Under the pieces are notes generated by a model. That model was not told the origin of the DNA. It saw only the letters and a program-made list of their open reading frames with translations, and ran no database searches. From Chitinophaga sp. XS-30 (lineage in GTDB: Bacteria > Bacteroidota > Bacteroidia > Chitinophagales > Chitinophagaceae), in the NCBI RefSeq assembly GCF_008086345.1, contig NZ_CP043006.1, positions 1,176,032 to 1,240,031 of the forward strand: 64,000 nucleotides of DNA, in the 5' to 3' direction. This document shows, piece after piece, positions 1 through 64,000 of the stretch. How positions within the stretch are numbered: position 1 is the stretch's first letter; every line of letters begins with the position of its first letter. The position numbers were made by a program, and so were the translations under genes.

Positions 1-450
1 CAGCACCAAAAAATTAACACTGACAGTTTGGCGGAAAGACGGGTTTTCCACCCCTTATTCATGATGATTTTATCTCTTGAATTATAATTATAATATATAG
101 TTAAATTAATATATGAATGCTTGTGTTACTGCCCCTCTCTATCAATAATTTACGAAAGTTTGCAGAAAATAACTTGGAGGCGAAACAGGCTACAATAGTG
201 GATTCCAGCCGACGGACTGCCAGTAGAATTAACACTTTAAAAGTTATTAACATCCTTTAAATAAACTTTTTTATTCTCAACCCATTTAGTAATTTAGTCC
301 TGAATTTAATGGGTTAGTAAGTAGAAAGAGTCAGCGGAATCATCCGTTGGCTCTTTTCTCTTTTATGCATTTTTTGCGAACGTTTTCCTTGATCTCTCCC
401 TTCGAAAAATATATCGGCGATCTCGTTGCTTTATTATTTTACTTTGCTGC
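1..450. other. Intergenic region upstream of radA
   Basis: No credible reading frame was found. The segment is A+T-rich. It holds two nested or adjacent inverted repeats near its right end: AACCCATT at 279-286 with AATGGGTT at 308-315, and the terminator hairpin annotated separately at 325-356. These suggest the 3' end of a plus-strand transcript that begins outside or early in the window. I found no clear TAnnTTTG promoter for it, and no tRNA-like fold. Confidence 0.6.
325..364 (+). terminator. Rho-independent terminator ahead of radA
   Basis: Hairpin with arms AAAGAG plus CAGCGGA (325-338) and TCCGTTG plus CTCTTT (343-356), a 4-nt loop, one T.G pair and one G.T wobble, followed by a T-rich run. 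It would end an upstream plus-strand transcript and leave radA with its own promoter. Confidence 0.7.
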
Positions 451-1824
451 ATGGCTAAAATCAAAACGGCTTTTTTTTGTCAGAACTGCGGATATGAATC
501 GGCAAAATGGACGGGTAAATGTCCTTCCTGCAATCAGTGGAACACTTTTGTAGAGGAAAAGGTACAGAAAGATATGCCCTTGCGTCAACAGGAATGGAAA
601 GAGAAACCGGAGAGCCCGCGTGCGCCGAAAGTAGTGAACCTGGAAGCAGTGGAAGGCATTGCAGAAAAAAGATGGCTTACACCTGACGCCGAATTGAACA
701 GAGTGCTGGGAGGCGGCATAGTGGCGGGTTCGCTGGTGCTGGTGGGTGGGGAGCCGGGCATCGGAAAGTCTACCCTCTTCCTGCAGAACGCATTGCTGCT
801 GAACGGGATCAGAACGCTTTATATCAGCGGAGAGGAAAGCGAACAGCAGATCAAAATGCGGGCAGACCGTTTGAAGATAAGTAACGAACAATTTTACCTG
901 CTGACGGAAACGTCCACACAAGTCATCTTCCAGGAAATAAAAAAGCTGCAACCGCAGCTGGTGATCATCGACTCTATCCAGACGCTGCAATCCCCGCTGA
1001 TCGAATCAGCACCGGGAAGCGTGTCGCAGATCAGGGAAACGACCGCCGAAATGCAACGTTTTGCCAAGGAAACGAACACCCCTGTTTTCCTCATCGGCCA
1101 CATTACCAAGGACGGGGTCATTGCCGGCCCGAAGATATTGGAACACATGGTGGACACCGTGCTCCAGTTTGAAGGGGACCAGCATTATGCCTACCGCATC
1201 CTGCGTACGATAAAGAACCGCTTTGGGTCCACATCGGAGCTGGGCATCTACGAAATGACGGGGCAGGGCCTCCGGCAGGTGAGCAATCCCTCCGAAATAC
1301 TGATCTCGCAAAGGGAGGATATGCTCAGCGGTATTGCCATCGCAGCCACTATTGAAGGGCTGCGACCGCTGCTCGTGGAGGTGCAGGCGCTCGTTACCCA
1401 ATCGGTGTACGGTACGCCGCAACGTACCGCTACGGGGTTCGATCTGCGCAGGCTGCAACTGCTGTTGGCCGTACTGGAAAAACGCGGCGGCTTTCATTTC
1501 GGGGTGAAGGATGTGTTTCTCAATATCGCGGGTGGCCTGAGGGTGGAAGATCCTTCCATTGACCTTGCGGTACTTTGTGCGCTGTTATCCTCTTATGAAG
1601 ATGCGGGCATTCCCCATAAATACTGCTTCGCGGGGGAAGTGGGGCTGAGCGGGGAGGTTCGTGCCGTGAACCGCATCGAACAGCGTATTGCCGAAGCGGA
1701 GAAGCTGGGCTTCGAGAAAATATTTATATCCAAATACCATCAAAAAGGACTTGATTTCAGTAAATTCAATATTGAAGTCGTTGCCCTCGGAAGAGTGGAA
1801 GAGGTGTACCGGCTGCTGTTTTAA
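451..1824 (+). CDS. radA: DNA repair protein RadA (Sms)
   Basis: RadA is a RecA-like ATPase and hexameric helicase that helps process recombination intermediates by branch migration. The 457-aa product has the usual family length and layout: an N-terminal zinc finger (C10, C13, C24, C27), a Walker A motif GGEPGIGKST at about 99-108, the RadA-specific KNRFG motif near 255-259, and a C-terminal Lon-protease-like domain. The ATG at 451 places the zinc finger at the extreme N-terminus, as in other RadA proteins. comF starts 11 bp downstream, so the two may be cotranscribed; both families have links to recombination and DNA uptake. Confidence 0.97.
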   Translation: MAKIKTAFFCQNCGYESAKWTGKCPSCNQWNTFVEEKVQKDMPLRQQEWKEKPESPRAPKVVNLEAVEGIAEKRWLTPDAELNRVLGGGIVAGSLVLVGGEPGIGKSTLFLQNALLLNGIRTLYISGEESEQQIKMRADRLKISNEQFYLLTETSTQVIFQEIKKLQPQLVIIDSIQTLQSPLIESAPGSVSQIRETTAEMQRFAKETNTPVFLIGHITKDGVIAGPKILEHMVDTVLQFEGDQHYAYRILRTIKNRFGSTSELGIYEMTGQGLRQVSNPSEILISQREDMLSGIAIAATIEGLRPLLVEVQALVTQSVYGTPQRTATGFDLRRLQLLLAVLEKRGGFHFGVKDVFLNIAGGLRVEDPSIDLAVLCALLSSYEDAGIPHKYCFAGEVGLSGEVRAVNRIEQRIAEAEKLGFEKIFISKYHQKGLDFSKFNIEVVALGRVEEVYRLLF

Positions 1825-1835
1825 AGCTGGACTTT

Positions 1836-2516
1836 ATGTTTGGACCATTGTTGCATTTGTTATACCCCCACACCTGCGAAAGTTGTGGCCACGATCTTTC
1901 CCGTACGGAAGAAGTCCTCTGTCTTGCCTGCGCTCACCGGTTGCCGGTCACCGGTTTCCAGTTAAGCGAGGGTAACCCGGTGGAGCGGATATTTCATGGC
2001 CGCATTGCCCTGCGGCATGCCACTGCAGGCTATTACTTCGGCCGGCAAAGCCGCCTCCAGCAACTTGTGCATCAGTTCAAATACCACGGCCGGAAAGACA
2101 TTGCCCTCTACCTCGGGCGGCAACTGGGCCTGCAGTTACGGCAAAGCGCCTGGTGGCAGGAGATATCCGCCGTCATCCCCGTGCCGCTGCATGCCGTAAA
2201 ACAACGGCACCGCGGATATAACCAGGCATCGTTACTGGCCGCCGGTATAGCGGGGGTACTGGGTTGCCATACGGCCGAAGCGCTCGAAAGGATCCCTAAT
2301 TCAGATACCCAGACGCGTAAATCAAGAATGGAAAGATGGGAGAATGTTTCCACTGCATTCGCCCTGAAGGCAACGGATGCATTAAAGCCCGGACATGTAT
2401 TGCTGGTAGATGATGTGCTGACCACGGGCGCAACGATGGAAGCCTGTGCCCGCGCGATAATGACGGCAAACAACATGGAAGTGAGCATTTGCAGTCTGGC
2501 TTACGCAAACAGATAG
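1836..2516 (+). CDS. comF: ComF family phosphoribosyltransferase-like protein
   Basis: The 226-aa protein has an N-terminal four-cysteine zinc motif (C14, C17, C29, C32) and a C-terminal type I phosphoribosyltransferase loop, VLLVDDVLTTGAT, near residues 188-200. This is the ComF/GntX layout. ComF proteins assist natural transformation in several bacteria, probably at single-stranded DNA import or priming; the exact reaction is unsettled. It follows radA by 11 bp. A comEC-like gene lies elsewhere in the window at about 32 kb, so parts of a DNA-uptake set are present but scattered. Confidence 0.93.
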   Translation: MFGPLLHLLYPHTCESCGHDLSRTEEVLCLACAHRLPVTGFQLSEGNPVERIFHGRIALRHATAGYYFGRQSRLQQLVHQFKYHGRKDIALYLGRQLGLQLRQSAWWQEISAVIPVPLHAVKQRHRGYNQASLLAAGIAGVLGCHTAEALERIPNSDTQTRKSRMERWENVSTAFALKATDALKPGHVLLVDDVLTTGATMEACARAIMTANNMEVSICSLAYANR

Positions 2517-2524
2517 AAGAAAAT

Positions 2525-2546
2525 ACAGGTGCTCGAAAACACCTGT
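2525..2546 (-). terminator. Terminator of the 58-aa gene
   Basis: Perfect 7-bp hairpin ACAGGTG / CACCTGT with an 8-nt loop. Read on the minus strand it is followed by ATTTTCTTCT, so it fits as the terminator of the minus-strand gene whose stop is 58 bp away. It may also act weakly behind comF. Confidence 0.55.
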
Positions 2547-2604
2547 CTCAGGTAACTATTCCACGTTATGAATACGCAATTGTTGCATTAGGTCACTACA
2601 GCTG

Positions 2605-2781
2605 TCAGGAAGCGTCTTTCTTCTTCCGTTTGCCCGGAGCCTGCGCCCCCTGCTGCAGCTGCTTGTTTACATACACCACCCTGAAAGATTCATCTGCCAG
2701 GGAACTTTCCGCCAGCACTTGCTGCAGACCCAGCTTCGCCAGGTTACGGCTTAATGCTTTCACGTCATTTTTGATGTTCAT
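2605..2781 (-). CDS. Small hypothetical protein, 58 aa
   Basis: This frame encodes 58 residues, beginning MNIKNDVKAL and ending in a basic tail GKRKKKDAS. It has no signal peptide or membrane segment; the N-terminal half looks helical and the middle (FRVVYVNK) like a beta strand. I do not recognise a family. Support for a real gene comes from context: a full TTG-N19-TACTTTTG promoter on the same strand at 2973-3002 and a hairpin terminator at 2525-2546, giving a defined transcript of about 440 nt with a leader near 185 nt. The basic C-terminus would suit nucleic acid binding, but this is only inference. Confidence 0.6.
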   Translation of the reverse strand: MNIKNDVKALSRNLAKLGLQQVLAESSLADESFRVVYVNKQLQQGAQAPGKRKKKDAS

Positions 2782-2972
2782 AAGGATTGCTTTACAGGTT
2801 CAATGATATTGTTTCCAGCTGATGGGAGAGATATCAGCGGCACATATATGAACACCCGGCGGCTGCACGATGCCGGTAGGAAAATGCCCGCTGCGGGACA
2901 ACCTGTTTTTGTTGCAAAGGTCTTGTAAGCATGATAAAGACAAGTTAATGGTTGGTTTCTGTTATTACTCTA
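2782..2972 (-). other. Leader of the 58-aa gene
   Basis: Untranslated leader predicted from the promoter at 2973-3002. It contains one short minus-strand frame (2834-2932, 32 codons, start MLTRPLQQ) that could be a leader peptide, but nothing else supports it. Confidence 0.3.
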
Positions 2973-3002
2973 CAAAAGTAGTAGACTTTGTGGAGTAAAC
3001 AA
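2973..3002 (-). promoter_or_regulatory. Bacteroidota promoter with overlapping inverted repeat
   Basis: Minus-strand TTG (3002-3000), a 19-bp spacer and TACTTTTG (2980-2973) match the Bacteroidota sigma consensus TTG-N19-TAnnTTTG in full. An imperfect inverted repeat, TTACTC..ACAAAA at 2965-2977 against CTTTGTGGAGTAA at 2986-2998, covers the -7 box and spacer, with a core CTACAAAAGTAG at 2971-2982. Such a layout is typical of a repressor operator; the core recalls BlaI/MecI-type sites but the match is not exact. Confidence 0.6.
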
Positions 3003-3124
3003 AATTCTTTCGAAATATTTTTATGAAGACGTTTAATGATATTGATAACCAGTAGTTTAATGTTATTTGTTGCCAGCTGCTCCTCACAGGAAATACCATA
3101 TACGGTTATTACCTGAGACTTTTC

Positions 3125-3132
3125 TATCTTTG
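3125..3132 (+). promoter_or_regulatory. metH -7 promoter element
   Basis: TATCTTTG matches TAnnTTTG. No good -33 TTG lies at the expected distance. The start of transcription would fall near 3139, exactly where the predicted pseudoknot begins. Confidence 0.5.
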
Positions 3133-3138
3133 CAAACG

Positions 3139-3201
3139 CCTGCAGGTAGATTTGTTTATTGTTCGGCCTGCGGGTTCATTCTAAACCGTAACTAATAAAC
3201 G
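3139..3201 (+). promoter_or_regulatory. Candidate SAM-II-like pseudoknot riboswitch before metH
   Basis: The leader can fold as an H-type pseudoknot. Stem P1 pairs 3139-3147 with 3166-3174 (9 bp, two G.U). The P1 loop segment GTTTATT (3154-3160) is perfectly complementary to AATAAAC (3194-3200), with G.U extensions at both ends, forming P2 whose 3' strand ends 8 nt before the metH ATG. The P1 loop starts with AGATTTG and the linker before P2 contains CTAAA-type sequence, both reminiscent of SAM-II RNAs (GAUUU and GCUAAA blocks). SAM-II RNAs control methionine genes by hiding the ribosome-binding region in P2. The fold is seen directly; the SAM-II assignment is inference. Confidence 0.55.
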
Positions 3202-3209
3202 TAATTGCC

Positions 3210-4226
3210 ATGAAATCTTTGCAACAGTGCGCCGCCGAGCGCATTCTGATAATTGACGGTGCGATGGGCACCATGATCCAGCGCTACAAACTCCAGGAAT
3301 CCGATTACAGAGGGGAACGTTTTAAAGACTTTCACACGGATGTGAAAGGGAATTCCGATTTGCTGTCCATTACCCAGCCGGAGATCATTGAAGCGATCCA
3401 CCGGGAATACCTGGAAGCAGGAGCGGATATTATCGAGACCAATACTTTCAGCAGCACCGTGATCGCGCAGGCGGACTATGATATGCAGGACCTCGCGGTT
3501 GAAATGAACACGGCTTCGGTGACCATCGCCCGGCGTGCTGCGGACGACTATACCCGCCGCGATCCCGACAAACCCCGCTTCGTTGCCGGCGCCATCGGTC
3601 CGCTGAACAAGACGCTTTCCATTTCCCCGGATGTGAACAACCCGGGTTTCCGTTCTGTAACTTTCGATGAGGTGGTGGATGCCTACTATCAACAGGTAAA
3701 AGCGCTGGCAGAGGCCGGGGCGGATATTCTGCTGATCGAGACCATCTTTGATACCCTGAATGCCAAAGGCGCCATCTTCGCTATCAAGAAATACTTCCGT
3801 GACTCCGGTAAACCTGAATTGCCGGTAATGATCTCCGGTACCATCACCGATGCATCGGGCAGAACATTGAGCGGCCAGACGCTGGAAGCGTTCTATATTT
3901 CCGTGATGCATGCAAGGCCGTTCTCCATCGGGTTGAACTGTGCACTGGGCGGTAGCCAGATGCGGCCTTATATAGAGGAGCTTTCGCAGATCGCAGGCTG
4001 TTTTGTCAGCTGCTACCCGAACGCCGGATTACCCAATACTTTTGGTGAATACGACGAGCAGCCGCATGAAACGGCGCATATTATTGAGGAATTTGCCCGG
4101 GAGGGTTTTGTAAACATTGTTGGCGGCTGTTGTGGAACCACTCCGGACCACATCCGTCATATGGCTGAACACGTGAGATCCATTCCACCGCGTCCTTTAC
4201 CGGTACTGGAAGCAACGCTGGCATAA
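3210..4226 (+). CDS. metH: Methionine synthase, homocysteine-binding part (split MetH)
   Basis: This 338-aa protein is the homocysteine S-methyltransferase barrel that forms the N-terminal third of cobalamin-dependent methionine synthase. The zinc-binding cysteines are present: GLNC near residue 244 and GGCCGTTP near 307-313. In Escherichia coli MetH these residues are fused to the folate, B12 and activation domains in a single chain of about 1,230 aa; here the chain is broken at the Hcy/pterin linker, and the rest starts 27 bp downstream as its own gene. The two products should assemble to transfer methyl from methyl-B12 to homocysteine. The leader carries a possible SAM-sensing RNA. Confidence 0.95.
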
Positions 4227-4253
4227 TCAGCACATGAACCACAGTCATTAGTA

Positions 4254-6962
4254 ATGAACACTACGCGTACGATCAGACCGTACCTGCGCCTCAGCGGCCT
4301 GGAGCCGCTTGTGGTAAGGCCGGAAACCAACTTTATCAATGTCGGGGAACGCACCAATGTTACCGGCTCCAAAAAATTCGCAAGGCTCATCCGTGAAGGA
4401 TTGTTTGAGGAAGCGCTGTCCGTTGCCCGCCAACAGGTGGAAAATGGTGCGCAGGTGCTGGACGTGAATATGGACGATGCTTTGCTGGATGGCGAAAAGG
4501 CCATGACCACATTCCTTAACCTGCTGGCCTCAGAACCGGACATTTCGCGTATCCCCGTGATGATCGATTCCAGCAAGTTCAGCGTGATAGAGGCGGGCCT
4601 CAAATGCCTGCAGGGCAAATGTATCGTGAACTCCATCAGCCTGAAAGAAGGAGAAGAAAAGTTCATCGAACATGCCGTTATCTGCCAGAGCTACGGCGCT
4701 TCGGTTGTGGTCATGGCATTTGACGAGAACGGCCAGGCCGATACGCTTGAAAAAAGGGTTACCTTCTGCCATCGTGCTTACAAAATACTTGTTGATAAAG
4801 TGGGTTTCGACCCCCAGGATATTATTTTCGACCCCAACATATTCGCCATCGCTACGGGTATTGAAGAGCATAACAACTATGCCGTTGATTTCATCGAAGC
4901 CTGCCGGCAGATCAAAAAGCTGATGCCGCTGGCCAAGATCAGCGGTGGCGTTAGCAATGTGTCCTTTTCCTTCCGGGGTAACGATACGGTGCGGGAAGCC
5001 ATGCACTCCGTATTTCTGCTGCATGCGATCAAAGCGGGACTGGATATGGGGATCGTGAACGCGGGGATGATACAAATTTATGATGAGATCGAACCGCAGC
5101 TCCGGGAGCTTTGTGAAGACGCCATCCTCAACCGCCGTGATGATGCAACCGAAAGGCTGATCAATTTTGCCGAGACCGTAAAGGCCAAAGGCAAGGTAGC
5201 CGAGAAGAGCGAAGCATGGAGAGCCGGTACCGTGGAGCAAAGGCTCAGCCATGCCCTGGTGAATGGTATCACCGATTATATTGAAGCAGATACGGAAGAA
5301 GCCCGGCAGAAATATCCTCGTCCACTTGAAGTGATCGAAGGCCCGTTGATGGACGGCATGAATATCGTAGGCGACCTCTTCGGCAGCGGCAAGATGTTCC
5401 TGCCGCAGGTCGTGAAAAGCGCCCGCGTGATGAAAAAATCCGTAGCGGTGCTGACGCCTTATATCGAAGAGGAAAAAGCACAATTTGTGGCGCTGAACGG
5501 CGGACAGGTCAAATCCGCCGGAAAGATACTGCTGGCAACCGTGAAAGGAGATGTGCACGACATTGGCAAGAACATCGTGGGTGTTGTATTGGGATGTAAC
5601 GGGTATGATATCATCGACCTTGGCGTGATGGTGCCGGCAGAGAAAATACTGCAGACGGCGAGGGAGCAGGAAGTGGATATCATCGGTCTCAGCGGCCTGA
5701 TCACACCCAGCCTGGATGAGATGGTGCACATTGCGCGGGAACTGAAACGCCAGCAATTCAATATCCCCCTGCTGATCGGCGGCGCCACCACATCCCGCAC
5801 GCATACAGCGGTGAAGATCGCGCCGGAATATGAGAACGGGGTAGTGCATGTACTGGACGCTTCCCGCAGTGTGACGGTTACCGGTAACCTGCTCAACAAG
5901 GCACTCAACAAGAACTTCCTGGAGGAAGTGAAAAGCGAATACGTGAAGCTGAACGAAGCCTTCCGGAACAAAAGGCCCGTAAAGCAATACCTGCCCATTG
6001 CGGAAGCCAGGCAAAACAAGGTGAAGATAGACTGGGAAAAATTCAACCCTGTGAAACCGGCTTTCATCGGCACAAAAACATTTGCCAACTACGATCTCGG
6101 TGAGATCGCGAAGTATATCGACTGGCAGCCGTTCTTTATTTCTTGGGAACTGCACGGCAAATTCCCGCAGATACTGGAAGATAAAGTGGTAGGCAAGGAA
6201 GCCACCAGGCTGTTCCAGGACGCGCAGGACATGCTCCGGCGCATCATTGCCGAAAACTGGCTGACCGCAAGGGCGGCGATCGGCATTTTCCCCGCCAACA
6301 GCGATGGGGCAGATACCATTCATGCTACTACGGAAGACGGCGCCATCATACCCCTGGAGTTCCTGCGCCAGCAGATCAAGAAAGCACCCGGACAACCGAA
6401 TATCAGCCTGGCCGACTTTATTGCGCCGGCCGCTTCCGGCAAGCAGGACTATATCGGCGGTTTTGCCGTAACGGCGGGTGAGGGCATTGAAAAGTGGCTG
6501 GATCAGTTTAAAAAAGAGCATGACGACTATAGCAGCATCATGTTAAAGGCGCTGGCTGACCGTATGGCGGAGGCATTCACAGAACTGATGCATGCACGGG
6601 TGCGGAAAGAATTCTGGGGATATGCCAGCAAGGAGCATCTTAGTAATGAACAGCTGATCAAGGAGGAATATCTCGGTATCCGCCCGGCGCCGGGTTATCC
6701 CGCCTGTCCCGAGCATACCGAAAAGTATAAACTCTTTGATATGCTGGGTGCAACGGAAGCTACCGGTATTACACTCACCGAATCGCTGGCCATGTACCCT
6801 GCATCCAGCGTAAGCGGCTGGTATTTTGCCAATCCGGAATCGAAATATTTCGGGCTGGGCAAAATAGAAAAAGATCAGCTGGAGGATTATGCACAAAGAA
6901 AGGGCTGGACCGTGGAAGAAGCAGAAAAATGGCTGCGGCCCAATCTCGAATATGATATTTAA
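4254..6962 (+). CDS. metH: Methionine synthase, folate/B12/activation part (split MetH)
   Basis: The 902-aa product carries the remaining MetH modules in order: a pterin-binding barrel (begins near [14 protein letters not shown], residues 23-36), the helical cap domain (about 330-420), the B12 domain with the axial-histidine motif DVHDIG near 433-438, and the SAM-dependent reactivation domain with [12 protein letters not shown] near 810-821. It therefore methylates and reactivates cobalamin, while the gene just upstream supplies the homocysteine site. All key motifs are intact, so the split is not decay. The start ATG at 4254 is 27 bp after the upstream stop, and a strong terminator closes the operon. 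Confidence 0.97.
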
Positions 6963-6988
6963 GCGGGGATCATACCTGCATAAAAGGG

Positions 6989-7023
6989 GAGGCTGTATCA
7001 AAGGTAGATACAGCCTCTTTTTA
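6989..7023 (+). terminator. Terminator of the metH operon
   Basis: Perfect 11-bp stem GAGGCTGTATC (6989-6999) / GATACAGCCTC (7007-7017) with a 7-nt loop, followed by a run of T. Confidence 0.9.
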
Positions 7024-7149
7024 TTCGGGTCCCTGATTGGAGATAATTTTCGTTTACGCGGTTTTCAGCGCCTTCATTTTACCGTTGAGTCATCCTCCTC
7101 ATTTTTTGCTCACGGCTGACAAGTGTTTGTTTACCTGATGCTCCAACAC

Positions 7150-7677
7150 TTACCTGTCGATATCAATGCTTTTGATCAGCTCGTCTCCCCGGTAGAAACG
7201 CACTTCTTTCAAACCTTCTGTTTTAGGGAGAATGCCGGCCCATACCGCCGCGGTATTATATGTCCTCTTGGGCGTATCGATCCTGATCGAAAAGTGAAGG
7301 TGAGCGGCTTCCTCTGTTTGTGCAGCGGAAACCAGTTCCAGGTGCTGCGTCAGGCTGGATGGCATAAGCGTTATGACCGCCATCATCTCCCGGGTAAAAT
7401 CTGCCGTGTCGATAATATTATTCATTGTTTTTGCAATGCCCAGCACGCTGTCACGCGCTGCTGCGGATTCAAACAGCCAGCAGGCAATGCTGTCGTTCTG
7501 TTTGATATCATTCCGGGCAAAGTAGCCGGTTGCGGGTTTGACGGCCAGTTCCTTCTGCTGAAGGCTCAACGCCCGGGCGCTGTCATATGATGATACTCTT
7601 CTTTCCGAGGTCTGGGAAGTATTGGGGCCGCAGGCAGTTATCATGATCAATGCCCCGGCAGCAAGCAGATTTTTCAT
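7150..7677 (-). CDS. Hypothetical lipoprotein, 175 aa
   Basis: The N-terminus is a lipoprotein signal with lipobox ending ITAC (C16), so the mature protein should be lipid-anchored in the periplasm or outer membrane. The mature part is soluble, mixed alpha/beta, with a run of polar residues after the anchor and no motif I recognise. The gene stands alone: the metH operon converges on it from one side, and a candidate small RNA diverges on the other. The start ATG at 7677 is chosen because it sits directly before the signal peptide. Confidence 0.8.
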   Translation of the reverse strand: MKNLLAAGALIMITACGPNTSQTSERRVSSYDSARALSLQQKELAVKPATGYFARNDIKQNDSIACWLFESAAARDSVLGIAKTMNNIIDTADFTREMMAVITLMPSSLTQHLELVSAAQTEEAAHLHFSIRIDTPKRTYNTAAVWAGILPKTEGLKEVRFYRGDELIKSIDIDR

Positions 7678-7800
7678 ATCGAACGTTTTCAGTTGTTCAG
7701 CAAGCGGAATACCAACCTTAACTGGTTGATTTACAGCGGATAATTTGTGGAATGATCTTAATAAGCGGGAAACTACGCAACATTTTGCGTATAACTACGC

Positions 7801-7831
7801 TTGACCTACCCTCATGAGGGTAGTACTTTTG
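7801..7831 (+). promoter_or_regulatory. Bacteroidota promoter with an 18-bp palindrome in the spacer
   Basis: TTG (7801-7803), 20-bp spacer and TACTTTTG (7824-7831) match the Bacteroidota promoter consensus. The spacer contains the perfect palindrome CTACCCTCATGAGGGTAG (7806-7823), filling nearly all of it. A protein bound there would block or reshape the promoter, so this reads as a regulated promoter. Its product is the transcript annotated at 7838-7963. Confidence 0.7.
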
Positions 7832-7837
7832 TGACAC

Positions 7838-7963
7838 GCTAATAATGCAATTAACCCCAAAGCCCTTCGGGGAAATTCAGAACACAAAAAGTTAAGGTAC
7901 ACTGCTTTTGTTAACCCCAGTTACAGTTTTAGAAGGGATGCCGTGATGCGTCCCTTCTTATTT
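7838..7963 (+). ncRNA. Candidate small regulatory RNA of about 125 nt
   Basis: A full promoter ends at 7831 and a hairpin terminator closes at 7958, with no sizeable reading frame between them. The RNA contains the 9-nt sequence TTAACCCCA twice (7851-7859 and 7911-7919, exactly 60 nt apart) and a C-rich/G-rich hairpin CCC-TTC-GGG near 7863-7872. Its 3' end overlaps the last codons of ispG on the other strand by a few bases. One 16-codon frame starts at 7845 (MQLTPKPFGE), so a leader peptide or tiny protein is an alternative. I do not recognise a known RNA family; a 6S-like RNA was considered but not shown. Confidence 0.45.
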
Positions 7964-7965
7964 TG
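7931..7965 (+). terminator. Terminator of the candidate small RNA
   Basis: AGAAGGGA (7931-7938) pairs with TCCCTTCT (7951-7958), followed on the plus strand by TATTTTG. The T-rich side is on the plus strand, so it serves the small RNA more than ispG, whose stop codon lies inside the right arm. Confidence 0.6.
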
Positions 7966-9937
7966 TGTCCACCCACATGCCGTTATCACGGATGAGGTTG
8001 ATCAGTTCGTCTACGGCAACATCGCTGTTCAGTCCCCTTTTCACTACTTCTTTGCCACGGTACAATGTGATCTTTCCCACACCGCTGCCCACGTAGCCGA
8101 AATCGGCGTCCGCCATTTCTCCCGGGCCGTTGACGATGCATCCCATAATGGCGATCTTCACGCCTTTGAGGTGATTGGTGACTGCCCGGATGCGTGCGGT
8201 GGTTTCCTGCAGGTCAAAGAGTGTCCGGCCACAGGAGGGGCACGAGATATATTCTGTTTTGGAGATCCTGGAGCGGGTGGCCTGCAGGATGCCGAAGGCA
8301 ATATTGTTGATGAGACCTGCCGGTTCGGTCACCGCAGCAGGCTGATGTGCGATCGTAAGGTCCGGCTGCGCTTTCAGCCAGAGACCGTCCCCGAATCCGT
8401 CCAGCAACAGGGCGCCGGTTTCCGTAGCATGATGGATGAGGTCTTCCTCCGCATTGTTATGCGTGCTGTTGCACAGCAGCATAACGGGCTGGGTTATACG
8501 TTTTTCCATCATCCCGGCTATCGCTCTCCTGACAGTGGCCATGGCATGTATGGAGTTGGAGTAGATGACAGGCACCACATTTTCCTGCAGCTGTTCCAGG
8601 AAGGCGGAAAAGCTTTCCCGGCCAAAGTCGTCCGCGTTGGCCGCAACGAAGTTGATCGTTGCAAGGCGGTCATGCTGGCGGGCGGCCAGGTAACCGGCGA
8701 TATCCATCCAGGGGAAATACTTTTCTTTATCGGCGGCCTCCAGCCAGGTATGATATTGCACGATCACCTTCAGGGTGCCGGGCAGCGCGAAATGCAGCAC
8801 TTTGTCCCCAGTGAACAGGTAGTCGGCTGCCGCATCTCCGATGTTCCATTTATCCGTGGGCTCATCGTAGGTGTATCCGATGGGTTGAAGGTCTTTTGGC
8901 GTAATCGTGTGAAGGTGGCTGAGGTCGGCCACCACCACGGGAACCTGTTTGCCCCCGATATTATCTACGGCAACGGTTTCCCGGCGTTTGTAGGCGAACG
9001 GGGAATAGGGCAGCCTGTTTTCATCCAGCGGTTCGATGGCGGGATGTGACACCCGCCGGGTATAACGTTTCACCAGGTCGCGGCAAACGGGCAGTTCAAA
9101 TTCAGGGTCTTCCGTGAGGGAAACCCGGATGGTATCGCCCACACCATCTTCCAACAGGGTACCGATGCCCACGGCGGACTTGATCCTGCCGTCTTCCCCG
9201 TCCCCGGCCTCGGTTACGCCGAGGTGCAGCGGGTAGGCATGGCCCAGTTCCTGCTGCATGGTCTGCACCAGCAGGCGGTAGGCCTGTACCATCACCTGGG
9301 GGTTGCTGGCTTTCATGCTCAGCACGATGTTCCGGTAATGAAGGTCTTCTGCGATGCGCAGGAACTCCATGGCGCTTTCCACCATACCCATGGGCGTATC
9401 GCCGTAGCGGCTCATGATACGGTCGCTCAGCGAACCGTGGTTGGTGCCGATGCGCATAGCTGTACCATACTCCTTGCAGATCTTTACCAGCGGTGTAAAG
9501 CGTTCCCGGATGCGGTCGATCTCCTCCTGGTACTCCGCGTCTGTATATTCCAGCAGCTCGAATTTCTTCTTGTCAACATAATTACCCGGGTTCACCCTTA
9601 CTTTTTCCACGATGCGCGCCGCTACTTCTGCCGCATTGGGGGTGAAATGAATGTCCGCCACCAGCGGGGTCGTGTACCCCCTGCGGCGCAGCTCTTGCTT
9701 TATCGGGAGAAGGTTCTCGGCTTCGGTTTTATTGGGTGCGGTGATGCGTACGAGCTCCGCCCCTGCCTCAATACAGCGGATGGACTGCTCCACGGTAGCC
9801 TGTGTGTTCATGGTGTCCGTGGTGGTCATCGTCTGGATGCGGATGGGATGAAAGTTGCCGATAAGGAGGTCTCCCACCTTCACTTCGAGCGTGGGCAAAC
9901 GTTTATATTGGGTAAGTGATTGGCAGTACAGTTGCAT
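7958..9937 (-). CDS. ispG: 4-hydroxy-3-methylbut-2-enyl diphosphate synthase IspG
   Basis: IspG (GcpE) is the [4Fe-4S] enzyme that makes HMBPP in the penultimate step of the MEP isoprenoid pathway. The 659-aa length identifies the long three-domain type found in Bacteroidota, Chlamydiae and plants, with a large insert between the TIM barrel and the iron-sulfur domain. Visible motifs are the N-terminal RIQTMTTTDT and, at the C-terminus, cluster cysteines in CPSCG near 563-567 and GCIVNGPGE near 599-607. A -7 box TAATTTTG lies 25 bp upstream. The gene is monocistronic as far as can be seen. Confidence 0.97.
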   Translation of the reverse strand: MQLYCQSLTQYKRLPTLEVKVGDLLIGNFHPIRIQTMTTTDTMNTQATVEQSIRCIEAGAELVRITAPNKTEAENLLPIKQELRRRGYTTPLVADIHFTPNAAEVAARIVEKVRVNPGNYVDKKKFELLEYTDAEYQEEIDRIRERFTPLVKICKEYGTAMRIGTNHGSLSDRIMSRYGDTPMGMVESAMEFLRIAEDLHYRNIVLSMKASNPQVMVQAYRLLVQTMQQELGHAYPLHLGVTEAGDGEDGRIKSAVGIGTLLEDGVGDTIRVSLTEDPEFELPVCRDLVKRYTRRVSHPAIEPLDENRLPYSPFAYKRRETVAVDNIGGKQVPVVVADLSHLHTITPKDLQPIGYTYDEPTDKWNIGDAAADYLFTGDKVLHFALPGTLKVIVQYHTWLEAADKEKYFPWMDIAGYLAARQHDRLATINFVAANADDFGRESFSAFLEQLQENVVPVIYSNSIHAMATVRRAIAGMMEKRITQPVMLLCNSTHNNAEEDLIHHATETGALLLDGFGDGLWLKAQPDLTIAHQPAAVTEPAGLINNIAFGILQATRSRISKTEYISCPSCGRTLFDLQETTARIRAVTNHLKGVKIAIMGCIVNGPGEMADADFGYVGSGVGKITLYRGKEVVKRGLNSDVAVDELINLIRDNGMWVDTK

Positions 9938-9961
9938 GAATGATCAGAATAGATGTAGGCA

Positions 9962-9969
9962 CAAAATTA
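9962..9969 (-). promoter_or_regulatory. ispG -7 promoter element
   Basis: Minus-strand TAATTTTG matches TAnnTTTG; no convincing -33 TTG at the usual spacing. Predicted leader about 18 nt. Confidence 0.45.
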
Positions 9970-10081
9970 ACAAATCCCGGCGGACCTGCAGTTTTGTTAT
10001 TTTATATGAACGGTAAAGAACACAGACCGGAATTGCCTAGTTTTAATCCGATAAGCCGTTTGTAGCCATTATAAAGATCTC

Positions 10082-10936
10082 GTGGACACCATACCCTATC
10101 AGCAATTACCCTTCAGCGGGCAATTCAGCATTTTTGAAGTGGAGCATTTCCATAGTGAGCTGACCACACAGCCTCACCGGCATCATGATTTCCAGATCGT
10201 CTGGTTCACAAGGGCTTCGGGGGAGCATATTGTGGATTTTGTGTCTTATCCGCTGGAGGACAATATGGTTTTTTTATTGGGACCGGGGCAGGTGCACCAG
10301 CTGCTGGACGCGAGCATTTTCGGCTTCAGCATCACCTTTACCGAGGCTTTTTATTTCAGTAACCGGCACGACCGGGAAGCACTGTATGATTTCACAACGC
10401 TTTTCGATGATTCCCAGGCGTATGCGCCCATCCGGGTGAGCCGCCCCGCTGCGGAGAATTTTTCGCACCTGATCACGCTGATGCGCAGTGAGCTGGCCGT
10501 TCAGATCGAAGGCAGCAACAGTGCCGTCATCAAGCATTATCTTAATGCCTTTCTTTTGTTGATGGAACGGGAAAAGAAGCATAATGCCGCCAATTCCCCC
10601 GGGCTGCAGCATCATGACGCCCGGATCGTAAAGCTGCGGCAGCTGGTAGAGCGATATTTTCGCAGTGAGCATAAGGCCGATTTTTATGCCGGGCAGTTCG
10701 CGCTCACCGCCAAGCGGTTGAATGAGATCACCCGTGAAGTGCTGAACAAAACGGTAACGGATATGGTGCGCGACCGGCTGGTACTGGAGGCAAAGCGGCA
10801 ACTGGCCTTTAGTCACAGAAGCGTAAAGGAGATATGTTATGAACTTGGGTTTGAGGACCCGGCCTATTTCAGCCGGTTTTTCAGGAATCATACCGCATCG
10901 TCCCCGCATGCATTCAGGGATGCGATGTTCAAATAG
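10082..10936 (+). CDS. AraC family transcriptional regulator
   Basis: The 284-aa protein has a cupin-type N-terminal sensor region (PHRHHDFQIVWF near residues 32-43, then a GPGQVHQL segment) and a C-terminal double helix-turn-helix of the AraC/XylS type, with the second helix followed by the family signature YELGFEDPAYFSRFFR near 258-273. The only in-frame start that includes the whole cupin is a GTG at 10082. No target operon is adjacent: ispG diverges on one side and a terminator follows on the other, so its regulon is unknown. Ligands of this subfamily are often sugars or small aromatic compounds. Confidence 0.92.
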   Translation: MDTIPYQQLPFSGQFSIFEVEHFHSELTTQPHRHHDFQIVWFTRASGEHIVDFVSYPLEDNMVFLLGPGQVHQLLDASIFGFSITFTEAFYFSNRHDREALYDFTTLFDDSQAYAPIRVSRPAAENFSHLITLMRSELAVQIEGSNSAVIKHYLNAFLLLMEREKKHNAANSPGLQHHDARIVKLRQLVERYFRSEHKADFYAGQFALTAKRLNEITREVLNKTVTDMVRDRLVLEAKRQLAFSHRSVKEICYELGFEDPAYFSRFFRNHTASSPHAFRDAMFK

Positions 10937-11018
10937 TACCATTCATTCGCCGGTTTGTCCAATCACGATGAACGGATACACACTAATTTTACATATCGTT
11001 TAAACGGAAACTATGTGT

Positions 11019-11047
11019 TTAACGCGTTTGACTGACGCGTTTTTTAT
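11019..11047 (+). terminator. Terminator of the araC-type gene
   Basis: AACGCG (11021-11026) pairs with CGCGTT (11036-11041), followed by a run of T. Confidence 0.75.
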
Positions 11048-11111
11048 TTGGAGAGGAAAGTTACGGAAAGCCGCCTTGTTCAATACAGGAGCGGTTTTTC
11101 TGTTTCTGCGC

Positions 11112-11876
11112 CTACCAGTCCTTTTCTACCATGCCTGGACTGGCCTTTGCCTTTTTCATCTTGTCTTCCTGTAATTTCTTCTCCTGCTGTGCGAGGGCCT
11201 GCAGGAGGCGCTTGGCTTCTTCCTGCGTCAGCTTGCTGGGTTTGGGCTGATTCTGCTGCTGCTCTTTTTCCTGGTCCTTGTCTTTCTGCTGGTCTTTTTT
11301 ATCCTGTTGGTCTTTATTCTCCTGATCTTTATTCTGGTTGTCCTTCTTGTCTTTATCCTTGTCCTGATTCTGCTGGTCTTTCTTATCGTTTTTATCCTTA
11401 TTATTTCCTCCGCCCTGTTGTTGCTGTTTTTTCAGCATAGCCTGCGCGTAGGCGAGGTTATAACGGGCCTGTTCATCTGCAGGATTGGCTTTGAGCGCAG
11501 CCTTGTAGCTTTTAATGCTTTCTTCCCATTTTTTGCCCTCCATGAAAGTATTGCCGATGTTATAATTGGCATCCGCTTTCACGTCTTTGCCGGCCTCGTT
11601 TTTCAGCGTGTTGGCATATTGCTGGCGGGCCGCGTCGTATCGTTTCTGCTCGTAAAGTGAATTACCAAGGTTGTAGTGCCCGGCAATGGATTTATTGTTG
11701 CGTTCCAGTGCTTTCTTGTAACTGGCTTCGGCATCTGCATACTGCTGTTTTTTATACTGTTCGTTTCCTTTCCGGATCAGTTTGCTGGTGCCTTCCTGTG
11801 CGGATGCAGCAAGGGCGGAGCAAAGCAGTAGGCCAATAACGGCAACGGGTATATGTAAAAAGCGGTACTTCATCAT
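11112..11876 (-). CDS. batC: BatC-like tetratricopeptide repeat protein
   Basis: The 254-aa protein has a signal peptide (cleavage near SAQ, residues 25-27), about three TPR units at 30-140, then a very polar low-complexity tail rich in K, D, Q, E and N (about 150-225), probably an extended or coiled segment. Size, TPR content and position directly after a VWA gene match BatC of the Bacteroides aerotolerance (Bat) operon, which acts at the inner membrane/periplasm in envelope or oxidative stress tolerance. Its ATG overlaps the batB stop (ATGATGA), so the two are translationally coupled. Confidence 0.82.
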   Translation of the reverse strand: MMKYRFLHIPVAVIGLLLCSALAASAQEGTSKLIRKGNEQYKKQQYADAEASYKKALERNNKSIAGHYNLGNSLYEQKRYDAARQQYANTLKNEAGKDVKADANYNIGNTFMEGKKWEESIKSYKAALKANPADEQARYNLAYAQAMLKKQQQQGGGNNKDKNDKKDQQNQDKDKDKKDNQNKDQENKDQQDKKDQQKDKDQEKEQQQNQPKPSKLTQEEAKRLLQALAQQEKKLQEDKMKKAKASPGMVEKDW

Positions 11877-12916
11877 CTGGCGTTTGCGGTTTTAAGTCCC
11901 GGCAATGCATCTGCATCGGCTTTTTTCTTTTTGCCTTCCGGCAGAAAGAATTCGAGCAGGATCAGTAGCAGGCAGATCCCCAGGAAGTATTGAAAATAGC
12001 TGTTATAGTCAGAGAATACGTTTTCGCCGAATTCTTTTTGTTCCATACTGTCGATCTTCGCGGCAAGCGCTTCCACTACATCATCTGTGTTGTTCATCAG
12101 GTGCAGGTACATGCCTTTGCCGGTAGAAGCGAGGGATTTCAGGGCATCTTCATTCAGTTTCGAGATCACTGTTTTTCCATCGCGGTCTTTTTTCAGGCCG
12201 CCGGCGGCAGGATCGGGCAGAGGCGCGCCGGTGGGGGAGCCTATGCCGACAGTGTTGATCACAACGCCGTTCTCCAGGGCTTTTTTGGCTTCGGCAACGG
12301 CGCCTTCGTTATGGTCTTCCCCGTCTGAAATGATGATCAGCGCTTTATGTTTGCGTTCCTTTTTGTTGAAAGCTTCATCGCTGATACGGATGGCCTCATT
12401 GATCTCGGTGCCCTGCCTGGGAATCAGGTCCGGCGTAATGCTGTTCAGGTACATGCGCGCCGCGGAATAGTCTACCGTCAGCGGCATTTGCAGGTAGGCG
12501 TTCCCGGCAAAGACCACCAGGCCCACCCGGTCATTATCCAGTTTATCCATGAGTCGGGTCACCAGCTGTTTGGCGCGGGTCAGCCGGTCGGGTTTCGCAT
12601 CGGTGGCAAGCATGCTTTTGCTCACATCCAGCGCTATAATGACATCCACGCCTTTACGGGTGATCTTTTCCAGCCGGCTGCCTTTCTGCAGGTTGGCCAG
12701 GCCGGCCACACCAAAGAAAAAAGCGATGAACACCAGCAGGAACTTGATCGTGAACAGGCGGCGGGAATATCCGCTGAATAGTTTCTCTACCATTACCGGA
12801 TCACCTATGCGGCGCACGGAGCGCCTTTTCCACCAGGTAACCCAGGCAAATGCCAGTACCAGTACGATCAGGAGCACAAATGCCCAGAGGTATTCCGTAT
12901 GTTGAAATCTTAACAT
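11873..12916 (-). CDS. batB: BatB-like VWA domain membrane protein
   Basis: The 347-aa protein has two N-terminal membrane segments (about 10-29 and 57-75), a von Willebrand A domain with an intact MIDAS motif D97-x-S99-x-S101 near the start, a second MIDAS region around ISDGEDHN, and a C-terminal membrane helix near 312-328 followed by a lysine-rich end. This is the BatA/BatB layout. A complete promoter lies 41 bp upstream, so transcription starts here. The usual neighbours moxR, DUF58, batA and batD are not adjacent; the upstream gene is a beta-lactamase. Confidence 0.85.
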   Translation of the reverse strand: MLRFQHTEYLWAFVLLIVLVLAFAWVTWWKRRSVRRIGDPVMVEKLFSGYSRRLFTIKFLLVFIAFFFGVAGLANLQKGSRLEKITRKGVDVIIALDVSKSMLATDAKPDRLTRAKQLVTRLMDKLDNDRVGLVVFAGNAYLQMPLTVDYSAARMYLNSITPDLIPRQGTEINEAIRISDEAFNKKERKHKALIIISDGEDHNEGAVAEAKKALENGVVINTVGIGSPTGAPLPDPAAGGLKKDRDGKTVISKLNEDALKSLASTGKGMYLHLMNNTDDVVEALAAKIDSMEQKEFGENVFSDYNSYFQYFLGICLLLILLEFFLPEGKKKKADADALPGLKTANAR

Positions 12917-12956
12917 GGCTAAAATGACGCACCCCGGTCAGCGCCGGGGCGATAGT

Positions 12957-12986
12957 CAAAAATAATTTTTTTATAACGTATTACAA
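12957..12986 (-). promoter_or_regulatory. batB-batC promoter
   Basis: Minus-strand TTG (12986-12984), 19-bp A/T-rich spacer, TATTTTTG (12964-12957): full match to the Bacteroidota consensus. Leader of about 34 nt. Confidence 0.75.
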
Positions 12987-13047
12987 GGGTGGGCCGAAAG
13001 GATTTATGAGTTTTTTAACAGCGAAGCCGGTAACCCCGGGCTGTTGG

Positions 13048-13851
13048 CTACTTTTCCCCTTTGAAAAATCCTTCTTCAGTGAGGATGCTGCGCATCAGTT
13101 CTTCCCTGACGGCGGGAATATCCAGGGCCGGATCTTCCGTTTCAAAGTTCAGCACAAAAAAGCTGGGATGTTTGTTCTCTTCGATCCAGCCGACCATCCA
13201 GCCGATCTTTTTCGGGCCGGTAATGCCCCATCCTGTTTTATAGGCCAGTTTGTACTTCGGCGTTTCTTCCCGCAGCATAAGGGCGGATACCAGTTCCTGC
13301 GCGCGGCGCTGGAAGGGAAGCTGGTTGAAATACAGTTGTTTGACGAGGCCAAGTTCCTCATCGGGAGAGATCTGCAGGGAATTGTCCAGCCAGAAAGTAT
13401 CGACCTTGCTGATGATATGGTTGCCGTATTGCACGGTATCCAGCCAGTGCTGCATGGTATCCCGGCCGATGCGGCGGGCCACTTCCTGGTAGTAAGGCAC
13501 GGATGACAGGCGAAAGGCCTGCGCCATGGTGAGGTCCTGGTTCCATTCCTGGTCCGGGCGGGAAATACTGTCCCAGGGAATGATCATATTGGTATCGCTG
13601 ATTGCGCCGGTGTGGAGGCCAACCAGGGAATTAAATATCTTGAAGGTGGATGCCGGGGTGAACCGCTGTTTTGCCCGGTCGATATTATAGGCCCTGAAAG
13701 TGCCCTGACCGTTGTCGAACACCATGAAGCAGCCTTCCAGCTTGTATTTGGAAAAATATTTTTCCCAGCTTTTTACTTCTTTGACGTTGTTGGGCGAGCA
13801 GGCGCTGAGCCAGAGGGCGGCGGCAAGCATGAACAGGCTGATCGGTTTCAT
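13048..13851 (-). CDS. Class D (OXA-type) beta-lactamase, lipoprotein
   Basis: The 267-aa product shows all class D motifs: S68-T-F-K71 (nucleophile serine and the lysine that becomes carboxylated), S116-x-V118, Y142-G-N144 and K205-T-G207. A lipobox ending LSAC gives a lipidated C18, so the enzyme should be membrane-anchored in the periplasm. It would hydrolyse penicillins by serine acylation; the spectrum cannot be read from sequence. An upstream ATG at 13878 would extend the protein by 9 residues but would put a charged stretch before the signal peptide, so 13851 is preferred. It has its own -7 box and lies downstream of the kbl terminator. Nothing nearby suggests a mobile cassette, so it looks like a resident gene. 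Confidence 0.93.
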   Translation of the reverse strand: MKPISLFMLAAALWLSACSPNNVKEVKSWEKYFSKYKLEGCFMVFDNGQGTFRAYNIDRAKQRFTPASTFKIFNSLVGLHTGAISDTNMIIPWDSISRPDQEWNQDLTMAQAFRLSSVPYYQEVARRIGRDTMQHWLDTVQYGNHIISKVDTFWLDNSLQISPDEELGLVKQLYFNQLPFQRRAQELVSALMLREETPKYKLAYKTGWGITGPKKIGWMVGWIEENKHPSFFVLNFETEDPALDIPAVREELMRSILTEEGFFKGEK

Positions 13852-13875
13852 GGGCTTTTGTTTTTCGATAATGTG

Positions 13876-13883
13876 CAAAAGTA
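13876..13883 (-). promoter_or_regulatory. Beta-lactamase -7 promoter element
   Basis: Minus-strand TACTTTTG; a TTG lies 23 bp further upstream, slightly long for the consensus spacing. Predicted leader near 18 nt. Confidence 0.5.
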
Positions 13884-13907
13884 AGGCTTGCGGAATGGAT
13901 TTGCTGC

Positions 13908-13937
13908 AAAAAAGGGGGCTGATTTTGGTCAGCCCCC
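13908..13937 (-). terminator. Terminator of kbl
   Basis: Perfect 9-bp stem GGGGGCTGA (13914-13922) / TCAGCCCCC (13929-13937) with a 6-nt loop; on the minus strand it is followed by six T. Confidence 0.9.
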
Positions 13938-13982
13938 GGGTGTGTATATATTTTAATGGTGGTAATATCAGCGGAGTTGTGT

Positions 13983-15182
13983 TCAGGCGCCGGCAGGTTT
14001 CAGCACGCCCAGTTCATTGCCCACTTTGGTGAAAGCGGCAATGGCCTTGTCAAGATGCGTCTGTTCGTGCGCAGCGCTGAGCTGAACGCGGATGCGGGCC
14101 TGGCCTTTGGGCACTACGGGGTAGAAGAACCCGATAACGTAGATACCTTCCTCCAGCAGCCTGTCTGCGAATTGCTGGCTGAGTTTTGCGTCATAGAGCA
14201 TCACGGGCACGATCGGGTGGTCGCCGGGCTTGATATCGAAGCCGGCTGCCGTCATTTTCTCCCGGAAGTACCGGGTGTTGGATTCCAGTTTATCCCGCAG
14301 TTCGGTAGTTTCGCTGAGCATATCCAGCACGGCGATGGAAGCGCCGACGATGCTGGGGGCTACAGAATTGGAGAACAGGTAGGGCCTGCTCCGCTGGCGC
14401 AGCATATCGATGGTGGCCTTGCTGCCGCTGGTGAAGCCGCCGGAGGCGCCGCCGAGGGCTTTGCCGAGGGTGCCGGTGATAATATCCACGCGGCCCATGA
14501 CATTGCGGTATTCATGGGTGCCGCGGCCGGTTTTGCCGAGGAAGCCGGAGGAATGGCTTTCGTCTGACATGACGATGGCATTGTACTTGTCCGCCAGGTC
14601 GCAGATCTTGTCCAGCTGCGCAATGGTACCATCCATGCTGAATGAGCCGTCCGTTACGATGATACGGCTGCGGGCGCCCTGGGCTTCCTGCAGTTTGACC
14701 TCCAGGTCCGCCATGTTATTGTGTTCGTAACGGAAGCGCTGGGCTTTGCAGAGGCGTACGCCGTCTATAATGGAGGCATGGTTCAGGGCATCGGAAATGA
14801 TGGCGTCCTGCTCTGAGAACAGGGGCTCGAACACGCCGCCGTTGGCGTCAAAGGCCGCTACATAAAGGATGGTGTCTTCCATGCCGAGGAAGCGGGATAT
14901 TTTTTGCTCCAGCTCCCGGTGAATGTCCTGCGTGCCGCAAATGAAGCGTACGCTGCTCATGCCGTAGCCGTGTGTATCGATGGCTTCTTTGGCCGCTGCC
15001 ACCACTTTGGGGTGGGACGACAGGCCCAGGTAGTTGTTCGCACAGAGGTTGATCACGGTCTTCCCGCCCACGGAGATCTCGGCGCCCTGCTCCGATGTAA
15101 TGATCCGCTCATGCTTGTAAAGCCCTGCAGCCTGGATCTCTTCCAGCTCCTGTTGTAACCGTTTTATAAAGTCCTGGTTCAT
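13983..15182 (-). CDS. kbl: Glycine C-acetyltransferase (2-amino-3-ketobutyrate CoA ligase)
   Basis: This 399-aa PLP enzyme of the alpha-oxoamine synthase family cleaves 2-amino-3-ketobutyrate with CoA to glycine and acetyl-CoA, the second step of threonine breakdown after threonine dehydrogenase. The PLP-lysine context [14 protein letters not shown] is present near residue 240, and DESHSSGF occupies the cofactor aspartate motif. KBL-type sequence and length (E. coli Kbl is 398 aa) make it more likely than BioF or serine palmitoyltransferase. tdh is not adjacent. The ATG at 15182 is chosen over an upstream TTG; the -7 box ends only 6 bp before it, implying a very short or absent leader. Confidence 0.93.
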
Positions 15183-15188
15183 ATCTGA

Positions 15189-15196
15189 CAAAGTTA
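15189..15196 (-). promoter_or_regulatory. kbl -7 promoter element (possibly leaderless)
   Basis: Minus-strand TAACTTTG ends 6 bp before the kbl ATG, so transcription would start at or just before the start codon. No strong -33 element was seen. Confidence 0.45.
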
Positions 15197-15569
15197 GGCA
15201 TTAAATGTATCCAGTATTTTATATGCGTGCCGCCTGATTTTGCAGAATGGTAAAAAGTTTGACGGAGGTGTAACATTTATCTGCCGGTTTGCGTCATATT
15301 ATTATCATGGACGGTAGATTATGACGAAAGGTACTGTACATTCGGTCATCCGGCGCTTGCCGGTGGTAGCTTGTGTGGCCATACTGGCGGGTTTCCTGCT
15401 GCTCACCTGGTCTGCGACCGGCCCGGGAATACCCTGGGAGCCGGCGGAGAAGGGGCAGTTACCGGCGGTTGTCAGAAACCTGCATATCGTAGAAATATTG
15501 TCATGGAGCTGGTAGAAAGGGGCATTTGCGCCACCCCGGGCAAAGGGTGGGCAAGGCTTTTCAACCAAA
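15197..15569. other. Intergenic region between kbl and an ECF sigma gene
   Basis: No well-supported gene. One plus-strand frame, 15321-15515 (64 codons, start MTKGTVHSV), has a plausible basic start and a hydrophobic stretch around residues 13-30, which would fit a small membrane protein. It lacks a promoter match and any terminator, so I leave it uncalled. No strong hairpin was seen. Confidence 0.35.
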
Positions 15570-16088
15570 ATGTCGGAAATTGCACAAAAGACCTGCCACC
15601 GGATGACGGAAAAGGAGTACAACAAATGCGTGGATCTGTACAGCGATAACCTCTTCCGGTTCATTGTAAAGAACCTGGAAAATGCGGAAGATTCGAGGGA
15701 CGTGGTACAGAACGCGTTTGAAATATTATGGAAGCATAATAGTGATGTGCCTTTTGAAAAGGCCAAGAGCTATTTGTTTACCGTAGCGTACCATAATATG
15801 ATCGATCATGTGCGGAAAGTGAAGCGTATTACACTGGTGGAGGAATTCAAGGAAGAAGCGAGGATTTCCGAACAAAAAGTGCATAATGCACGTAATGTCA
15901 TAGAAAAAGCCCTCAAAAGGCTGAGCGATGTACAGCGTTCCCTCATCCTGCTGAAGGATTATGAGGGTTACAGCTACGAGGAGATCGGGGAGATCATGCA
16001 ACTAAACCCTTCGCAGGTAAAGGTATATTTGCACCGGGCAAGGGCCCATCTGAAGGAATACCTGGTTAAAATGGAAAACGTGATCTGA
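15570..16088 (+). CDS. ECF RNA polymerase sigma factor
   Basis: The 172-aa protein has ECF sigma region 2 (LFRFIVKNLENAEDSRDVVQ, residues 27-46, then FEILWKH) and region 4 with the helix-turn-helix GYSYEEIGEIMQLNPSQVKV near 133-152. An alternative start is the ATG at residue 12 (15603), which begins MTEKEYN and may be the true start. It is followed 32 bp later by an anti-sigma-like membrane protein and then an outer-membrane beta-barrel, so it probably directs its own operon in response to an envelope signal. Confidence 0.92.
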   Translation: MSEIAQKTCHRMTEKEYNKCVDLYSDNLFRFIVKNLENAEDSRDVVQNAFEILWKHNSDVPFEKAKSYLFTVAYHNMIDHVRKVKRITLVEEFKEEARISEQKVHNARNVIEKALKRLSDVQRSLILLKDYEGYSYEEIGEIMQLNPSQVKVYLHRARAHLKEYLVKMENVI

Positions 16089-16120
16089 AAACAAACAAGG
16101 TATTCATCAAACAACAGCCT

Positions 16121-17236
16121 ATGTCGGCAGACATCAACATATCGAACTACGAAAGCTACCTCTACTGTTATGTGGACGGGGAGTTGAATGCGGAAGAAAC
16201 GGCAGCCCTGGAACGCTTTATCGGCGCAAATCCCCAGGTACGTGCGGAGCTGGAGCTTCTCATGGCCACCCGCCTCCGGCCGGAAGTTGTCGTGTTTGAC
16301 GCCAAGGCATCCCTCTATCGCGGCAGCGAAATACATGTACAGAACTACGAAGGATATTTACTGAGTTATATCGATGGTGAGCTTGATCCAGCGGAAGAAG
16401 AAGCCCTGGAACAATTCATGGCCAGCCATCCAAAAGTGCGGCAGGAGCTGGTGATGTGGCAGGGTACGAAGCAACATGCCGACCCGTCCATCAGATTTGA
16501 TGATAAATCCGTTCTCTATCGCCACAGCAAGTCCCGGACATTCCGGATGCGTACGGCTTACTGGTGGGCTGCCGCAGCGATGATAGCCGGTGTGCTGGCT
16601 TTCCTGGGACTTTCCGACCGGTTTAGGGACCATCAGGCCCTTACACCCCTGGCAGGTGTTGAAAAAGTACCGCCCGCCGCCAATATCGAGCCGTACACAA
16701 CAACTGATCCGGAAGAGCAGGTTCCCGATAGCCGCGTTACCGTGAAAGGGGAGACGTTGCCGCCATCAGCCGCGCCAACAGCGCCTGACAGCCGTACCGC
16801 GACTACCGTTGGTGAAGATATAGCAGCCCCGGCCCCTCCGGTTCTGGCGCAAACCACCGCTAAACAAGGAGCCGCTACACCCCGGCAACAACCGGAGCAG
16901 CCCCAACAGGCGGTAACAAAAACAGCAACAACAACATCATCAATAAACCTGGACAATCTCCATACCGCAGAGAAAGCAACGGCCCTGATCGACAGGCAGG
17001 AACTGGATGCAGCCCTCAGCGCCACGCCAAAAGAAGTGCCTGGAACGGAGATGCTGGCAGCGGCGAAGCCAAGACCGTCCCTCGACGAGCAAGCGCCGGC
17101 TGCATTGGCAACCCCAGCGCCGGCTGCGGCAGAACCGGGGGAGCTTATCCTCTCCGTTACCGGTAATGGGTTGGAAAGCAAGGTGTTAGATAAAGTATCC
17201 AACGTAGCAAGATTCTTTTCAAAGAAGAAAAAATAG
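16121..17236 (+). CDS. Putative anti-sigma factor with a duplicated N-terminal unit
   Basis: The 371-aa protein has a cytoplasmic N-terminus made of two copies of a unit of about 66 residues (about 9-70 and 75-136). Each copy reads NYExYL..Y.DGEL..(A)E...LE.F....P.VR.EL followed by FDxKxxLYR. A single membrane helix lies near 146-165 and a long Pro/Ala/Thr-rich, presumably periplasmic, segment follows, ending in a KKKK tail. The repeat resembles anti-sigma N-terminal domains but lacks the HxxxCxxC zinc motif. Position just after an ECF gene supports the anti-sigma role; the duplication is unusual. Confidence 0.75.
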   Translation: MSADINISNYESYLYCYVDGELNAEETAALERFIGANPQVRAELELLMATRLRPEVVVFDAKASLYRGSEIHVQNYEGYLLSYIDGELDPAEEEALEQFMASHPKVRQELVMWQGTKQHADPSIRFDDKSVLYRHSKSRTFRMRTAYWWAAAAMIAGVLAFLGLSDRFRDHQALTPLAGVEKVPPAANIEPYTTTDPEEQVPDSRVTVKGETLPPSAAPTAPDSRTATTVGEDIAAPAPPVLAQTTAKQGAATPRQQPEQPQQAVTKTATTTSSINLDNLHTAEKATALIDRQELDAALSATPKEVPGTEMLAAAKPRPSLDEQAPAALATPAPAAAEPGELILSVTGNGLESKVLDKVSNVARFFSKKKK

Positions 17237-17279
17237 TAATCAGGCGGGGAACCGCTAATGAGAAAACAGGCACAGCCAT

Positions 17280-18209
17280 ATGAAGCATAAAATTTTACTC
17301 ACTCTCCTTACCGTGATCCTGGCGCTGGGTGTTAAAGCCCAGCAGACAGCGCTGGATACGATACAGATCAGGGGACTGATCATGGTAAAAGGCAAGGACG
17401 CCAACGGGAAAAGCATATTCAGAGCTTACCAGGATACCGCCTATGCCCGCAAGAAACTGGAAAGGAACCTTCACACCCGCTGGCTGGTATTTGATGTGGG
17501 GTTCAATAATTACCGGGACCGCAGCGACTACAGCGCAGCGATGATCATGTCCCTTTATTACCCCGGGCAATCCAATGCCATCCCCGTTTACGCGGATTAT
17601 CTCTCCAATGACAAAAGGTACGATTACTCCGGAGGAGCGCTGAACACCTTTGCGCCCCGTAATGCCAGCGAACCGCTGACACCCTCCGAGTTCAAGCTGA
17701 TCCCCGGCAAGTCCATGAACTTCAATATCTGGCTGCTGATGCAACGGCTGAACATTCACAAGCATAAACTGAACCTCGTCTACGCCCTCGGGGTGGAAAT
17801 GAATAATTACCGGTATGCCCGCAGCATCAGCTATGTGCCGGGCTACCCCACCACCATTATCCGGGATTCGATCGAGTTTTCAAAGAATAAACTGTTCGCG
17901 CAATACCTGACCATCCCCGTAATGCTCAATTTTAACTCCAATCCTGCACGCCCCGGCCGGTCATTTGAGCTGAGCCTTGGTTTTTCAGGCGGATATTTGC
18001 TGAAATCCCGTACCAAACAAGTGAGCGAGGAAAGAGGGAAAGTGCGGCGTACAGACGATTTCAACCTGAACAAATGGCGCTTTGGCCTCACGGGGGAGAT
18101 CGCCTACGGCCCCATAAAGCTGTACAGCAACTTCGCGCTGACGCCTTTGCATGACTATGGCCTGGAGCAATATCCGTTTGCTGTAGGGTTCCGTTTTAAT
18201 GGATTTTAG
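17280..18209 (+). CDS. Outer membrane beta-barrel protein (PorT-like)
   Basis: The 309-aa protein starts with a signal peptide (cleavage near VKAQ, residues 18-21) and continues with alternating amphipathic strands ending in an aromatic terminal strand, FAVGFRFNGF, the usual C-terminal signature of outer-membrane barrels. It belongs to the broad porin-family/PorT-like proteins of Bacteroidota, whose cargo is mostly unknown. It lies 43 bp behind the anti-sigma gene and is probably the effector of that sigma/anti-sigma locus. Confidence 0.78.
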   Translation: MKHKILLTLLTVILALGVKAQQTALDTIQIRGLIMVKGKDANGKSIFRAYQDTAYARKKLERNLHTRWLVFDVGFNNYRDRSDYSAAMIMSLYYPGQSNAIPVYADYLSNDKRYDYSGGALNTFAPRNASEPLTPSEFKLIPGKSMNFNIWLLMQRLNIHKHKLNLVYALGVEMNNYRYARSISYVPGYPTTIIRDSIEFSKNKLFAQYLTIPVMLNFNSNPARPGRSFELSLGFSGGYLLKSRTKQVSEERGKVRRTDDFNLNKWRFGLTGEIAYGPIKLYSNFALTPLHDYGLEQYPFAVGFRFNGF

Positions 18210-18313
18210 AAAAAAAAGAAGCAACTTTAGGACAGAATCAACATTCCAGGGGGTAACATTTCCCCCCGTTCATTTATCCTATAAAAACTGTACACAACCA
18301 AATCCTGACCAGT

Positions 18314-18643
18314 ATGCGTTCAATCCTGACATTTGTAGCTGTTGTAAGTGCGATCATATTTATCCATGCCAGCGATATCAAACTACCGGAAACCCCGGCC
18401 CCGGCCAGCCCTTCAAATGATGTTTCCATTCCCGGTACCATGCGCGTCCTGCCAGCTCCGGCTGCAACCGAAGCCATGGTGTATATGAACGACAGCCTGT
18501 TCCAGGCCTACCGCGGCAACCACAATTACTTTGTAACCGGCCATTATCATGTATTGTATGTCAAGACAGATTCCGGTTTTGTTGCCGCTAAAGGCCCCCT
18601 CGCCGCCAAACGCCTGGCTACCCTGAGCCTTTTATACCGGTAA
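18314..18643 (+). CDS. Secreted hypothetical protein, 109 aa
   Basis: A 109-aa protein with an N-terminal hydrophobic signal (residues 3-19) followed by a proline-rich stretch (KLPETPAPASP) and a compact domain with many aromatic residues (YRGNHNYFVTGHYHVLYV). I do not recognise a family. It follows the beta-barrel gene by 104 bp, a region without a clear terminator, so it may be part of that transcript. Codon use is like its neighbours. Confidence 0.6.
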   Translation: MRSILTFVAVVSAIIFIHASDIKLPETPAPASPSNDVSIPGTMRVLPAPAATEAMVYMNDSLFQAYRGNHNYFVTGHYHVLYVKTDSGFVAAKGPLAAKRLATLSLLYR

Positions 18644-18786
18644 ACCCGGTTTCGGTGCTTCTCCCCGCCATTCCATTGCATCTCACTCAACCCCTCCTGA
18701 TAAACAATCCGTCACAGCTATTTCGATTTAGCCGCTTCATCCGGATAAAACTTGCCGCCTGCTGCACGAATGTGCCGTAGCATTTT

Positions 18787-18794
18787 TATATTTG
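18787..18794 (+). promoter_or_regulatory. -7 promoter element of the M16 protease gene
   Basis: TATATTTG matches TAnnTTTG exactly, 29 bp before the chosen ATG. No clear -33 TTG at 19-20 bp. Confidence 0.5.
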
Positions 18795-18823
18795 GTGTAA
18801 ACACAACATTTCAACCCAGCCAT

Positions 18824-21760
18824 ATGAGACCATTCAAACTCTTTTTATTCCTGTTCCTTACCGCTACCCTGCAAATCTCCGCCCAGGGCAGATACGAGTG
18901 GAAGGAAGCCACCTCCGGCGGTTATACCTACCGCTACGTTACCGGAGACCCGATGCAGGCGCGCTATTACACCCTGAAGAACGGGCTTACCGTTATATTC
19001 AGTGTGAACAAAAAGGAACCCCGCATCCAGACCCTGATTGGCATACGTGCCGGCAGCAACAGCGACCCGAAGGACCATACAGGCCTGGCACATTACCTGG
19101 AGCACCTGCTGTTCAAAGGCACGGCCCAATACGGATCGCTGGACTGGGCAAAGGAAAAGCCGTACCTCGACCAGATTGAGGGGCTTTACGACACCTACAA
19201 CCAGACCACGGACCCGGAACTGCGCAAAGGGCTGTACAGGCAGATTGACAGCGTTTCCGGCCTGGCCGCCAAATATGCCATCGCCAATGAATACGACAAG
19301 ATGATGTCCAACATGGGCGCACAGGGGACCAATGCCCATACCTGGGTGGAAGAAACGGTGTACGAAGAAGATATCCCCTCCAATTCCATTGACAAGTTCC
19401 TCTCCGTACAAGCCGAGCGCTTCCGCGATCCGCAATTCCGCATCTTCCACACGGAGCTGGAAGCCGTGTACGAAGAAAAGAACCGGGGGCTGGACAATGA
19501 CGGCCGCAGAATGTATGAAAAGATGCTGGAAACGCTTTTCCCTACCCACAACTACGGGCAGCAATCCACCATCGGCACAGTGGAGCATCTGAAGAATCCT
19601 TCCCTGAAAGCCATTCGCAAATTCTACAACGAGTATTATGTGCCCAATAACATGGCCATCATATTTGCCGGGGATTTTGATCCGGATTATGTCATCCGGC
19701 GCATCGACGAAAAGTTCAGCTATATGCAGCCGAAACCGGTGCAGGAATACAAAGCACCCGTGGAAGCGCCCATCACCGCGCCGATCGTGAAAGAGGTGTT
19801 TGGTCCTGATGCGGAGAATGTGAACCTCGCCTTCCGCATGCCCGGAGCGCTGGATACGAAAAATGCCGTTATGCTGACGGTGATCTCCCAGATCCTGTCC
19901 AATGGCAAAGCCGGCCTGCTTGATCTGAACCTGAACAAACAACAGAAAGTCCTCGGCGCTGGCGTGAGCACACTGCCCTGGAAAGATTATACCGTATTTG
20001 CACTGAGCGGCCGCGCCAAACAGGGCCAGTCGCTGGACGAAGTGAAAGATCTCCTGCTGGGGCAGCTGGATATCCTCCGCAAGGGCGAATTCGATGAAAC
20101 CCTGATCACCGCCATTGTCAATAATTTCAAACTCTACGAGATACAGGGCCTCGAAAGCAACGGCAATCGTGCCAACAGCCTGATGGACGCCTTCATCAAA
20201 CACCGCGGCGAAAACTGGCTGCACGACGTAGCGTATATCGATGACATGGGTAAAGTAACGAAACAGCAGATCGTAGCATTTGCCAATGAATACCTGGTCG
20301 ACAATTATGTACTGCTTTACAAACGCAAAGGAGAAGATAAAGACATTGAAAAAGTAGACAAACCACCGATCACCCCGGTAGAAGTGAACCGTGATGCGCA
20401 GTCCGAATTCCTGAGAACGGTTTCCGCCATGCCTGCTACTCCCGTAAAACCCCAGTGGCTGGATTACAGCAAGGACATTCAGAAAGGGAAGGCCGGCCAT
20501 GCGGATATGCTGTATGTGCAGAACAAGGACAACAGCCTCTTTCGGCTTTACTATCGTTTCGACATGGGCGCCTGGAGCAACAAGAAGCTGCCGCTGGCCG
20601 CACAATACCTGCAGTTTCTGGGAACGGACAAATATTCATCTGAAGAGATCAGCAAGCAGTTTTACAACATCGCCTGCTCATTCAATATCGCCGCGGGATC
20701 TGAGGAAACCACCATATCCATTTCCGGCCTTCAGGAGAATTTTGACAAAGCCGTTGAACTGTTCGATCACCTTTTGCTGAACTGCAAAGCGGATGAGGCT
20801 GTGCTGGATGGATTCCGCAACCGGATACTCAAACAAAGGGCAGACAACAAGCTCAACAAAGGGCAGATACTTAACGGCCTGCGTTCTTATGCCACCTACG
20901 GCCCCAGGAACCCGTTCAACAACCAGTTGAGCAACGAGGAGCTGGAAGCCGTAACTGCAGCCGAATTGGCAGCATTGCTGCACGACCTCCCCGCTTACCG
21001 GCATACAGTGATCTACTATGGGCCGCAGTCCCTTTCCGCAGCATCCGCCGCAGTGAAACGGCTGCATCATGTGCCTTCCTCTTTCAAGGCATATCCGGTT
21101 GCACAGCAATTCGAAAAAACAACGCAAGCTGCCAGCAAGGTATATTTTGCGGACTATGATATGGTGCAGGCCGAGGTAAGCTGGGTACGCAACGGCAATC
21201 CTTACGACCCCTCCCACACCGCTGTGGTAAACCTTTTCAACAACTATTTCGGTGGCGGTATGGGTTCCATTGTGTTCCAGACCATCCGGGAATCGAAGGC
21301 GCTGGCCTATTCCACTTATGCCTATTATGCGGCGCCCAACAAGAAGAATGACCGGTACGCGATCATGGCCTATGTCGGCAGCCAGGCAGATAAGGTAAAT
21401 GAAGCCATCGCGGGAATGAACGAATTGCTCAACGCACTGCCGCAGTCGGAAAAAGCCTTTGAGACCGCGCGCAGCAGCATGAAAAAAGATATTGAAACAG
21501 AACGCATTACGCAGGACGGCATTATCTTCAGCTACCTGAGCGCGCAAAAGCTCGGCCTGGATAAAGACATCCGCAAAAGCGTGTACGAAAGCATTGACAA
21601 ACTGACGTTTGACGACATCAAACAGCTTCACCAGCAAAATATTGCCGGAAAACCTTATTCCTATTGCATCCTGGCATCGGAGAGCCGCTTGAAGCCGGAA
21701 GATCTGAAACAATATGGCGAGGTACAGAAAGTGTCGCTGGAGGAGATCTTCGGGTATTGA
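18824..21760 (+). CDS. M16 family zinc metallopeptidase
   Basis: The 978-aa protein carries a signal peptide (cleavage after ISAQ) and two pitrilysin-like halves. The zinc site is the inverted motif H90-Y-L-E93-H94, with the distal glutamate expected in the segment ELEAVYEEKNRGLDND near residues 210-225; the second half (about 540-978) is an inactive partner domain, as in other M16 enzymes. It should act in the periplasm on peptides or unfolded proteins. The ATG at 18824 is chosen because it starts the signal peptide and lies just after a -7 box; an upstream in-frame ATG at 18752 precedes that promoter. A strong terminator follows. Confidence 0.93.
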   Translation: MRPFKLFLFLFLTATLQISAQGRYEWKEATSGGYTYRYVTGDPMQARYYTLKNGLTVIFSVNKKEPRIQTLIGIRAGSNSDPKDHTGLAHYLEHLLFKGTAQYGSLDWAKEKPYLDQIEGLYDTYNQTTDPELRKGLYRQIDSVSGLAAKYAIANEYDKMMSNMGAQGTNAHTWVEETVYEEDIPSNSIDKFLSVQAERFRDPQFRIFHTELEAVYEEKNRGLDNDGRRMYEKMLETLFPTHNYGQQSTIGTVEHLKNPSLKAIRKFYNEYYVPNNMAIIFAGDFDPDYVIRRIDEKFSYMQPKPVQEYKAPVEAPITAPIVKEVFGPDAENVNLAFRMPGALDTKNAVMLTVISQILSNGKAGLLDLNLNKQQKVLGAGVSTLPWKDYTVFALSGRAKQGQSLDEVKDLLLGQLDILRKGEFDETLITAIVNNFKLYEIQGLESNGNRANSLMDAFIKHRGENWLHDVAYIDDMGKVTKQQIVAFANEYLVDNYVLLYKRKGEDKDIEKVDKPPITPVEVNRDAQSEFLRTVSAMPATPVKPQWLDYSKDIQKGKAGHADMLYVQNKDNSLFRLYYRFDMGAWSNKKLPLAAQYLQFLGTDKYSSEEISKQFYNIACSFNIAAGSEETTISISGLQENFDKAVELFDHLLLNCKADEAVLDGFRNRILKQRADNKLNKGQILNGLRSYATYGPRNPFNNQLSNEELEAVTAAELAALLHDLPAYRHTVIYYGPQSLSAASAAVKRLHHVPSSFKAYPVAQQFEKTTQAASKVYFADYDMVQAEVSWVRNGNPYDPSHTAVVNLFNNYFGGGMGSIVFQTIRESKALAYSTYAYYAAPNKKNDRYAIMAYVGSQADKVNEAIAGMNELLNALPQSEKAFETARSSMKKDIETERITQDGIIFSYLSAQKLGLDKDIRKSVYESIDKLTFDDIKQLHQQNIAGKPYSYCILASESRLKPEDLKQYGEVQKVSLEEIFGY

Positions 21761-21782
21761 TCGTTATAATCATAAAGAAAAA

Positions 21783-21816
21783 GGGGCGCATCAGATTCGT
21801 GATGCGCCCCTTTTTT
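21783..21816 (+). terminator. Terminator of the M16 gene
   Basis: Perfect 11-bp stem GGGGCGCATCA (21783-21793) / TGATGCGCCCC (21800-21810), 6-nt loop, followed by six T. Confidence 0.92.
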
Positions 21817-21876
21817 GTGCCAGACAATATTCCCGCTCTTCCTGCCGTTAATTCTTCTTGAAAAACCTCCGGGCAA

Positions 21877-22431
21877 ATGTGGCGCTATTGTTTCCTTATC
21901 ATCTTGTTACCTTTATTCGCGTTTGAGCACAACGCGGTGGACCTGTACAGTGTACGTCTTAACCCTTCCGCCATCGACGCGGAAAAGGTCTTTCTCCTGG
22001 TAGATAAAAGCGATTACCGTATGTATCTGTACGAAGATGCCACCCTGTTAAAGATATACAAGGTGGTGTTCGGCAACCGTGATGTTTCCGACAAATTCAT
22101 GCAGGGCGACCGCCGTACGCCCAACGGTACTTTCCGCATCCGCGCCAAGCGGGTAGATAATCGCTGGAGCCGTTTCCTGCTGCTCGATTATCCGAATGCC
22201 GAATCGTATCAGCGTTTTCAGCAACGCCAGGCAAGGGGCCTGATCGGCAAGGGGGCGGATATCGGTGGTGGCATCGGCATACACGGTGTGGAGCCCGCAG
22301 CCGGTATCCGGGATAATTATGTGGATCAGCGGATCAACTGGACGCTGGGCTGTGTGAGCATGAAGAACAGCGATGTCAACGAGCTGTACAATGTTGTGAT
22401 CGTTGGCACACCGGTGGTGATCCGCCCGTAA
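21877..22431 (+). CDS. L,D-transpeptidase (YkuD domain)
   Basis: The 184-aa protein has an N-terminal hydrophobic signal/anchor (residues 2-18) and a YkuD catalytic domain. Substrate and active-site motifs are seen: GGIGIHG near 128-134 and TLGCVSM near 156-162, whose cysteine is the nucleophile. Such enzymes form 3-3 cross-links in peptidoglycan or attach proteins to it; the compact size without a PG-binding domain is like ErfK/YafK-type members. It is flanked by terminators on both sides and is likely transcribed alone. A second, larger L,D-transpeptidase occurs at about 47 kb. Confidence 0.9.
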   Translation: MWRYCFLIILLPLFAFEHNAVDLYSVRLNPSAIDAEKVFLLVDKSDYRMYLYEDATLLKIYKVVFGNRDVSDKFMQGDRRTPNGTFRIRAKRVDNRWSRFLLLDYPNAESYQRFQQRQARGLIGKGADIGGGIGIHGVEPAAGIRDNYVDQRINWTLGCVSMKNSDVNELYNVVIVGTPVVIRP

Positions 22432-22447
22432 GCGTCCGCAGCCACAT

Positions 22448-22480
22448 AAAAAATCCCGGCAGCCAGCAGCTACCGGGATT
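22448..22480 (-). terminator. Terminator of acs
   Basis: AATCCCGG (22452-22459) pairs with CCGGGATT (22473-22480); the T-run lies on the minus strand side. It probably also limits read-through from the converging L,D-transpeptidase gene. Confidence 0.8.
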
Positions 22481-22511
22481 GTGATGTACAAGCAAGCTGA
22501 CAGGAATTCTC

Positions 22512-24425
22512 CTACAGCTTTCCCTGTTTTATTTCTTCTACCACCGCGGGATCAAGCAGCGTTGAGGTATCACCGAGATTATCCAGTTCTCCTTCCGCTA
22601 TCTTGCGCAGAATGCGCCGCATGATCTTGCCCGAGCGTGTTTTGGGCAGGCCCGAAACGAACTGTATCTTGTCCGGCTTCGCGATCGGGCCGATGATGCG
22701 CGAAACGGTCTGGATAATATCCTTCTTTGTCAGTTCCAGATCGTGATGTTTCCTTTCAGTAATGACGAATGCATAGATGCCCTGCCCTTTGATGTCGTGG
22801 GGAAATCCGACTACTGCGCTTTCCACAACGCCGGCGTGCATGTTAATGGCATTCTCCACTTCGGCGGTGCCGATGCGGTGGCCGCTGACGTTCAGTACAT
22901 CATCCACCCGTCCGGTGATGCGGTAATAGCCGTCTTCATCACGAAGGCAGCCGTCGCCCGTGAAGTAAAGGTTTTCGTAGGTCGCAAAATAAGTGGTCCT
23001 GCAGCGCTCATGATCGCCGTAGGTGGTGCGGAGCATGCCCGGCCAGGGGAACTTGATGCAGAGGTTGCCGTTCACGCCGTTACCTTCTATTTCCTTGCCA
23101 TTTTCGTCAACAAGAATGGGTTGGATACCGGGCAGCGGCAAGGTGGCGTAACCGGGTTTTTCTTTCGTAATGCCTGCCAGTGGCGCGATCATAATGCCCC
23201 CCGTCTCTGTTTGCCACCAGGTATCCGTGATGGGGGCTTTGCCTTTGCCGATCTGATCTTTATACCAATGCCAGGCTTCCTCGTTGATCGGTTCACCCAC
23301 AGTGCCCAGGGTGGTCAGCGAACTGAGGTCCTTGTGGTTTACCGGTCCCAGGCCAAATCCCATCAGGCTGCGGATAGCGGTGGGGGCGGTGTATAGCACG
23401 TTCACCCTGAATTTGTCTACAATATCCCAGAAGCGCCCCGCATCCGGATAGGTGGGAATGCCTTCGAACAGCACTGTTGTTGCCCCGGCGCTCAGCGGCC
23501 CGTACACGATATAGCTGTGCCCCGTGATCCAGCCGATGTCTGCCGTGCAGAAATACACCTGTCCTGGTTTATACTGGAAAGTATTGATGAAAGTATAGTT
23601 GGCATATACCATATAGCCTCCGCAGGTATGCACCACCCCTTTGGGTTTGCCTGTGGAGCCGGAAGTGTAGAGGATGAAAAGGGTATCCTCGGCGTCCATC
23701 TCTTCAGCCGGCGCCGGTGGGTTGCCCATGGTCTCCACTTGCTTGATCTCGTCTTCCCACCACACATCGCGGCCTTTCAGCATGCTCACAGGGGTGCGGG
23801 TGCGGGTGCAGACGATGACCTTTTTTACGGATGGGCAGGCCATTAGCGCATCATCTATCACAGATTTCAGCGGAATGTCCTTACCACCGCGGTAAGCGCC
23901 GTCGCATGTGATCACGAGGCTGGCCTGAGCATCCTGTATGCGGTCGGCAATGGACTGGGCGCTGAAACCGCCGAACACCACAGAATGGATGGCGCCCACG
24001 CGCGCGCAGGCCAGTACGGCGATCGCCAGTTCCGGGATCATTCCCATATAGATACATACCCGGTCTCCCTTCTTTACGCCGTTATTCTTCAGCACGTTGG
24101 CGAACTGGCAGACTTTATTATACAATTCCCGGTAGGTAAGAATACGATGCCTTTCTTCCGGATCGTTCGGCTCCCAGATGATCGCCGGCTGGTTGCCAAG
24201 TGTACCGAGATGCCTGTCCAGGCAGTTTTCCGTAATGTTGAGTTTCGCGCCCGTGAACCATTTTACATCCGGGTCCTTGAAATTCCATTCCAGCACTTTG
24301 TCCCATTTGCGGCGCCAGTAAAAATGGTCCGCCACATCCGCCCAAAATCCTTCCGGGTCTGTTACACTGTGCTGCCATGCTTGCTGATATTCATCGAAAT
24401 TGCTGAGTTGGTATGGGTACGACAT
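22512..24425 (-). CDS. acs: Acetyl-CoA synthetase (AMP-forming)
   Basis: The 637-aa enzyme activates acetate to acetyl-CoA through acetyl-AMP. It has the adenylation P-loop YTSGSTGKPKGVVHT near 260-274, the TTWWQTETGG-like segment (DTWWQTETGG), and the C-terminal catalytic lysine in PKTRSGKIMRR near 603-613, which is the usual site of regulatory acetylation. Length and motifs match Acs rather than propionyl-CoA synthetase, though this is hard to separate by eye. The ATG at 24425 is chosen over an upstream TTG at 24434. No partner genes such as actP are adjacent. Confidence 0.96.
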   Translation of the reverse strand: MSYPYQLSNFDEYQQAWQHSVTDPEGFWADVADHFYWRRKWDKVLEWNFKDPDVKWFTGAKLNITENCLDRHLGTLGNQPAIIWEPNDPEERHRILTYRELYNKVCQFANVLKNNGVKKGDRVCIYMGMIPELAIAVLACARVGAIHSVVFGGFSAQSIADRIQDAQASLVITCDGAYRGGKDIPLKSVIDDALMACPSVKKVIVCTRTRTPVSMLKGRDVWWEDEIKQVETMGNPPAPAEEMDAEDTLFILYTSGSTGKPKGVVHTCGGYMVYANYTFINTFQYKPGQVYFCTADIGWITGHSYIVYGPLSAGATTVLFEGIPTYPDAGRFWDIVDKFRVNVLYTAPTAIRSLMGFGLGPVNHKDLSSLTTLGTVGEPINEEAWHWYKDQIGKGKAPITDTWWQTETGGIMIAPLAGITKEKPGYATLPLPGIQPILVDENGKEIEGNGVNGNLCIKFPWPGMLRTTYGDHERCRTTYFATYENLYFTGDGCLRDEDGYYRITGRVDDVLNVSGHRIGTAEVENAINMHAGVVESAVVGFPHDIKGQGIYAFVITERKHHDLELTKKDIIQTVSRIIGPIAKPDKIQFVSGLPKTRSGKIMRRILRKIAEGELDNLGDTSTLLDPAVVEEIKQGKL

Positions 24426-24530
24426 GATTCCCAATTAGATTTAAAGAGTTTATACAGTTTTTTTAACGGGGCTTAAATTTAATGATTTATGATTGAAGAT
24501 TATCGAATTTGCGCACCGGATGATTGTAAA

Positions 24531-24564
24531 AAAATTAATCCCGGCCTTTTGAGTGCCGGGATTA
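24531..24564 (-). terminator. Terminator of the TPR gene
   Basis: TAATCCCGGC / GCCGGGATTA (24536-24545 and 24555-24564), 9-nt loop, followed on the minus strand by a long T-run. Confidence 0.88.
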
Positions 24565-24588
24565 GCAGGATCGTATCCATAGTTGTGT

Positions 24589-25734
24589 TTACAGCGTTTT
24601 TACCCTTTCTTTTACATATGCATGGATGGAAGTTTCGTTCTTACCTTCCGGTTTGGCCACTTTCAGGTACTGCTGGTAGTGCCTTTTGGCCTTCAGCGGG
24701 TCGCGGAGGGACTGATCATATATTCTGCCGATACCATATAGCCGCATTGGATCTTTGAACAGGTAATAGGCCGTATCGTAGTGGGCGATAGCATTTTTGT
24801 ACTGTTTCATCTGCTCAAAATTATCCGCCATGCCCGCGTAGTAGGAATCCAGGTTTTTTGACTTCGCCATGTCGATGCAGGCCATGTACATCTGGTTGCT
24901 CTGGTCATACCGGCCGAGCGCTGCATAGGCCACGGCGGCGTAATACATGACGGATTCCGGCGCTGCCTGCGCGATGGTGACCATCCGGTCGTGCACGCGG
25001 ATGCAGCTGTCATACTTTTTCATTTGAAGGTAAGCCGCCGCCAGATAAATGCAGGCCATAGGCTCCACGGTATTGGTGCTCAGCAGGCGCTCACCGTATA
25101 TTGCCGCTTCTCCGTATTGCTTTTCCAGGAAGGAAAGCTTCACCATTTGCACGATCACGCTCACCTGGCTGCTGTCAATTGCATAATAAGCTTTCAGCAC
25201 ACTGTCCGCTGCTGCATTTTTCTTTTGCAGCATCAGTTCCGAAGCCATGGAGGTGACTACGGATACATCTTTCGGATTCAGCTCGTATGCCCGCCGCAGG
25301 AAATGGAAAGCCGTGTCCTGCAATCCGACGATGTTTTCGCACACACGGCTCAGCTGTTTATAATAGGCTGCATTGTGCGGCCGTAGCGCTACCAGTTTTG
25401 TAAAATGCCCGAAAGCCACTACCGGTTGTTGCTGTTGCCTGGCGATATTCCCGAGGTGCTGATGCGCCTGGATGTGGCTGGAATCCTTTTCCAGTACCAG
25501 GTGATAGTATTTTTCCGCCTGCGGGAACTGCCCGTTCTGGTAATAGGCGTTGGCCAGCAATCCCAGCCCGTATGCTTCCCGGGGCTTTATGCCTTCCAGG
25601 TACCGGATGGCCAGGTCATACTGCTGTTCCTGGAAATAGTCCATCAGCAGCGGCTTGTCTATACTATCCTGTGCCTGGCCCATAACAATACTGGCCGGCA
25701 GGAGCAATATCAGGAGAAAACGGGTACAGCGCAT
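24589..25734 (-). CDS. Secreted tetratricopeptide repeat protein, 381 aa
   Basis: The protein has a signal peptide (cleavage near GQAQ, residues 19-22) and a solenoid of roughly nine TPR units from about 30 to 370 (for example GLLANAYYQNGQFPQAEKYY, residues 58-77). It is likely a periplasmic or surface scaffold; no enzymatic domain is seen and the partner is unknown. Its 5' region is striking: a perfect 30-bp palindrome covers 11-40 bp upstream of the start codon, so expression is probably tightly controlled. Terminators on both sides make it a single-gene unit. Confidence 0.82.
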   Translation of the reverse strand: MRCTRFLLILLLPASIVMGQAQDSIDKPLLMDYFQEQQYDLAIRYLEGIKPREAYGLGLLANAYYQNGQFPQAEKYYHLVLEKDSSHIQAHQHLGNIARQQQQPVVAFGHFTKLVALRPHNAAYYKQLSRVCENIVGLQDTAFHFLRRAYELNPKDVSVVTSMASELMLQKKNAAADSVLKAYYAIDSSQVSVIVQMVKLSFLEKQYGEAAIYGERLLSTNTVEPMACIYLAAAYLQMKKYDSCIRVHDRMVTIAQAAPESVMYYAAVAYAALGRYDQSNQMYMACIDMAKSKNLDSYYAGMADNFEQMKQYKNAIAHYDTAYYLFKDPMRLYGIGRIYDQSLRDPLKAKRHYQQYLKVAKPEGKNETSIHAYVKERVKTL

Positions 25735-25744
25735 CGCTCAAATT

Positions 25745-25774
25745 TTTATAAAACTAAATATTTAGTTTTATAAA
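25745..25774. promoter_or_regulatory. Perfect 30-bp palindrome upstream of the TPR gene
   Basis: The arm TTTATAAAACTAAAT (25745-25759) is followed directly by its reverse complement (25760-25774). It sits 10 bp upstream of the TPR start codon and covers the place where the promoter must lie (a weak -7 box AAAATTTG on the minus strand at 25737-25744). A further TTTAGTT half-site occurs at 25781-25787. Read as an operator for a dimeric or tetrameric regulator; no terminator role is likely because it precedes the gene. Confidence 0.6.
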
Positions 25775-25803
25775 GAAAAATTTAGTTCACTGTCTGGAAC
25801 CAC

Positions 25804-25836
25804 AAAAAAGCTAAAAAGCATATCGCTTTTTAGCTT
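25804..25836 (-). terminator. Terminator of the 94-aa gene
   Basis: 12-bp perfect stem AAGCTAAAAAGC (25808-25819) / GCTTTTTAGCTT (25825-25836) with a 5-nt loop; followed by a T-run on the minus strand. Confidence 0.85.
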
Positions 25837-25880
25837 ACCATAAGGTAGGGGGGATGTGTGGTTTTTGATGATCCGGGGGT

Positions 25881-26165
25881 TCAGACCGGTTGGTTTTCGT
25901 TTTCCGCGGCAACCAGGGTAACGGTACTGGGAATTGGGGCGTTCACTTCAAAATCCTGGTAGGAGAGGGTGGTGATGCCCTGGATCTTTTTGACGGCAAT
26001 GGCATTAATGCGTCGGGTATCGCAGAAATGTTCCGGTTTGCCATGAAGGGTGATGGTTACGTGGCGGATGGCCTCACCTCCGCTTTCATAAAGCTGATGA
26101 ATGAATCGGGCGATGATATTCCGCAATTGTTCTTCCCGGAGGGGAGATGGCTTGATGGTTTGCAT
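25881..26165 (-). CDS. Hypothetical protein, 94 aa
   Basis: A small soluble protein without signal peptide or membrane segment. The N-terminal half looks helical (LREEQLRNIIARFIHQLYES), the rest mixed with beta strands (HVTITLHGKPEHFCDTRR). No family is recognised. It follows the 81-aa HTH-like gene by 64 bp on the same strand and ends at a strong terminator, so the two form a short operon divergent from a double-HTH regulator. That arrangement suggests an accessory or phage-remnant regulatory cassette, but no phage structural gene is seen. Confidence 0.55.
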   Translation of the reverse strand: MQTIKPSPLREEQLRNIIARFIHQLYESGGEAIRHVTITLHGKPEHFCDTRRINAIAVKKIQGITTLSYQDFEVNAPIPSTVTLVAAENENQPV

Positions 26166-26229
26166 GCTTTCAAGGTTTACGCAATGGTGCTTTGTTGTTC
26201 ATAGTGGAAGGGCTATTTACGCAATTGTG

Positions 26230-26475
26230 TCAGGAGCGCCCCCTGTGTTTGCTGTTCTGTTCCTGGATGTTCTTCAGCAGGGTATCCGCCACGGCCAGGA
26301 TCTTATCCTTTTCTGCATTGGAAAAGCTGTTTTCCCCTTTGGCTTTCCGGTAGAATGTAGCCTCGCTCCAGCCGCATTCTTCACAGACGCTTTCCCGGAA
26401 GATTCTGGGCAGTTGGATTAACCCTGCATGTGTTTCCATGAGGAGGTTTGAGGATGAAAGTTTCTTTGCTCGCAT
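26230..26475 (-). CDS. Small HTH-like protein, 81 aa
   Basis: The protein has a segment CEECGWSEATFYRKAKGENSF (split by eye: CEECGWSEAT then FYRKAKGE) typical of a short helix-turn-helix recognition unit. No other domain is present. Two in-frame ATG codons are possible: 26475 (81 aa) and 26439 (69 aa, start METHAGL); the shorter one begins nearer the conserved-looking part. It is divergent from the 192-aa double-HTH regulator across a 124-bp A/T-rich gap that contains an inverted repeat, so cross-regulation is likely. Confidence 0.6.
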   Translation of the reverse strand: MRAKKLSSSNLLMETHAGLIQLPRIFRESVCEECGWSEATFYRKAKGENSFSNAEKDKILAVADTLLKNIQEQNSKHRGRS

Positions 26476-26514
26476 TTGATAGAAATTTTATCATTTTTAA
26501 AATACGATTCTCCA

Positions 26515-26570
26515 AATGTCAATTAAAATGTTATATTGATATAGAGATCATCATACAATACATTGACATT
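26515..26570. repeat. Inverted 9-bp repeats between divergent HTH genes
   Basis: AATGTCAAT (26515-26523) and its exact reverse complement ATTGACATT (26562-26570) are separated by 38 bp of A/T-rich sequence. Each lies on one side of the divergent promoters and could be a regulator half-site or full site, used for autoregulation. Confidence 0.5.
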
Positions 26571-26599
26571 CAGTACAAGTATAACAAAATTTATTTACA

Positions 26600-27178
26600 G
26601 TGGAAGCTGTCTCCAAAAATATTATTCACGAAGGCGCACGATTGAAACAAATAGTGAGGGACAAGAAGATGAAAATCCTTGCCTTTGCTGACATCGCAGG
26701 TTTTTCGAACCAGATAGCCCATTATTATTTCCGCCAGGAGGCCATTAAACGGGCTACGTTGCTGGAGTTTTGCACGTTGCTTGGCATTACCCTGGAGGAA
26801 TTCTATGCCTGGTCCAACCCCCGGAAACCCGCTCCCGCTGCCAATGATCTCCACCACGGCCAGCGGCTTGGGACACTGATAGATGAAAAAGGGCTGAATA
26901 AAACAAAACTGGCGGAAAGGATGGGACTAAGCCGCCGGGCCTTGTATAACCTGCTGGATAAAGCTGCTTTCACCCCGGAACAGCTTAAGAAGGTCTGCCT
27001 CGCGCTGGATATGACACAAAAGGAGTTCCTTGGCAACGCGCGGGTAAATGATGGCGGCGATCCTTTGCAGGAAGTGGAAAGCTGGAAGGACAAATACTAC
27101 AAGCTGCTGGAAGATCACAATAAAGTGCTCATAGAACTGTCCAGATTAAAAGAACAACTGCAGTCCGGCACTTCCTGA
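26600..27178 (+). CDS. Transcriptional regulator with two HTH domains
   Basis: The 192-aa protein carries two Cro/CI-like units: residues about 12-70 (GARLKQIVRDKKMKILAFAD..) and about 85-142 (QRLGTLIDEKGLNKTKLAER, then MGLSRRALYNLLDKA), followed by a coiled-coil tail (about 155-188). The second unit is a clear XRE-type helix-turn-helix; the first is more diverged. A GTG at 26600 is the likely start because the next in-frame ATG lies inside the first unit. It diverges from the small HTH operon and may repress it. Confidence 0.75.
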   Translation: MEAVSKNIIHEGARLKQIVRDKKMKILAFADIAGFSNQIAHYYFRQEAIKRATLLEFCTLLGITLEEFYAWSNPRKPAPAANDLHHGQRLGTLIDEKGLNKTKLAERMGLSRRALYNLLDKAAFTPEQLKKVCLALDMTQKEFLGNARVNDGGDPLQEVESWKDKYYKLLEDHNKVLIELSRLKEQLQSGTS

Positions 27179-27182
27179 AACT

Positions 27183-27212
27183 AAGATGCCATTGCGGGAG
27201 CAACAGCATCTT
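27183..27212 (+). terminator. Structured hairpin after the double-HTH gene
   Basis: AAGATGC (27183-27189) pairs with GCATCTT (27206-27212), and inside it TTGC pairs with GCAA around a GGGA tetraloop. No T-run follows, so termination is plausible but not certain. Confidence 0.45.
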
Positions 27213-27408
27213 CAGGGTTGTCACAGGTAAGGAATGTAAGGGTTGTTGTTAACATAGAAAGGATGAACGATGGCTGCAAGTTAGCAGGCTTTCATCAATT
27301 AGTGGCCGCCGATCAGGAAAATAACTTTCGGGATTGGGAAAAAGTATTCTTTCCGAAATACGTATATATTTATATTGTTATCTCTCTTAACCCACATCGC
27401 TATTATCT

Positions 27409-28362
27409 ATGAAAAAAAGAATCGTTGGCCTGATCTTCCTTTGCTTCTTTGCATCAATTTCTTTATTTGCGCAAACCGTGACCTATAACTGGAATGGCGT
27501 GGCTTTTGGCGTTAATGGAGAACCGTCAGAACGCTATACCATTGGCCGTATTTATTACAATGCTATCCAATGGGGATATTACAGCACAATCAAAATAAAG
27601 CTGAGGAGCAAATGGTATCGCGCGGGTTATGCGGAGTACATGATCATGAATGGGCCGAACTTTGCCAACAGTTATTGTATTACCTCCTACGGTCCCGGTA
27701 CTGATCATGTACGAATAACGCTCGGCCCTCAAACTTCTGCCGGCAGCTCTGCGGGTGGCGGTGAAAATTATTATAAAGATATTTATCTTGACGCCGGGTA
27801 CTATACCTTATGGTATGCAGAGGCAGAAGCAACCGGACAGCTGTTTAGCATGGACAGAACAAGTATCACAGCGGGAGAGTATTATGCCGCCACTTTGTAT
27901 TCGTCGCCGGCAGTACAAACGGTCGCCGCGTTTGCCGAACATAAGAGAGTGATGTTCACAAGCGGCAGTGCCACCGCTTATTTCCATGATAAAGTCGGCA
28001 TCGGCACCCTCAACCCCCAGGCCTCCCTCGCCGTAAACGGCGATATCCTCGCCAAAAAAGTAAAAGTCAGCACCGCCGCCGCCAACTGGCCGGACTATGT
28101 GTTCAAAGAAGAATACAAGTTGCCCTCACTGGCCGAAGTAGAAGCTTTCGTCACCACCCATCACCACCTCCCCGGCGTTCCCTCCGCGGCACAGGTAGCA
28201 ACGGATGGGCAGGACATCGGCGAAATAAACAGGCTCCTCCTCCAAAAAATGGAAGAAATGACCCTCTACATGATCAACCAGGATAAAATCATAAAATCCC
28301 TTGAAAAGCGCATCACACAGATAGAAACCCCCGGGACCGACTCATTATCAGCTATTAAATAG
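27409..28362 (+). CDS. Secreted protein with tail-fibre-like C-terminal cassette
   Basis: The 317-aa protein has a signal peptide (cleavage near LFAQ, residues 19-22), a beta-rich, tyrosine- and glycine-rich head (about 23-180) and a C-terminal module starting KVGIGTLNPQASLAVNGDI (about 196-214), then DYVFKEEY, LPGVPSA and a coiled coil at 280-306. This C-terminal cassette is common in secreted Bacteroidota proteins and resembles phage tail-fibre/S74-type trimerisation regions. Base composition changes visibly near 27,960: the head is A/T-richer with loose codon use, the tail strongly C-ending. This suggests a recombined head on a shared tail. Binding partner unknown. Confidence 0.75.
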   Translation: MKKRIVGLIFLCFFASISLFAQTVTYNWNGVAFGVNGEPSERYTIGRIYYNAIQWGYYSTIKIKLRSKWYRAGYAEYMIMNGPNFANSYCITSYGPGTDHVRITLGPQTSAGSSAGGGENYYKDIYLDAGYYTLWYAEAEATGQLFSMDRTSITAGEYYAATLYSSPAVQTVAAFAEHKRVMFTSGSATAYFHDKVGIGTLNPQASLAVNGDILAKKVKVSTAAANWPDYVFKEEYKLPSLAEVEAFVTTHHHLPGVPSAAQVATDGQDIGEINRLLLQKMEEMTLYMINQDKIIKSLEKRITQIETPGTDSLSAIK

Positions 28363-28365
28363 CCA

Positions 28366-28389
28366 CTTTTTTCCGCTGCGGGAAAAAAG
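28366..28389 (+). terminator. Hairpin after the secreted gene
   Basis: CTTTTTTCC (28366-28374) pairs with GGAAAAAAG (28381-28389) around a short loop. It looks like a weak terminator without a T-run downstream. Confidence 0.4.
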
Positions 28390-28457
28390 GCTGTCAAAAA
28401 ACGAATAATTTACATATATTAGCAATAATATATCTGTAACCACTTATTCCTGTGACT

Positions 28458-28880
28458 ATGAAACGCGGCTTATTATCCCTCATCATGTGCCTGCTCCTCC
28501 TGGGCGGGAAAGCGCAAGGCCCCGATCCTGCTTTAAAGGAATTTGAAAACTTCTGGAAGAAACTTTACACGGCCATCGTACAGAAGGACTTCCAAACCAT
28601 CAGCGAGTACATCGAATTTCCGCTGGTGGTGGAAAAGAACCCTGCAGATACCTCCGTTCAGACCATTCGCAAGGAAGAGTTCGGGAAGTTTTTTACCATC
28701 TACCTCAACCTCCCCGTCAATGAAACATATCATAACAAATATGAACTGCTCAGGGCGAGAAAAACCCTGAACGAGAACGACCTCTCCCTGCTTTCCGACG
28801 ATTCGGCCACCATTGAGGATTTCGAGTTCCAGAAAATTGACGGGCAGTGGAAACTGGTGTACATTTACGCCACCGAATAA
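28458..28880 (+). CDS. Secreted hypothetical protein, 140 aa (NTF2-like?)
   Basis: A signal peptide (residues 1-18, cleavage near GKAQ) precedes a small domain whose pattern (FWKKLYTAIVQKDFQTISEY.. and the ending FEFQKIDGQWKLVYIYA) resembles NTF2/SnoaL-like or DUF4440-type folds, often found as periplasmic binding or scaffold domains. The resemblance is by eye only. A GTG two codons upstream (28452) is possible, but ATG 28458 gives the cleaner signal sequence. It lies between two transcription units with no evident operon partner. Confidence 0.6.
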   Translation: MKRGLLSLIMCLLLLGGKAQGPDPALKEFENFWKKLYTAIVQKDFQTISEYIEFPLVVEKNPADTSVQTIRKEEFGKFFTIYLNLPVNETYHNKYELLRARKTLNENDLSLLSDDSATIEDFEFQKIDGQWKLVYIYATE

Positions 28881-28955
28881 ACATATATCGTTATATATAC
28901 GATCCTTCCGGGCACTTTTTTTAAATTTAATCTCCTTAAAAACCAATTATTCCCG

Positions 28956-28963
28956 TAATTTTG
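28956..28963 (+). promoter_or_regulatory. carB -7 promoter element
   Basis: TAATTTTG matches TAnnTTTG; leader to the carB ATG about 65 nt. No clear -33 TTG. Confidence 0.5.
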
Positions 28964-29034
28964 CACGATTTTTTTGTCCGATCAGGACAGTAAGAGTCGC
29001 ATGGTTTTTCATTATCAATAGCTAATAAAAAAAG

Positions 29035-31851
29035 ATGCCCAAAGACACCTCTATCAAATCAGTCCTTATTATTGGCTCCGGTCCCATTATTATTGGTCAG
29101 GCCTGCGAATTTGACTATTCCGGTTCCCAGGCAGCACGTTCGCTGCGGGAAGAAGGAATTAAAGTGATATTGATCAATTCCAATCCGGCCACGATCATGA
29201 CTGACCCGATGATGGCTGACAGGGTGTACCTGCTGCCGCTTACCGTGGAAAGTATTGAACAGATACTGGAAGAGAACCAGATCGATGCGGTGTTGCCCAC
29301 CATGGGCGGCCAGACTGCGCTCAATCTTTGTAAGGACGTAGATGAGCTGGGCATATGGGAGAAAAACAACGTTCGCCTCATTGGTGTGGATATTAAAGCC
29401 ATAGACAAGGCGGAAGACCGGGAACAGTTCCGGCAGTGGATGATAGAGCTGGGCATACAGGTAGCCCCTGCCCGTACGGCCAACTCTTTCCTGGAAGGAA
29501 AGGAATTTGCCCAGGAGATCGGTTTCCCGCTGGTGATCCGCCCCTCCTTCACCCTTGGCGGTACCGGCGGCGGATTCGTACATTCAAAGGACGATCTGGA
29601 CGAAGCGCTCGACCGTGGCCTCAAAGCATCGCCCATCCATGAAGTACTGGTGGAAAAGGCCGTGCTGGGATGGAAAGAATATGAGCTGGAGCTGCTGCGG
29701 GACAAGAACGATAATGTGGTGATCATCTGTACCGTGGAGAACCTCGACCCGATGGGCATCCACACCGGAGACTCCATCACCGTGGCCCCGGCCATGACCC
29801 TCAGCGATACCGCCTACCAGGATATGCGCAACAAAGCGATCGTTATGATGCGCCAGCTGGGCAACTTCGCCGGCGGCTGTAACGTTCAGTTCGCCCTCAA
29901 TCCTGAAAATGAAGAATTGATAGCGATCGAGATCAACCCGCGTGTAAGCCGGTCCTCCGCCCTTGCATCCAAAGCAACCGGTTATCCCATCGCCAAGATA
30001 GCGGCCAAGCTCGCCATCGGCTACTCGCTGGATGAGTTGAGCAACCAGATCACCAAAACCACCTCCGCATACTTTGAGCCGGCGCTGGACTACGTGATCG
30101 TTAAAATGCCCCGCTGGAATTTCGACAAATTCAAAGGCGCAGACGATACCCTCGGCCTGCAAATGAAATCCGTTGGTGAAGTAATGGCCATCGGCCGCAC
30201 CTTCCCCGAAGCCATTCAGAAAGCCTGCCAGAGCCTCGAAAACGAAGCTGTTGGTCTGGGTTACTACGGCAAATCCCTCATGAAGAGCGAACAGCTGGTG
30301 GAAAAGCTGAAGCGCCCCACCTGGGACCGCATCTTCCGTATCAAAGACGCACTGATGGAAGGGATGTCCGTAAAATCCCTGCACCAGGCTACACAGATAG
30401 ACCGCTGGTTCCTCCACCAGATCAATGATATCGTGACCATCGAAAAACAGCTGATGGAGCACGACCTGGCTTCCGTTCCCACGGGACTGCTGAAAGAAGC
30501 CAAGCAAATGGGCTTCTCCGATAAACAGCTGGCACTGATCTTCGGCAACTGTGAAGAAGATGAAGTGTACGAAAAAAGAAAAGCCGCAGGCATTGTACGT
30601 ACCTACAAAATGGTGGATACCTGCAGCGCCGAATTTGAAGCAAAAACACCCTACTTCTACTCCGCCTTCGATACACAGAACGAAAGTATCCCTACAGAAA
30701 AAGAAAAAGTGATCGTACTCGGCTCCGGCCCCAACCGGATCGGCCAGGGGATAGAATTTGATTACTGCTGCACGCACGGCCTGCAAGCCATCCAGGAATG
30801 CGGTTATGAGGCCATTATGGTGAACTGTAACCCCGAAACGGTGTCTACAGACTTTGATATGGCGGATAAACTGTACTTCGAGCCGGTGTTCTGGGAACAC
30901 CTCTGGGAGATCATTGAACTGGAAAAACCGGTAGGCGTGATCGTACAGCTGGGTGGACAGACCGCTTTGAAACTCGCCAAACGCCTTACAGAGAAGGGCA
31001 TCAGGATCATCGGCACTTCTTTCGATAACATGGATATTGCAGAAGATCGCGGCCGCTTCTCCGACCTGCTGAAGGAACTGGGCATTCCCTACCCTAAGTA
31101 CGGCACCGCCTTTAATACCGATGATGCGATAGAGGTGGCCAAAGAAGTCGGTTATCCCGTACTGGTGCGCCCGTCCTACGTGCTCGGCGGTCAGCGCATG
31201 AGGATCGTGATCAATGAAGAAGAACTGGAACAATCCGTACTGAGCCTGCTGAAGCATCTGCCCGGCAACAAAATACTGATCGACCACTTCCTGGACCGTT
31301 GTCAGGAAGCCGAGATAGATGCGATCTTCGACGGGGAGAACTTCCACGTCATGGGTGTAATGGAACACATCGAGCCGGCGGGCATCCACAGCGGGGACAG
31401 CAATGCCGTGCTGCCAGCCTTCAACCTCGGCCCACTGATCGTGACCACCATGGAGTACTACGCGGAAAAGATCGCCAGGGCGCTGGATATCCGCGGCCTG
31501 ATCAACATACAGTTCGCGATCAAGAACGGACAGGTATTCGTGATCGAAGCCAATCCGCGCGCATCCCGCACCACACCGTTCATCGCCAAAGCCTACCAGG
31601 TGCCTTACCTCAACATTGCCACCAAAGTAATGCTGGGCGCCAACAAGCTGACGGACTTCAAGATCGTGAAGAACCTCAAAGGTTTTGCCATCAAGGAACC
31701 TGTATTCTCTTTCAACAAGTTCCCGGGCGTGAACAAAGAGCTCGGACCTGAAATGAAATCAACCGGTGAAGCCATCCGCTTTATCAAAGACCTTAGAGAT
31801 CCTTACTTCAGAACGCTCTATAAAGAAAGGAGCATGCACCTGAGTAAATAA
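29035..31851 (+). CDS. carB: Carbamoyl-phosphate synthase large subunit, lacking the allosteric domain
   Basis: CarB makes carbamoyl phosphate from bicarbonate, ammonia (from CarA) and two ATP for arginine and pyrimidine synthesis. Both ATP-grasp halves are present: the first begins [20 protein letters not shown] (residues 10-29), the second [17 protein letters not shown] near 563-579. The protein stops at 938 aa, about 25 residues after [10 protein letters not shown], whereas E. coli CarB continues to 1073 aa with an MGS-like domain that binds UMP, IMP and ornithine. The stop is followed by a terminator, not by leftover coding sequence, so the shorter form looks native. carA is not in the window. 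Confidence 0.95.
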
Positions 31852-31872
31852 TTTGCTGAAATTTATCGGCAG

Positions 31873-31917
31873 CGGCTGTACAGATGTGAAACACCACATT
31901 TTGTACAGCCGTTTTTT
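31873..31917 (+). terminator. Terminator of carB
   Basis: Perfect 10-bp stem CGGCTGTACA (31873-31882) / TGTACAGCCG (31902-31911) with six T following. The loop can form a short inner stem (TGTG/CACA). Confidence 0.9.
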
Positions 31918-31980
31918 ATGGCAAGCATCGCAGCGGATTGATTTTTTCTTTAAATTGATGACGCAAAATCATTGTTTGTT

Positions 31981-34050
31981 ATGTTTGTTAATCTTTGGAA
32001 ACGAGCGCCCTTCCTGCGTTTGATCATACCGCTACTTACCGGGATGATCATTGGAATGTTTACACATCCTCCGTTCATTCCCTTATTGCTGATCTTTTTT
32101 TTAGCAGGATGTTTTGTTCCCCTGCCGGTCAAATGGCGCTTTGCATGGCGTAACATCCGCGGGGCCTTGCTGTTGCTGGCCATTACCTGTTTCGGTCTGC
32201 TGCTCATGCAAAGAGCCGATGTCCGCCGTCATCACAACTGGGTCGGTCATCATATCAACGATTCCGCCCGCCTCATCCTCACCCTTCGGGAGCCGCCCGT
32301 GAAAAAGAACAAGTCCTGGAAAGCGGAAGCAGAGGTTACCGCTATCCTGAAAAATGCCGGAAGCAAGCCGGTACGCGGCCGCATTTTTCTTTATTTCCGG
32401 GAAGAACCGGATTTGCAGTATGGGGACAGGCTGATGGTACAGACCGTATTGCGGCCGGTCAAAAGCATGGGTAATCCCGGAGAGTTCGACTATGGCAGGT
32501 ATTGCAGCTTCCGGAACATTTTTCATCAGGCCTGGCTGCAACGCCGCGAATGGCAGCAGCTTCCCGGCACAGATAAGGAATGGTTGCAGGACCATCTTTT
32601 CAGGGCCAGGGATTATTGCCTGCAAACGCTGAAGACCTATATTCCGCATCCCGGGGAATATGGCATTGCGGAGGCGCTGATGATCGGATATCGTGGTGAT
32701 CTGGACAAAGAGGTGGTGCAGGCTTATACCGATACCGGCGTTGTGCATATCATCGCCATCTCGGGTCTCCATCTGGGGCTGATCTACATGTCGCTATTGC
32801 AACTGCTGCAGTGGCTGCCGCAAAGAAGATGGATGAATATCGTCAAGGCATTGTTGCTTATCATTGTGCTTTGGGCGTTTTCACTGCTTACAGGGGCTTC
32901 CGCTTCCGTATTACGTTCAGCCGTGATGTTTACCACGGTTGCTGTGGGGCAGCTGATGATCTCCCGGCATACGAATATCTATAATACACTGGCCGCTGCC
33001 GCTTTCCTGCTGCTTTGCTACAATCCTTACTTTCTGCTGGATGCAGGTTTCCAGCTGTCTTTCCTGGCAGTTGCGGGCATCTTGCTGTGTTACCGGCCGG
33101 TGTATGACTGGTGGATGATCAGGAACAAATGGCTGGACAAGGTATGGCAGATGATGGCGGTTTCCCTGGCGGCGCAGGTGTTCACCTGGCCCGTCTGCCT
33201 GCTCTATTTCCATCAGTTCCCGAATTTCTTTCTGCTGGCAAATATCATTGCCGTGCCGATGGCGACCATCCTGTTGTACAGCGGTATATTATTGTTGTGC
33301 TTTTCTTCCCTGCCGCTGATCGCCGCATGGCTCGGGAAGCTGACGGGCTGGGGGATCATGGCGATGAATGCCGTCATCGCAGCGATTGGCCGGGTACCGG
33401 GTGCGGTGACCAGGGACATTAATGTGGACCTCCTGCAGACCTTTTGCCTGTATGGCATCACGATAGCGCTGTGCGCCTGGCTCCTGGCGAAATGGAAAGC
33501 GGGGTGTTACTGGATGTTGGGCGCAGCGGTCATTTTTGCCGGATGGCTGGCCGTTATCCGCATTTCCGCAGCCCGGCAGCACCGCATTATCATCTACAAT
33601 GCTCCACGCCTTTCCGCTATCGAGTACATCCGCGGGCGGCGAAGCGCGTTGTATGCGGACAGCGCAACGTTAATACAACGCTATATTCAGCCGGCCCATG
33701 CCTTCTACAGGATAAAAGATACGCTGCCGCACTTCAAACGCGGTGCGGTTGATTCCTCGTATAGCCGTAAAAGTGAGTTGTTCTGTTTGGGCGGAAAAAC
33801 GTTCCTCCGGCTGGCGGGAGTGCTGCCGGTAAAGGCACCGGAAAATCGCATCCGGATAAATTATATTTTATTGTCACACAATTCAAAGGTCGATATCAGG
33901 CGTTTGCGGGATTTTTTTATATACGATCAGCTGGTTTTTGATGCTTCGAATGCAGCTTTCCTTATCCGGAAGTGGAAAAATGCCTGTAACGAACTACCTT
34001 TGCGCTGCTTTTCGGTTCCGGATGAAGGGGCCTTTGTCGTAAATCTCTAA
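31981..34050 (+). CDS. comEC: ComEC/Rec2 family DNA-uptake membrane protein
   Basis: The 689-aa protein has N-terminal membrane segments and a DUF4131 region (about 30-180), then the polytopic Competence domain (about 215-480) with the family signature VVHIIAISGLHLGLI near 243-257. The last ~180 residues are a diverged periplasmic part; the full metallo-beta-lactamase domain with HxHxDH is absent, as in many Bacteroidota ComEC proteins. It would form the inner-membrane channel for single-stranded DNA. ATG 31981 is preferred to an upstream TTG at 31972. purH follows 13 bp later, so they are cotranscribed. Confidence 0.9.
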   Translation: MFVNLWKRAPFLRLIIPLLTGMIIGMFTHPPFIPLLLIFFLAGCFVPLPVKWRFAWRNIRGALLLLAITCFGLLLMQRADVRRHHNWVGHHINDSARLILTLREPPVKKNKSWKAEAEVTAILKNAGSKPVRGRIFLYFREEPDLQYGDRLMVQTVLRPVKSMGNPGEFDYGRYCSFRNIFHQAWLQRREWQQLPGTDKEWLQDHLFRARDYCLQTLKTYIPHPGEYGIAEALMIGYRGDLDKEVVQAYTDTGVVHIIAISGLHLGLIYMSLLQLLQWLPQRRWMNIVKALLLIIVLWAFSLLTGASASVLRSAVMFTTVAVGQLMISRHTNIYNTLAAAAFLLLCYNPYFLLDAGFQLSFLAVAGILLCYRPVYDWWMIRNKWLDKVWQMMAVSLAAQVFTWPVCLLYFHQFPNFFLLANIIAVPMATILLYSGILLLCFSSLPLIAAWLGKLTGWGIMAMNAVIAAIGRVPGAVTRDINVDLLQTFCLYGITIALCAWLLAKWKAGCYWMLGAAVIFAGWLAVIRISAARQHRIIIYNAPRLSAIEYIRGRRSALYADSATLIQRYIQPAHAFYRIKDTLPHFKRGAVDSSYSRKSELFCLGGKTFLRLAGVLPVKAPENRIRINYILLSHNSKVDIRRLRDFFIYDQLVFDASNAAFLIRKWKNACNELPLRCFSVPDEGAFVVNL

Positions 34051-34063
34051 TTAATATTGTTGC

Positions 34064-35578
34064 ATGCAGAAGCAAATCAAATCCGCTTTGATCTCCGTTT
34101 TCTATAAGGATAATCTGGAGAATATCGTTAAAACATTGGGCCGGCAGGGCGTGACCATTTATTCCACCGGTGGTACGCAGAAATTCATTGAGGACCTTGG
34201 CGAAAAATGTGTGGCGGTTGAAGATCTGACTGCTTATCCGTCCATCCTGGGCGGCCGGGTAAAAACCCTCCATCCCAAAGTTTTCGGCGGCATCCTCGCC
34301 CGCCGGGAGAATCCCCAGGACCTGGAGCAGCTGAAACAATACGAGATACCGGAAATAGACCTCGTGATCGTGGACCTTTATCCTTTTGAAGAAACGGTAA
34401 AAAGCACCACGGAAGAACAGGCCATTATCGAGAAAATAGATATCGGCGGCGTTTCCCTGATCCGCGCAGCCGGCAAAAACTATAAAGATGTTGTGATCGT
34501 AGCGTCAAAGGACCAGTATGCTGCGCTTGAGCAGGTACTGACGGAAGGCAAAGGCGCTACCAGTCTTGAGCAACGCCGTCACTTTGCATCCAAAGCCTTT
34601 GAAGTATGCGCACACTATGATGTGGCGATCGCCGGATATTTCCTGAAGGACAAGGAAAAAGAGCATTTCCAGCTTTCCGCTCCGCAGGGCCAGGTGCTCC
34701 GTTATGGCGAGAACCCCCATCAGCAGGGCGTTTTCTATGGCAACCTGGATGAGATATTCGATAAGCTGCACGGCAAGGAACTGTCTTACAACAACCTGGT
34801 AGACGTAGATGCCGCCGTTCAGCTGATCGCAGAGTTCTCTGAAACAGCATTTGCGGTGATCAAGCACACCAATGTTTGCGGCATTGCCACCCGGCCCACA
34901 CTGGCTGCTGCCTGGGAAGCGGCGCTGGCGGGCGACAAGGAAAGCGCCTTCGGCGGTGTACTGGCCTGCAACAGGCCAGTGGACGCTGAAACCGCCAAAG
35001 CGATCAATGAGATATTTTTCGAGATACTGATAGCGCCCGCTTTTGAGCCGGCTGCATTGGAAGTGCTTCAGGCAAAGAAGAACCGCATCCTGCTGTTACA
35101 GAAACAACCCGTACAATCTCCGCAGATGTTCAAGAACGTGCTGAACGGAGTGCTTGTGCAGGATAATGATAAAGGCAGTTTCGATACCTGGAACGATACG
35201 GGCGCTCAACCGGCCACGGCAGCGCAGAAAGCAGATCTGGAATTTGCCAATATTGTTTGCAAGCACCTGAAATCCAATGCAATAGCCTTGGTGAAAGACC
35301 TGCAGCTGGTAGGCAAAGGCTGTGGACAAACCTCCCGCATCGATGCCCTGCGCCATGCCATTGAAAAGGCACGCCAGTTCAATTTCGGCCTGAATGGTGC
35401 GGTTATGGCCTCGGACGCATTCTTCCCGTTCGATGATTGCGTTCGCATCGCCCATGAAGCAGGCATAACAGCAGTGATCCAGCCGGGCGGCTCCATCCGT
35501 GACAACGATTCCATCAACTACTGCAAGGAGAACGGCATGGTAATGGTGATCACCGGCATGCGGCACTTCCGTCACTAG
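34064..35578 (+). CDS. purH: Bifunctional AICAR formyltransferase/IMP cyclohydrolase
   Basis: PurH performs the last two steps of IMP synthesis. The 504-aa protein has the N-terminal MGS-like cyclohydrolase domain (ALISVFYKDNLENIV, then YSTGGTQKFIEDLG; LGGRVKTLHPK near 63-73) and the C-terminal transformylase with the RYGENPHQQG motif near 211-220 and a typical VIQPGGSIRD segment near 473-482. All expected regions are present. It lies 13 bp behind comEC and is closed by a terminator. Confidence 0.97.
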   Translation: MQKQIKSALISVFYKDNLENIVKTLGRQGVTIYSTGGTQKFIEDLGEKCVAVEDLTAYPSILGGRVKTLHPKVFGGILARRENPQDLEQLKQYEIPEIDLVIVDLYPFEETVKSTTEEQAIIEKIDIGGVSLIRAAGKNYKDVVIVASKDQYAALEQVLTEGKGATSLEQRRHFASKAFEVCAHYDVAIAGYFLKDKEKEHFQLSAPQGQVLRYGENPHQQGVFYGNLDEIFDKLHGKELSYNNLVDVDAAVQLIAEFSETAFAVIKHTNVCGIATRPTLAAAWEAALAGDKESAFGGVLACNRPVDAETAKAINEIFFEILIAPAFEPAALEVLQAKKNRILLLQKQPVQSPQMFKNVLNGVLVQDNDKGSFDTWNDTGAQPATAAQKADLEFANIVCKHLKSNAIALVKDLQLVGKGCGQTSRIDALRHAIEKARQFNFGLNGAVMASDAFFPFDDCVRIAHEAGITAVIQPGGSIRDNDSINYCKENGMVMVITGMRHFRH

Positions 35579-35604
35579 CAAAAAAGGAACAATAACATAA
35601 AAGG

Positions 35605-35632
35605 AAAGGCTGTTGAAAGACAGTCTTTTTTT
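35605..35632 (+). terminator. Terminator of comEC-purH
   Basis: AAAGGCTGT (35605-35613) pairs with ACAGTCTTT (35620-35628), one G.T, followed by T-run. Confidence 0.8.
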
Positions 35633-35652
35633 ATGTAGTATTGCCAATACAG

Positions 35653-36216
35653 ATGCCGTTTTTGCAGCAACATATGATGAAAGATGCCGATGACGCCACG
35701 CTGATCCGGAACTACAAGGAGTCCGGCCGGCTGGAATATCTGGCGGCGTTGTACGAGCGGTATATGGACCTGGTTTATGGCGTATGCCTCAAGTACCTGG
35801 ACGATGAATCGGCGAAAGATGCCGTGATGCAGATATTTGAAGAGCTGATCGGAAAGGTAAAGCAGCATGAGATACAGCAGTTCCGCGGATGGCTGCATGT
35901 GCTGAGCCGGAACCACTGCCTGATGAAGATCCGGGCCACGAAGGGCAGAACAGTGTCCATTGATGAGCAGGTGTTTATGGAAACCGGGGAAAATAATCAT
36001 CCTGATAACGGATTCAGTCTGGAAAACAACCTCCAGGCGATGGAAAAGTGCCTGGATACCCTGCCCGAGGAGCAAAAACGCAGCGTAAACCTGTTTTACC
36101 TGCAGGAAAAAAGCTACCGCGAGGTAGCGGATATCACCGGCTACGAAATGAATAAAGTAAAGAGCTATATTCAGAATGGGAAGCGGAACCTGAAAATCTG
36201 CATGGAGAAGAACTGA
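35653..36216 (+). CDS. ECF RNA polymerase sigma factor
   Basis: The 187-aa protein has ECF region 2 (LYERYMDLVYGVCLKYLDDE..KDAVMQIFEEL) and region 4 (LPEEQKRSVNLFYLQEKSYR followed by EVADITGYEMNKVKSYIQNG). The ATG at 35653 is taken as start; an upstream TTG (35641) and a later ATG (35674, MMKDADD) are alternatives. Its TGA overlaps the ATG of the next gene by one base, so sigma factor and putative anti-sigma are translationally coupled. Confidence 0.92.
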   Translation: MPFLQQHMMKDADDATLIRNYKESGRLEYLAALYERYMDLVYGVCLKYLDDESAKDAVMQIFEELIGKVKQHEIQQFRGWLHVLSRNHCLMKIRATKGRTVSIDEQVFMETGENNHPDNGFSLENNLQAMEKCLDTLPEEQKRSVNLFYLQEKSYREVADITGYEMNKVKSYIQNGKRNLKICMEKN

Positions 36217-37616
36217 TGGCTGATCATAAATTACATATCACTGCTGAGCTTATCCGCCGGTACCTGGAAGGGAAACTGGACGACAAGACCATGCATGCCA
36301 TTGAAAAGCAGGCGCTGGACGATCCTTTCCTTGCTGAGGCGCTGGAAGGTTACGCGCGCCAGGCGGAAGACCGGCAACCTGTGCCGGCCGATCTCCGGAG
36401 CAGGCTGGAACAACGGGTATCGCCGCCGAAAGGGGGCCTTCTCCGTAAAATGGAATACCGCTGGCTGGCCGCCGCGTCCGTGTTGATCCTGCTTTGCATA
36501 ACAGCTGTGATGTTAATGAGACCGGCAGAGAAAGAGTTGGATATGGCACAGGTGAATCCGGTTAAAATAACGGATACCGTAGCACCGCAAAAGCAGCCCG
36601 CCGATACGGCCATTCCGCGGCCCATGCCCCCGGTCCCTGTGGAGGAACAAAAGGGCCCGGAGCAGGACTCGCCCGAAAAAAAGGCCGGTGAAGCCAAACA
36701 ACCATCTGAAGTAACGTTCCAGCCATCACCACCGCCTGCGCTTGCCGCAGCAAAGGCGAAAGCGGAAGCCGCCGATGCAGCAGTTGCGCGAACGGAAGCG
36801 ACGCAACACGCCGCGGCGAGGGAAAGGAACTTTAATGCCGTCACCGCACCGGTAAGGCAGGATTCCGGTCTTTTTGCCAAAGCTAAAGTGGACACGATCA
36901 GGATCCGCGGCATTGCCCGGAACGATAACCAGCCGCTATCCGCAAAGGCGGGGGAAAAAGTGGAAGGGCTCATTGCCGGTGAACCGGCCCCATACCCTGA
37001 TTTGCATGCGGATGCCAATGCCCGCCTCATCAGCGGTGTGGTGATCGATGAAAAGACCGGTTCCAGGCTGCCGGGAGTGCTGGTGTCCCTCGAAGGCTCC
37101 AACCGCGGTGTGGTCACAGATACCTCCGGCGGATTTGCTTTACAGGTGGATAAAAAAGACAAGATACAGCTGGGATTCTCCTCGATCGGATATGAAAGGA
37201 AAAGTGTTGCCGTAGCGCAAAATACCAGCCGGGTCAATGTAGCTTTGCCCTCCAATAACGAAAAGCTGGAGGAAGTGGTGGTGACCGGGTATGGCCGCAG
37301 CCGGAAAAAGGCGGTTATCTTGCCCTCGCCTTCCACAGGAGAGCCGGCTTACCGTGCTTATCTCGAATCAAGGAAAACGATTCAGCTAAAAGGCAACAAC
37401 ATCCAGCCCGATTCCGGAACCGTGTTGTTATCGTTTACGGTAATGCCTGACAGTACCCTCCGCGATTTCAAAGTGCTGCAAACGATGGGCAGCGTAGCCG
37501 ATGAGGCCGCCATCAGGATCGTAGCAGAAGGGCCGCGATGGCATCCCGTTCCCGGTAGGAAACGCGGAGCAACAGCAACGTTAGAGGTCCCTATTATTAT
37601 AAAGAAAGAAGAGTAA
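36216..37616 (+). CDS. Anti-sigma-like / carboxypeptidase-regulatory / TonB C-terminal chimera
   Basis: The 466-aa protein combines modules rarely seen together. Residues 1-80 form a cytoplasmic anti-sigma-like helical domain (ITAELIRRYLEGKLDD) without zinc cysteines; 82-101 is a membrane helix; about 105-265 is a Pro/Ala/Lys-rich linker; 270-345 is a carboxypeptidase-D regulatory-like beta sandwich (SGVVIDEKTGSRLPGVLVSL); 352-360 reads EEVVVTGYG, the signature seen in SusC/RagA receptors; and 380-466 is a TonB-like C-terminal domain. It could sense or energise an outer-membrane receptor and pass the signal to the ECF factor. Coupled to the sigma gene by a one-base overlap. Confidence 0.8.
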   Translation: MADHKLHITAELIRRYLEGKLDDKTMHAIEKQALDDPFLAEALEGYARQAEDRQPVPADLRSRLEQRVSPPKGGLLRKMEYRWLAAASVLILLCITAVMLMRPAEKELDMAQVNPVKITDTVAPQKQPADTAIPRPMPPVPVEEQKGPEQDSPEKKAGEAKQPSEVTFQPSPPPALAAAKAKAEAADAAVARTEATQHAAARERNFNAVTAPVRQDSGLFAKAKVDTIRIRGIARNDNQPLSAKAGEKVEGLIAGEPAPYPDLHADANARLISGVVIDEKTGSRLPGVLVSLEGSNRGVVTDTSGGFALQVDKKDKIQLGFSSIGYERKSVAVAQNTSRVNVALPSNNEKLEEVVVTGYGRSRKKAVILPSPSTGEPAYRAYLESRKTIQLKGNNIQPDSGTVLLSFTVMPDSTLRDFKVLQTMGSVADEAAIRIVAEGPRWHPVPGRKRGATATLEVPIIIKKEE

Positions 37617-37624
37617 AGGTGAAG

Positions 37625-39001
37625 TTATTTCTTCCGTTCTTTCCACATCTGGTTAAAAGACTTGGGCGCAAAGACCGGCAGCGCACGATCATCTCCCCAG
37701 GCTTTTCCAAACAGTCTCCCGATAACGAAATTTTTTGTTTTGCCTCCTACCAGGTTCATCATCCTGCGGCTGAGGCAGGCTTGTTTCCAGCCGTACCAGC
37801 CTATCTTTTCCCCGCCGGAAGTATGATGCTCCTCCACCGCTTTGTGGCGGTTGTGCAGCAGCAGTTCATGCAGGTTGATGCGAACCGGGCAAACCTCCGT
37901 GCAGTTGCCGCACAGGGATGAGGCAAAGCTCAGGTGCATATATTTTTCAATGCCCTGCAGATGAGGGGTAATTACCGCGCCAATGGGGCCGCTGTAAGTC
38001 GTTTTATAAGTGTGGCCGCCGATATTCTTGTAAACGGGACAGGCGTTCAGGCAGGAGCCGCAGCGTATGCAGTACAGGCTTTCACGGGCCACCTCATCCT
38101 TGAGGATGTTCGTGCGGCCGTTGTCCAGGAAGATCACATACATTTCTTCCGGTCCGTCTATTTCCCCTTCCTGTCTTGGACCGGAAAGGATGGTATTGTA
38201 GGAAGTGATCTGCTGCCCGGTACCATAGGTGGCCAGCAGGGGCCAGAACAATGCCAGGTCGTTGATCGAAGGCAGTACTTTTTCAATGCCTACCAAAGCG
38301 ATGTGCGTTTTGGGAAAGGATGTGCTGAGCCGTGCGTTTCCTTCGTTCTCGGTAACGGCAATGCCGCCGATGTCCGCAATGATGAAATTGGCGCCGGTGA
38401 TGCCCACTTCTGCGTCCAGGTATTTCTGGCGGAGCTTGTCACGCGCCACCAGGGTCAGTTGTTCAGGGGAAAGCGCAGGGTCGGAGCCAAGTTTCTCATG
38501 GAAAAGCTGTGCTACCTGTTCCTTGCTTTTATGCATGGCCGGCGTTACGATGTGGTACGGCGGCTCATCGTCCAGCTGCTGGATGTATTCGCCCAGGTCC
38601 GTTTCCACGCTCTCGATATTGTTTTGCTGCAGGAAGTCATTAAGATGGATCTCTTCAGTGGCCATCGATTTGCTCTTCACGACCGTTTTGCAGTTTTTCG
38701 CCCGGCAGATGGCCAGTATCTCTTCCCGCGCCTGTTCCGCATTTTCTGCCCAGATCACCTTGCCCCCGCGTTTCATGAAGTTCATCTCGAAATCCTCCAG
38801 ATGTTTGTCCAGGTTCTCGATCGCCTTCCACTTCACATTCTTCGCGCGTTCCCTGGCGGTAGGCAGGTCTGCAAATTGCAGCTTGCCGTTCTTCACAGCA
38901 GCATTATACTTGCTTATATTGAAATTGATCGTATTGCGGTGACCCAGATCAGCCGCTTTTATTTCACTCTCGGAAAGAAAGGTGCTTGCCGTCTTATTCA
39001 T
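37625..39001 (-). CDS. lutB: LutB-like LUD/iron-sulfur protein
   Basis: The 458-aa protein has an N-terminal LUD domain (about 60-300) and a C-terminal ferredoxin-like region with two [4Fe-4S] cysteine sets: CIRCGSCLNACPVY near 308-321 and CGNCTEVCPVRINLHE near 358-373. This is the layout of LutB, part of the LutABC L-lactate oxidation complex. lutA and lutC are not next to it. An upstream extension to 39184 would add 61 residues that read as out-of-frame overlap with the next gene; the ATG at 39001 is the natural start. It converges with the TonB chimera gene, 8 bp apart, with no clear terminator between. Confidence 0.9.
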   Translation of the reverse strand: MNKTASTFLSESEIKAADLGHRNTINFNISKYNAAVKNGKLQFADLPTARERAKNVKWKAIENLDKHLEDFEMNFMKRGGKVIWAENAEQAREEILAICRAKNCKTVVKSKSMATEEIHLNDFLQQNNIESVETDLGEYIQQLDDEPPYHIVTPAMHKSKEQVAQLFHEKLGSDPALSPEQLTLVARDKLRQKYLDAEVGITGANFIIADIGGIAVTENEGNARLSTSFPKTHIALVGIEKVLPSINDLALFWPLLATYGTGQQITSYNTILSGPRQEGEIDGPEEMYVIFLDNGRTNILKDEVARESLYCIRCGSCLNACPVYKNIGGHTYKTTYSGPIGAVITPHLQGIEKYMHLSFASSLCGNCTEVCPVRINLHELLLHNRHKAVEEHHTSGGEKIGWYGWKQACLSRRMMNLVGGKTKNFVIGRLFGKAWGDDRALPVFAPKSFNQMWKERKK

Positions 39002-39033
39002 GTCTGTAAAGATAGTCAAAAAGTGATCTGCTG

Positions 39034-39609
39034 TTATCCTGCCCTGTACTGCTTTTGCGCGATCTTGTCCAGCACGTCGTAGAATTCCGTGCCGTATTTG
39101 CGGGTGATCGCTTCCCGGAGGAACTTGTACACCGGCACCTGTAGCTGATTTCCCAGCTTGCAGGCGGGTTTGCAGATGCTCCATTTATCGTAGTTCACGG
39201 CTTCGAAGGATTCGTATTTAGTGATGCGGATGGGGTAGAGGTGGCAGGAAATGGGCTTTTTGAAATCCACCACCCCGTCCTTATACGCTTTCTCGATACC
39301 GCAACCCACATGCCCCGCTTCGTCTATCGTGGCATAAGCGCAGATGGCGCCGTTCACGATGGGGGTAACGTGACCGTGCTCGTCGTCCCAGGTATGCAGG
39401 CCTGTTTGCGTTATTTCCCGGATGCCCTCCTCCCGCAGGTAAGGCTTGATCTTCGGGTAGATCTTTTTCAGCACAGACAGCTCCGCCTCTTCCAGCGGGG
39501 CGCCACAGTCGCCCGCAACGCAGCAGGCGCCTTTGCAGGCAGACAGGTTGCAGACGAAATTTTTCTCGACGACATCGTCACTTATGTATTTGTCATCTAT
39601 CACTATCAT
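39034..39609 (-). CDS. DUF3109 family cysteine-rich protein
   Basis: The 191-aa protein has a cysteine cluster near the N-terminus (CNLSACKGACCVAGDCG, residues 19-35) and further cysteines at CGIEKAY, CHLYPIR and CKPACKLG. This pattern fits DUF3109, related to the YkgJ-type zinc/iron-chelating proteins. Function is unknown; a metal or Fe-S site is likely. It lies 7 bp after gldD and 32 bp before lutB on the same strand, inside the conserved mutY-ssb-gldE-gldD block. Confidence 0.85.
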   Translation of the reverse strand: MIVIDDKYISDDVVEKNFVCNLSACKGACCVAGDCGAPLEEAELSVLKKIYPKIKPYLREEGIREITQTGLHTWDDEHGHVTPIVNGAICAYATIDEAGHVGCGIEKAYKDGVVDFKKPISCHLYPIRITKYESFEAVNYDKWSICKPACKLGNQLQVPVYKFLREAITRKYGTEFYDVLDKIAQKQYRAG

Positions 39610-39616
39610 CGTTCTC

Positions 39617-40216
39617 TCAGTTAGCTTTCCATTTCAGCGTTTCCACCATATGCCACATATCCTCTTCCAGGAATTTGTGCATCGGCGCCAATGAATCCGC
39701 ATTGGGCGGCGCATAAAAATACAATGCTCCGCGCAAAAAATGGCGGGCGGAATCGGTCACAAAGAACTGTTTGGCAGAGGCTGCATTGCCGCCAATCTCG
39801 TAAAACAGTCCGTGGGCGTGGTTTGTGGTATTGATGCTGCTTTCCTCGATGGATTCAGCTTTGGCGGTGTGTTTATAAGTGAGTTTGAAGGCGTCGCCGA
39901 TCAGCTTGTCCAGCGAGTTATTTGCGCCAACGGCCTTATAGCTCATGTAGATCTTTCCGTTCATTTCCGGGAAATCAACATTGATCCACCAGGGATTTTC
40001 GGCTTTCTCGTCGAAGAACAGCGTATCCTTCACGATATTGGCATATACCGGGTATTCAAAGGAATAAGGGTAACCCGGCTCATCGAAAAGGCGGTATTGC
40101 TTTTCGGGCAGGTCTATCCTGAAATATCCCCTCGGCTTGGGTGTGAAGGTCTGTTGCTGGCAGGCGGCAAATACGGGCAGCAGCGCTATAATGACGATAT
40201 AAAAGGCTTTATTCAC
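39617..40216 (-). CDS. gldD: Gliding motility lipoprotein GldD
   Basis: GldD is a lipoprotein needed for Bacteroidota gliding and type IX secretion. The 199-aa protein has a lipobox ending FAAC (C19) and the characteristic PKPRGYFRIDLPEKQY segment (about 27-42). Start is a GTG at 40216, 8 bp after the gldE stop; no ATG fits the signal peptide. Gene order ssb-gldE-gldD is conserved in this phylum and supports the call. Whether the organism glides cannot be told from this gene alone. Confidence 0.92.
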   Translation of the reverse strand: MNKAFYIVIIALLPVFAACQQQTFTPKPRGYFRIDLPEKQYRLFDEPGYPYSFEYPVYANIVKDTLFFDEKAENPWWINVDFPEMNGKIYMSYKAVGANNSLDKLIGDAFKLTYKHTAKAESIEESSINTTNHAHGLFYEIGGNAASAKQFFVTDSARHFLRGALYFYAPPNADSLAPMHKFLEEDMWHMVETLKWKAN

Positions 40217-40224
40217 AACTCGCT

Positions 40225-41643
40225 TTATTCAGTTTCCGTTCCGGGTTTGAAGCTGACCTGTATTTTCTGGATGCGCATTTTGGTCACTTCAAGGATGGTG
40301 AAGTCGAAATGCGCATAGCTGATCACGCTGTTCTCTTCCGGGAATTTTCCGGAAAGCTCAAGGATCAGGCCGCCGAGGGAATCGCTTTCGCCCTTGACGG
40401 TCTCAAAGGTATCCGGCGCAATGTTCATGATGCGGCAAACATCGTTCAGCATGGTTTTGCCTTCAAATACGTAAGTATGGTCATTGACCTTGGAAAAGTT
40501 GAATTCTTCCTCATCAAATTCATCCTTGATATCTCCGATCACTTCTTCCATGATGTCTTCCAGGGTCACGATGCCGGAGGTGCCGCCAAACTCGTCCACT
40601 ACCACGGCAAAGTGCATATGCCGGGTCTGGAATTCATTCAGCAGGTCTTCAATGAGCTTGTGCTCATGTACAAAGAAAGGCTGGCGCAGGACCTCGTGCC
40701 AGTCGAAATCATTTTTTTTATCCAGATGCTGCAGCAGGTCCTTTGTATGTACAACGCCCACGATCGTATCCAGATTGTCCCGGTACACCGGCAGGCGGGA
40801 GTAATGAAGGTCTGCCACGGTTTTCACGACCTCACCGAAAGGCATGTCGTATTCCAGTCCGTTCACATCCAGGCGGGTGCGCATGATCTGTTTTACGGCG
40901 ATATTCCCGAATTTAAGGATGCCCCTGACGATATTCTTTTCTTCCTGTGATGCACCCGGTTCCACACTCATTTCTATCACTTCGTCGATCTCGTGGTAAT
41001 TGATCGGGCGTGTGCTGCGGTGGAACAGGCGGGCCTCTATGCCTTCGCTCATGCTGACGAAGAAATTGCTGACCGGCTCCAGCGTGGCGTGAATGAGATG
41101 CACGAACCAGGCGAAGTAGGTGGCAAAGCGCATATTGTTCTGCGTTGCCCATACCCGTGGCAATATTTGCCCGAAGAACAGCAGTACGACGGTGATGATG
41201 GCAATGCGGACGATAAAGGACAGAAATTCCAGGTCCCGCAAGGTTTCTACCTGGGCAATGAGATAGTTGGTAATGAAGATGAATGCGATATTGAAAAGGA
41301 TGTTGGCGATCTGAAGGGATGCCAGCAGGGATTTCGGCTTTTCCAGCAAGCGGGTGATCATTCTGCCGGCATTGCTCTGCCGGGTCTTTAAAACGTTAAG
41401 GTCCTTATAGTTGAGGGAGAAAAAGGCCACTTCGGCCCCGGACACGATAAAATTGAGCAGTAATAATGTAAAAATGACCAGCAAAAACACGATCACATTT
41501 GGTGCAGGTGCCGCCAGCTCTTGTAACAAAACACTCCTGATGGGTAAAATGCTAGCCGATAGGTAAGCCAAGATATTTAAGCTTTGGTCAAAAATAATGG
41601 GAAAGTAATTCAGGTCTTGAGTGATGAATCGCTTTCCCCGCAT
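40225..41643 (-). CDS. gldE: Gliding motility-associated protein GldE (CNNM/CBS family)
   Basis: The 472-aa protein has a DUF21/CNNM membrane domain with about four helices (about 45-215), two CBS domains (about 240-360, for example VVHTKDLLQHLDKKN and FGGTSGIVTLEDIMEEVIGD) and a C-terminal CorC/HlyC domain (about 385-465). This is the HlyC/CorC transporter-associated layout, and its position next to gldD marks it as GldE. Its role may be ion transport or support of GldD. A gap of 58 bp separates it from ssb. Confidence 0.9.
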   Translation of the reverse strand: MRGKRFITQDLNYFPIIFDQSLNILAYLSASILPIRSVLLQELAAPAPNVIVFLLVIFTLLLLNFIVSGAEVAFFSLNYKDLNVLKTRQSNAGRMITRLLEKPKSLLASLQIANILFNIAFIFITNYLIAQVETLRDLEFLSFIVRIAIITVVLLFFGQILPRVWATQNNMRFATYFAWFVHLIHATLEPVSNFFVSMSEGIEARLFHRSTRPINYHEIDEVIEMSVEPGASQEEKNIVRGILKFGNIAVKQIMRTRLDVNGLEYDMPFGEVVKTVADLHYSRLPVYRDNLDTIVGVVHTKDLLQHLDKKNDFDWHEVLRQPFFVHEHKLIEDLLNEFQTRHMHFAVVVDEFGGTSGIVTLEDIMEEVIGDIKDEFDEEEFNFSKVNDHTYVFEGKTMLNDVCRIMNIAPDTFETVKGESDSLGGLILELSGKFPEENSVISYAHFDFTILEVTKMRIQKIQVSFKPGTETE

Positions 41644-41701
41644 GCAAATATAAAGAATGTACCGTTACGGGAGATAGTATATAAAAACTTAATTTGACGG
41701 G

Positions 41702-42160
41702 TCAGAAGGGCAGATCATCCGCCGGCTCGCTCATGGGCGGCACTTCCATACCGGTGTACCCTTCACCGTGGGAGCCGCTGCTCTGGCCGGAGTGATGATG
41801 TGTGGAGTGGTCGCCGTTGTTGACATCCATTCGTTTGTCGAGCATAACGAGGTTATCGCCTACTACTTCGGTAGCGAATTTCTTGTTGCCTTCCTTGTCT
41901 TCCCAGCTGCGGGTACGGAGGCGCCCTTCAATATAAACGAGGCTTCCTTTGTGCAGGTATTTTTGAGCAAGTTCGGCCAATCCTCTCCACAAAACTACGG
42001 TATGCCACTCTGTTTGGGAGATCAGTTTGCCGGCGCGGTCTTTAAATGTTTCTGTTGTAGCCAGGGAGAATTTGGCCACGGCTATATTACCTTCCAGGAA
42101 TTGAACATCGGGGTCTCTGCCAAGATTGCCAATCAGGATTACTTTATTAACACCTCTCAT
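41702..42160 (-). CDS. ssb: Single-stranded DNA-binding protein
   Basis: The 152-aa protein has an N-terminal OB fold (VNKVILIGNLGRDPDV, then TEWHTVVLWRGLAE) and a disordered His/Ser/Gly-rich linker ending in the acidic tip DDLPF, which recruits partner proteins. Order and size match the replication SSB of Bacteroidota. It lies between mutY and gldE, a conserved neighbourhood. Confidence 0.96.
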   Translation of the reverse strand: MRGVNKVILIGNLGRDPDVQFLEGNIAVAKFSLATTETFKDRAGKLISQTEWHTVVLWRGLAELAQKYLHKGSLVYIEGRLRTRSWEDKEGNKKFATEVVGDNLVMLDKRMDVNNGDHSTHHHSGQSSGSHGEGYTGMEVPPMSEPADDLPF

Positions 42161-42419
42161 AATTGTAGGTTTTAATCTGTCCTATTAATAGATTCTTCTC
42201 ACGGTCAACCTTTCTAAAGTTAGTGTTTTTTTCAAATCAACGGATAGAATTTTTGACCTGTTGTTTTACTGCTAATGCGTTGCCAATGTGATATTTAAGC
42301 AATATTGCCAAAAGCATGCCCGTTTATAGACAGGGGACAGGAAAATAGATCCGTTGAATGGATGGTTGACGGCTTTGCGGTGCCGTTGGGCCTTCCGGGG
42401 GCACCGGGCGGTATTATGT

Positions 42420-43478
42420 TCATCGTTGCAGAAAGTCTACAATGATCTTTGGGAATGCGTACTGCCCCAGATCAGCGGGGGCCACGGGCAGGAAGCCCTC
42501 CGGTGCCGGGAAGGCCCTGGTTACGGAAAGCCTGATAAAGCGGGCATGGATGGTTTGATGGGTGAGTTGCTGCTTTATTGTTGCGGAGGAATGTACGACC
42601 TTGTAAGGGTGCTTTCCCAGGATGCGCCGGAAAGCCGGGCTTTGCAGCAGTTCAGCATCTGTTGCCGGCGCCGGTGTTTCGAGCAGCACAAATTCATGAA
42701 GGTTCTGCCAGATATCCTTTTCCCGGCGTTTGCGGATATATATCCTGCCTTGTTGTTCCAGCAGCAGGTAATGGAAGTATCTTTTTTTGATAACGAGCTT
42801 TTTGGATTTTACCGGCACCAGGTCCGTCAGTCCTTTATTATAAGCCTCACACCGCGTTGAAAGGGGGCAGGTGGTGCAAAGCGGCTGCCGGGGTTTGCAG
42901 ACAACAGCACCAAAATCCATGATAGCCTGGTTGTAGACGGCTGACTGATCTTTGGCAAGCACCTCCCCGGCAAGCTGCGTGAACAGCTTTTTGCCCGCTG
43001 TGGAATCCGTAGGGGTGTCTATTCCGAAGAAGCGCGCCAGCACCCGGTAAACATTCCCGTCCAGTACGGCGAAGGGCAGATCGAAAGCAAAGGAGGCAAT
43101 GGCGGCAGCAGTATAGGCGCCTATGCCTTTCAGTGAACTGATGCCTTCATAGGTGGATGGGAATACGCCATTGAACCTGCCGGCGATCTCCCGGGCGGCG
43201 GCCAGCATGTTCTTGCAGCGGGCGTAGTAGCCCAGGCCCTGCCAGAGGCGGAACACTTCCTCCTCGGGAGCGGCGGCCAGCAGGTGTACAACCGGGTATT
43301 TTTCGATAAAGCGTTCATAGTAAGGCCAGCCCTGTTCCACCCGGGTTTGCTGGAGGATGATCTCGGATAACCAGATTTTATAGGGGTTTTTTTCGCCTTT
43401 CCAGGGCATGCTGCGGCCGTTGTGGAGGCGGTTCCAGGTAAGGAGACAGTCCGTAAAAAATCTCTTTGTGTCGGTCAT
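42420..43478 (-). CDS. mutY: A/G-specific adenine glycosylase MutY
   Basis: MutY removes adenine paired with 8-oxoguanine. The 352-aa protein has the helix-hairpin-helix and catalytic segment (LKGIGAYTAAAIASFAFD, then FAVLDGNV with the catalytic Asp near 138), the [4Fe-4S] cysteines C-x6-C-x2-C-x5-C (CKPRQPLCTTCPLSTRC, near 196-212) and a C-terminal NUDIX-like lesion-recognition domain (about 235-350). The catalytic Glu is expected in EIILQQTRVEQ (residues 39-49). It starts 225 bp from HU on the other strand. The 259 bp down to ssb hold no gene. Confidence 0.95.
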   Translation of the reverse strand: MTDTKRFFTDCLLTWNRLHNGRSMPWKGEKNPYKIWLSEIILQQTRVEQGWPYYERFIEKYPVVHLLAAAPEEEVFRLWQGLGYYARCKNMLAAAREIAGRFNGVFPSTYEGISSLKGIGAYTAAAIASFAFDLPFAVLDGNVYRVLARFFGIDTPTDSTAGKKLFTQLAGEVLAKDQSAVYNQAIMDFGAVVCKPRQPLCTTCPLSTRCEAYNKGLTDLVPVKSKKLVIKKRYFHYLLLEQQGRIYIRKRREKDIWQNLHEFVLLETPAPATDAELLQSPAFRRILGKHPYKVVHSSATIKQQLTHQTIHARFIRLSVTRAFPAPEGFLPVAPADLGQYAFPKIIVDFLQR

Positions 43479-43670
43479 TTGCCCAAAATAATTTATATAT
43501 GTCGCTATTTTTTTATATATTCGTGTTCCCGGAGTCTCCGTTATTGCTGGATTATAGCGTTTTAGGGCTGCTGCGGGAGCACAAATAAACGTATTTTTAA
43601 TGGCCGCTATCTATAATAAAAAAAGATAAATTTTATTTGCTTGAATATTCAGCAATTAAATTTTTTTTAA

Positions 43671-43678
43671 TAACTTTG
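43671..43678 (+). promoter_or_regulatory. HU gene -7 promoter element
   Basis: TAACTTTG fits TAnnTTTG, 25 bp before the ATG, in a very A/T-rich stretch. A -33 TTG was not found at the usual distance. Confidence 0.5.
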
Positions 43679-43703
43679 AAAACAAGTAATCCTCCGCTTC
43701 ATT

Positions 43704-43991
43704 ATGAGAAAAGCTGATTTGATTAACAACATTGCTGAAAAAACCGGCATTCCGAAAGTAGACGTGTTAGTAACACTCGAGGCCATGTTCAAGGAGGTAA
43801 AGGAAGCGTTGGCAAATGGCGAGCATATCTACATTCGCGGATTTGGCAGCTTCATTACCAAGAAACGTGCAGCCAAGATTGGCCGGAACATTAAAAAGAA
43901 TGTTGCTGTGGAGATTCCAGAGCACTACATTCCAGCATTTAAGCCATCTAAAGAGTTCGTTGCCGAAGTAAAGAAGCTTAAAAGTTCTTAG
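43704..43991 (+). CDS. HU/IHF family DNA-binding protein
   Basis: A 95-aa nucleoid protein with the family fold: N-terminal helices (MRKADLINNIAEKTGIPK), the beta-arm core IYIRGFGSFITKKRAAKIGRN (read in two parts: IYIRGFGSF, then ITKKRAAKIGRN) and the arm tip NVAVEIPEHYIPAFKPS, with a proline positioned to intercalate in bent DNA. It is likely a general architectural protein. A TPR gene follows 24 bp later and then a ribosomal-type small protein and ribonuclease G, so this may be one growth-related operon. Confidence 0.95.
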   Translation: MRKADLINNIAEKTGIPKVDVLVTLEAMFKEVKEALANGEHIYIRGFGSFITKKRAAKIGRNIKKNVAVEIPEHYIPAFKPSKEFVAEVKKLKSS

Positions 43992-44015
43992 ATTTGCATC
44001 CTAACATTTTTTAGG

Positions 44016-44858
44016 ATGCGAAGAAATCAACTACTCCTCATTGGCCTTGCTGTTGCTGTTGTAACGGTACTGTATGCGTTTGGCCGTATCACGCCAAAGG
44101 TACATGATCATGCTCATGCTCCCGCGGGCGTAATGCCGGAAGGACAGGCCGCTGTAGCCGATTTCAAGGATTTGCTGCAGAAGGCCAAGGAGAAAGTTCC
44201 TGCTGAGAAGCTGGCAGAGATCACCAGTCTCGAGAACACCGTTGTACGTGGTGATGTGAAGTCACAGCAGATCACTGCCTACATGCAACTTTACACGATC
44301 TGGGACAACCTCAATGAACTCCCCGTGGCGGCATATTATCTCGCCGAAGCCGCCAAGTTGGAAAATTCCGGAAAAAGCCTCACCTTTGCAGCCAATTTAT
44401 TTTTAGACCATCTCTCGCACACCCAGGACGCGGGCGTAAGAATGTGGGAGGCGAACAACGCCATGGAATTGCTGGATAAGGCTATCGCGCTGCAGCCAAA
44501 CAATGACACACTGAAGATAAAACTGGGTTCCCTTTTGGTCAGCAATACCAATGAACCCATGAAAGGGATCGCAATGTTAAGGGATGTAGCGGAAAGGAAA
44601 CCCGATTTCCTCGATGCACAGCTTGCATTAGCGAATTTCAGCATTACCTCCGGCCAGTTCGATAAAGCGATCGAAAGGATGGAAGAAGTGCTGAAACGCC
44701 ACCCGGACGAGCCGAAAGCACTTTTCCTGCTGGCAGTAGCGTACCAGAACAAAGGAGAGAAGGACAAGGCAGTGGAACTGCTCCGGCAGTGCCGCAAACT
44801 GATCAAAGATCCTTCCCTGGCGGCAGAGATCGATGAGTATATTAAAAGCATTCAATAG
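44016..44858 (+). CDS. Membrane-anchored tetratricopeptide protein, 280 aa
   Basis: The protein has a single N-terminal membrane helix (about 5-23) after a short basic start, then a periplasmic or cytoplasmic domain with TPR units at about 95-275 (for example AMELLDKAIALQPNND and DKAIERMEEVLKRHPDEPKA). No enzymatic motif. It lies between the HU gene and the 31-aa basic protein, a neighbourhood that recurs in Bacteroidota. Role unknown; a scaffold is likely. Confidence 0.82.
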   Translation: MRRNQLLLIGLAVAVVTVLYAFGRITPKVHDHAHAPAGVMPEGQAAVADFKDLLQKAKEKVPAEKLAEITSLENTVVRGDVKSQQITAYMQLYTIWDNLNELPVAAYYLAEAAKLENSGKSLTFAANLFLDHLSHTQDAGVRMWEANNAMELLDKAIALQPNNDTLKIKLGSLLVSNTNEPMKGIAMLRDVAERKPDFLDAQLALANFSITSGQFDKAIERMEEVLKRHPDEPKALFLLAVAYQNKGEKDKAVELLRQCRKLIKDPSLAAEIDEYIKSIQ

Positions 44859-44889
44859 TATATTTTAAAACATTAAAAATTTTTTTAGC

Positions 44890-44985
44890 ATGCCCTGCGG
44901 AAAGAAAAGAAAGAGACATAAAATAGCAACCCACAAACGGAAAAAAAGGCTGAGAAAGAACCGTCATAAGAAAGGCAAGAAATAA
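44890..44985 (+). CDS. Small basic AURKAIP1/COX24-type (bS22-like) protein, 31 aa
   Basis: The gene encodes only 31 residues, of which most are K, R or H: it begins MPCGKKRKRHK and ends RHKKGKK. This pattern matches the tiny AURKAIP1/COX24-domain proteins found across Bacteroidota, related to mitochondrial mS38 and mycobacterial bS22, which sit in the small ribosomal subunit. The call rests on recognising the composition and the core HKIATHKRKKRLRKNRHK. It lies between a TPR gene and the rng leader. Confidence 0.85.
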   Translation: MPCGKKRKRHKIATHKRKKRLRKNRHKKGKK

Positions 44986-45298
44986 TTTCTCCTGTTTCCC
45001 CGCCATTTATACTGTTCAGGTATAAAGTTGTCGGAACGGCAGACTTGATAAAATTTTTATGTGAATCCTGCATGGTTTTAGCGATAATCATTAAATTGCT
45101 GAAGTCATGCAGGTTGTTTTCATAGGTCGGCCTTAATATCCGTACTTTACCTGTATATCACTAAACCCTTTGCAATCCTCATCATCTCGTAGTGAAGCTG
45201 GTTTTTCCCGTGCCGGCGTATCATTTGGGCATGCTGTACCCTGTTCTTTAACAGGCGGGCGCATAAAAGTGAAGTATTTATGGATAAAATTTTGACGC
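44986..45298 (+). other. Long leader of ribonuclease G gene
   Basis: No gene. The leader holds a long-range inverted repeat CCTGCATG (45067-45074) / CATGCAGG (45106-45113) with a 31-nt loop, and an 8-codon frame MDKILTLE (45280-45306) that overlaps the TTG start of rng in another frame. Such a structured leader could serve feedback control of rng mRNA, as is known for E. coli rne, but this is inference. Confidence 0.4.
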
Positions 45299-46849
45299 TT
45301 GAATAAGGAATTGATTATAAATGCCGCACCATCCGGTGTTGAAATTGCATTGCTGGAAGATAAGAAGTTGGTAGAACTGCACCACGAAAGCGGTAATCCC
45401 AATTTTGCAGTGGGGGATCTTTATTTGGGCAAAGTGAAGAAGCTCATCCCCGGGCTGAACGCAGCCTTTGTAGATGTCGGTTTTGAAAAAGACGCATTCC
45501 TGCATTATACAGACCTGAGCCCCTACATCCGCTCCATTCTCAAATTTACCCAACACGCCATCACGGATAAATCCGGGGCATTCGACTTTGCAAAATTCAA
45601 GAACGAGCCCGAGATCATCAAGACCGGCAAGATCACCGAAGTGCTCGGCGGAAAGCCCAATATCCTCGTGCAGATACTCAAAGAGCCCATTTCCTCCAAA
45701 GGGCCACGCCTGAGCTGCGAGATATCCCTTCCCGGCCGGTTCATCGTGATCACCCCTTTCAACAACGTAGTGGCCGTCTCCAAAAAGATCCACTCGTCTG
45801 AAGAAAGAAAACGGCTCCAGAAGATCGTGGAAGCCATCAAGCCGCATAACTTCGGCGTTATCGTGCGCACCGCGGCAGAAGGCAAGAAAACAGCGGAATT
45901 GCATGAAGACCTCACCACCCTGGTCAGTACCTGGAAGACCATCCAGGAAAACCTCCGCAATTCACAAGCCCCGCAAAAGATACTCAGTGAGCAGACAAAG
46001 ACCACCAGTATCCTCCGCGACCTGCTGAACGAGAGCTTCAACCGTATCGTGATCAACGACAAGAACATTTACACCGATACCAAAACATACATCCAGAAGA
46101 TAGCGCCGGAGAAGCAGGACATCGTTACCTACTATCATAACGGCGCACCCATCTTCGATCATTTCGGCATTACCCGCCAGGTGAAAGCTTCTTTCGGCAA
46201 AACAGTGAACCTGGACAGTGGGGTGTACCTCATCATTGAAGCTACCGAAGCCCTGCATGTTATTGACGTGAACAGCGGCTACAAAAGCTCCAGCAACAAC
46301 CAGGAACAGAATGCCCTGGCCTCCAACCTCGAAGCTGCGGCCGAAATTGCCCGGCAACTCAGGCTGCGCGACCTCGGCGGCATTATCATCATCGATTTTA
46401 TCGATATGAAACTGCCGGAAAACAAAAAAAACGTGTACGAGGCCATGGAAAAATTCATGGTGCAGGACAGGGCCAAGCATACCATTCTGCCGATCTCCAA
46501 GTTCGGCCTCATGCAGATCACGCGCCAGCGTGTGAAACCGGAGATCACCATCTCCGTTGCGGAAGACTGCCCCGCCTGCAAAGGCACCGGCAAGATCGGC
46601 GCGTCCATGCTCATTGTGGAAGACATTGAAAAGAACCTGCTCTACCTGCTGAACCACCAGCACAAAGGGCTCACCATCCGCATCCACCCCATCCTTCATT
46701 CCTATCTGACCAAAGGATGGATGCTCCGGTCACGGCAATGGCAATGGTATTTCAAATACAAGAAATGGATCAAACTGAAGGCGGATTCCAATTATCACCT
46801 CACGGAATACCGCTTTTTCGACGCGAATGATGAAGAGATCAAATTATAA
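45299..46849 (+). CDS. rng: Ribonuclease E/G family protein
   Basis: The 516-aa protein has an S1 RNA-binding domain (about 35-125, GDLYLGKVKKLIPGLNAAFVDVG read as VGDLYLGKV and GLNAAFVDVG), the catalytic region with metal-binding aspartates in HVIDVNSG near 320-327 and IIIIDFIDMK near 361-370, and the Zn-link motif CPACKGTG near 423-430. It lacks a long C-terminal scaffold, so it is RNase G-like. It processes rRNA and mRNA. The only start that keeps the N-terminus (MNKELIINAA) is a TTG at 45299; the ATG at 45280 is in another frame and stops after 8 codons. Confidence 0.93.
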   Translation: MNKELIINAAPSGVEIALLEDKKLVELHHESGNPNFAVGDLYLGKVKKLIPGLNAAFVDVGFEKDAFLHYTDLSPYIRSILKFTQHAITDKSGAFDFAKFKNEPEIIKTGKITEVLGGKPNILVQILKEPISSKGPRLSCEISLPGRFIVITPFNNVVAVSKKIHSSEERKRLQKIVEAIKPHNFGVIVRTAAEGKKTAELHEDLTTLVSTWKTIQENLRNSQAPQKILSEQTKTTSILRDLLNESFNRIVINDKNIYTDTKTYIQKIAPEKQDIVTYYHNGAPIFDHFGITRQVKASFGKTVNLDSGVYLIIEATEALHVIDVNSGYKSSSNNQEQNALASNLEAAAEIARQLRLRDLGGIIIIDFIDMKLPENKKNVYEAMEKFMVQDRAKHTILPISKFGLMQITRQRVKPEITISVAEDCPACKGTGKIGASMLIVEDIEKNLLYLLNHQHKGLTIRIHPILHSYLTKGWMLRSRQWQWYFKYKKWIKLKADSNYHLTEYRFFDANDEEIKL

Positions 46850-46875
46850 GGTTACATCAGACAAGATATTCAGGC

Positions 46876-46916
46876 AAACCGTCCCGGTAACAACAACCAG
46901 GGGCGGTTTCCTTTTT
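46876..46916 (+). terminator. Terminator of rng
   Basis: AAACCG (46876-46881) pairs with CGGTTT (46904-46909), with inner CC/GG and GGT/ACC pairing, followed by CCTTTTT. Confidence 0.75.
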
Positions 46917-46948
46917 AACACCGGCCCCCGTTCGGATTAACTTCTTTT

Positions 46949-46956
46949 TACCTTTG
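46949..46956 (+). promoter_or_regulatory. -7 element of the large L,D-transpeptidase gene
   Basis: TACCTTTG matches TAnnTTTG; leader about 70 nt. Confidence 0.5.
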
Positions 46957-47030
46957 CACGATTGTTGATTACATAAAGCCCGCAACATACGGCGCATATT
47001 TATTGTTATCCTTCCGAAAAACATTGGACC

Positions 47031-48704
47031 ATGATAAAGAAGATACACTTATTACTCGTTTTACCGGTTTTGCTCGCTGCCTGCGGCCAGGGCGGAAACT
47101 CCGGCAGGCATGGCGTGCTGCGCGATACCAGCCACTATACTAAACAGGAATACATCAACATTCCGCTGGACAGTAATAAAGTGTCGGATTTTCTGCAAAA
47201 GCACCCGGAATATGCCCCTTTCGGGGAAGATATACGCGAGTTTTACCTGAAAAGGGATTTTCACTATGCATGGATCGATGAAGAAGGCATAACGGAACAG
47301 GCAGGCGGCCTGATCAACATGATGCGCAGCGATGTGGAAAACGGCATCAGCATAGACAGTTCACTGGATAAAAGCGGCCTGCAGGCGATGTACGACAGTA
47401 TTGCGCTGCGGGGGGCTGATATAGACCGGAATGATCCCGAGGTAACGGCTACGGAACTGACCCTCACCGGCCAGTTCTTCGTATATGCGAACAAGGTATG
47501 GGGCGGAATGACCAGTGATTCCGCACGCAACCTGGAGTGGTACATTCCCCGTAAAAAGATCAATGTGAACAGTGTGCTGGATACCATTATCTCCAATCCT
47601 GAAAAAGTGCTGTCCGGAGAAGAGCCGGTAAATCGCCAGTACAAGCTGCTGCGCGATGAGTTGCAGAAACTGGGCACCCTGGTGAAATCAAATCCCCGCT
47701 GGGATTCGTTAAAGATCGAAAAGAAGACGGTGACCTTTAAAAGCGGAGATTCCTCCACTGTGATCGCGGGCGTGAAGTCACGCCTTCAGCTGTTGGGGGA
47801 CCTGAAAGAAAAAGACTCTTCATTATTGTTTACGCCGCTGCTGGACTCCGCTTTGCGGACCTACCAGTCCCGCATGGGCCACAAGGCAGACGGCATTATC
47901 CGCCAGCAAACGCTGGATGCGCTGAACCGCCCCCTGACCCATTATATGCACCAGTTGCTGCTGAACATGGAGCGGCTGCGCTGGGTGCCGGTGGAGGTGT
48001 CCACCGACTACATCCTGGTGAACATCCCCGAATTCAAGATGCATGTGTATGAAGCGGGGAAACTGGCCTGGTCCTGCAACGTAGTGGTGGGCACACCGGG
48101 CGCCAGCACCGTGATCTTCAGCCGCGAAATGAAATACGTGGTGTTCAGCCCTTACTGGAATGTACCGCCGGGCATCCTGAGGAATGAAGTGTTGCCGGGC
48201 ATCCGCCGCAGCAGGTCTTACCTTTCCCGGCATAATATGGAAGTTGTGGGCGCCAGCGGTAAAGTGATCTCCCCGGGGTCCATCAACTGGAGCCAGTACA
48301 AAGGGTCCGGCTTCCCCTACATTGTGCGGCAGAAACCCGGCGGCGCCAATGCTCTCGGCAAAGTGAAGTTCCTCTTTCCGAACGAATACAATATTTATCT
48401 GCACGATACGCCTTCGCGCAACCTGTTTTCAGAGACACGGCGGACTTTCAGTCACGGATGTATCCGGGTGCAGGAACCCAGGCGCCTCGCTTTATGGTTA
48501 TTGCGCAACGATTCCACCTGGACGGAGAAAAAGGTTGATGCAGCGATGAGTGCCGGAAAAGAAAAATATGTCACACTGAAAGAAACCATACCCGTGTTCA
48601 TCGGTTATTTTACCGCCTGGGTGAACAGCCAGGGCCAGCTGAATTTCCGTGATGATGTGTACGGCCATGATGCAAAACTGGCCAGGCTCCTATTCGGAAA
48701 GTAA
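47031..48704 (+). CDS. YcbB-type L,D-transpeptidase lipoprotein
   Basis: The 557-aa protein has a lipobox (LLAAC, C18), an N-terminal scaffold region, a peptidoglycan-binding helix set around 270-300 (LLDSALRTYQSRMGHKADG) and a YkuD catalytic domain near 325-500 with the active-site motif S474-H-G-C477-I. This is the YcbB/LdtD layout, which makes 3-3 cross-links in peptidoglycan under stress. Its last codons overlap the 3' end of a converging CPBP protease gene by 15 bp. Confidence 0.92.
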   Translation: MIKKIHLLLVLPVLLAACGQGGNSGRHGVLRDTSHYTKQEYINIPLDSNKVSDFLQKHPEYAPFGEDIREFYLKRDFHYAWIDEEGITEQAGGLINMMRSDVENGISIDSSLDKSGLQAMYDSIALRGADIDRNDPEVTATELTLTGQFFVYANKVWGGMTSDSARNLEWYIPRKKINVNSVLDTIISNPEKVLSGEEPVNRQYKLLRDELQKLGTLVKSNPRWDSLKIEKKTVTFKSGDSSTVIAGVKSRLQLLGDLKEKDSSLLFTPLLDSALRTYQSRMGHKADGIIRQQTLDALNRPLTHYMHQLLLNMERLRWVPVEVSTDYILVNIPEFKMHVYEAGKLAWSCNVVVGTPGASTVIFSREMKYVVFSPYWNVPPGILRNEVLPGIRRSRSYLSRHNMEVVGASGKVISPGSINWSQYKGSGFPYIVRQKPGGANALGKVKFLFPNEYNIYLHDTPSRNLFSETRRTFSHGCIRVQEPRRLALWLLRNDSTWTEKKVDAAMSAGKEKYVTLKETIPVFIGYFTAWVNSQGQLNFRDDVYGHDAKLARLLFGK

Positions 48705-49481
48705 GGCCGGAGAGGGCTTCACGGCACCGACCGTCAGCCTTTTCAGCAGGAAATAACCGCCCCATAACACCAGTACGCCGGTCAGCAGCAGTCCATAGTA
48801 AAATCCCGGCTCCATCGTACTGAAAAAGAGGGAACTGTTCAGCATCAGGATGGCGGTTACCACATTATTGGTCAGGTGAATAAAGAAACACATGCAGAGG
48901 TCCCGCTGACGCAGGTAAAAATATCCCGTGAGCAGCCCGAGCAGAAAAGCGCCCGGCATCTGCGACGGATCAGGATGCGCAAGCATGAAAAGCAGCGAGC
49001 TCTGCAACAGGGCGATCCTTCCTGAATAGCGTTTTAATAACGCTTCCATGATAATTCCCCGGAACAGGATCTCCTCCATGAATGCCGCGATCATCACCGA
49101 GCCGGTTATCGTATAAAGGGAGGCAGTATTCACGCGCGTAAAGGAGACCTCCGGCCAGTAGGGAAGCGGAAGCCATTGTGATGCCGCATCATTCAGCACT
49201 ACAAGCGAGAGGCCCATTACCAGCGCCAGCAACATGGTCTGCGCTGTGATATGGACCTGCGGCACAAAACGAAAATTCTCTTTCTTTCTGATGAGGGCAT
49301 AGAGGATGACGGCGGTGCCGCTTACCAGGTGAACCGTGAGTAAAGTAGCGGGATATTGCAGAAGGTTCTGCCGGGTAAAAAGAAAAGCCAGCGCAGCGCA
49401 GGCGATCCAGGCAAAATAGAGGCGGAGCTGCATTTGCCATGCTCCGTTCAGTGAAAGACCATGCAGGGTTTTGACATACAT
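48690..49481 (-). CDS. CPBP family intramembrane glutamic protease
   Basis: The 263-aa polytopic protein has the Abi/CPBP motifs in its membrane core: EEILFR near 147-152 with the paired glutamates, FMLAHPD with a conserved His, and HLTNNV near 206-211. About seven or eight hydrophobic helices are seen. Homologues process prenylated or other membrane substrates; substrate here unknown. The ATG at 49481 (MYVKTLHG) is preferred to a TTG at 49562. The 3' end overlaps the converging L,D-transpeptidase by 15 bp. Confidence 0.87.
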   Translation of the reverse strand: MYVKTLHGLSLNGAWQMQLRLYFAWIACAALAFLFTRQNLLQYPATLLTVHLVSGTAVILYALIRKKENFRFVPQVHITAQTMLLALVMGLSLVVLNDAASQWLPLPYWPEVSFTRVNTASLYTITGSVMIAAFMEEILFRGIIMEALLKRYSGRIALLQSSLLFMLAHPDPSQMPGAFLLGLLTGYFYLRQRDLCMCFFIHLTNNVVTAILMLNSSLFFSTMEPGFYYGLLLTGVLVLWGGYFLLKRLTVGAVKPSPALLSE

Positions 49482-49587
49482 AATCAGCAGATAATGTTTG
49501 CAGATATGGTTTTTCCAATAACGTCGGACTGCTAATATAAGCTTTTTCAATATCTGATGCAATAAGTTATTGCGAATGCGAAAACCT

Positions 49588-49595
49588 TATTTTTG
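49588..49595 (+). promoter_or_regulatory. ridA -7 element (possibly leaderless)
   Basis: TATTTTTG ends 6 bp before the ridA ATG at 49602, so transcription would start at or near the start codon. Confidence 0.45.
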
Positions 49596-49601
49596 CCTAT
49601 T

Positions 49602-49982
49602 ATGGAAAAACAGGTCATTAATACAAACAGTGCACCCGCACCCATCGGTCCTTATAACCAGGCTATCAAGGCGGGCAGCATGCTTTTCGTATCCGGACAG
49701 ATTGCCCTGAATGCCGAAACCAATCAGCTGGTAAAGGATGATATCATTGCGGAAACGCACCAGGTCATGCAAAATCTGCGTAACATCCTGGCGGAAGCCG
49801 GAATGGATTTCGGTGACGTGGTGAAGAGCACCATTTTCATTATGGACATGAATGATTTTTCACAGATCAATGAAGTGTACGGCAAGTATTTTACCGGTTA
49901 CTTTCCCGCACGCGAAACGGTACAGGTGGCAGCGCTGCCTAAAGGCGTGAACGTAGAGATCTCCGTGATCGCCATCAAATAG
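49602..49982 (+). CDS. ridA: RidA family reactive enamine/imine deaminase
   Basis: The 126-aa protein has the full YjgF/YER057c fold with characteristic segments: PAPIGPYNQAIKAGSMLFVS near 12-31, IALNAET, and the C-terminal FPARETVQVAALPKG near 102-116 with the key arginine of RidA. It hydrolyses reactive 2-aminoacrylate and related enamines. ATG 49602 is chosen over a TTG three codons upstream. A gene with a 3HCDH-type domain starts 4 bp later, so they share a transcript. Confidence 0.95.
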   Translation: MEKQVINTNSAPAPIGPYNQAIKAGSMLFVSGQIALNAETNQLVKDDIIAETHQVMQNLRNILAEAGMDFGDVVKSTIFIMDMNDFSQINEVYGKYFTGYFPARETVQVAALPKGVNVEISVIAIK

Positions 49983-49986
49983 TGTT

Positions 49987-50610
49987 ATGCGGATTCTTGT
50001 TACAGGAGAAGGGTTACGGCAGGAGGAGCTGCGCAAGGGCAGGGATTTCGGGGCACATGAACTATTGTGGTCCGATGTTTTTGTGCCGGGCACGGACCTG
50101 GTGATCGATCTTTCGCTGGATGAGCAGCCGGACCGGCTGGAATGGTATGCCGCACAGCCCGGGGTGCCGGTGCTGGGATGCATGGTAAAAAAGACTTTCA
50201 GCCAGCCGAATGTTTTTGGCTGTAACTGGCTGCCGGGATTTATCGGCATGCCGCAGCTGGAAGTGGGGCTGACGCCGCTGGCAGATCTACAGCGGCTTGA
50301 CAAGCTGATGCAACAACTGGGATGGGCGTACGAAACTGTGAATGCCGTGCCGGGCCTGGTGACGCCCCGCGTCATATGCATGATCATCAATGAAGCATAT
50401 TTCACCGCGGAGGAAGGCACCGCTTCCCGCGATGATATTGATATTTCCATGAAACTCGGTACCAATTACCCTTTCGGCCCCTTTGAATGGAGCCGCAGGA
50501 TCGGTATCCGGAACGTACGCGATGTGCTGCAGGCCGTATATGCACATACCGGTAACGGGCGGTACAAAGCATGCCCGCTGCTGGAGCAGGAATGCGGCGC
50601 AAACCTATAA
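49987..50610 (+). CDS. 3-hydroxyacyl-CoA dehydrogenase-like protein without Rossmann glycine motif
   Basis: The 207-aa protein is recognisable at its C-terminal half (about 115-185) as the 3HCDH C-terminal domain: NAVPGLVTPRVICMIINEAY followed by the GTNYPFGPFEWSRRIG motif. The N-terminal half (1-110) should be an NAD-binding Rossmann fold but lacks a GxGxxG motif, so catalysis is doubtful; it may bind acyl-CoA or act as a structural partner. It lies between ridA (4 bp upstream) and tsaB (18-bp overlap). Role unknown. Confidence 0.75.
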   Translation: MRILVTGEGLRQEELRKGRDFGAHELLWSDVFVPGTDLVIDLSLDEQPDRLEWYAAQPGVPVLGCMVKKTFSQPNVFGCNWLPGFIGMPQLEVGLTPLADLQRLDKLMQQLGWAYETVNAVPGLVTPRVICMIINEAYFTAEEGTASRDDIDISMKLGTNYPFGPFEWSRRIGIRNVRDVLQAVYAHTGNGRYKACPLLEQECGANL

Positions 50611-51314
50611 ATCACACAAGTTTGGCATTGATCCTTCATATAGACACGGCAACCGCAACAGGTTCCGTTTGCCTTTCCCGCAACGGCGAAGTTTTGGAAA
50701 CGATGGAAAACGCTGATCAGAAAGATCATGCGGCCACGATAACTTTGTTTATTCAGCAACTGATGAAGCGCCATCACATCGGTCCGGAAGCGCTCGATGC
50801 CATAGCCGTAAGCGCCGGCCCCGGCTCTTACACCGGCCTGCGTGTGGGCATAGCCACGGCAAAAGGGCTTTGTTATACGTGGGACAAACCGCTGATCGGC
50901 ATATCAACGCTGCAAATGATGGCAGCGGGAATGCTGCAGCAACTGATACGCGAAGGAACATCTGCCGGCGATGCATACCTTGTTCCCATGATAGATGCGC
51001 GGAGGATGGAGGTGTTTACAGCAGTGTACAGCACCGCGCTGGAAGCCGTGCTGCCTCCTCAGGCCATGGTGCTTGAGCCTTCTTCCTATGGCGCTGTTAC
51101 CGGCAGTAAACCGGCCTTTTTCTTTGGCGATGGCGCTGCCAAATGGCAGGCCTCCGCTATTGCTGTTCCTGATGCTTTTTTCCCCGAATACGGCATTTCT
51201 GCTGCCCATATGGTGCCACTAGCCGAAAAAGCCTTTGCTGATAAGGATTTCAAAGATGTGGCCTACTTCTCCCCGGATTATCTTAAAGCCTTCTATTTCC
51301 CCCGGAAGACCTGA
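50592..51314 (+). CDS. tsaB: tRNA threonylcarbamoyladenosine biosynthesis protein TsaB
   Basis: TsaB partners TsaD and TsaE in making t6A37 on tRNAs reading ANN codons. The 240-aa protein has the ASKHA N-terminal segment LHIDTATATGSVCL and the hallmark SAGPGSYTGLRVGIATAKGL near 73-92. The ATG at 50592 starts within the upstream gene (19-bp overlap); an ATG at 50571 would add seven residues of upstream coding sequence, and a TTG at 50622 would give a start close to the core. tsaD and tsaE are not in this window. Confidence 0.92.
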   Translation: MRRKPINHTSLALILHIDTATATGSVCLSRNGEVLETMENADQKDHAATITLFIQQLMKRHHIGPEALDAIAVSAGPGSYTGLRVGIATAKGLCYTWDKPLIGISTLQMMAAGMLQQLIREGTSAGDAYLVPMIDARRMEVFTAVYSTALEAVLPPQAMVLEPSSYGAVTGSKPAFFFGDGAAKWQASAIAVPDAFFPEYGISAAHMVPLAEKAFADKDFKDVAYFSPDYLKAFYFPRKT

Positions 51315-51618
51315 CATGCAATAATTTTTTAGCAGATTTTTAGCATTTCACCGCATCATATTACGCATTCCGATTCGTTATTATTTGAAGACAGGGAAGG
51401 GCGCTGAAAAGCAGTGCAGTATTGTCATGATAATGTCAAATTACAGAAAAATGAGGTATATCCGGCGTGATATATTAAAAAAGAAGGTATAGAAATTTTT
51501 TTTATTGTGACAGATATTATAATTTTGTATAATCAATATCCGTGACTGTTTTCTAATAGTCGCGTTTTACTGTCCGTTGATCCCTGTCATTTCATTATTT
51601 TTTTAAAACTATTTTGCG
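51315..51618. other. Intergenic region upstream of the ArsR-type gene
   Basis: No gene. The plus strand has a -7 box TAATTTTG at 51520-51527 with a leader of about 85 nt to the regulator. An imperfect palindrome TTGTCAT..ATGTCAA (51422-51439) lies upstream and could be a site for the ArsR-type protein. No terminator was found for tsaB. Confidence 0.4.
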
Positions 51619-51978
51619 ATGGAAAAACAATTATTAACTACCTCTTCTAATACTCTTATTATTTCTAGGGGTAACAATGAAAAAGATCAGATCAAATTGG
51701 ATTACATTGCCGTTAAGAAGGCCGCGATGGTGTTGAGAGCGATCAACCACAAGCTGCGCCAGCAGATGATCAAGCTGCTGGAGGATCACAAGCGCATGAC
51801 CGTGACGGAGATTTATGTGAAGCTGCGACTGGAGCAATCCGTAGCATCTCAGCATCTGGCTATCCTGAGGCGTGCCGGTATCGTGATCACCGAAAGGGAC
51901 GGTAAGTTTATCCACTATACGATCAACAAGCAACGCATTGCTGAAGTGGCCAAATTTGTCGAGGAACTGGTTGGTTAA
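51619..51978 (+). CDS. ArsR-family winged-helix regulator
   Basis: The 119-aa protein has a winged helix-turn-helix of ArsR type: LRAINHKLRQQMIKLLEDHK, then MTVTEIYVKLRLEQSVASQH and LAILRRAGIVITERDGKFIH near 80-99. There is an extra N-terminal tail of about 25 residues. It has no cysteine at all, so it cannot sense metals or persulfides through the usual thiol pairs seen in SqrR/BigR. It is next to a persulfide dioxygenase gene but separated by a terminator, so a link is only suggested by proximity. Confidence 0.85.
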   Translation: MEKQLLTTSSNTLIISRGNNEKDQIKLDYIAVKKAAMVLRAINHKLRQQMIKLLEDHKRMTVTEIYVKLRLEQSVASQHLAILRRAGIVITERDGKFIHYTINKQRIAEVAKFVEELVG

Positions 51979-52031
51979 TCCGCTTATCTTTTTCAATTCC
52001 GAGGGCCGGACGGCCCTGCACCATACTGAGG

Positions 52032-52056
52032 GCCCCGGGGATTCCGGGGCTTTTTT
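52032..52056 (+). terminator. Terminator of the ArsR-type gene
   Basis: GCCCCGG (52032-52038) / CCGGGGC (52044-52050), 5-nt loop, followed by six T. Confidence 0.9.
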
Positions 52057-52167
52057 ATGCCCTTTTCCCCGCATGGGTGCCCGGGGTGTCATGTTTCTGT
52101 GTGCTGCCGCTACCGAAGGTTTGACCTCAAATTGACATCGGCGGACGCTCACTTCTGAACTTCTTTG

Positions 52168-52175
52168 TATTTTTG
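52168..52175 (+). promoter_or_regulatory. Persulfide dioxygenase gene -7 element
   Basis: TATTTTTG, 17 bp before the ATG. No -33 TTG at normal spacing. Confidence 0.45.
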
Positions 52176-52192
52176 CCAAAATCAAAAACCAT

Positions 52193-53596
52193 ATGTTCAT
52201 TAAGCAATTGTACACCGGATGCTTATCCGAAGCCGCGTACTTTATCGAATCTGAAGGAGTGGCCGCCGTGATAGACCCCCTGCGTGACATAGCGCCCTAC
52301 CTGGAACTCGCCCGTGAGCGCAACGCTACCATAAAGTATATTTTCGAAACACATTTTCATGCGGACTTTGTGTCCGGCCACCTCGATCTTGCTGCGGCAA
52401 CGAAGGCGGACATCGTTTACGGGCCGGAGACCACTACCGGTTTCCCCGTGCATATTGCGGCGGACGGTGAAGCATTCAGCATAGGAAAGCTTGTTGTACA
52501 GGCCCTGCATACCCCCGGGCATACGATGGAATCTACCTGTTACCTCCTTTTAGACGAACAGGGGCAGCCGCATGCCGTATTTACGGGAGATACCCTGTTT
52601 GTGGGGGACGTGGGCCGGCCGGACCTGTTCAGCGGCAATCAGAGCAAAGAAGAGCTGGCGGGATATCTGTTTGAATCGCTCAACTCGAAAATAAAAACAC
52701 TGCCGGATAATGTGATCGTATATCCTGCGCACGGCCCCGGATCTGCCTGCGGGAAGAATCTGGGCCCCAATACCTATAGCACCATCGGCGATGAGAAAAG
52801 TTCCAATTACGCACTGCTGGCCACCTCAAAAGAAGAGTTCATCCGCCAGGTGACCGAAGGGCTGAGCGCACCGCCGCAGTACTTTCCCATCAACGCAAAG
52901 ATCAACAAGGAAGGATATGATGCGCTGGACATGCTGATGGAGAGAAGCCTTCGTCCCCTTTCCATCCAGGATTTCAAAGCAAAGGCAAAAGACGGCGCTG
53001 TGATACTGGACACCCGGCACGCCAATATTTTCACGGAAGGATTTGTGCCGGAATCCATCAGCATAGGACTGGAAGGGCGCTTCGCAGAATGGGCCGGCAG
53101 CCTTTTGCCATTTGACAAACCGGTTATACTGGTAACGGACCCCGGGCAGGAACAGGAAACCATCGTCCGCCTCGCCCGTGTAGGGTTCGATAAAGTGGAA
53201 GGCTATCTTGAAGGCGGTTTTGAAGCCTGGAAGGCAGCAGGGGAAAAGATAGACCTGATCATTTCCGTAGACCCCGACGAACTGGCTATGGACCTGCCGC
53301 ATGATCCCAATCTCGTTGTCATTGATGTACGCAAACCTGCAGAGTATGCGGACGGTCATATCAAGGATGCACTGAACATCACACTCAGCGAGATGACAGA
53401 TCCCGGTTCCCTCGCAGATCTTGAAGATAATCACAACCTTTATGTGCATTGCCAGGGCGGCTACCGCAGCGTGATCGCCTGCTCCGTCATGAAACGGGAA
53501 GGCATTCACAACCTCCGGAATGTTAATGGAGGCTTCGCAAAAATGAAAGATCAGAAAGGACTGGCCGTTGTACAGGAGAAAAATGTGCTGAACTGA
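52193..53596 (+). CDS. Persulfide dioxygenase-rhodanese fusion (MBL fold)
   Basis: The 467-aa protein combines an N-terminal metallo-beta-lactamase domain of the ETHE1/CstB type (THFHADFVSGH near 53-63; iron ligands also expected in PGHTMEST near 113 and GDTLFVGDVGRPD near 135-147) with two rhodanese domains. The first (about 265-360) lacks a catalytic cysteine, the second (about 370-467) has CQGGYRS with C419. Such fusions oxidise persulfides to sulfite and transfer sulfur, protecting against sulfide. It is a single-gene unit between two terminators. Confidence 0.92.
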   Translation: MFIKQLYTGCLSEAAYFIESEGVAAVIDPLRDIAPYLELARERNATIKYIFETHFHADFVSGHLDLAAATKADIVYGPETTTGFPVHIAADGEAFSIGKLVVQALHTPGHTMESTCYLLLDEQGQPHAVFTGDTLFVGDVGRPDLFSGNQSKEELAGYLFESLNSKIKTLPDNVIVYPAHGPGSACGKNLGPNTYSTIGDEKSSNYALLATSKEEFIRQVTEGLSAPPQYFPINAKINKEGYDALDMLMERSLRPLSIQDFKAKAKDGAVILDTRHANIFTEGFVPESISIGLEGRFAEWAGSLLPFDKPVILVTDPGQEQETIVRLARVGFDKVEGYLEGGFEAWKAAGEKIDLIISVDPDELAMDLPHDPNLVVIDVRKPAEYADGHIKDALNITLSEMTDPGSLADLEDNHNLYVHCQGGYRSVIACSVMKREGIHNLRNVNGGFAKMKDQKGLAVVQEKNVLN

Positions 53597-53616
53597 CATC
53601 GGCATAAAAAAATTTG

Positions 53617-53648
53617 AAGCCCGGAGGTACACATACTCCGGGCTTTTT
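53617..53648 (+). terminator. Terminator of the persulfide dioxygenase gene
   Basis: AAGCCCGGAG (53617-53626) / CTCCGGGCTT (53636-53645), 9-nt loop, T-run following. Confidence 0.9.
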
Positions 53649-53828
53649 GCATGCAGTTAACAGCAATGGATGAACGCTTATACATTTTAGTAATTAAATA
53701 CATACAATTAATTACACTTATATTTAATTAATACTTTTATCATATCTCGTTGCTTAACAATTATTTAAATCAAAATAAAATTGATATTTGGCGCAGGATT
53801 TGCTAACTTCTGTTAAAATTTTAATCTT

Positions 53829-54323
53829 ATGAAACAGCGTAAATCCATTTTAACCACCTGTCTTGTTATAATGATGGGTGTGTTCCTGTACGCTTGCAAA
53901 CCAAGCGACGCCAAAGTTCAGCAGGAAGTGAACGACAAACTTTCTACATCAGCACCGGGCGTGATTGCGGAAGTGAAGGATGGTGTAGCCACGTTAAGTG
54001 GTGAAGTGGTGGACGAGGCAGCAAAAACCTCCGCTGAAGAGACGGCAAAAGGCGTAAAGGGCGTGACTTCCATTACCAATAACATTATGGTGACCCCGCC
54101 ACCGCCACCACCGCCGCCGGTAGTGATCAATCCTGACGATATATTGAGGAACAGCGTGGACTCTGCGTTCCAGGCGAAAGGGATCTCCGGCGTTACCGCT
54201 ACGGTAGCCAACGGTGAAGTAACGCTTACCGGCACCATCAAGCGTGCGGACCTGAAGAAAGTTATGCAGGCAGCAAACGAGATCAAGCCCAAGAAAGTCA
54301 ACAATAAACTGACCCTGGAATAA
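53829..54323 (+). CDS. BON-domain lipoprotein with polyproline linker
   Basis: The 164-aa protein has a lipobox (LYAC, C23), then two BON domains (about 27-88 and 100-164) joined by a run of eight consecutive prolines near 90-97. BON domains bind phospholipid or peptidoglycan-associated surfaces and are common in periplasmic stress proteins such as OsmY/DolP. The next gene encodes a BON-like plus LysM protein, so the pair may act together on the cell envelope. Confidence 0.88.
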   Translation: MKQRKSILTTCLVIMMGVFLYACKPSDAKVQQEVNDKLSTSAPGVIAEVKDGVATLSGEVVDEAAKTSAEETAKGVKGVTSITNNIMVTPPPPPPPPVVINPDDILRNSVDSAFQAKGISGVTATVANGEVTLTGTIKRADLKKVMQAANEIKPKKVNNKLTLE

Positions 54324-54364
54324 AAGCGTTCATTCCGGATAATTAACCTTAAAAAAGCAAGATC

Positions 54365-54739
54365 ATGGCATTACAGGAAAAATATGCCGAGCTCATCCAG
54401 CAGGCAAACAGCGCCGGAGTAACCGGTTTACAGGTGGCGGAGCAGAACGGGGTGCTTTATGTGACCGGGACCGCACCATCCGTTGCTGTGAAAGACCAGC
54501 TGTGGAGCACGTATGAAAAACTTGATCCCGATATGCGTTCAGGGGACGTAGTATTGAATATCGCTATTGCCGCCGGCGCCGAAGAAGAATACGAGGTAAA
54601 GGCAGGCGACAGCCTGAGCAAGATCGCAAAAAACTACCCCGGCCTTACCTGGCAGAAAATTTTTGAAGCCAATAAGGACCAGATCAAGAATCCGGATATG
54701 ATCCATCCGGGTCAGAAGCTGAAGATACCTTCTGCGTAA
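54365..54739 (+). CDS. BON-like plus LysM protein, 124 aa
   Basis: A small protein with an N-terminal BON-like fold (about 1-70: GLQVAEQNGVLYVTGTAPSV) and a C-terminal LysM domain (about 75-122: YEVKAGDSLSKIAKNY..IHPGQKLKIP), the layout of YgaU/Kbp proteins. There is no signal peptide, so it is probably cytoplasmic as YgaU is (K+-binding). It lies 41 bp behind the BON lipoprotein gene. Confidence 0.9.
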   Translation: MALQEKYAELIQQANSAGVTGLQVAEQNGVLYVTGTAPSVAVKDQLWSTYEKLDPDMRSGDVVLNIAIAAGAEEEYEVKAGDSLSKIAKNYPGLTWQKIFEANKDQIKNPDMIHPGQKLKIPSA

Positions 54740-54760
54740 GCACTCCATGTTATTCGTGCA

Positions 54761-54800
54761 AAACGGGGCCGCCTTTGATCTTCAGAGGTAGTCCCGTTTT
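54761..54800. terminator. Bidirectional terminator between BON/LysM and acyltransferase genes
   Basis: AAACGGG (54761-54767) / CCCGTTT (54793-54799), with an inner CCTTTGA/TCAGAGG stem (one wobble). T-rich after on the plus strand, and A/T-rich on the other side. Confidence 0.75.
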
Positions 54801-54826
54801 CATTTGCAGCCGTCTGCAGTATCGTT

Positions 54827-55717
54827 TCAATTATTCCCTTCATATGCCGGGTCATCATACTCCAGCTTGTATTCATGTTTCCAGCGGCGGTGGCTCCATA
54901 CCCATACTTCGGGCTGTTCGCGGATGTTATTTTCCAGGTATTTCACAAATGCTTCCGTAATTGCTCCTTCCGGCTCGTTGAGCGGGTACTCGAAGGCCAG
55001 TGTCAGCGTAGCTTCATAATAACCGCGTTTCAATTTGCGGATATTTCCAAAAACAACAGGAATATTATACCTGCGCGCACTCATTTCAGGCCCTTTATAG
55101 AAAGCCGTCATTTTGTTGAGGAACGGGTACCAGTAACAGCGGCGGGGATTACCGGGGTTCTGGTCGGCCACCAGTGCCAGCAGGTATTGTTTTCCGATCC
55201 AGGGCGCCATCCCGTTGCGCATATCATTGGCAGGGATCAGCTTTGTGCCCAGTTTTTCCCGGAAGTGCAGGAACATCCGGTTCACGGCTTTGTTGGTAAT
55301 GGGCATGAATACCACCAGGAAAGGAAATTGTACGCCCTGACTGCAGATCATGTTAGCCCATTCCCAGTTGAAGTTATGCCCCAGGTGCAGCTGGCAGCTG
55401 CGCCCTTCATCGTACAGCTTTTGAAAGATCGAAAGATCGCAAATGAAACGTTTCCGGAGAGAACGTTTGCTCATGGTGAGCAGCTTGATGGTTTCCACCA
55501 TCATATCGGTAAGGTTGCGATAGTATTTTTTTGCCAGCACACGGATCTCCCTGTCCGTTTTCTCCGGGAAAGCCTGTTTCAGGTTGCCTATCACCACTTT
55601 CCGGCGATAGCCGATGACGTTGTACACCAGAAAGCACAACCCGTCGCTGATGAAATACAGCAACCATAAGGGGAGTAAAGAAAAGCCATAACAAAATGCC
55701 AGCAGGATATAATACAT
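54827..55717 (-). CDS. LpxL/HtrB-like lysophospholipid acyltransferase
   Basis: The 296-aa protein has an N-terminal hydrophobic helix region and the acyltransferase motif H-x4-E in LGHNFNWEW near 116-124, with VADQNPGN and an RRYNIPVVFGNIRK segment further on. It fits the lipid A biosynthesis (late) acyltransferase family LpxL/HtrB. It may acylate lipid A or ornithine/glycine lipids. ATG 55717 is used; a TTG two codons upstream is not. It follows nadB by 23 bp. Confidence 0.88.
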   Translation of the reverse strand: MYYILLAFCYGFSLLPLWLLYFISDGLCFLVYNVIGYRRKVVIGNLKQAFPEKTDREIRVLAKKYYRNLTDMMVETIKLLTMSKRSLRKRFICDLSIFQKLYDEGRSCQLHLGHNFNWEWANMICSQGVQFPFLVVFMPITNKAVNRMFLHFREKLGTKLIPANDMRNGMAPWIGKQYLLALVADQNPGNPRRCYWYPFLNKMTAFYKGPEMSARRYNIPVVFGNIRKLKRGYYEATLTLAFEYPLNEPEGAITEAFVKYLENNIREQPEVWVWSHRRWKHEYKLEYDDPAYEGNN

Positions 55718-55740
55718 GTCCAATCGCGCTTTTAATCCGG

Positions 55741-57339
55741 TTACAGGATGATGTTCTGCACCAGGTTACTCTTTTCAGGATAATCGGTATTAAAGTGCAG
55801 CCCCCTGCTTTCTTTCCGGAAGCTGGCGCCTTTTACGATCAGGTAAGCCGCAGTAATGAGGTTCCGCAGCTCGCAGAGTTGCGGGGATACGGCGGTTTCC
55901 TTGTACAGGGCCTCCGTTTCCAGATGCAGCATATCCAGCCGCCGCATCGCACGGGCAAGCCTCACATTGGTCCGTACAATGCCCACGTAATCGCTCATGA
56001 TCTGTTTAAGCTCCTTGAGGCTCTGGGTGATCAGGATCATTTCCTTGGGTGCATTGGTACCGGTGGCATTCCAGTCCGGCACGTTTTCCCCGAAGGGGAT
56101 ATTATCGATGATTTGTACGGTCTCCAGGTAGCACCGGTGGGCAAATACCATGGCTTCCAGCAGGGAGTTGGAAGCGAGGCGGTTGGCGCCATGCAATCCG
56201 GTACTGGCGCATTCGCCGCAGGCGTATAGGTTACGGATGGACGTTTGCCCGTTGCTGTCAGTTTTAATGCCGCCGCAGCTGTAGTGGGCGGCGGGGGCTA
56301 CCGGTATCATATCTTTTGCAATGTCGATGCCGATGGACTGGCATTTCTCGTAGATATTGGGGAAATGATGGATGAACTTCTCTTTGTCCATATGCCGGCA
56401 ATCGAGGTACACATGTTCCGTACCCGTGATCTTCATTTCGCTGTCTATGGCGCGGGCCACGATATCACGAGGCGCAAGGGAGAGGCGGGCATCGTACCGG
56501 TGCATGAAGTCTTCCCCGCTTTTGTTGCGCAGGATGCCGCCGTCGCCGCGAACGGCTTCAGTGATCAGGAAAGAAGGGCTTTCGCCGGGCTGAAAAAGGG
56601 CGGTGGGATGGAACTGGATGAACTCCATGTTCTCGATGCGCCCCTTGGCCCGGTACACCATGGCCACACCGTCACCGGTAGCGATCACGGGATTGGTGGT
56701 CGTGCGGTACACCTGGCCATTGCCGCCGGTGGCCAGCAGGGTTACGCGGGAAAGGATCTTTTCGATCCTGTTGGTGCGCAGGTTCATGACATAAATGCCA
56801 TAACATTCAATATCGAGGGTGGATTTTGTAACGAGGTAACCCAGGTGGTGCTGGGTGATAAGGTCTACCACAAAGCAATGCGTGACCAGTTCTATATTCT
56901 TTTTGCTGCGGATGGCTTCCAGCAGCGCGCGTTCTATTTCGCGGCCGGTCACATCCTTGTGGTGGATGACCCGGAACTCGGAATGCCCGCCTTCCTTGCC
57001 GCGGGAAAGATCACCGTCTTTCTCCTTGTCGAAATTGGCGCCCCAGGCGATCAATTCATTGACTCTGTCCGGCCCCTCTTTCACCACGATCTCCACGATC
57101 TTTTCATTACAAAGCCCGTCCCCGGCAACGAGGGTATCTTCGATGTGCTTTTCAAAGCTGTCATTCTCCAGGTCGTTCACCACGGCTACGCCACCCTGGG
57201 CGTATTTTGTATTGGTCTCGTCCTCCCGGGTCTTGGTAATGATCGTCACTTTTTTATCGGGGCATTGTTCGGCCACTTTCAGTGCATAAGTAAGGCCTGC
57301 AATCCCCGAGCCTACTACCAGGAAATCTGTCTGATGCAT
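55741..57339 (-). CDS. nadB: L-aspartate oxidase
   Basis: NadB oxidises aspartate to iminoaspartate for quinolinate/NAD synthesis. The 532-aa protein shows the FAD fold VVGSGIAGLTYAL at the N-terminus, KYAQGGVAVV near 46-55 and a flavoprotein-type active-site segment (GREIERALLEAI, then DGVAMVYRAKG) and the C-terminal helical domain. Succinate dehydrogenase is unlikely because no partner subunits are adjacent. nadA and nadC are not in the window. Confidence 0.94.
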   Translation of the reverse strand: MHQTDFLVVGSGIAGLTYALKVAEQCPDKKVTIITKTREDETNTKYAQGGVAVVNDLENDSFEKHIEDTLVAGDGLCNEKIVEIVVKEGPDRVNELIAWGANFDKEKDGDLSRGKEGGHSEFRVIHHKDVTGREIERALLEAIRSKKNIELVTHCFVVDLITQHHLGYLVTKSTLDIECYGIYVMNLRTNRIEKILSRVTLLATGGNGQVYRTTTNPVIATGDGVAMVYRAKGRIENMEFIQFHPTALFQPGESPSFLITEAVRGDGGILRNKSGEDFMHRYDARLSLAPRDIVARAIDSEMKITGTEHVYLDCRHMDKEKFIHHFPNIYEKCQSIGIDIAKDMIPVAPAAHYSCGGIKTDSNGQTSIRNLYACGECASTGLHGANRLASNSLLEAMVFAHRCYLETVQIIDNIPFGENVPDWNATGTNAPKEMILITQSLKELKQIMSDYVGIVRTNVRLARAMRRLDMLHLETEALYKETAVSPQLCELRNLITAAYLIVKGASFRKESRGLHFNTDYPEKSNLVQNIIL

Positions 57340-57391
57340 AAGACACCAAAATTAGGCAATTTCAACATTGTTCCGTGTAAAAAGATGGTAC

Positions 57392-58057
57392 TCAGCCCTC
57401 CGATCGCAGGTGCCGGGTGGCGCCTTCCACGATCATCCACTGGGCGCACCCGTAGGTAAGCATAACCAGCCCGCTGCCGCCGGGGATGTTCATATAGAAT
57501 TTTTCCACTGCCAGCAGGGAATCCGAGAACACAAAAAGCACTGCTCCGGAAACACATAGCCGCCCCGCCTGTGAGCCGTTCAGCCCAAAAGCAAGGATGG
57601 CGGACAGCAGCATGATGCTGATGACCGCCGCGTAGAGTATTACCGGTGTTTTCAGTTCGCCCAGCTGGGGGGCATTGAACCAGACTAACCCTGAAGTATA
57701 TACGGCTACAAGGGCCATGACGGCCAGGGCTTTCCTGGTCAGCGCGGGCCTGGGCTTTACCAGCAGAAAGAAGGAGATGTAAAGGATGTGGGCGATCAGA
57801 AAGCAGGCCAGTCCTTCCACGAACATTTCACCGAACAGCAGCAGCACATCTCCCCACCAGGAGAAGATAAGCGCGGCGAAAATGAGATTGCGCGAGCGTT
57901 GCGGCAATCCGCCGGCCTGCGCCCAGCAATAACAGCCGAGCCCGATCATCAGTAAAGGCTTGGAAACATAACGTGCTTCGGGGATATCCAGTGCTATCAG
58001 GCAGATGTCCGCCAGCAGCAGCAGGAAATAGATCGCCCCCCATGAAATTGATTGCAT
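57392..58057 (-). CDS. YhhN/TMEM86 family lysoplasmalogenase-like membrane protein
   Basis: The 221-aa protein has about eight membrane helices and the YhhN pattern: ARYVSKPLLMIGL near 27-40, FSWWGDVLLLFG near 66-77 and a conserved FSDSLLAVEKF near 173-183. Homologues hydrolyse lysoplasmalogen or serve in lipid turnover; bacterial roles vary. It lies between nadB and the histidine kinase gene on the same strand. Confidence 0.87.
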   Translation of the reverse strand: MQSISWGAIYFLLLLADICLIALDIPEARYVSKPLLMIGLGCYCWAQAGGLPQRSRNLIFAALIFSWWGDVLLLFGEMFVEGLACFLIAHILYISFFLLVKPRPALTRKALAVMALVAVYTSGLVWFNAPQLGELKTPVILYAAVISIMLLSAILAFGLNGSQAGRLCVSGAVLFVFSDSLLAVEKFYMNIPGGSGLVMLTYGCAQWMIVEGATRHLRSEG

Positions 58058-58096
58058 AAGCCGGGAGAAATATATTCCTCAACTTACTACATTTTA

Positions 58097-59431
58097 TCAA
58101 TTATTCAGCAATACAAAGAAGGTAGTGCCCTTGCCGGGAGGGCTGCTTACTTTCAGCTGACCGCCATGCATCTGGATGATCTGCTGCGAAAGGCTCAGCC
58201 CGATGCCGGAACCTTTCTTTTTAGTGGTGAAAAAGGGAATAAAGATCTTTTCCATCGCTTCTGTTTCAATGCCGGGCCCATTGTCCGTTATTTCGATGAT
58301 GATCTGTGAAGCGTTGCCCATAGAGCCTTTCACACTGATCCACGGTTCTCCGGTATGTTCCAGTGCATCCATGGCATTTTTGATCAGGTTGATCAGCACC
58401 ATCTGCAATTGTGCGGCATCGGCATGCACCATGATATTGTCCGGTGAAACATGGGCGCGGTACGAAATACCGGCGGCTTTCATTTCAGGCTGCAGCAGGT
58501 TGCTGATGGTATTGATCAGTTGTTTCAGATTGATGCTGGTGAACTGCGGCTTGGGCAATGTGGTATAGTCGCGGTACGCGTTCACAAAATTCATGATGCC
58601 CTTGCTCCGGCTTTCGATGGTGACCAGTGCTTCTTTCAGGTCGTCCATCGCTTCTGTCTGTGAAGTGTTCATCGGGATATCATGCTCCACGATCTCCTGC
58701 ATGGTGCCGATGAGGCTGACGATCGGGGTCACGGAATTCATGATCTCATGCCGCAGTATCTTCGTGAGGTTCTGCCAGGCCTCCAGTTCTTTTTGCTGCA
58801 ACTCTGCATGGATGTTCTGCAAAGAGATGAGTTTCACAAAGCGCCCCTGCAATCTTACGGATGCGGCATGGATGGAAAGCTGCTGCCCGTTCTGCGTGGC
58901 GTACAGGGCCTTCTGGCCGGCCGGCAGGTCCTGCAACAACTCCGCCAGTTTGGGATGGGCATGCTTCAGTTCATCCAGGTAGCGGAGACGGTAGATGCCC
59001 ATCAGCCGGAAAGCCGCGGGGTTGATCAGTTCTATCTTTCCGTCACTGCCGAAGGATAGTATGCCGATGCTGATATGCTGAATGATGGTATCAATGTATT
59101 TGAGGTTGGCCTCGCGTTCGGCCCGTGTTTGCCGGAAAGCTTCCAGCACTTCGTTGAACTGGTGGTTGAGGGCGCTGAAGCTTTTGCCCAGCTTGTTGTC
59201 CGCACTGAAACGAATGGAGAAATCCTCATACCGGATAGCTTCCAGGAACAGGGTGAGCTTGCGGTTCACACGGTTCAGATAATGATAGAGGGAGAATACC
59301 TGTGCCAGCAGTACGGGAACTACCAGTACTGCCATTAGCTGGTAGTCATTCCACCAGCACCAGCACCCGGCCGTGATGGTAAATACCAGCAGCAGGATGC
59401 GCAACAGGATATTGTAACCGAAGCGCTTCAT
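58097..59431 (-). CDS. Membrane sensor histidine kinase (NtrB-like)
   Basis: The 444-aa protein has two N-terminal membrane helices close together (about 8-44, so little periplasmic sensor), a HAMP-like stretch, a PAS-like segment (SIGILSFGSDGKIELINPAA), an H-box LRHEIMNSVTPIV (phospho-His near 228) and ATPase motifs DNGPGIE, GSGIGLSLSQQ. Its start follows the regulator's stop with no gap (TGA immediately followed by ATG), so the two are translationally coupled. With the NtrC-type partner it should control sigma-54 genes, likely the divergent efflux operon. Confidence 0.94.
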   Translation of the reverse strand: MKRFGYNILLRILLLVFTITAGCWCWWNDYQLMAVLVVPVLLAQVFSLYHYLNRVNRKLTLFLEAIRYEDFSIRFSADNKLGKSFSALNHQFNEVLEAFRQTRAEREANLKYIDTIIQHISIGILSFGSDGKIELINPAAFRLMGIYRLRYLDELKHAHPKLAELLQDLPAGQKALYATQNGQQLSIHAASVRLQGRFVKLISLQNIHAELQQKELEAWQNLTKILRHEIMNSVTPIVSLIGTMQEIVEHDIPMNTSQTEAMDDLKEALVTIESRSKGIMNFVNAYRDYTTLPKPQFTSINLKQLINTISNLLQPEMKAAGISYRAHVSPDNIMVHADAAQLQMVLINLIKNAMDALEHTGEPWISVKGSMGNASQIIIEITDNGPGIETEAMEKIFIPFFTTKKKGSGIGLSLSQQIIQMHGGQLKVSSPPGKGTTFFVLLNN

Positions 59432-60778
59432 TCAGAGGTTATATTTTTCCATGCGGCGGTACAGCGCGGCGCGGCTCAGGCCCAGTTCTTTTGCGGCATC
59501 TGTAATGTTGCCATTGCATTTTTTCAACGCCTGGGATATCATGTTCCTTTCCATGTCTTCGAGGTTGAAGCCGGTATCCAGTGTTTCGGCGGCTGTATTT
59601 GTTTTTACAAACACGTCCCTGGGCATTAATGTTTTGCCCTGGCAGAGGATCACGGCTCTTTCGATGGCATGTTGCAGTTCGCGGATATTGCCGGGCCATT
59701 CGTATTGCTCCAGCTGGGTGATCAGCGTATCATGAAGAAAGGCCACCGGCCGGTTGTACTTTCTGCGGTAGATGCCGAGGAAGTATTCTGCGAGCGGCAC
59801 AATATCTTCTTTTCGTTCCCGGAGCGGTGGAAGATGTATTTCGATGGTATTGACACGGTAAAGCAGGTCCTGGCGGAATTGCTGCTGCGCGGCCATTTGC
59901 TGGATGTTCCGGTTAGTGGCGCAGATAAGGCGCACATCCAGCGGAAGGGCTTTGTTGGAGCCTACCCTGGTGATCTGGCGGTTCTGTAGTACGGTGAGGA
60001 GCTTGGCCTGAAAGGGGAGGGCAATGTTCCCGATCTCGTCGAGGAAAATGGTGCCGGAGTTGGCTTCTTCAAAGCGACCGCTGCGGTCTTCCCGGGCATC
60101 CGTGAAGGCGCCTTTTACATGGCCGAAAAGTTCGCTTTCGAACAGCGTTTCGCTCAGCGCGCCGAGGTCTACCGGAACGAATTTTTTATCCTTCCGCTGG
60201 CTCAGGGCGTGAATGTGCCTGGCCAGCAGGTCTTTTCCCGTGCCGTTCTCCCCCAGGATGAGGATGTTGGCATCCGTAGCGGCTACGCGGGAAACGGTTT
60301 CCATCACTTCCTGCATGCCCGGGCTGTCGCCGATCAGCACATTATCAGTATGCAGGGTAGCGCCGCCGGACTTTTTCTCCTGTGCCGCCTGGTGCGTAGT
60401 GACGGCCGTCTGGATAGTCGCCAGCAGCTTGTCGTTCTCCCAGGGTTTCAGCACAAAGTCCACTGCGCCGGCCTTGATGGCACGCACGGCCATTTCCACA
60501 TCGCCATAAGCGGTGAAAAGCACCACTGTGGCCTTGGGATTGATGTCCAGTATCTTGTCCAGCCATTCAAAACCTTCTTTTCCGCTGCTCAGGTCACGCG
60601 TGAAGTTCATATCCAGCAGTATGACATCATAGTCGAAATTGGTGACCAGGTAGGGGATCTTCTGCGGGTTCTTCTCGAAATCCACCTGCGTGAAATGCCT
60701 TTTCAGCAGCAGCCTTGCGGCGCGCAATACATCTACATCATCATCAACGATCAGGATCTTTCCTTGCTGAGTACTCAT
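59432..60778 (-). CDS. Sigma-54-dependent response regulator (NtrC family)
   Basis: The 448-aa protein has a receiver domain with VDDDVDVL and phospho-acceptor D near 56 (ILLDMNF), an AAA+ domain with Walker A GENGTGKD near 175-182, the sigma-54 contact loop as GAFTDA (canonical GAFTGA) near 221-226, and a Fis-type C-terminal helix-turn-helix ([17 protein letters not shown]). The G to D change in the contact loop is noteworthy. It is divergent from the HlyD/ABC operon; two 16-bp palindromic elements lie between them. Confidence 0.95.
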
Positions 60779-60948
60779 CTTTTGAATAAATTAATAGTTC
60801 CAAATGGTGATCGCAAAACGCATTCCGTTCGGCGTGGATGCGGCAGGTTCCCGCCAGGTCATAACAGAGAAGCGGCCCTGAGCAATATTAAACAAAGATT
60901 TTTTTCTGCCGGCGGCTTATTTTGAAAGCGTCCGGGCGCCTCCGGAAC

Positions 60949-60985
60949 TGTCCGATACCGGACACCCCTTGTCCGCTTTGGAACA
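60949..60985 (+). promoter_or_regulatory. Two 16-bp enhancer-like elements 21 bp apart
   Basis: TGTCCGATACCGGACA (60949-60964) is a perfect palindromic-arm element (TGTCCG-N4-CGGACA). A related copy, TGTCCGCTTTGGAACA (60970-60985), has the same length and the left half intact. Start-to-start distance is 21 bp, two turns of DNA. They lie about 85-110 bp upstream of the sigma-54-type promoter, the usual place of NtrC-family binding sites. Confidence 0.7.
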
Positions 60986-61049
60986 GGAGGTATATTCACT
61001 GACTTGTCTGAAAGGGCCACAGCCCTGTGTTTGAGCGTTTGGCACGGCT

Positions 61050-61065
61050 TGGCACATGGATTGGG
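61050..61065 (+). promoter_or_regulatory. Near-consensus sigma-54 (-24/-12) promoter
   Basis: TGGCAC (61050-61055), 5 bp, TTGGG (61061-61065) compares with consensus TGGCAC-N5-TTGCA. Spacing is right; the -12 GC is GG. Another TTGGCAC occurs exactly 10 bp upstream. Transcription would start near 61075, 15 nt before the HlyD-like gene's ATG. Confidence 0.45.
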
Positions 61066-61089
61066 TATGTTCCGGCAGCAATTACGATC

Positions 61090-62337
61090 ATGGACAGACA
61101 ACTTAAAAAGAAATTCTGGAACAAGCAACGCATCTTCCTCGCTGGCGGCGGCGGTACACTGGTACTGCTCGTACTCTGGGGATTCATTTTTGCCGATAAA
61201 AGAAGCAAACTGAATGTGGAGAAAGACAAGATCACCATTTCCGCTGTTTCCAAAGGTGTTTTTGATGAATACATCGTGGTAACCGCCGTGGTGCACCCGC
61301 TCAAGACCATCCGCCTGGATGCTATTGAAGGCGGCTATGTGGCCAACAAATTCCTGGAAGGCGGCAGCATGGTGAAAGCGGGGGATTCCATTCTCCGCCT
61401 GGAAAACCAGCGGCTGACCATGGAATTCGTGAACCGGGAAACAGAAATGTACCGGCTGATCAACGAACTGCAGAATACAAGGCTGCGCTTGCGGCAAGAC
61501 CGGTTTGCGCTGGAAAAGACCCTCAGCGACCTCGATTATCAGGTGGACCAGGCCAAAGACCTGTATGAACGCAACCACAAGCTGTTCAAAGACAAGGTGG
61601 TGGCCGAACAGGAATATCTGAAAACGAAACGGGACTATGAACGGCTGGCGCGTCAGCGCGAAATAGAGGTGCAATCGCAGGACTATCAGATCAAAAATTC
61701 GGTGACGCAGATCGAGCAGTTGGAGGGCACCATCTCCCGTACGCAGCGCAACCTCCAGCTGATGAAGGAAAATCTTAAGAACCTGGTAGTGAGGGCCCCG
61801 GTTGACGGGCAGCTGTCATCCATCAATGTGGAGGTAGGCACGAGTATTCAGGCAGGGGAGAATATCGGGCAGATCGATGATATGGACGGGTTCAAGATGC
61901 GCGCCGAAGTAGATGAACACTATATTTCCCGCGTATTCACCGGCTTGAACGCCAATTTCGAGTTCAACGGGAAAGCACACCCGATGACAATAGCCAAAGT
62001 GTACCCGGAAGTAAAGAACGGGCGCTTTGAAGTAGACATGAATTTTTCAACAGCGGTGCCGGAAGGGATCCGCCGCGGGCAATCCTCTCCTATCCGCCTT
62101 GAATTGGGAAAAGCATCAGAAGCTGTATTATTGCCTGCAGGAGGATTCTTTTCCGACACCGGAGGCAACTGGGTGTATGTGGTGGACAACAGCGGGAAAC
62201 GTGCTGTGAAACGCAAGATCTCCCTGGGCCGCAAGAACCCTGTTTATTTCGAAGTACTGGAGGGCCTGCAGCCGGGCGACCAGGTGATCACGTCCTCTTA
62301 CGAGAATTTCGGGGACAAGGAAGTATTGGAATTTTAA
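61090..62337 (+). CDS. HlyD/MacA-like membrane fusion protein
   Basis: The 415-aa protein has one N-terminal membrane helix (about 17-36), a biotinyl-lipoyl-like region split by a long coiled-coil hairpin (about 105-230), a beta-barrel domain and a membrane-proximal domain: the adaptor layout of MacAB-type exporters. ATG 61090 (MDRQLKKKF) is preferred to a GTG at 61027, because the GTG lies upstream of the predicted sigma-54 promoter. It heads an operon with an ABC ATPase and a FtsX-like permease. Confidence 0.92.
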   Translation: MDRQLKKKFWNKQRIFLAGGGGTLVLLVLWGFIFADKRSKLNVEKDKITISAVSKGVFDEYIVVTAVVHPLKTIRLDAIEGGYVANKFLEGGSMVKAGDSILRLENQRLTMEFVNRETEMYRLINELQNTRLRLRQDRFALEKTLSDLDYQVDQAKDLYERNHKLFKDKVVAEQEYLKTKRDYERLARQREIEVQSQDYQIKNSVTQIEQLEGTISRTQRNLQLMKENLKNLVVRAPVDGQLSSINVEVGTSIQAGENIGQIDDMDGFKMRAEVDEHYISRVFTGLNANFEFNGKAHPMTIAKVYPEVKNGRFEVDMNFSTAVPEGIRRGQSSPIRLELGKASEAVLLPAGGFFSDTGGNWVYVVDNSGKRAVKRKISLGRKNPVYFEVLEGLQPGDQVITSSYENFGDKEVLEF

Positions 62338-62368
62338 ATCATCATCCATTTACCAACAATCTGAAAAA

Positions 62369-63058
62369 ATGATCAGAACAGTCAACTTGCAAAAACTCTT
62401 TACAACGGAAGAAGTAGAAACCACAGCGCTGAACGGCATTAACATGGATGTGCAGGATGGTGAGTTTGTGGCGATCATGGGGCCCTCAGGCTGCGGTAAA
62501 TCCACTTTGCTGAACATTCTGGGCCTGCTGGATAATCCTTCCGATGGTGAATATCATTTCTGGGATAAGGAAGTGGCCAGGATGAGCGAACGCCAGCGTG
62601 CGCAGCTCCGTAAAGGCTCTATCGGCTTCGTGTTCCAGAGCTTCAACCTCATTGATGAACTGACCGTGTTCGAGAATGTGGAGTTGCCGCTGCTCTACCT
62701 CAAAGTACCCGCCAGTGAAAGAAAACAGCGGGTGGAGCAGGTTCTGGAGCGCATGAGCATCATGCATCGCCGCAACCACTTTCCACAGCAGCTTTCCGGC
62801 GGTCAGCAACAGCGGGTGGCTATTGCCCGCGCCGTAGTGGCAAAGCCAAAGCTGATCCTTGCGGATGAGCCTACCGGTAACCTCGATTCCGCCAACGGCG
62901 AAGAGGTCATGAAGTTGCTGCAGGAACTGAATGATGCGGGAACTACCCTCATCATGGTTACGCATTCCCCGTACGATGCCGGTTTTGCGCACCGCATTGT
63001 GAATCTTTTCGACGGAAAGGTGGTCACCGAGAATATCAAGGAACAGTTTCACATATAA
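62369..63058 (+). CDS. ABC transporter ATP-binding protein (MacB/LolD type)
   Basis: The 229-aa ATPase has Walker A GPSGCGKST near 38-46, signature LSGGQQQR near 140-147, Walker B LILADEP near 166-172 and the H-loop VTHS. Sequence and context are those of MacB/LolD-type ATPases that drive FtsX-like permeases in mechanotransmission rather than classical transport. It lies 31 bp after the adaptor gene and 4 bp before the 63-aa gene. Confidence 0.95.
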   Translation: MIRTVNLQKLFTTEEVETTALNGINMDVQDGEFVAIMGPSGCGKSTLLNILGLLDNPSDGEYHFWDKEVARMSERQRAQLRKGSIGFVFQSFNLIDELTVFENVELPLLYLKVPASERKQRVEQVLERMSIMHRRNHFPQQLSGGQQQRVAIARAVVAKPKLILADEPTGNLDSANGEEVMKLLQELNDAGTTLIMVTHSPYDAGFAHRIVNLFDGKVVTENIKEQFHI

Positions 63059-63062
63059 AGTC

Positions 63063-63254
63063 ATGGAAAAGCTGATCGCCGCCTTCGTCAACAGGTCTAC
63101 CGCACCGCCACCCGTTTCCGGGGACGGGCTCCATTATTCCGGTTGGGCGATGATGGACATCATCCCCTGGATGGCCATTCCCCTGCTGCTGGTGCTGTTT
63201 GCAGGGCTTTATTTCATGAGCCTCAGCAGAAGGAAACATCAGCCATTGCATTAA
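63063..63254 (+). CDS. Small single-pass membrane protein, 63 aa
   Basis: A 63-aa protein with a polar N-terminal part (MEKLIAAFVNRSTAPPPVSG), a membrane helix near 31-52 (DIIPWMAIPLLLVLFAGLYF) and a basic C-terminus SRRKHQPLH. It starts 4 bp after the ABC ATPase stop, inside the efflux operon, which suggests translational coupling and an accessory role. No family is recognised. The 71-bp gap to the permease holds no other gene. Confidence 0.6.
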   Translation: MEKLIAAFVNRSTAPPPVSGDGLHYSGWAMMDIIPWMAIPLLLVLFAGLYFMSLSRRKHQPLH

Positions 63255-63325
63255 TCGTCCCCGGAAGCTGCATTGTTAAATCGTCATACATTTTTTGCGA
63301 AATCAGCATAAAAAAATATACCGGC

Positions 63326-64000
63326 ATGTTCAGGAACTACATCAAAATAGCATGGCGCAACATATGGAAAGCAAAGCAAATCTCGTTCGTGAATATCACG
63401 GGACTCGCAGTTGCGACCGCAGTGGCTTTACTGTTATGTCTTACGGTGTACAGGGAATTCACTTTTGATGATTTTCACGAAAGGAAGAAAGACATTTACA
63501 TGGTCTACATGGACGAGTATTACCCCGAACGGACCAGCTCCCGGGCGAACATGGCGCATCCCCTGGCGCCTGCCCTCCAGCAGGAAATACCGGGCATAAA
63601 AGCAGTCACCCGTTACGCGAATGACGGGGCCAGCGTGCGTGTCGGCGAAGCAACGGGGGACGCGAGTGTTCATTGTGTGGATACCGGCTTCCTGCAAATT
63701 TTCTCCTTTCCTGCTGTGAGCGGACGACCTGAACTGGGCGTGAATGATGTGATCATCACCGAAGAAACTGCATTGCGGTTCTTCAAAGGCCAGGACCCCG
63801 TAGGAAAAAGCATGACCCTGAGCCGCGGCAACAAATGGGAAAATTTCAGGGTCACCGCCGTGCTGAAAGATCCGCCTTCCAATTCGAGCCTTGAGTTCGA
63901 TATGCTACTGCGCATCGAGAATGGCTATGGTTACCAGGACAATAAAAACGAATGGGAGCATTTCAGCCTGATGACCTTCGTGGAGCTCATGCCCGGCGTT
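63326..64000 (+). CDS. FtsX-like ABC permease (MacB type), cut by window end
   Basis: The frame is open to the end of the window (225 codons seen). Residues 1-45 hold the first membrane helix (NITGLAVATAVALLLCLTVY) after a basic start MFRNYIKIAWRNIWK; the rest is the MacB periplasmic domain, with VIITEETALRFFKGQDPVGK near 139-158. Chitinophaga-type genomes carry many such permeases of about 800 aa. It completes the efflux operon with the HlyD-like adaptor and ABC ATPase. Confidence 0.92.
   Translation, partial: MFRNYIKIAWRNIWKAKQISFVNITGLAVATAVALLLCLTVYREFTFDDFHERKKDIYMVYMDEYYPERTSSRANMAHPLAPALQQEIPGIKAVTRYANDGASVRVGEATGDASVHCVDTGFLQIFSFPAVSGRPELGVNDVIITEETALRFFKGQDPVGKSMTLSRGNKWENFRVTAVLKDPPSNSSLEFDMLLRIENGYGYQDNKNEWEHFSLMTFVELMPGV

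Follow-up and report, generated by a model that had tools for sequence, protein, structure and literature searches.

A predicted sigma-54 circuit linking an adaptor/ATPase operon to dispersed orphan permeases in Chitinophaga

The regulators NtrC, ZraR and AtoC share a REC-AAA+-Fis HTH architecture, a divergently transcribed regulator gene and a -24/-12 promoter that is preceded, at a distance of about 100 bp, by paired dyads, and the locus studied here has the same anatomy. In the Bacteroidota, a start-site map of Flavobacterium psychrophilum tied a -24/-12 regulon to envelope stress and gliding (PMC9723704). A promoter-matrix study of 2025 predicted that FtsX-like permeases (COG0577) of Bacteroidia are under sigma-54 control, reported there as the first evidence of this link; the study notes that its approach did not include information on the specificity of enhancer-binding proteins (PMC12316311). 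Bacteroidota genomes contain many orphan FtsX/MacB-type permeases of ~800 aa without an assigned role, in places dozens of them in tandem.

The DNA that we analysed (hereafter the window) covers 64,000 nucleotides (G000:C1:1176032-1240031) of the 6.18 Mb single-contig genome of Chitinophaga sp. XS-30. It encodes on the minus strand an NtrC-type response regulator (59432..60778) followed by a sensor histidine kinase (58097..59431). On the plus strand, the predicted controlled operon starts with a HlyD/RND-type periplasmic adaptor (61090..62337) and continues with an ABC ATPase of the LolD/MacB-nucleotide-binding type (62369..63058), a 63-aa single-TM protein that is kept in the closest Chitinophaga (63063..63254), and a MacB_PCD permease of 799 aa, the start of which occupies 63326..64000 and which extends beyond the window. 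This permease holds two MacB_PCD stretches, i.e., the domain is duplicated. Past the window edge the complete order is HlyD-ABC-63aa-permease-ABC-TolC-like-HlyD, with two ATPases and two adaptors. The first-pass annotation had described a regulator/kinase pair divergent from a HlyD-ABC-FtsX operon, which is the gene order that we found. Its label for the operon, MacAB-like, suits the HlyD, permease and TolC-like components but is loose, because the ATPases are on separate chains.

The Pfam domains of the regulator (Response_reg, Sigma54_activat and HTH_8) are those of the NtrC-type architecture: a REC domain, a sigma-54 AAA+ domain and a Fis-type HTH. This protein is the predicted activator. 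Among PDB structures the NtrC-family chain 4l4u matches it best (residues 8-447), and its nearest relatives are in C. cymbidii (94%), then in other Chitinophaga. The sigma-54 contact loop reads GAFTDA in the window and GAFTDA or GAYTDA in 80/80 orthologues, against the canonical GAFTGA; both forms are among the loop variants listed as activity-retaining in Desulfovibrio (PMC4641369). The genome has one rpoN gene. The kinase has hydropathy segments at residues 8-24 and 32-48, similar in its relatives, which gives two TM helices separated by a very short loop (less than ~25 residues) and no extracytoplasmic sensor domain, a two-TM, few-residue-loop layout that we take to be of the intramembrane-sensing type. 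In Bacillota, kinases of this type (BceS) receive their signal from an FtsX-family permease; comparable signalling from a permease to the window kinase is, by this analogy, only an idea. The kinase gene follows that of the regulator in 48/80 loci, and does not do so in 32 of the 36 loci of the Dyadobacter group (tblastn).

The region between the divergent genes holds two 16-bp dyads, TGTCCGATACCGGACA (60949..60964) and TGTCCGCTTTGGAACA (60970..60985), which are the candidate enhancer sites 1 and 2 and whose start-to-start distance is 21 bp, as first annotated. Both fit TGTCCG-N4-SGRACA and are the only perfect matches in the window; with up to one mismatch, this motif occurs six times in the 64 kb, against 0.78 expected (mean of 100 shuffles; the largest value was 4). 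A strict palindrome count over the whole genome mixed true sites with coding strays, and we used an adaptor-trained matrix and a half-site pair rule instead. Downstream of the dyads lies a sigma-54-type -24/-12 box, TGGCACATGGATTGG (61050..61064, plus strand), with a predicted +1 at ~61076, about 14 nt before the adaptor ATG. The box had been placed 15 nt before the adaptor start, a distance that has to be corrected to 24-25 nt, with the ATG at 61090. When compared with the sigma-54 consensus TGGCAC-N5-TTGC (GG and GC 10 bp apart), the -24 half and the spacing match, whereas the -12 part reads TTGG in the window and has its C changed to G or A in 74/78 loci. The -12 half is more degenerate before permeases than before adaptors. 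By itself, the box pattern was found twice in the window against 1.94 expected, no excess over chance, and the box is therefore established only by its conservation. The conserved box is preceded, exactly 10 bp upstream, by an extra TGGCAC (61040..61045, plus strand) that lacks a -12 TTG and lies at the phase (69-71 bp) found in other Chitinophaga; this duplication of the -24 element is shared with the closest relatives only (the subgroup of the window) and resembles a slippage of the promoter by one helical turn. We also observed that the GAFTDA loop co-occurs with TTGG or TTGA instead of TTGC at -12 (regulators of the window and of L019; promoters in L046-L125), a possible co-evolution of activator loop and promoter.

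The arrangement was assessed in 81 loci, the window and 80 others fetched with the same regulator (64-94% identical) from Chitinophaga, Dyadobacter, Telluribacter, Larkinella, Runella and neighbours. A TGGCAY-N5-TTG box lies upstream of the adaptor in 78/81 loci, and a dyad pair upstream of the box in all 78. Since a pattern search was used to find the box, the conservation of its fixed letters is built in, and the independent facts are its presence and position. The dyad pairs were located by a free-spacing search, not by forcing 21 bp, and are spaced by 20 bp in 33 loci and by 21 bp in 45. Dyad 2 and the box are separated by 69-71 bp in 34 loci and by 79-81 bp in the other 44, with no intermediate values, i.e., there are two classes that differ by one helical turn. 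Among the three exceptions is L093, where the adaptor is displaced and its new upstream region still scores 34.6 with the adaptor-promoter matrix. The first-pass annotation had made its reading depend on conservation between relatives, and on this point it was borne out by 78 of the 81 loci.

The motif also occurs elsewhere in the genome. A search with the family PF12704 identified ten long (~800 aa) permease genes, nine of which are isolated from any transporter operon; relatives of the hub ATPase or adaptor were absent from the vicinity of all nine (12 kb stretches, within ~4 kb; tblastn E 1e-5). Just upstream of 9/9 of these orphans there is a half-site pair, [CTG]G[GA]AC[AG], 21-22 bp apart, with a TGGCR box 58-60 bp past the second half-site in 8/9. 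The combination of pair and box was absent both from the controls with short MacB/LolE/FtsX-type permeases (0/22) and from the upstream regions of other genes (0/676), whereas the pair without the box requirement occurs in 4/676 generic upstreams. The orphan permeases are old paralogues (median identity of 31%), and so their common motif does not simply result from recent duplication. Over several genomes, the distance from half-site to box is 48, 57-60, 69 or 79 bp, steps of about one turn that count for less as a statistic because some promoters share ancestry. A relaxed scan of the same genome retrieved 16 places (8 in the control). They comprise the window operon, eight orphan permeases, an intergenic locus resembling a small RNA and six coding-looking places. 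The intergenic locus (L011:1992-2170, G000:C1:3597891-3598070; also L208:1480-1690) has the dyad pair and a TGGCAC-N5-TTGC box, followed by a stretch of ~90 nt that ends in a strong terminator hairpin, and it is kept in C. cymbidii. An Rfam search of the locus was without meaningful match; from its sequence it looks like a sigma-54-controlled small RNA.

Our results suggest, with a probability that we put at about 0.8, that the NtrC-type regulator and sigma-54 activate both one adaptor/ATPase hub operon and a set of dispersed orphan permeases. The dyads would be the binding sites of the adjacent regulator (59432-60778), which, once phosphorylated, would bind them as side-by-side dimers on one DNA face and, via DNA looping, activate sigma-54 RNA polymerase at a TGGCAY-N5-TTGR promoter. 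Transcription would start near 61076 and run into the HlyD-ABC-permease-ABC-TolC-HlyD operon, with efflux as its putative function and antibiotic or envelope stress, as first suggested, as a possible signal. The same regulator would drive single, dispersed permease genes, nine in this genome, and because these have no ATPase nearby, they probably depend on the window operon as a hub for their ATPases and adaptors. Weighing against this model are the non-consensus -12 half, the presence of a second GAFTDA regulator with a very similar recognition helix, locus L012, which has the pair but no TGGCA, and the separation of kinase and regulator genes in 32 loci of the Dyadobacter group. The earlier interpretation, an enhancer pair and a sigma-54 promoter under the adjacent regulator, was thus probably right in mechanism, given the conservation, the fixed spacing, the helical phase and the recurrence of the elements. 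Its scope was too narrow, since by confining the circuit to one operon it left out the predicted regulon of dispersed permeases, which makes up most of the circuit.

A weight matrix trained on adaptor promoters alone was run on the 676 generic upstreams and scored at least 20 in four of them, three belonging to long permeases and one to the displaced adaptor of L093. In Dyadobacter, Larkinella and Runella (L127-L141), permeases of ~800 aa form very large tandem arrays that are interspersed with enhancer-type pairs. In these clusters (254 kb) we counted 23 strong pairs, and all those with a gene in range aim at a permease or adaptor on the same strand, about half of them from 500-1100 bp away from the assigned start, a distance that leaves room for small intervening genes. 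In Dyadobacter fermentans, the permease cluster starts right after the regulator-adaptor locus. The low fraction of cluster genes with a motif is probably explained by operon-internal genes and by promoters outside the 320 bp covered. When 296 Bacteroidia genomes were scanned blindly with TGCCA-N52-54-TGTYCG-N14-16-TGTYCG, 24 places in 15 genomes were retrieved, against 7 in the reversed control; two of the 24 are tandem-repeat artefacts and two (G105) are chance-like. Among the 16 loci from other genomes that we read, seven aim into a long permease, six into a HlyD gene beside a regulator with 48-62% identity (immediately divergent in five, with a TolC-like gene between in L196), and three are without explanation (L183, L186 and L197). 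Permeases linked to PadR (L159, which L178 and L179 resemble) fall outside this group. Motif-bearing genomes without a close regulator were considered as a counterexample and dropped: 8/8 examined have a window- or paralogue-type regulator, which the motif adjoins or lies near in five (G277, G285, G141, G044 and G299).

Only one other regulator of this genome has both the GAFTDA loop and a recognition helix of this kind, a paralogue (G000:C1:3337795-3339144) that is 44% identical to the window regulator, and cross-talk is therefore the main rival explanation. The paralogue would bind the orphan permease promoters, alone or with the window regulator, resulting in two overlapping regulons. We find this unlikely. 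In its favour, the recognition helices are very similar (TRSALYRR against SRAALYRR), the paralogue is encoded towards the end of a second operon, HlyD-TolC-ABC-FtsX-FtsX, whose promoter has TGTCCGATATCGAACG and a TGGCAC-N5-TTG box, and the half-sites in one class of permease promoters take the form GTATCAAAACCGGACA. Yet, the same half-site form, as GTATCAAAA-CGGACA or its CGAACA variant, precedes a HlyD gene divergent from a window-type regulator in two other families (L187 and L189), a placement which argues that the window-type regulator may itself read both forms. The second operon (L037:1553-9964) is self-contained: its gene order is HlyD-TolC-ABC-FtsX-FtsX-regulator-kinase, and it has a single dyad of similar form besides the TGGCAC-N5-TTG box.

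A much less probable reading is that an unrelated repressor or some other factor binds the dyads and that an ordinary Bacteroidota sigma-A promoter drives the operon. Perfect dyads are compatible with many families of factors, and the chance-level frequency of the box in the window fits this explanation too, but only 5/78 loci have the TAnnTTTG core of such promoters within 80 bp of the box, the helical phase between box and dyads is fixed in 78/78, and a position 100-120 bp upstream of the start is a poor one for a simple repressor. That the repeats arose by chance and have no function deserves almost no credence, since, even if the six matches in the window include single-mismatch strays, their conservation over families, their recurrence before nine genes and the 0/676 controls refute it computationally.

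The sigma-54 circuit proposed here may extend further. A regulon spanning the class Bacteroidia, made of one sigma-54 regulator, a kinase devoid of sensor domain, one ATPase/adaptor hub, swappable orphan permeases that borrow the hub ATPase and a small RNA, is a tentative extrapolation that we regard as somewhat doubtful; the permeases might then also act as sensors like BceB. With a promoter code in common and one predicted activator, the orphan permeases become testable for their function. The sigma-54 link, so far based on promoter statistics, also gains a defined candidate for its activator and for its enhancer.

In the literature outside subscription journals and preprints, our searches did not retrieve any account of the enhancer, of the activator or of the hub/orphan wiring, which is weak evidence of absence. 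The promoter-matrix study concerns the same target family and phylum, and the accessible part of it describes none of these three elements (PMC12316311). Relative to NtrC, ZraR and AtoC, the window regulator differs by its GAFTDA loop, by the TTGG/TTGA form of the -12 element and by its predicted targets, an adaptor/ATPase operon and permeases; it falls below all NCBIfam equivalog cut-offs among the matches listed. The darobactin exporter DarBCDE is the best NCBIfam match for the window adaptor, ATPase and permease, in all cases below the curated cut-offs. The likeness to MacAB-TolC lies in the HlyD-type adaptor, the MacB_PCD/FtsX permease and the TolC-like protein. However, MacB fuses ATPase and permease and has one MacB_PCD, whereas the window ATPase is separate and its permease duplicated, which sets the system apart from MacB proper. 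It further departs from MacAB-TolC by having two ATPases and two adaptors per operon, a permease of ~800 aa, and additional permeases dispersed in the genome.
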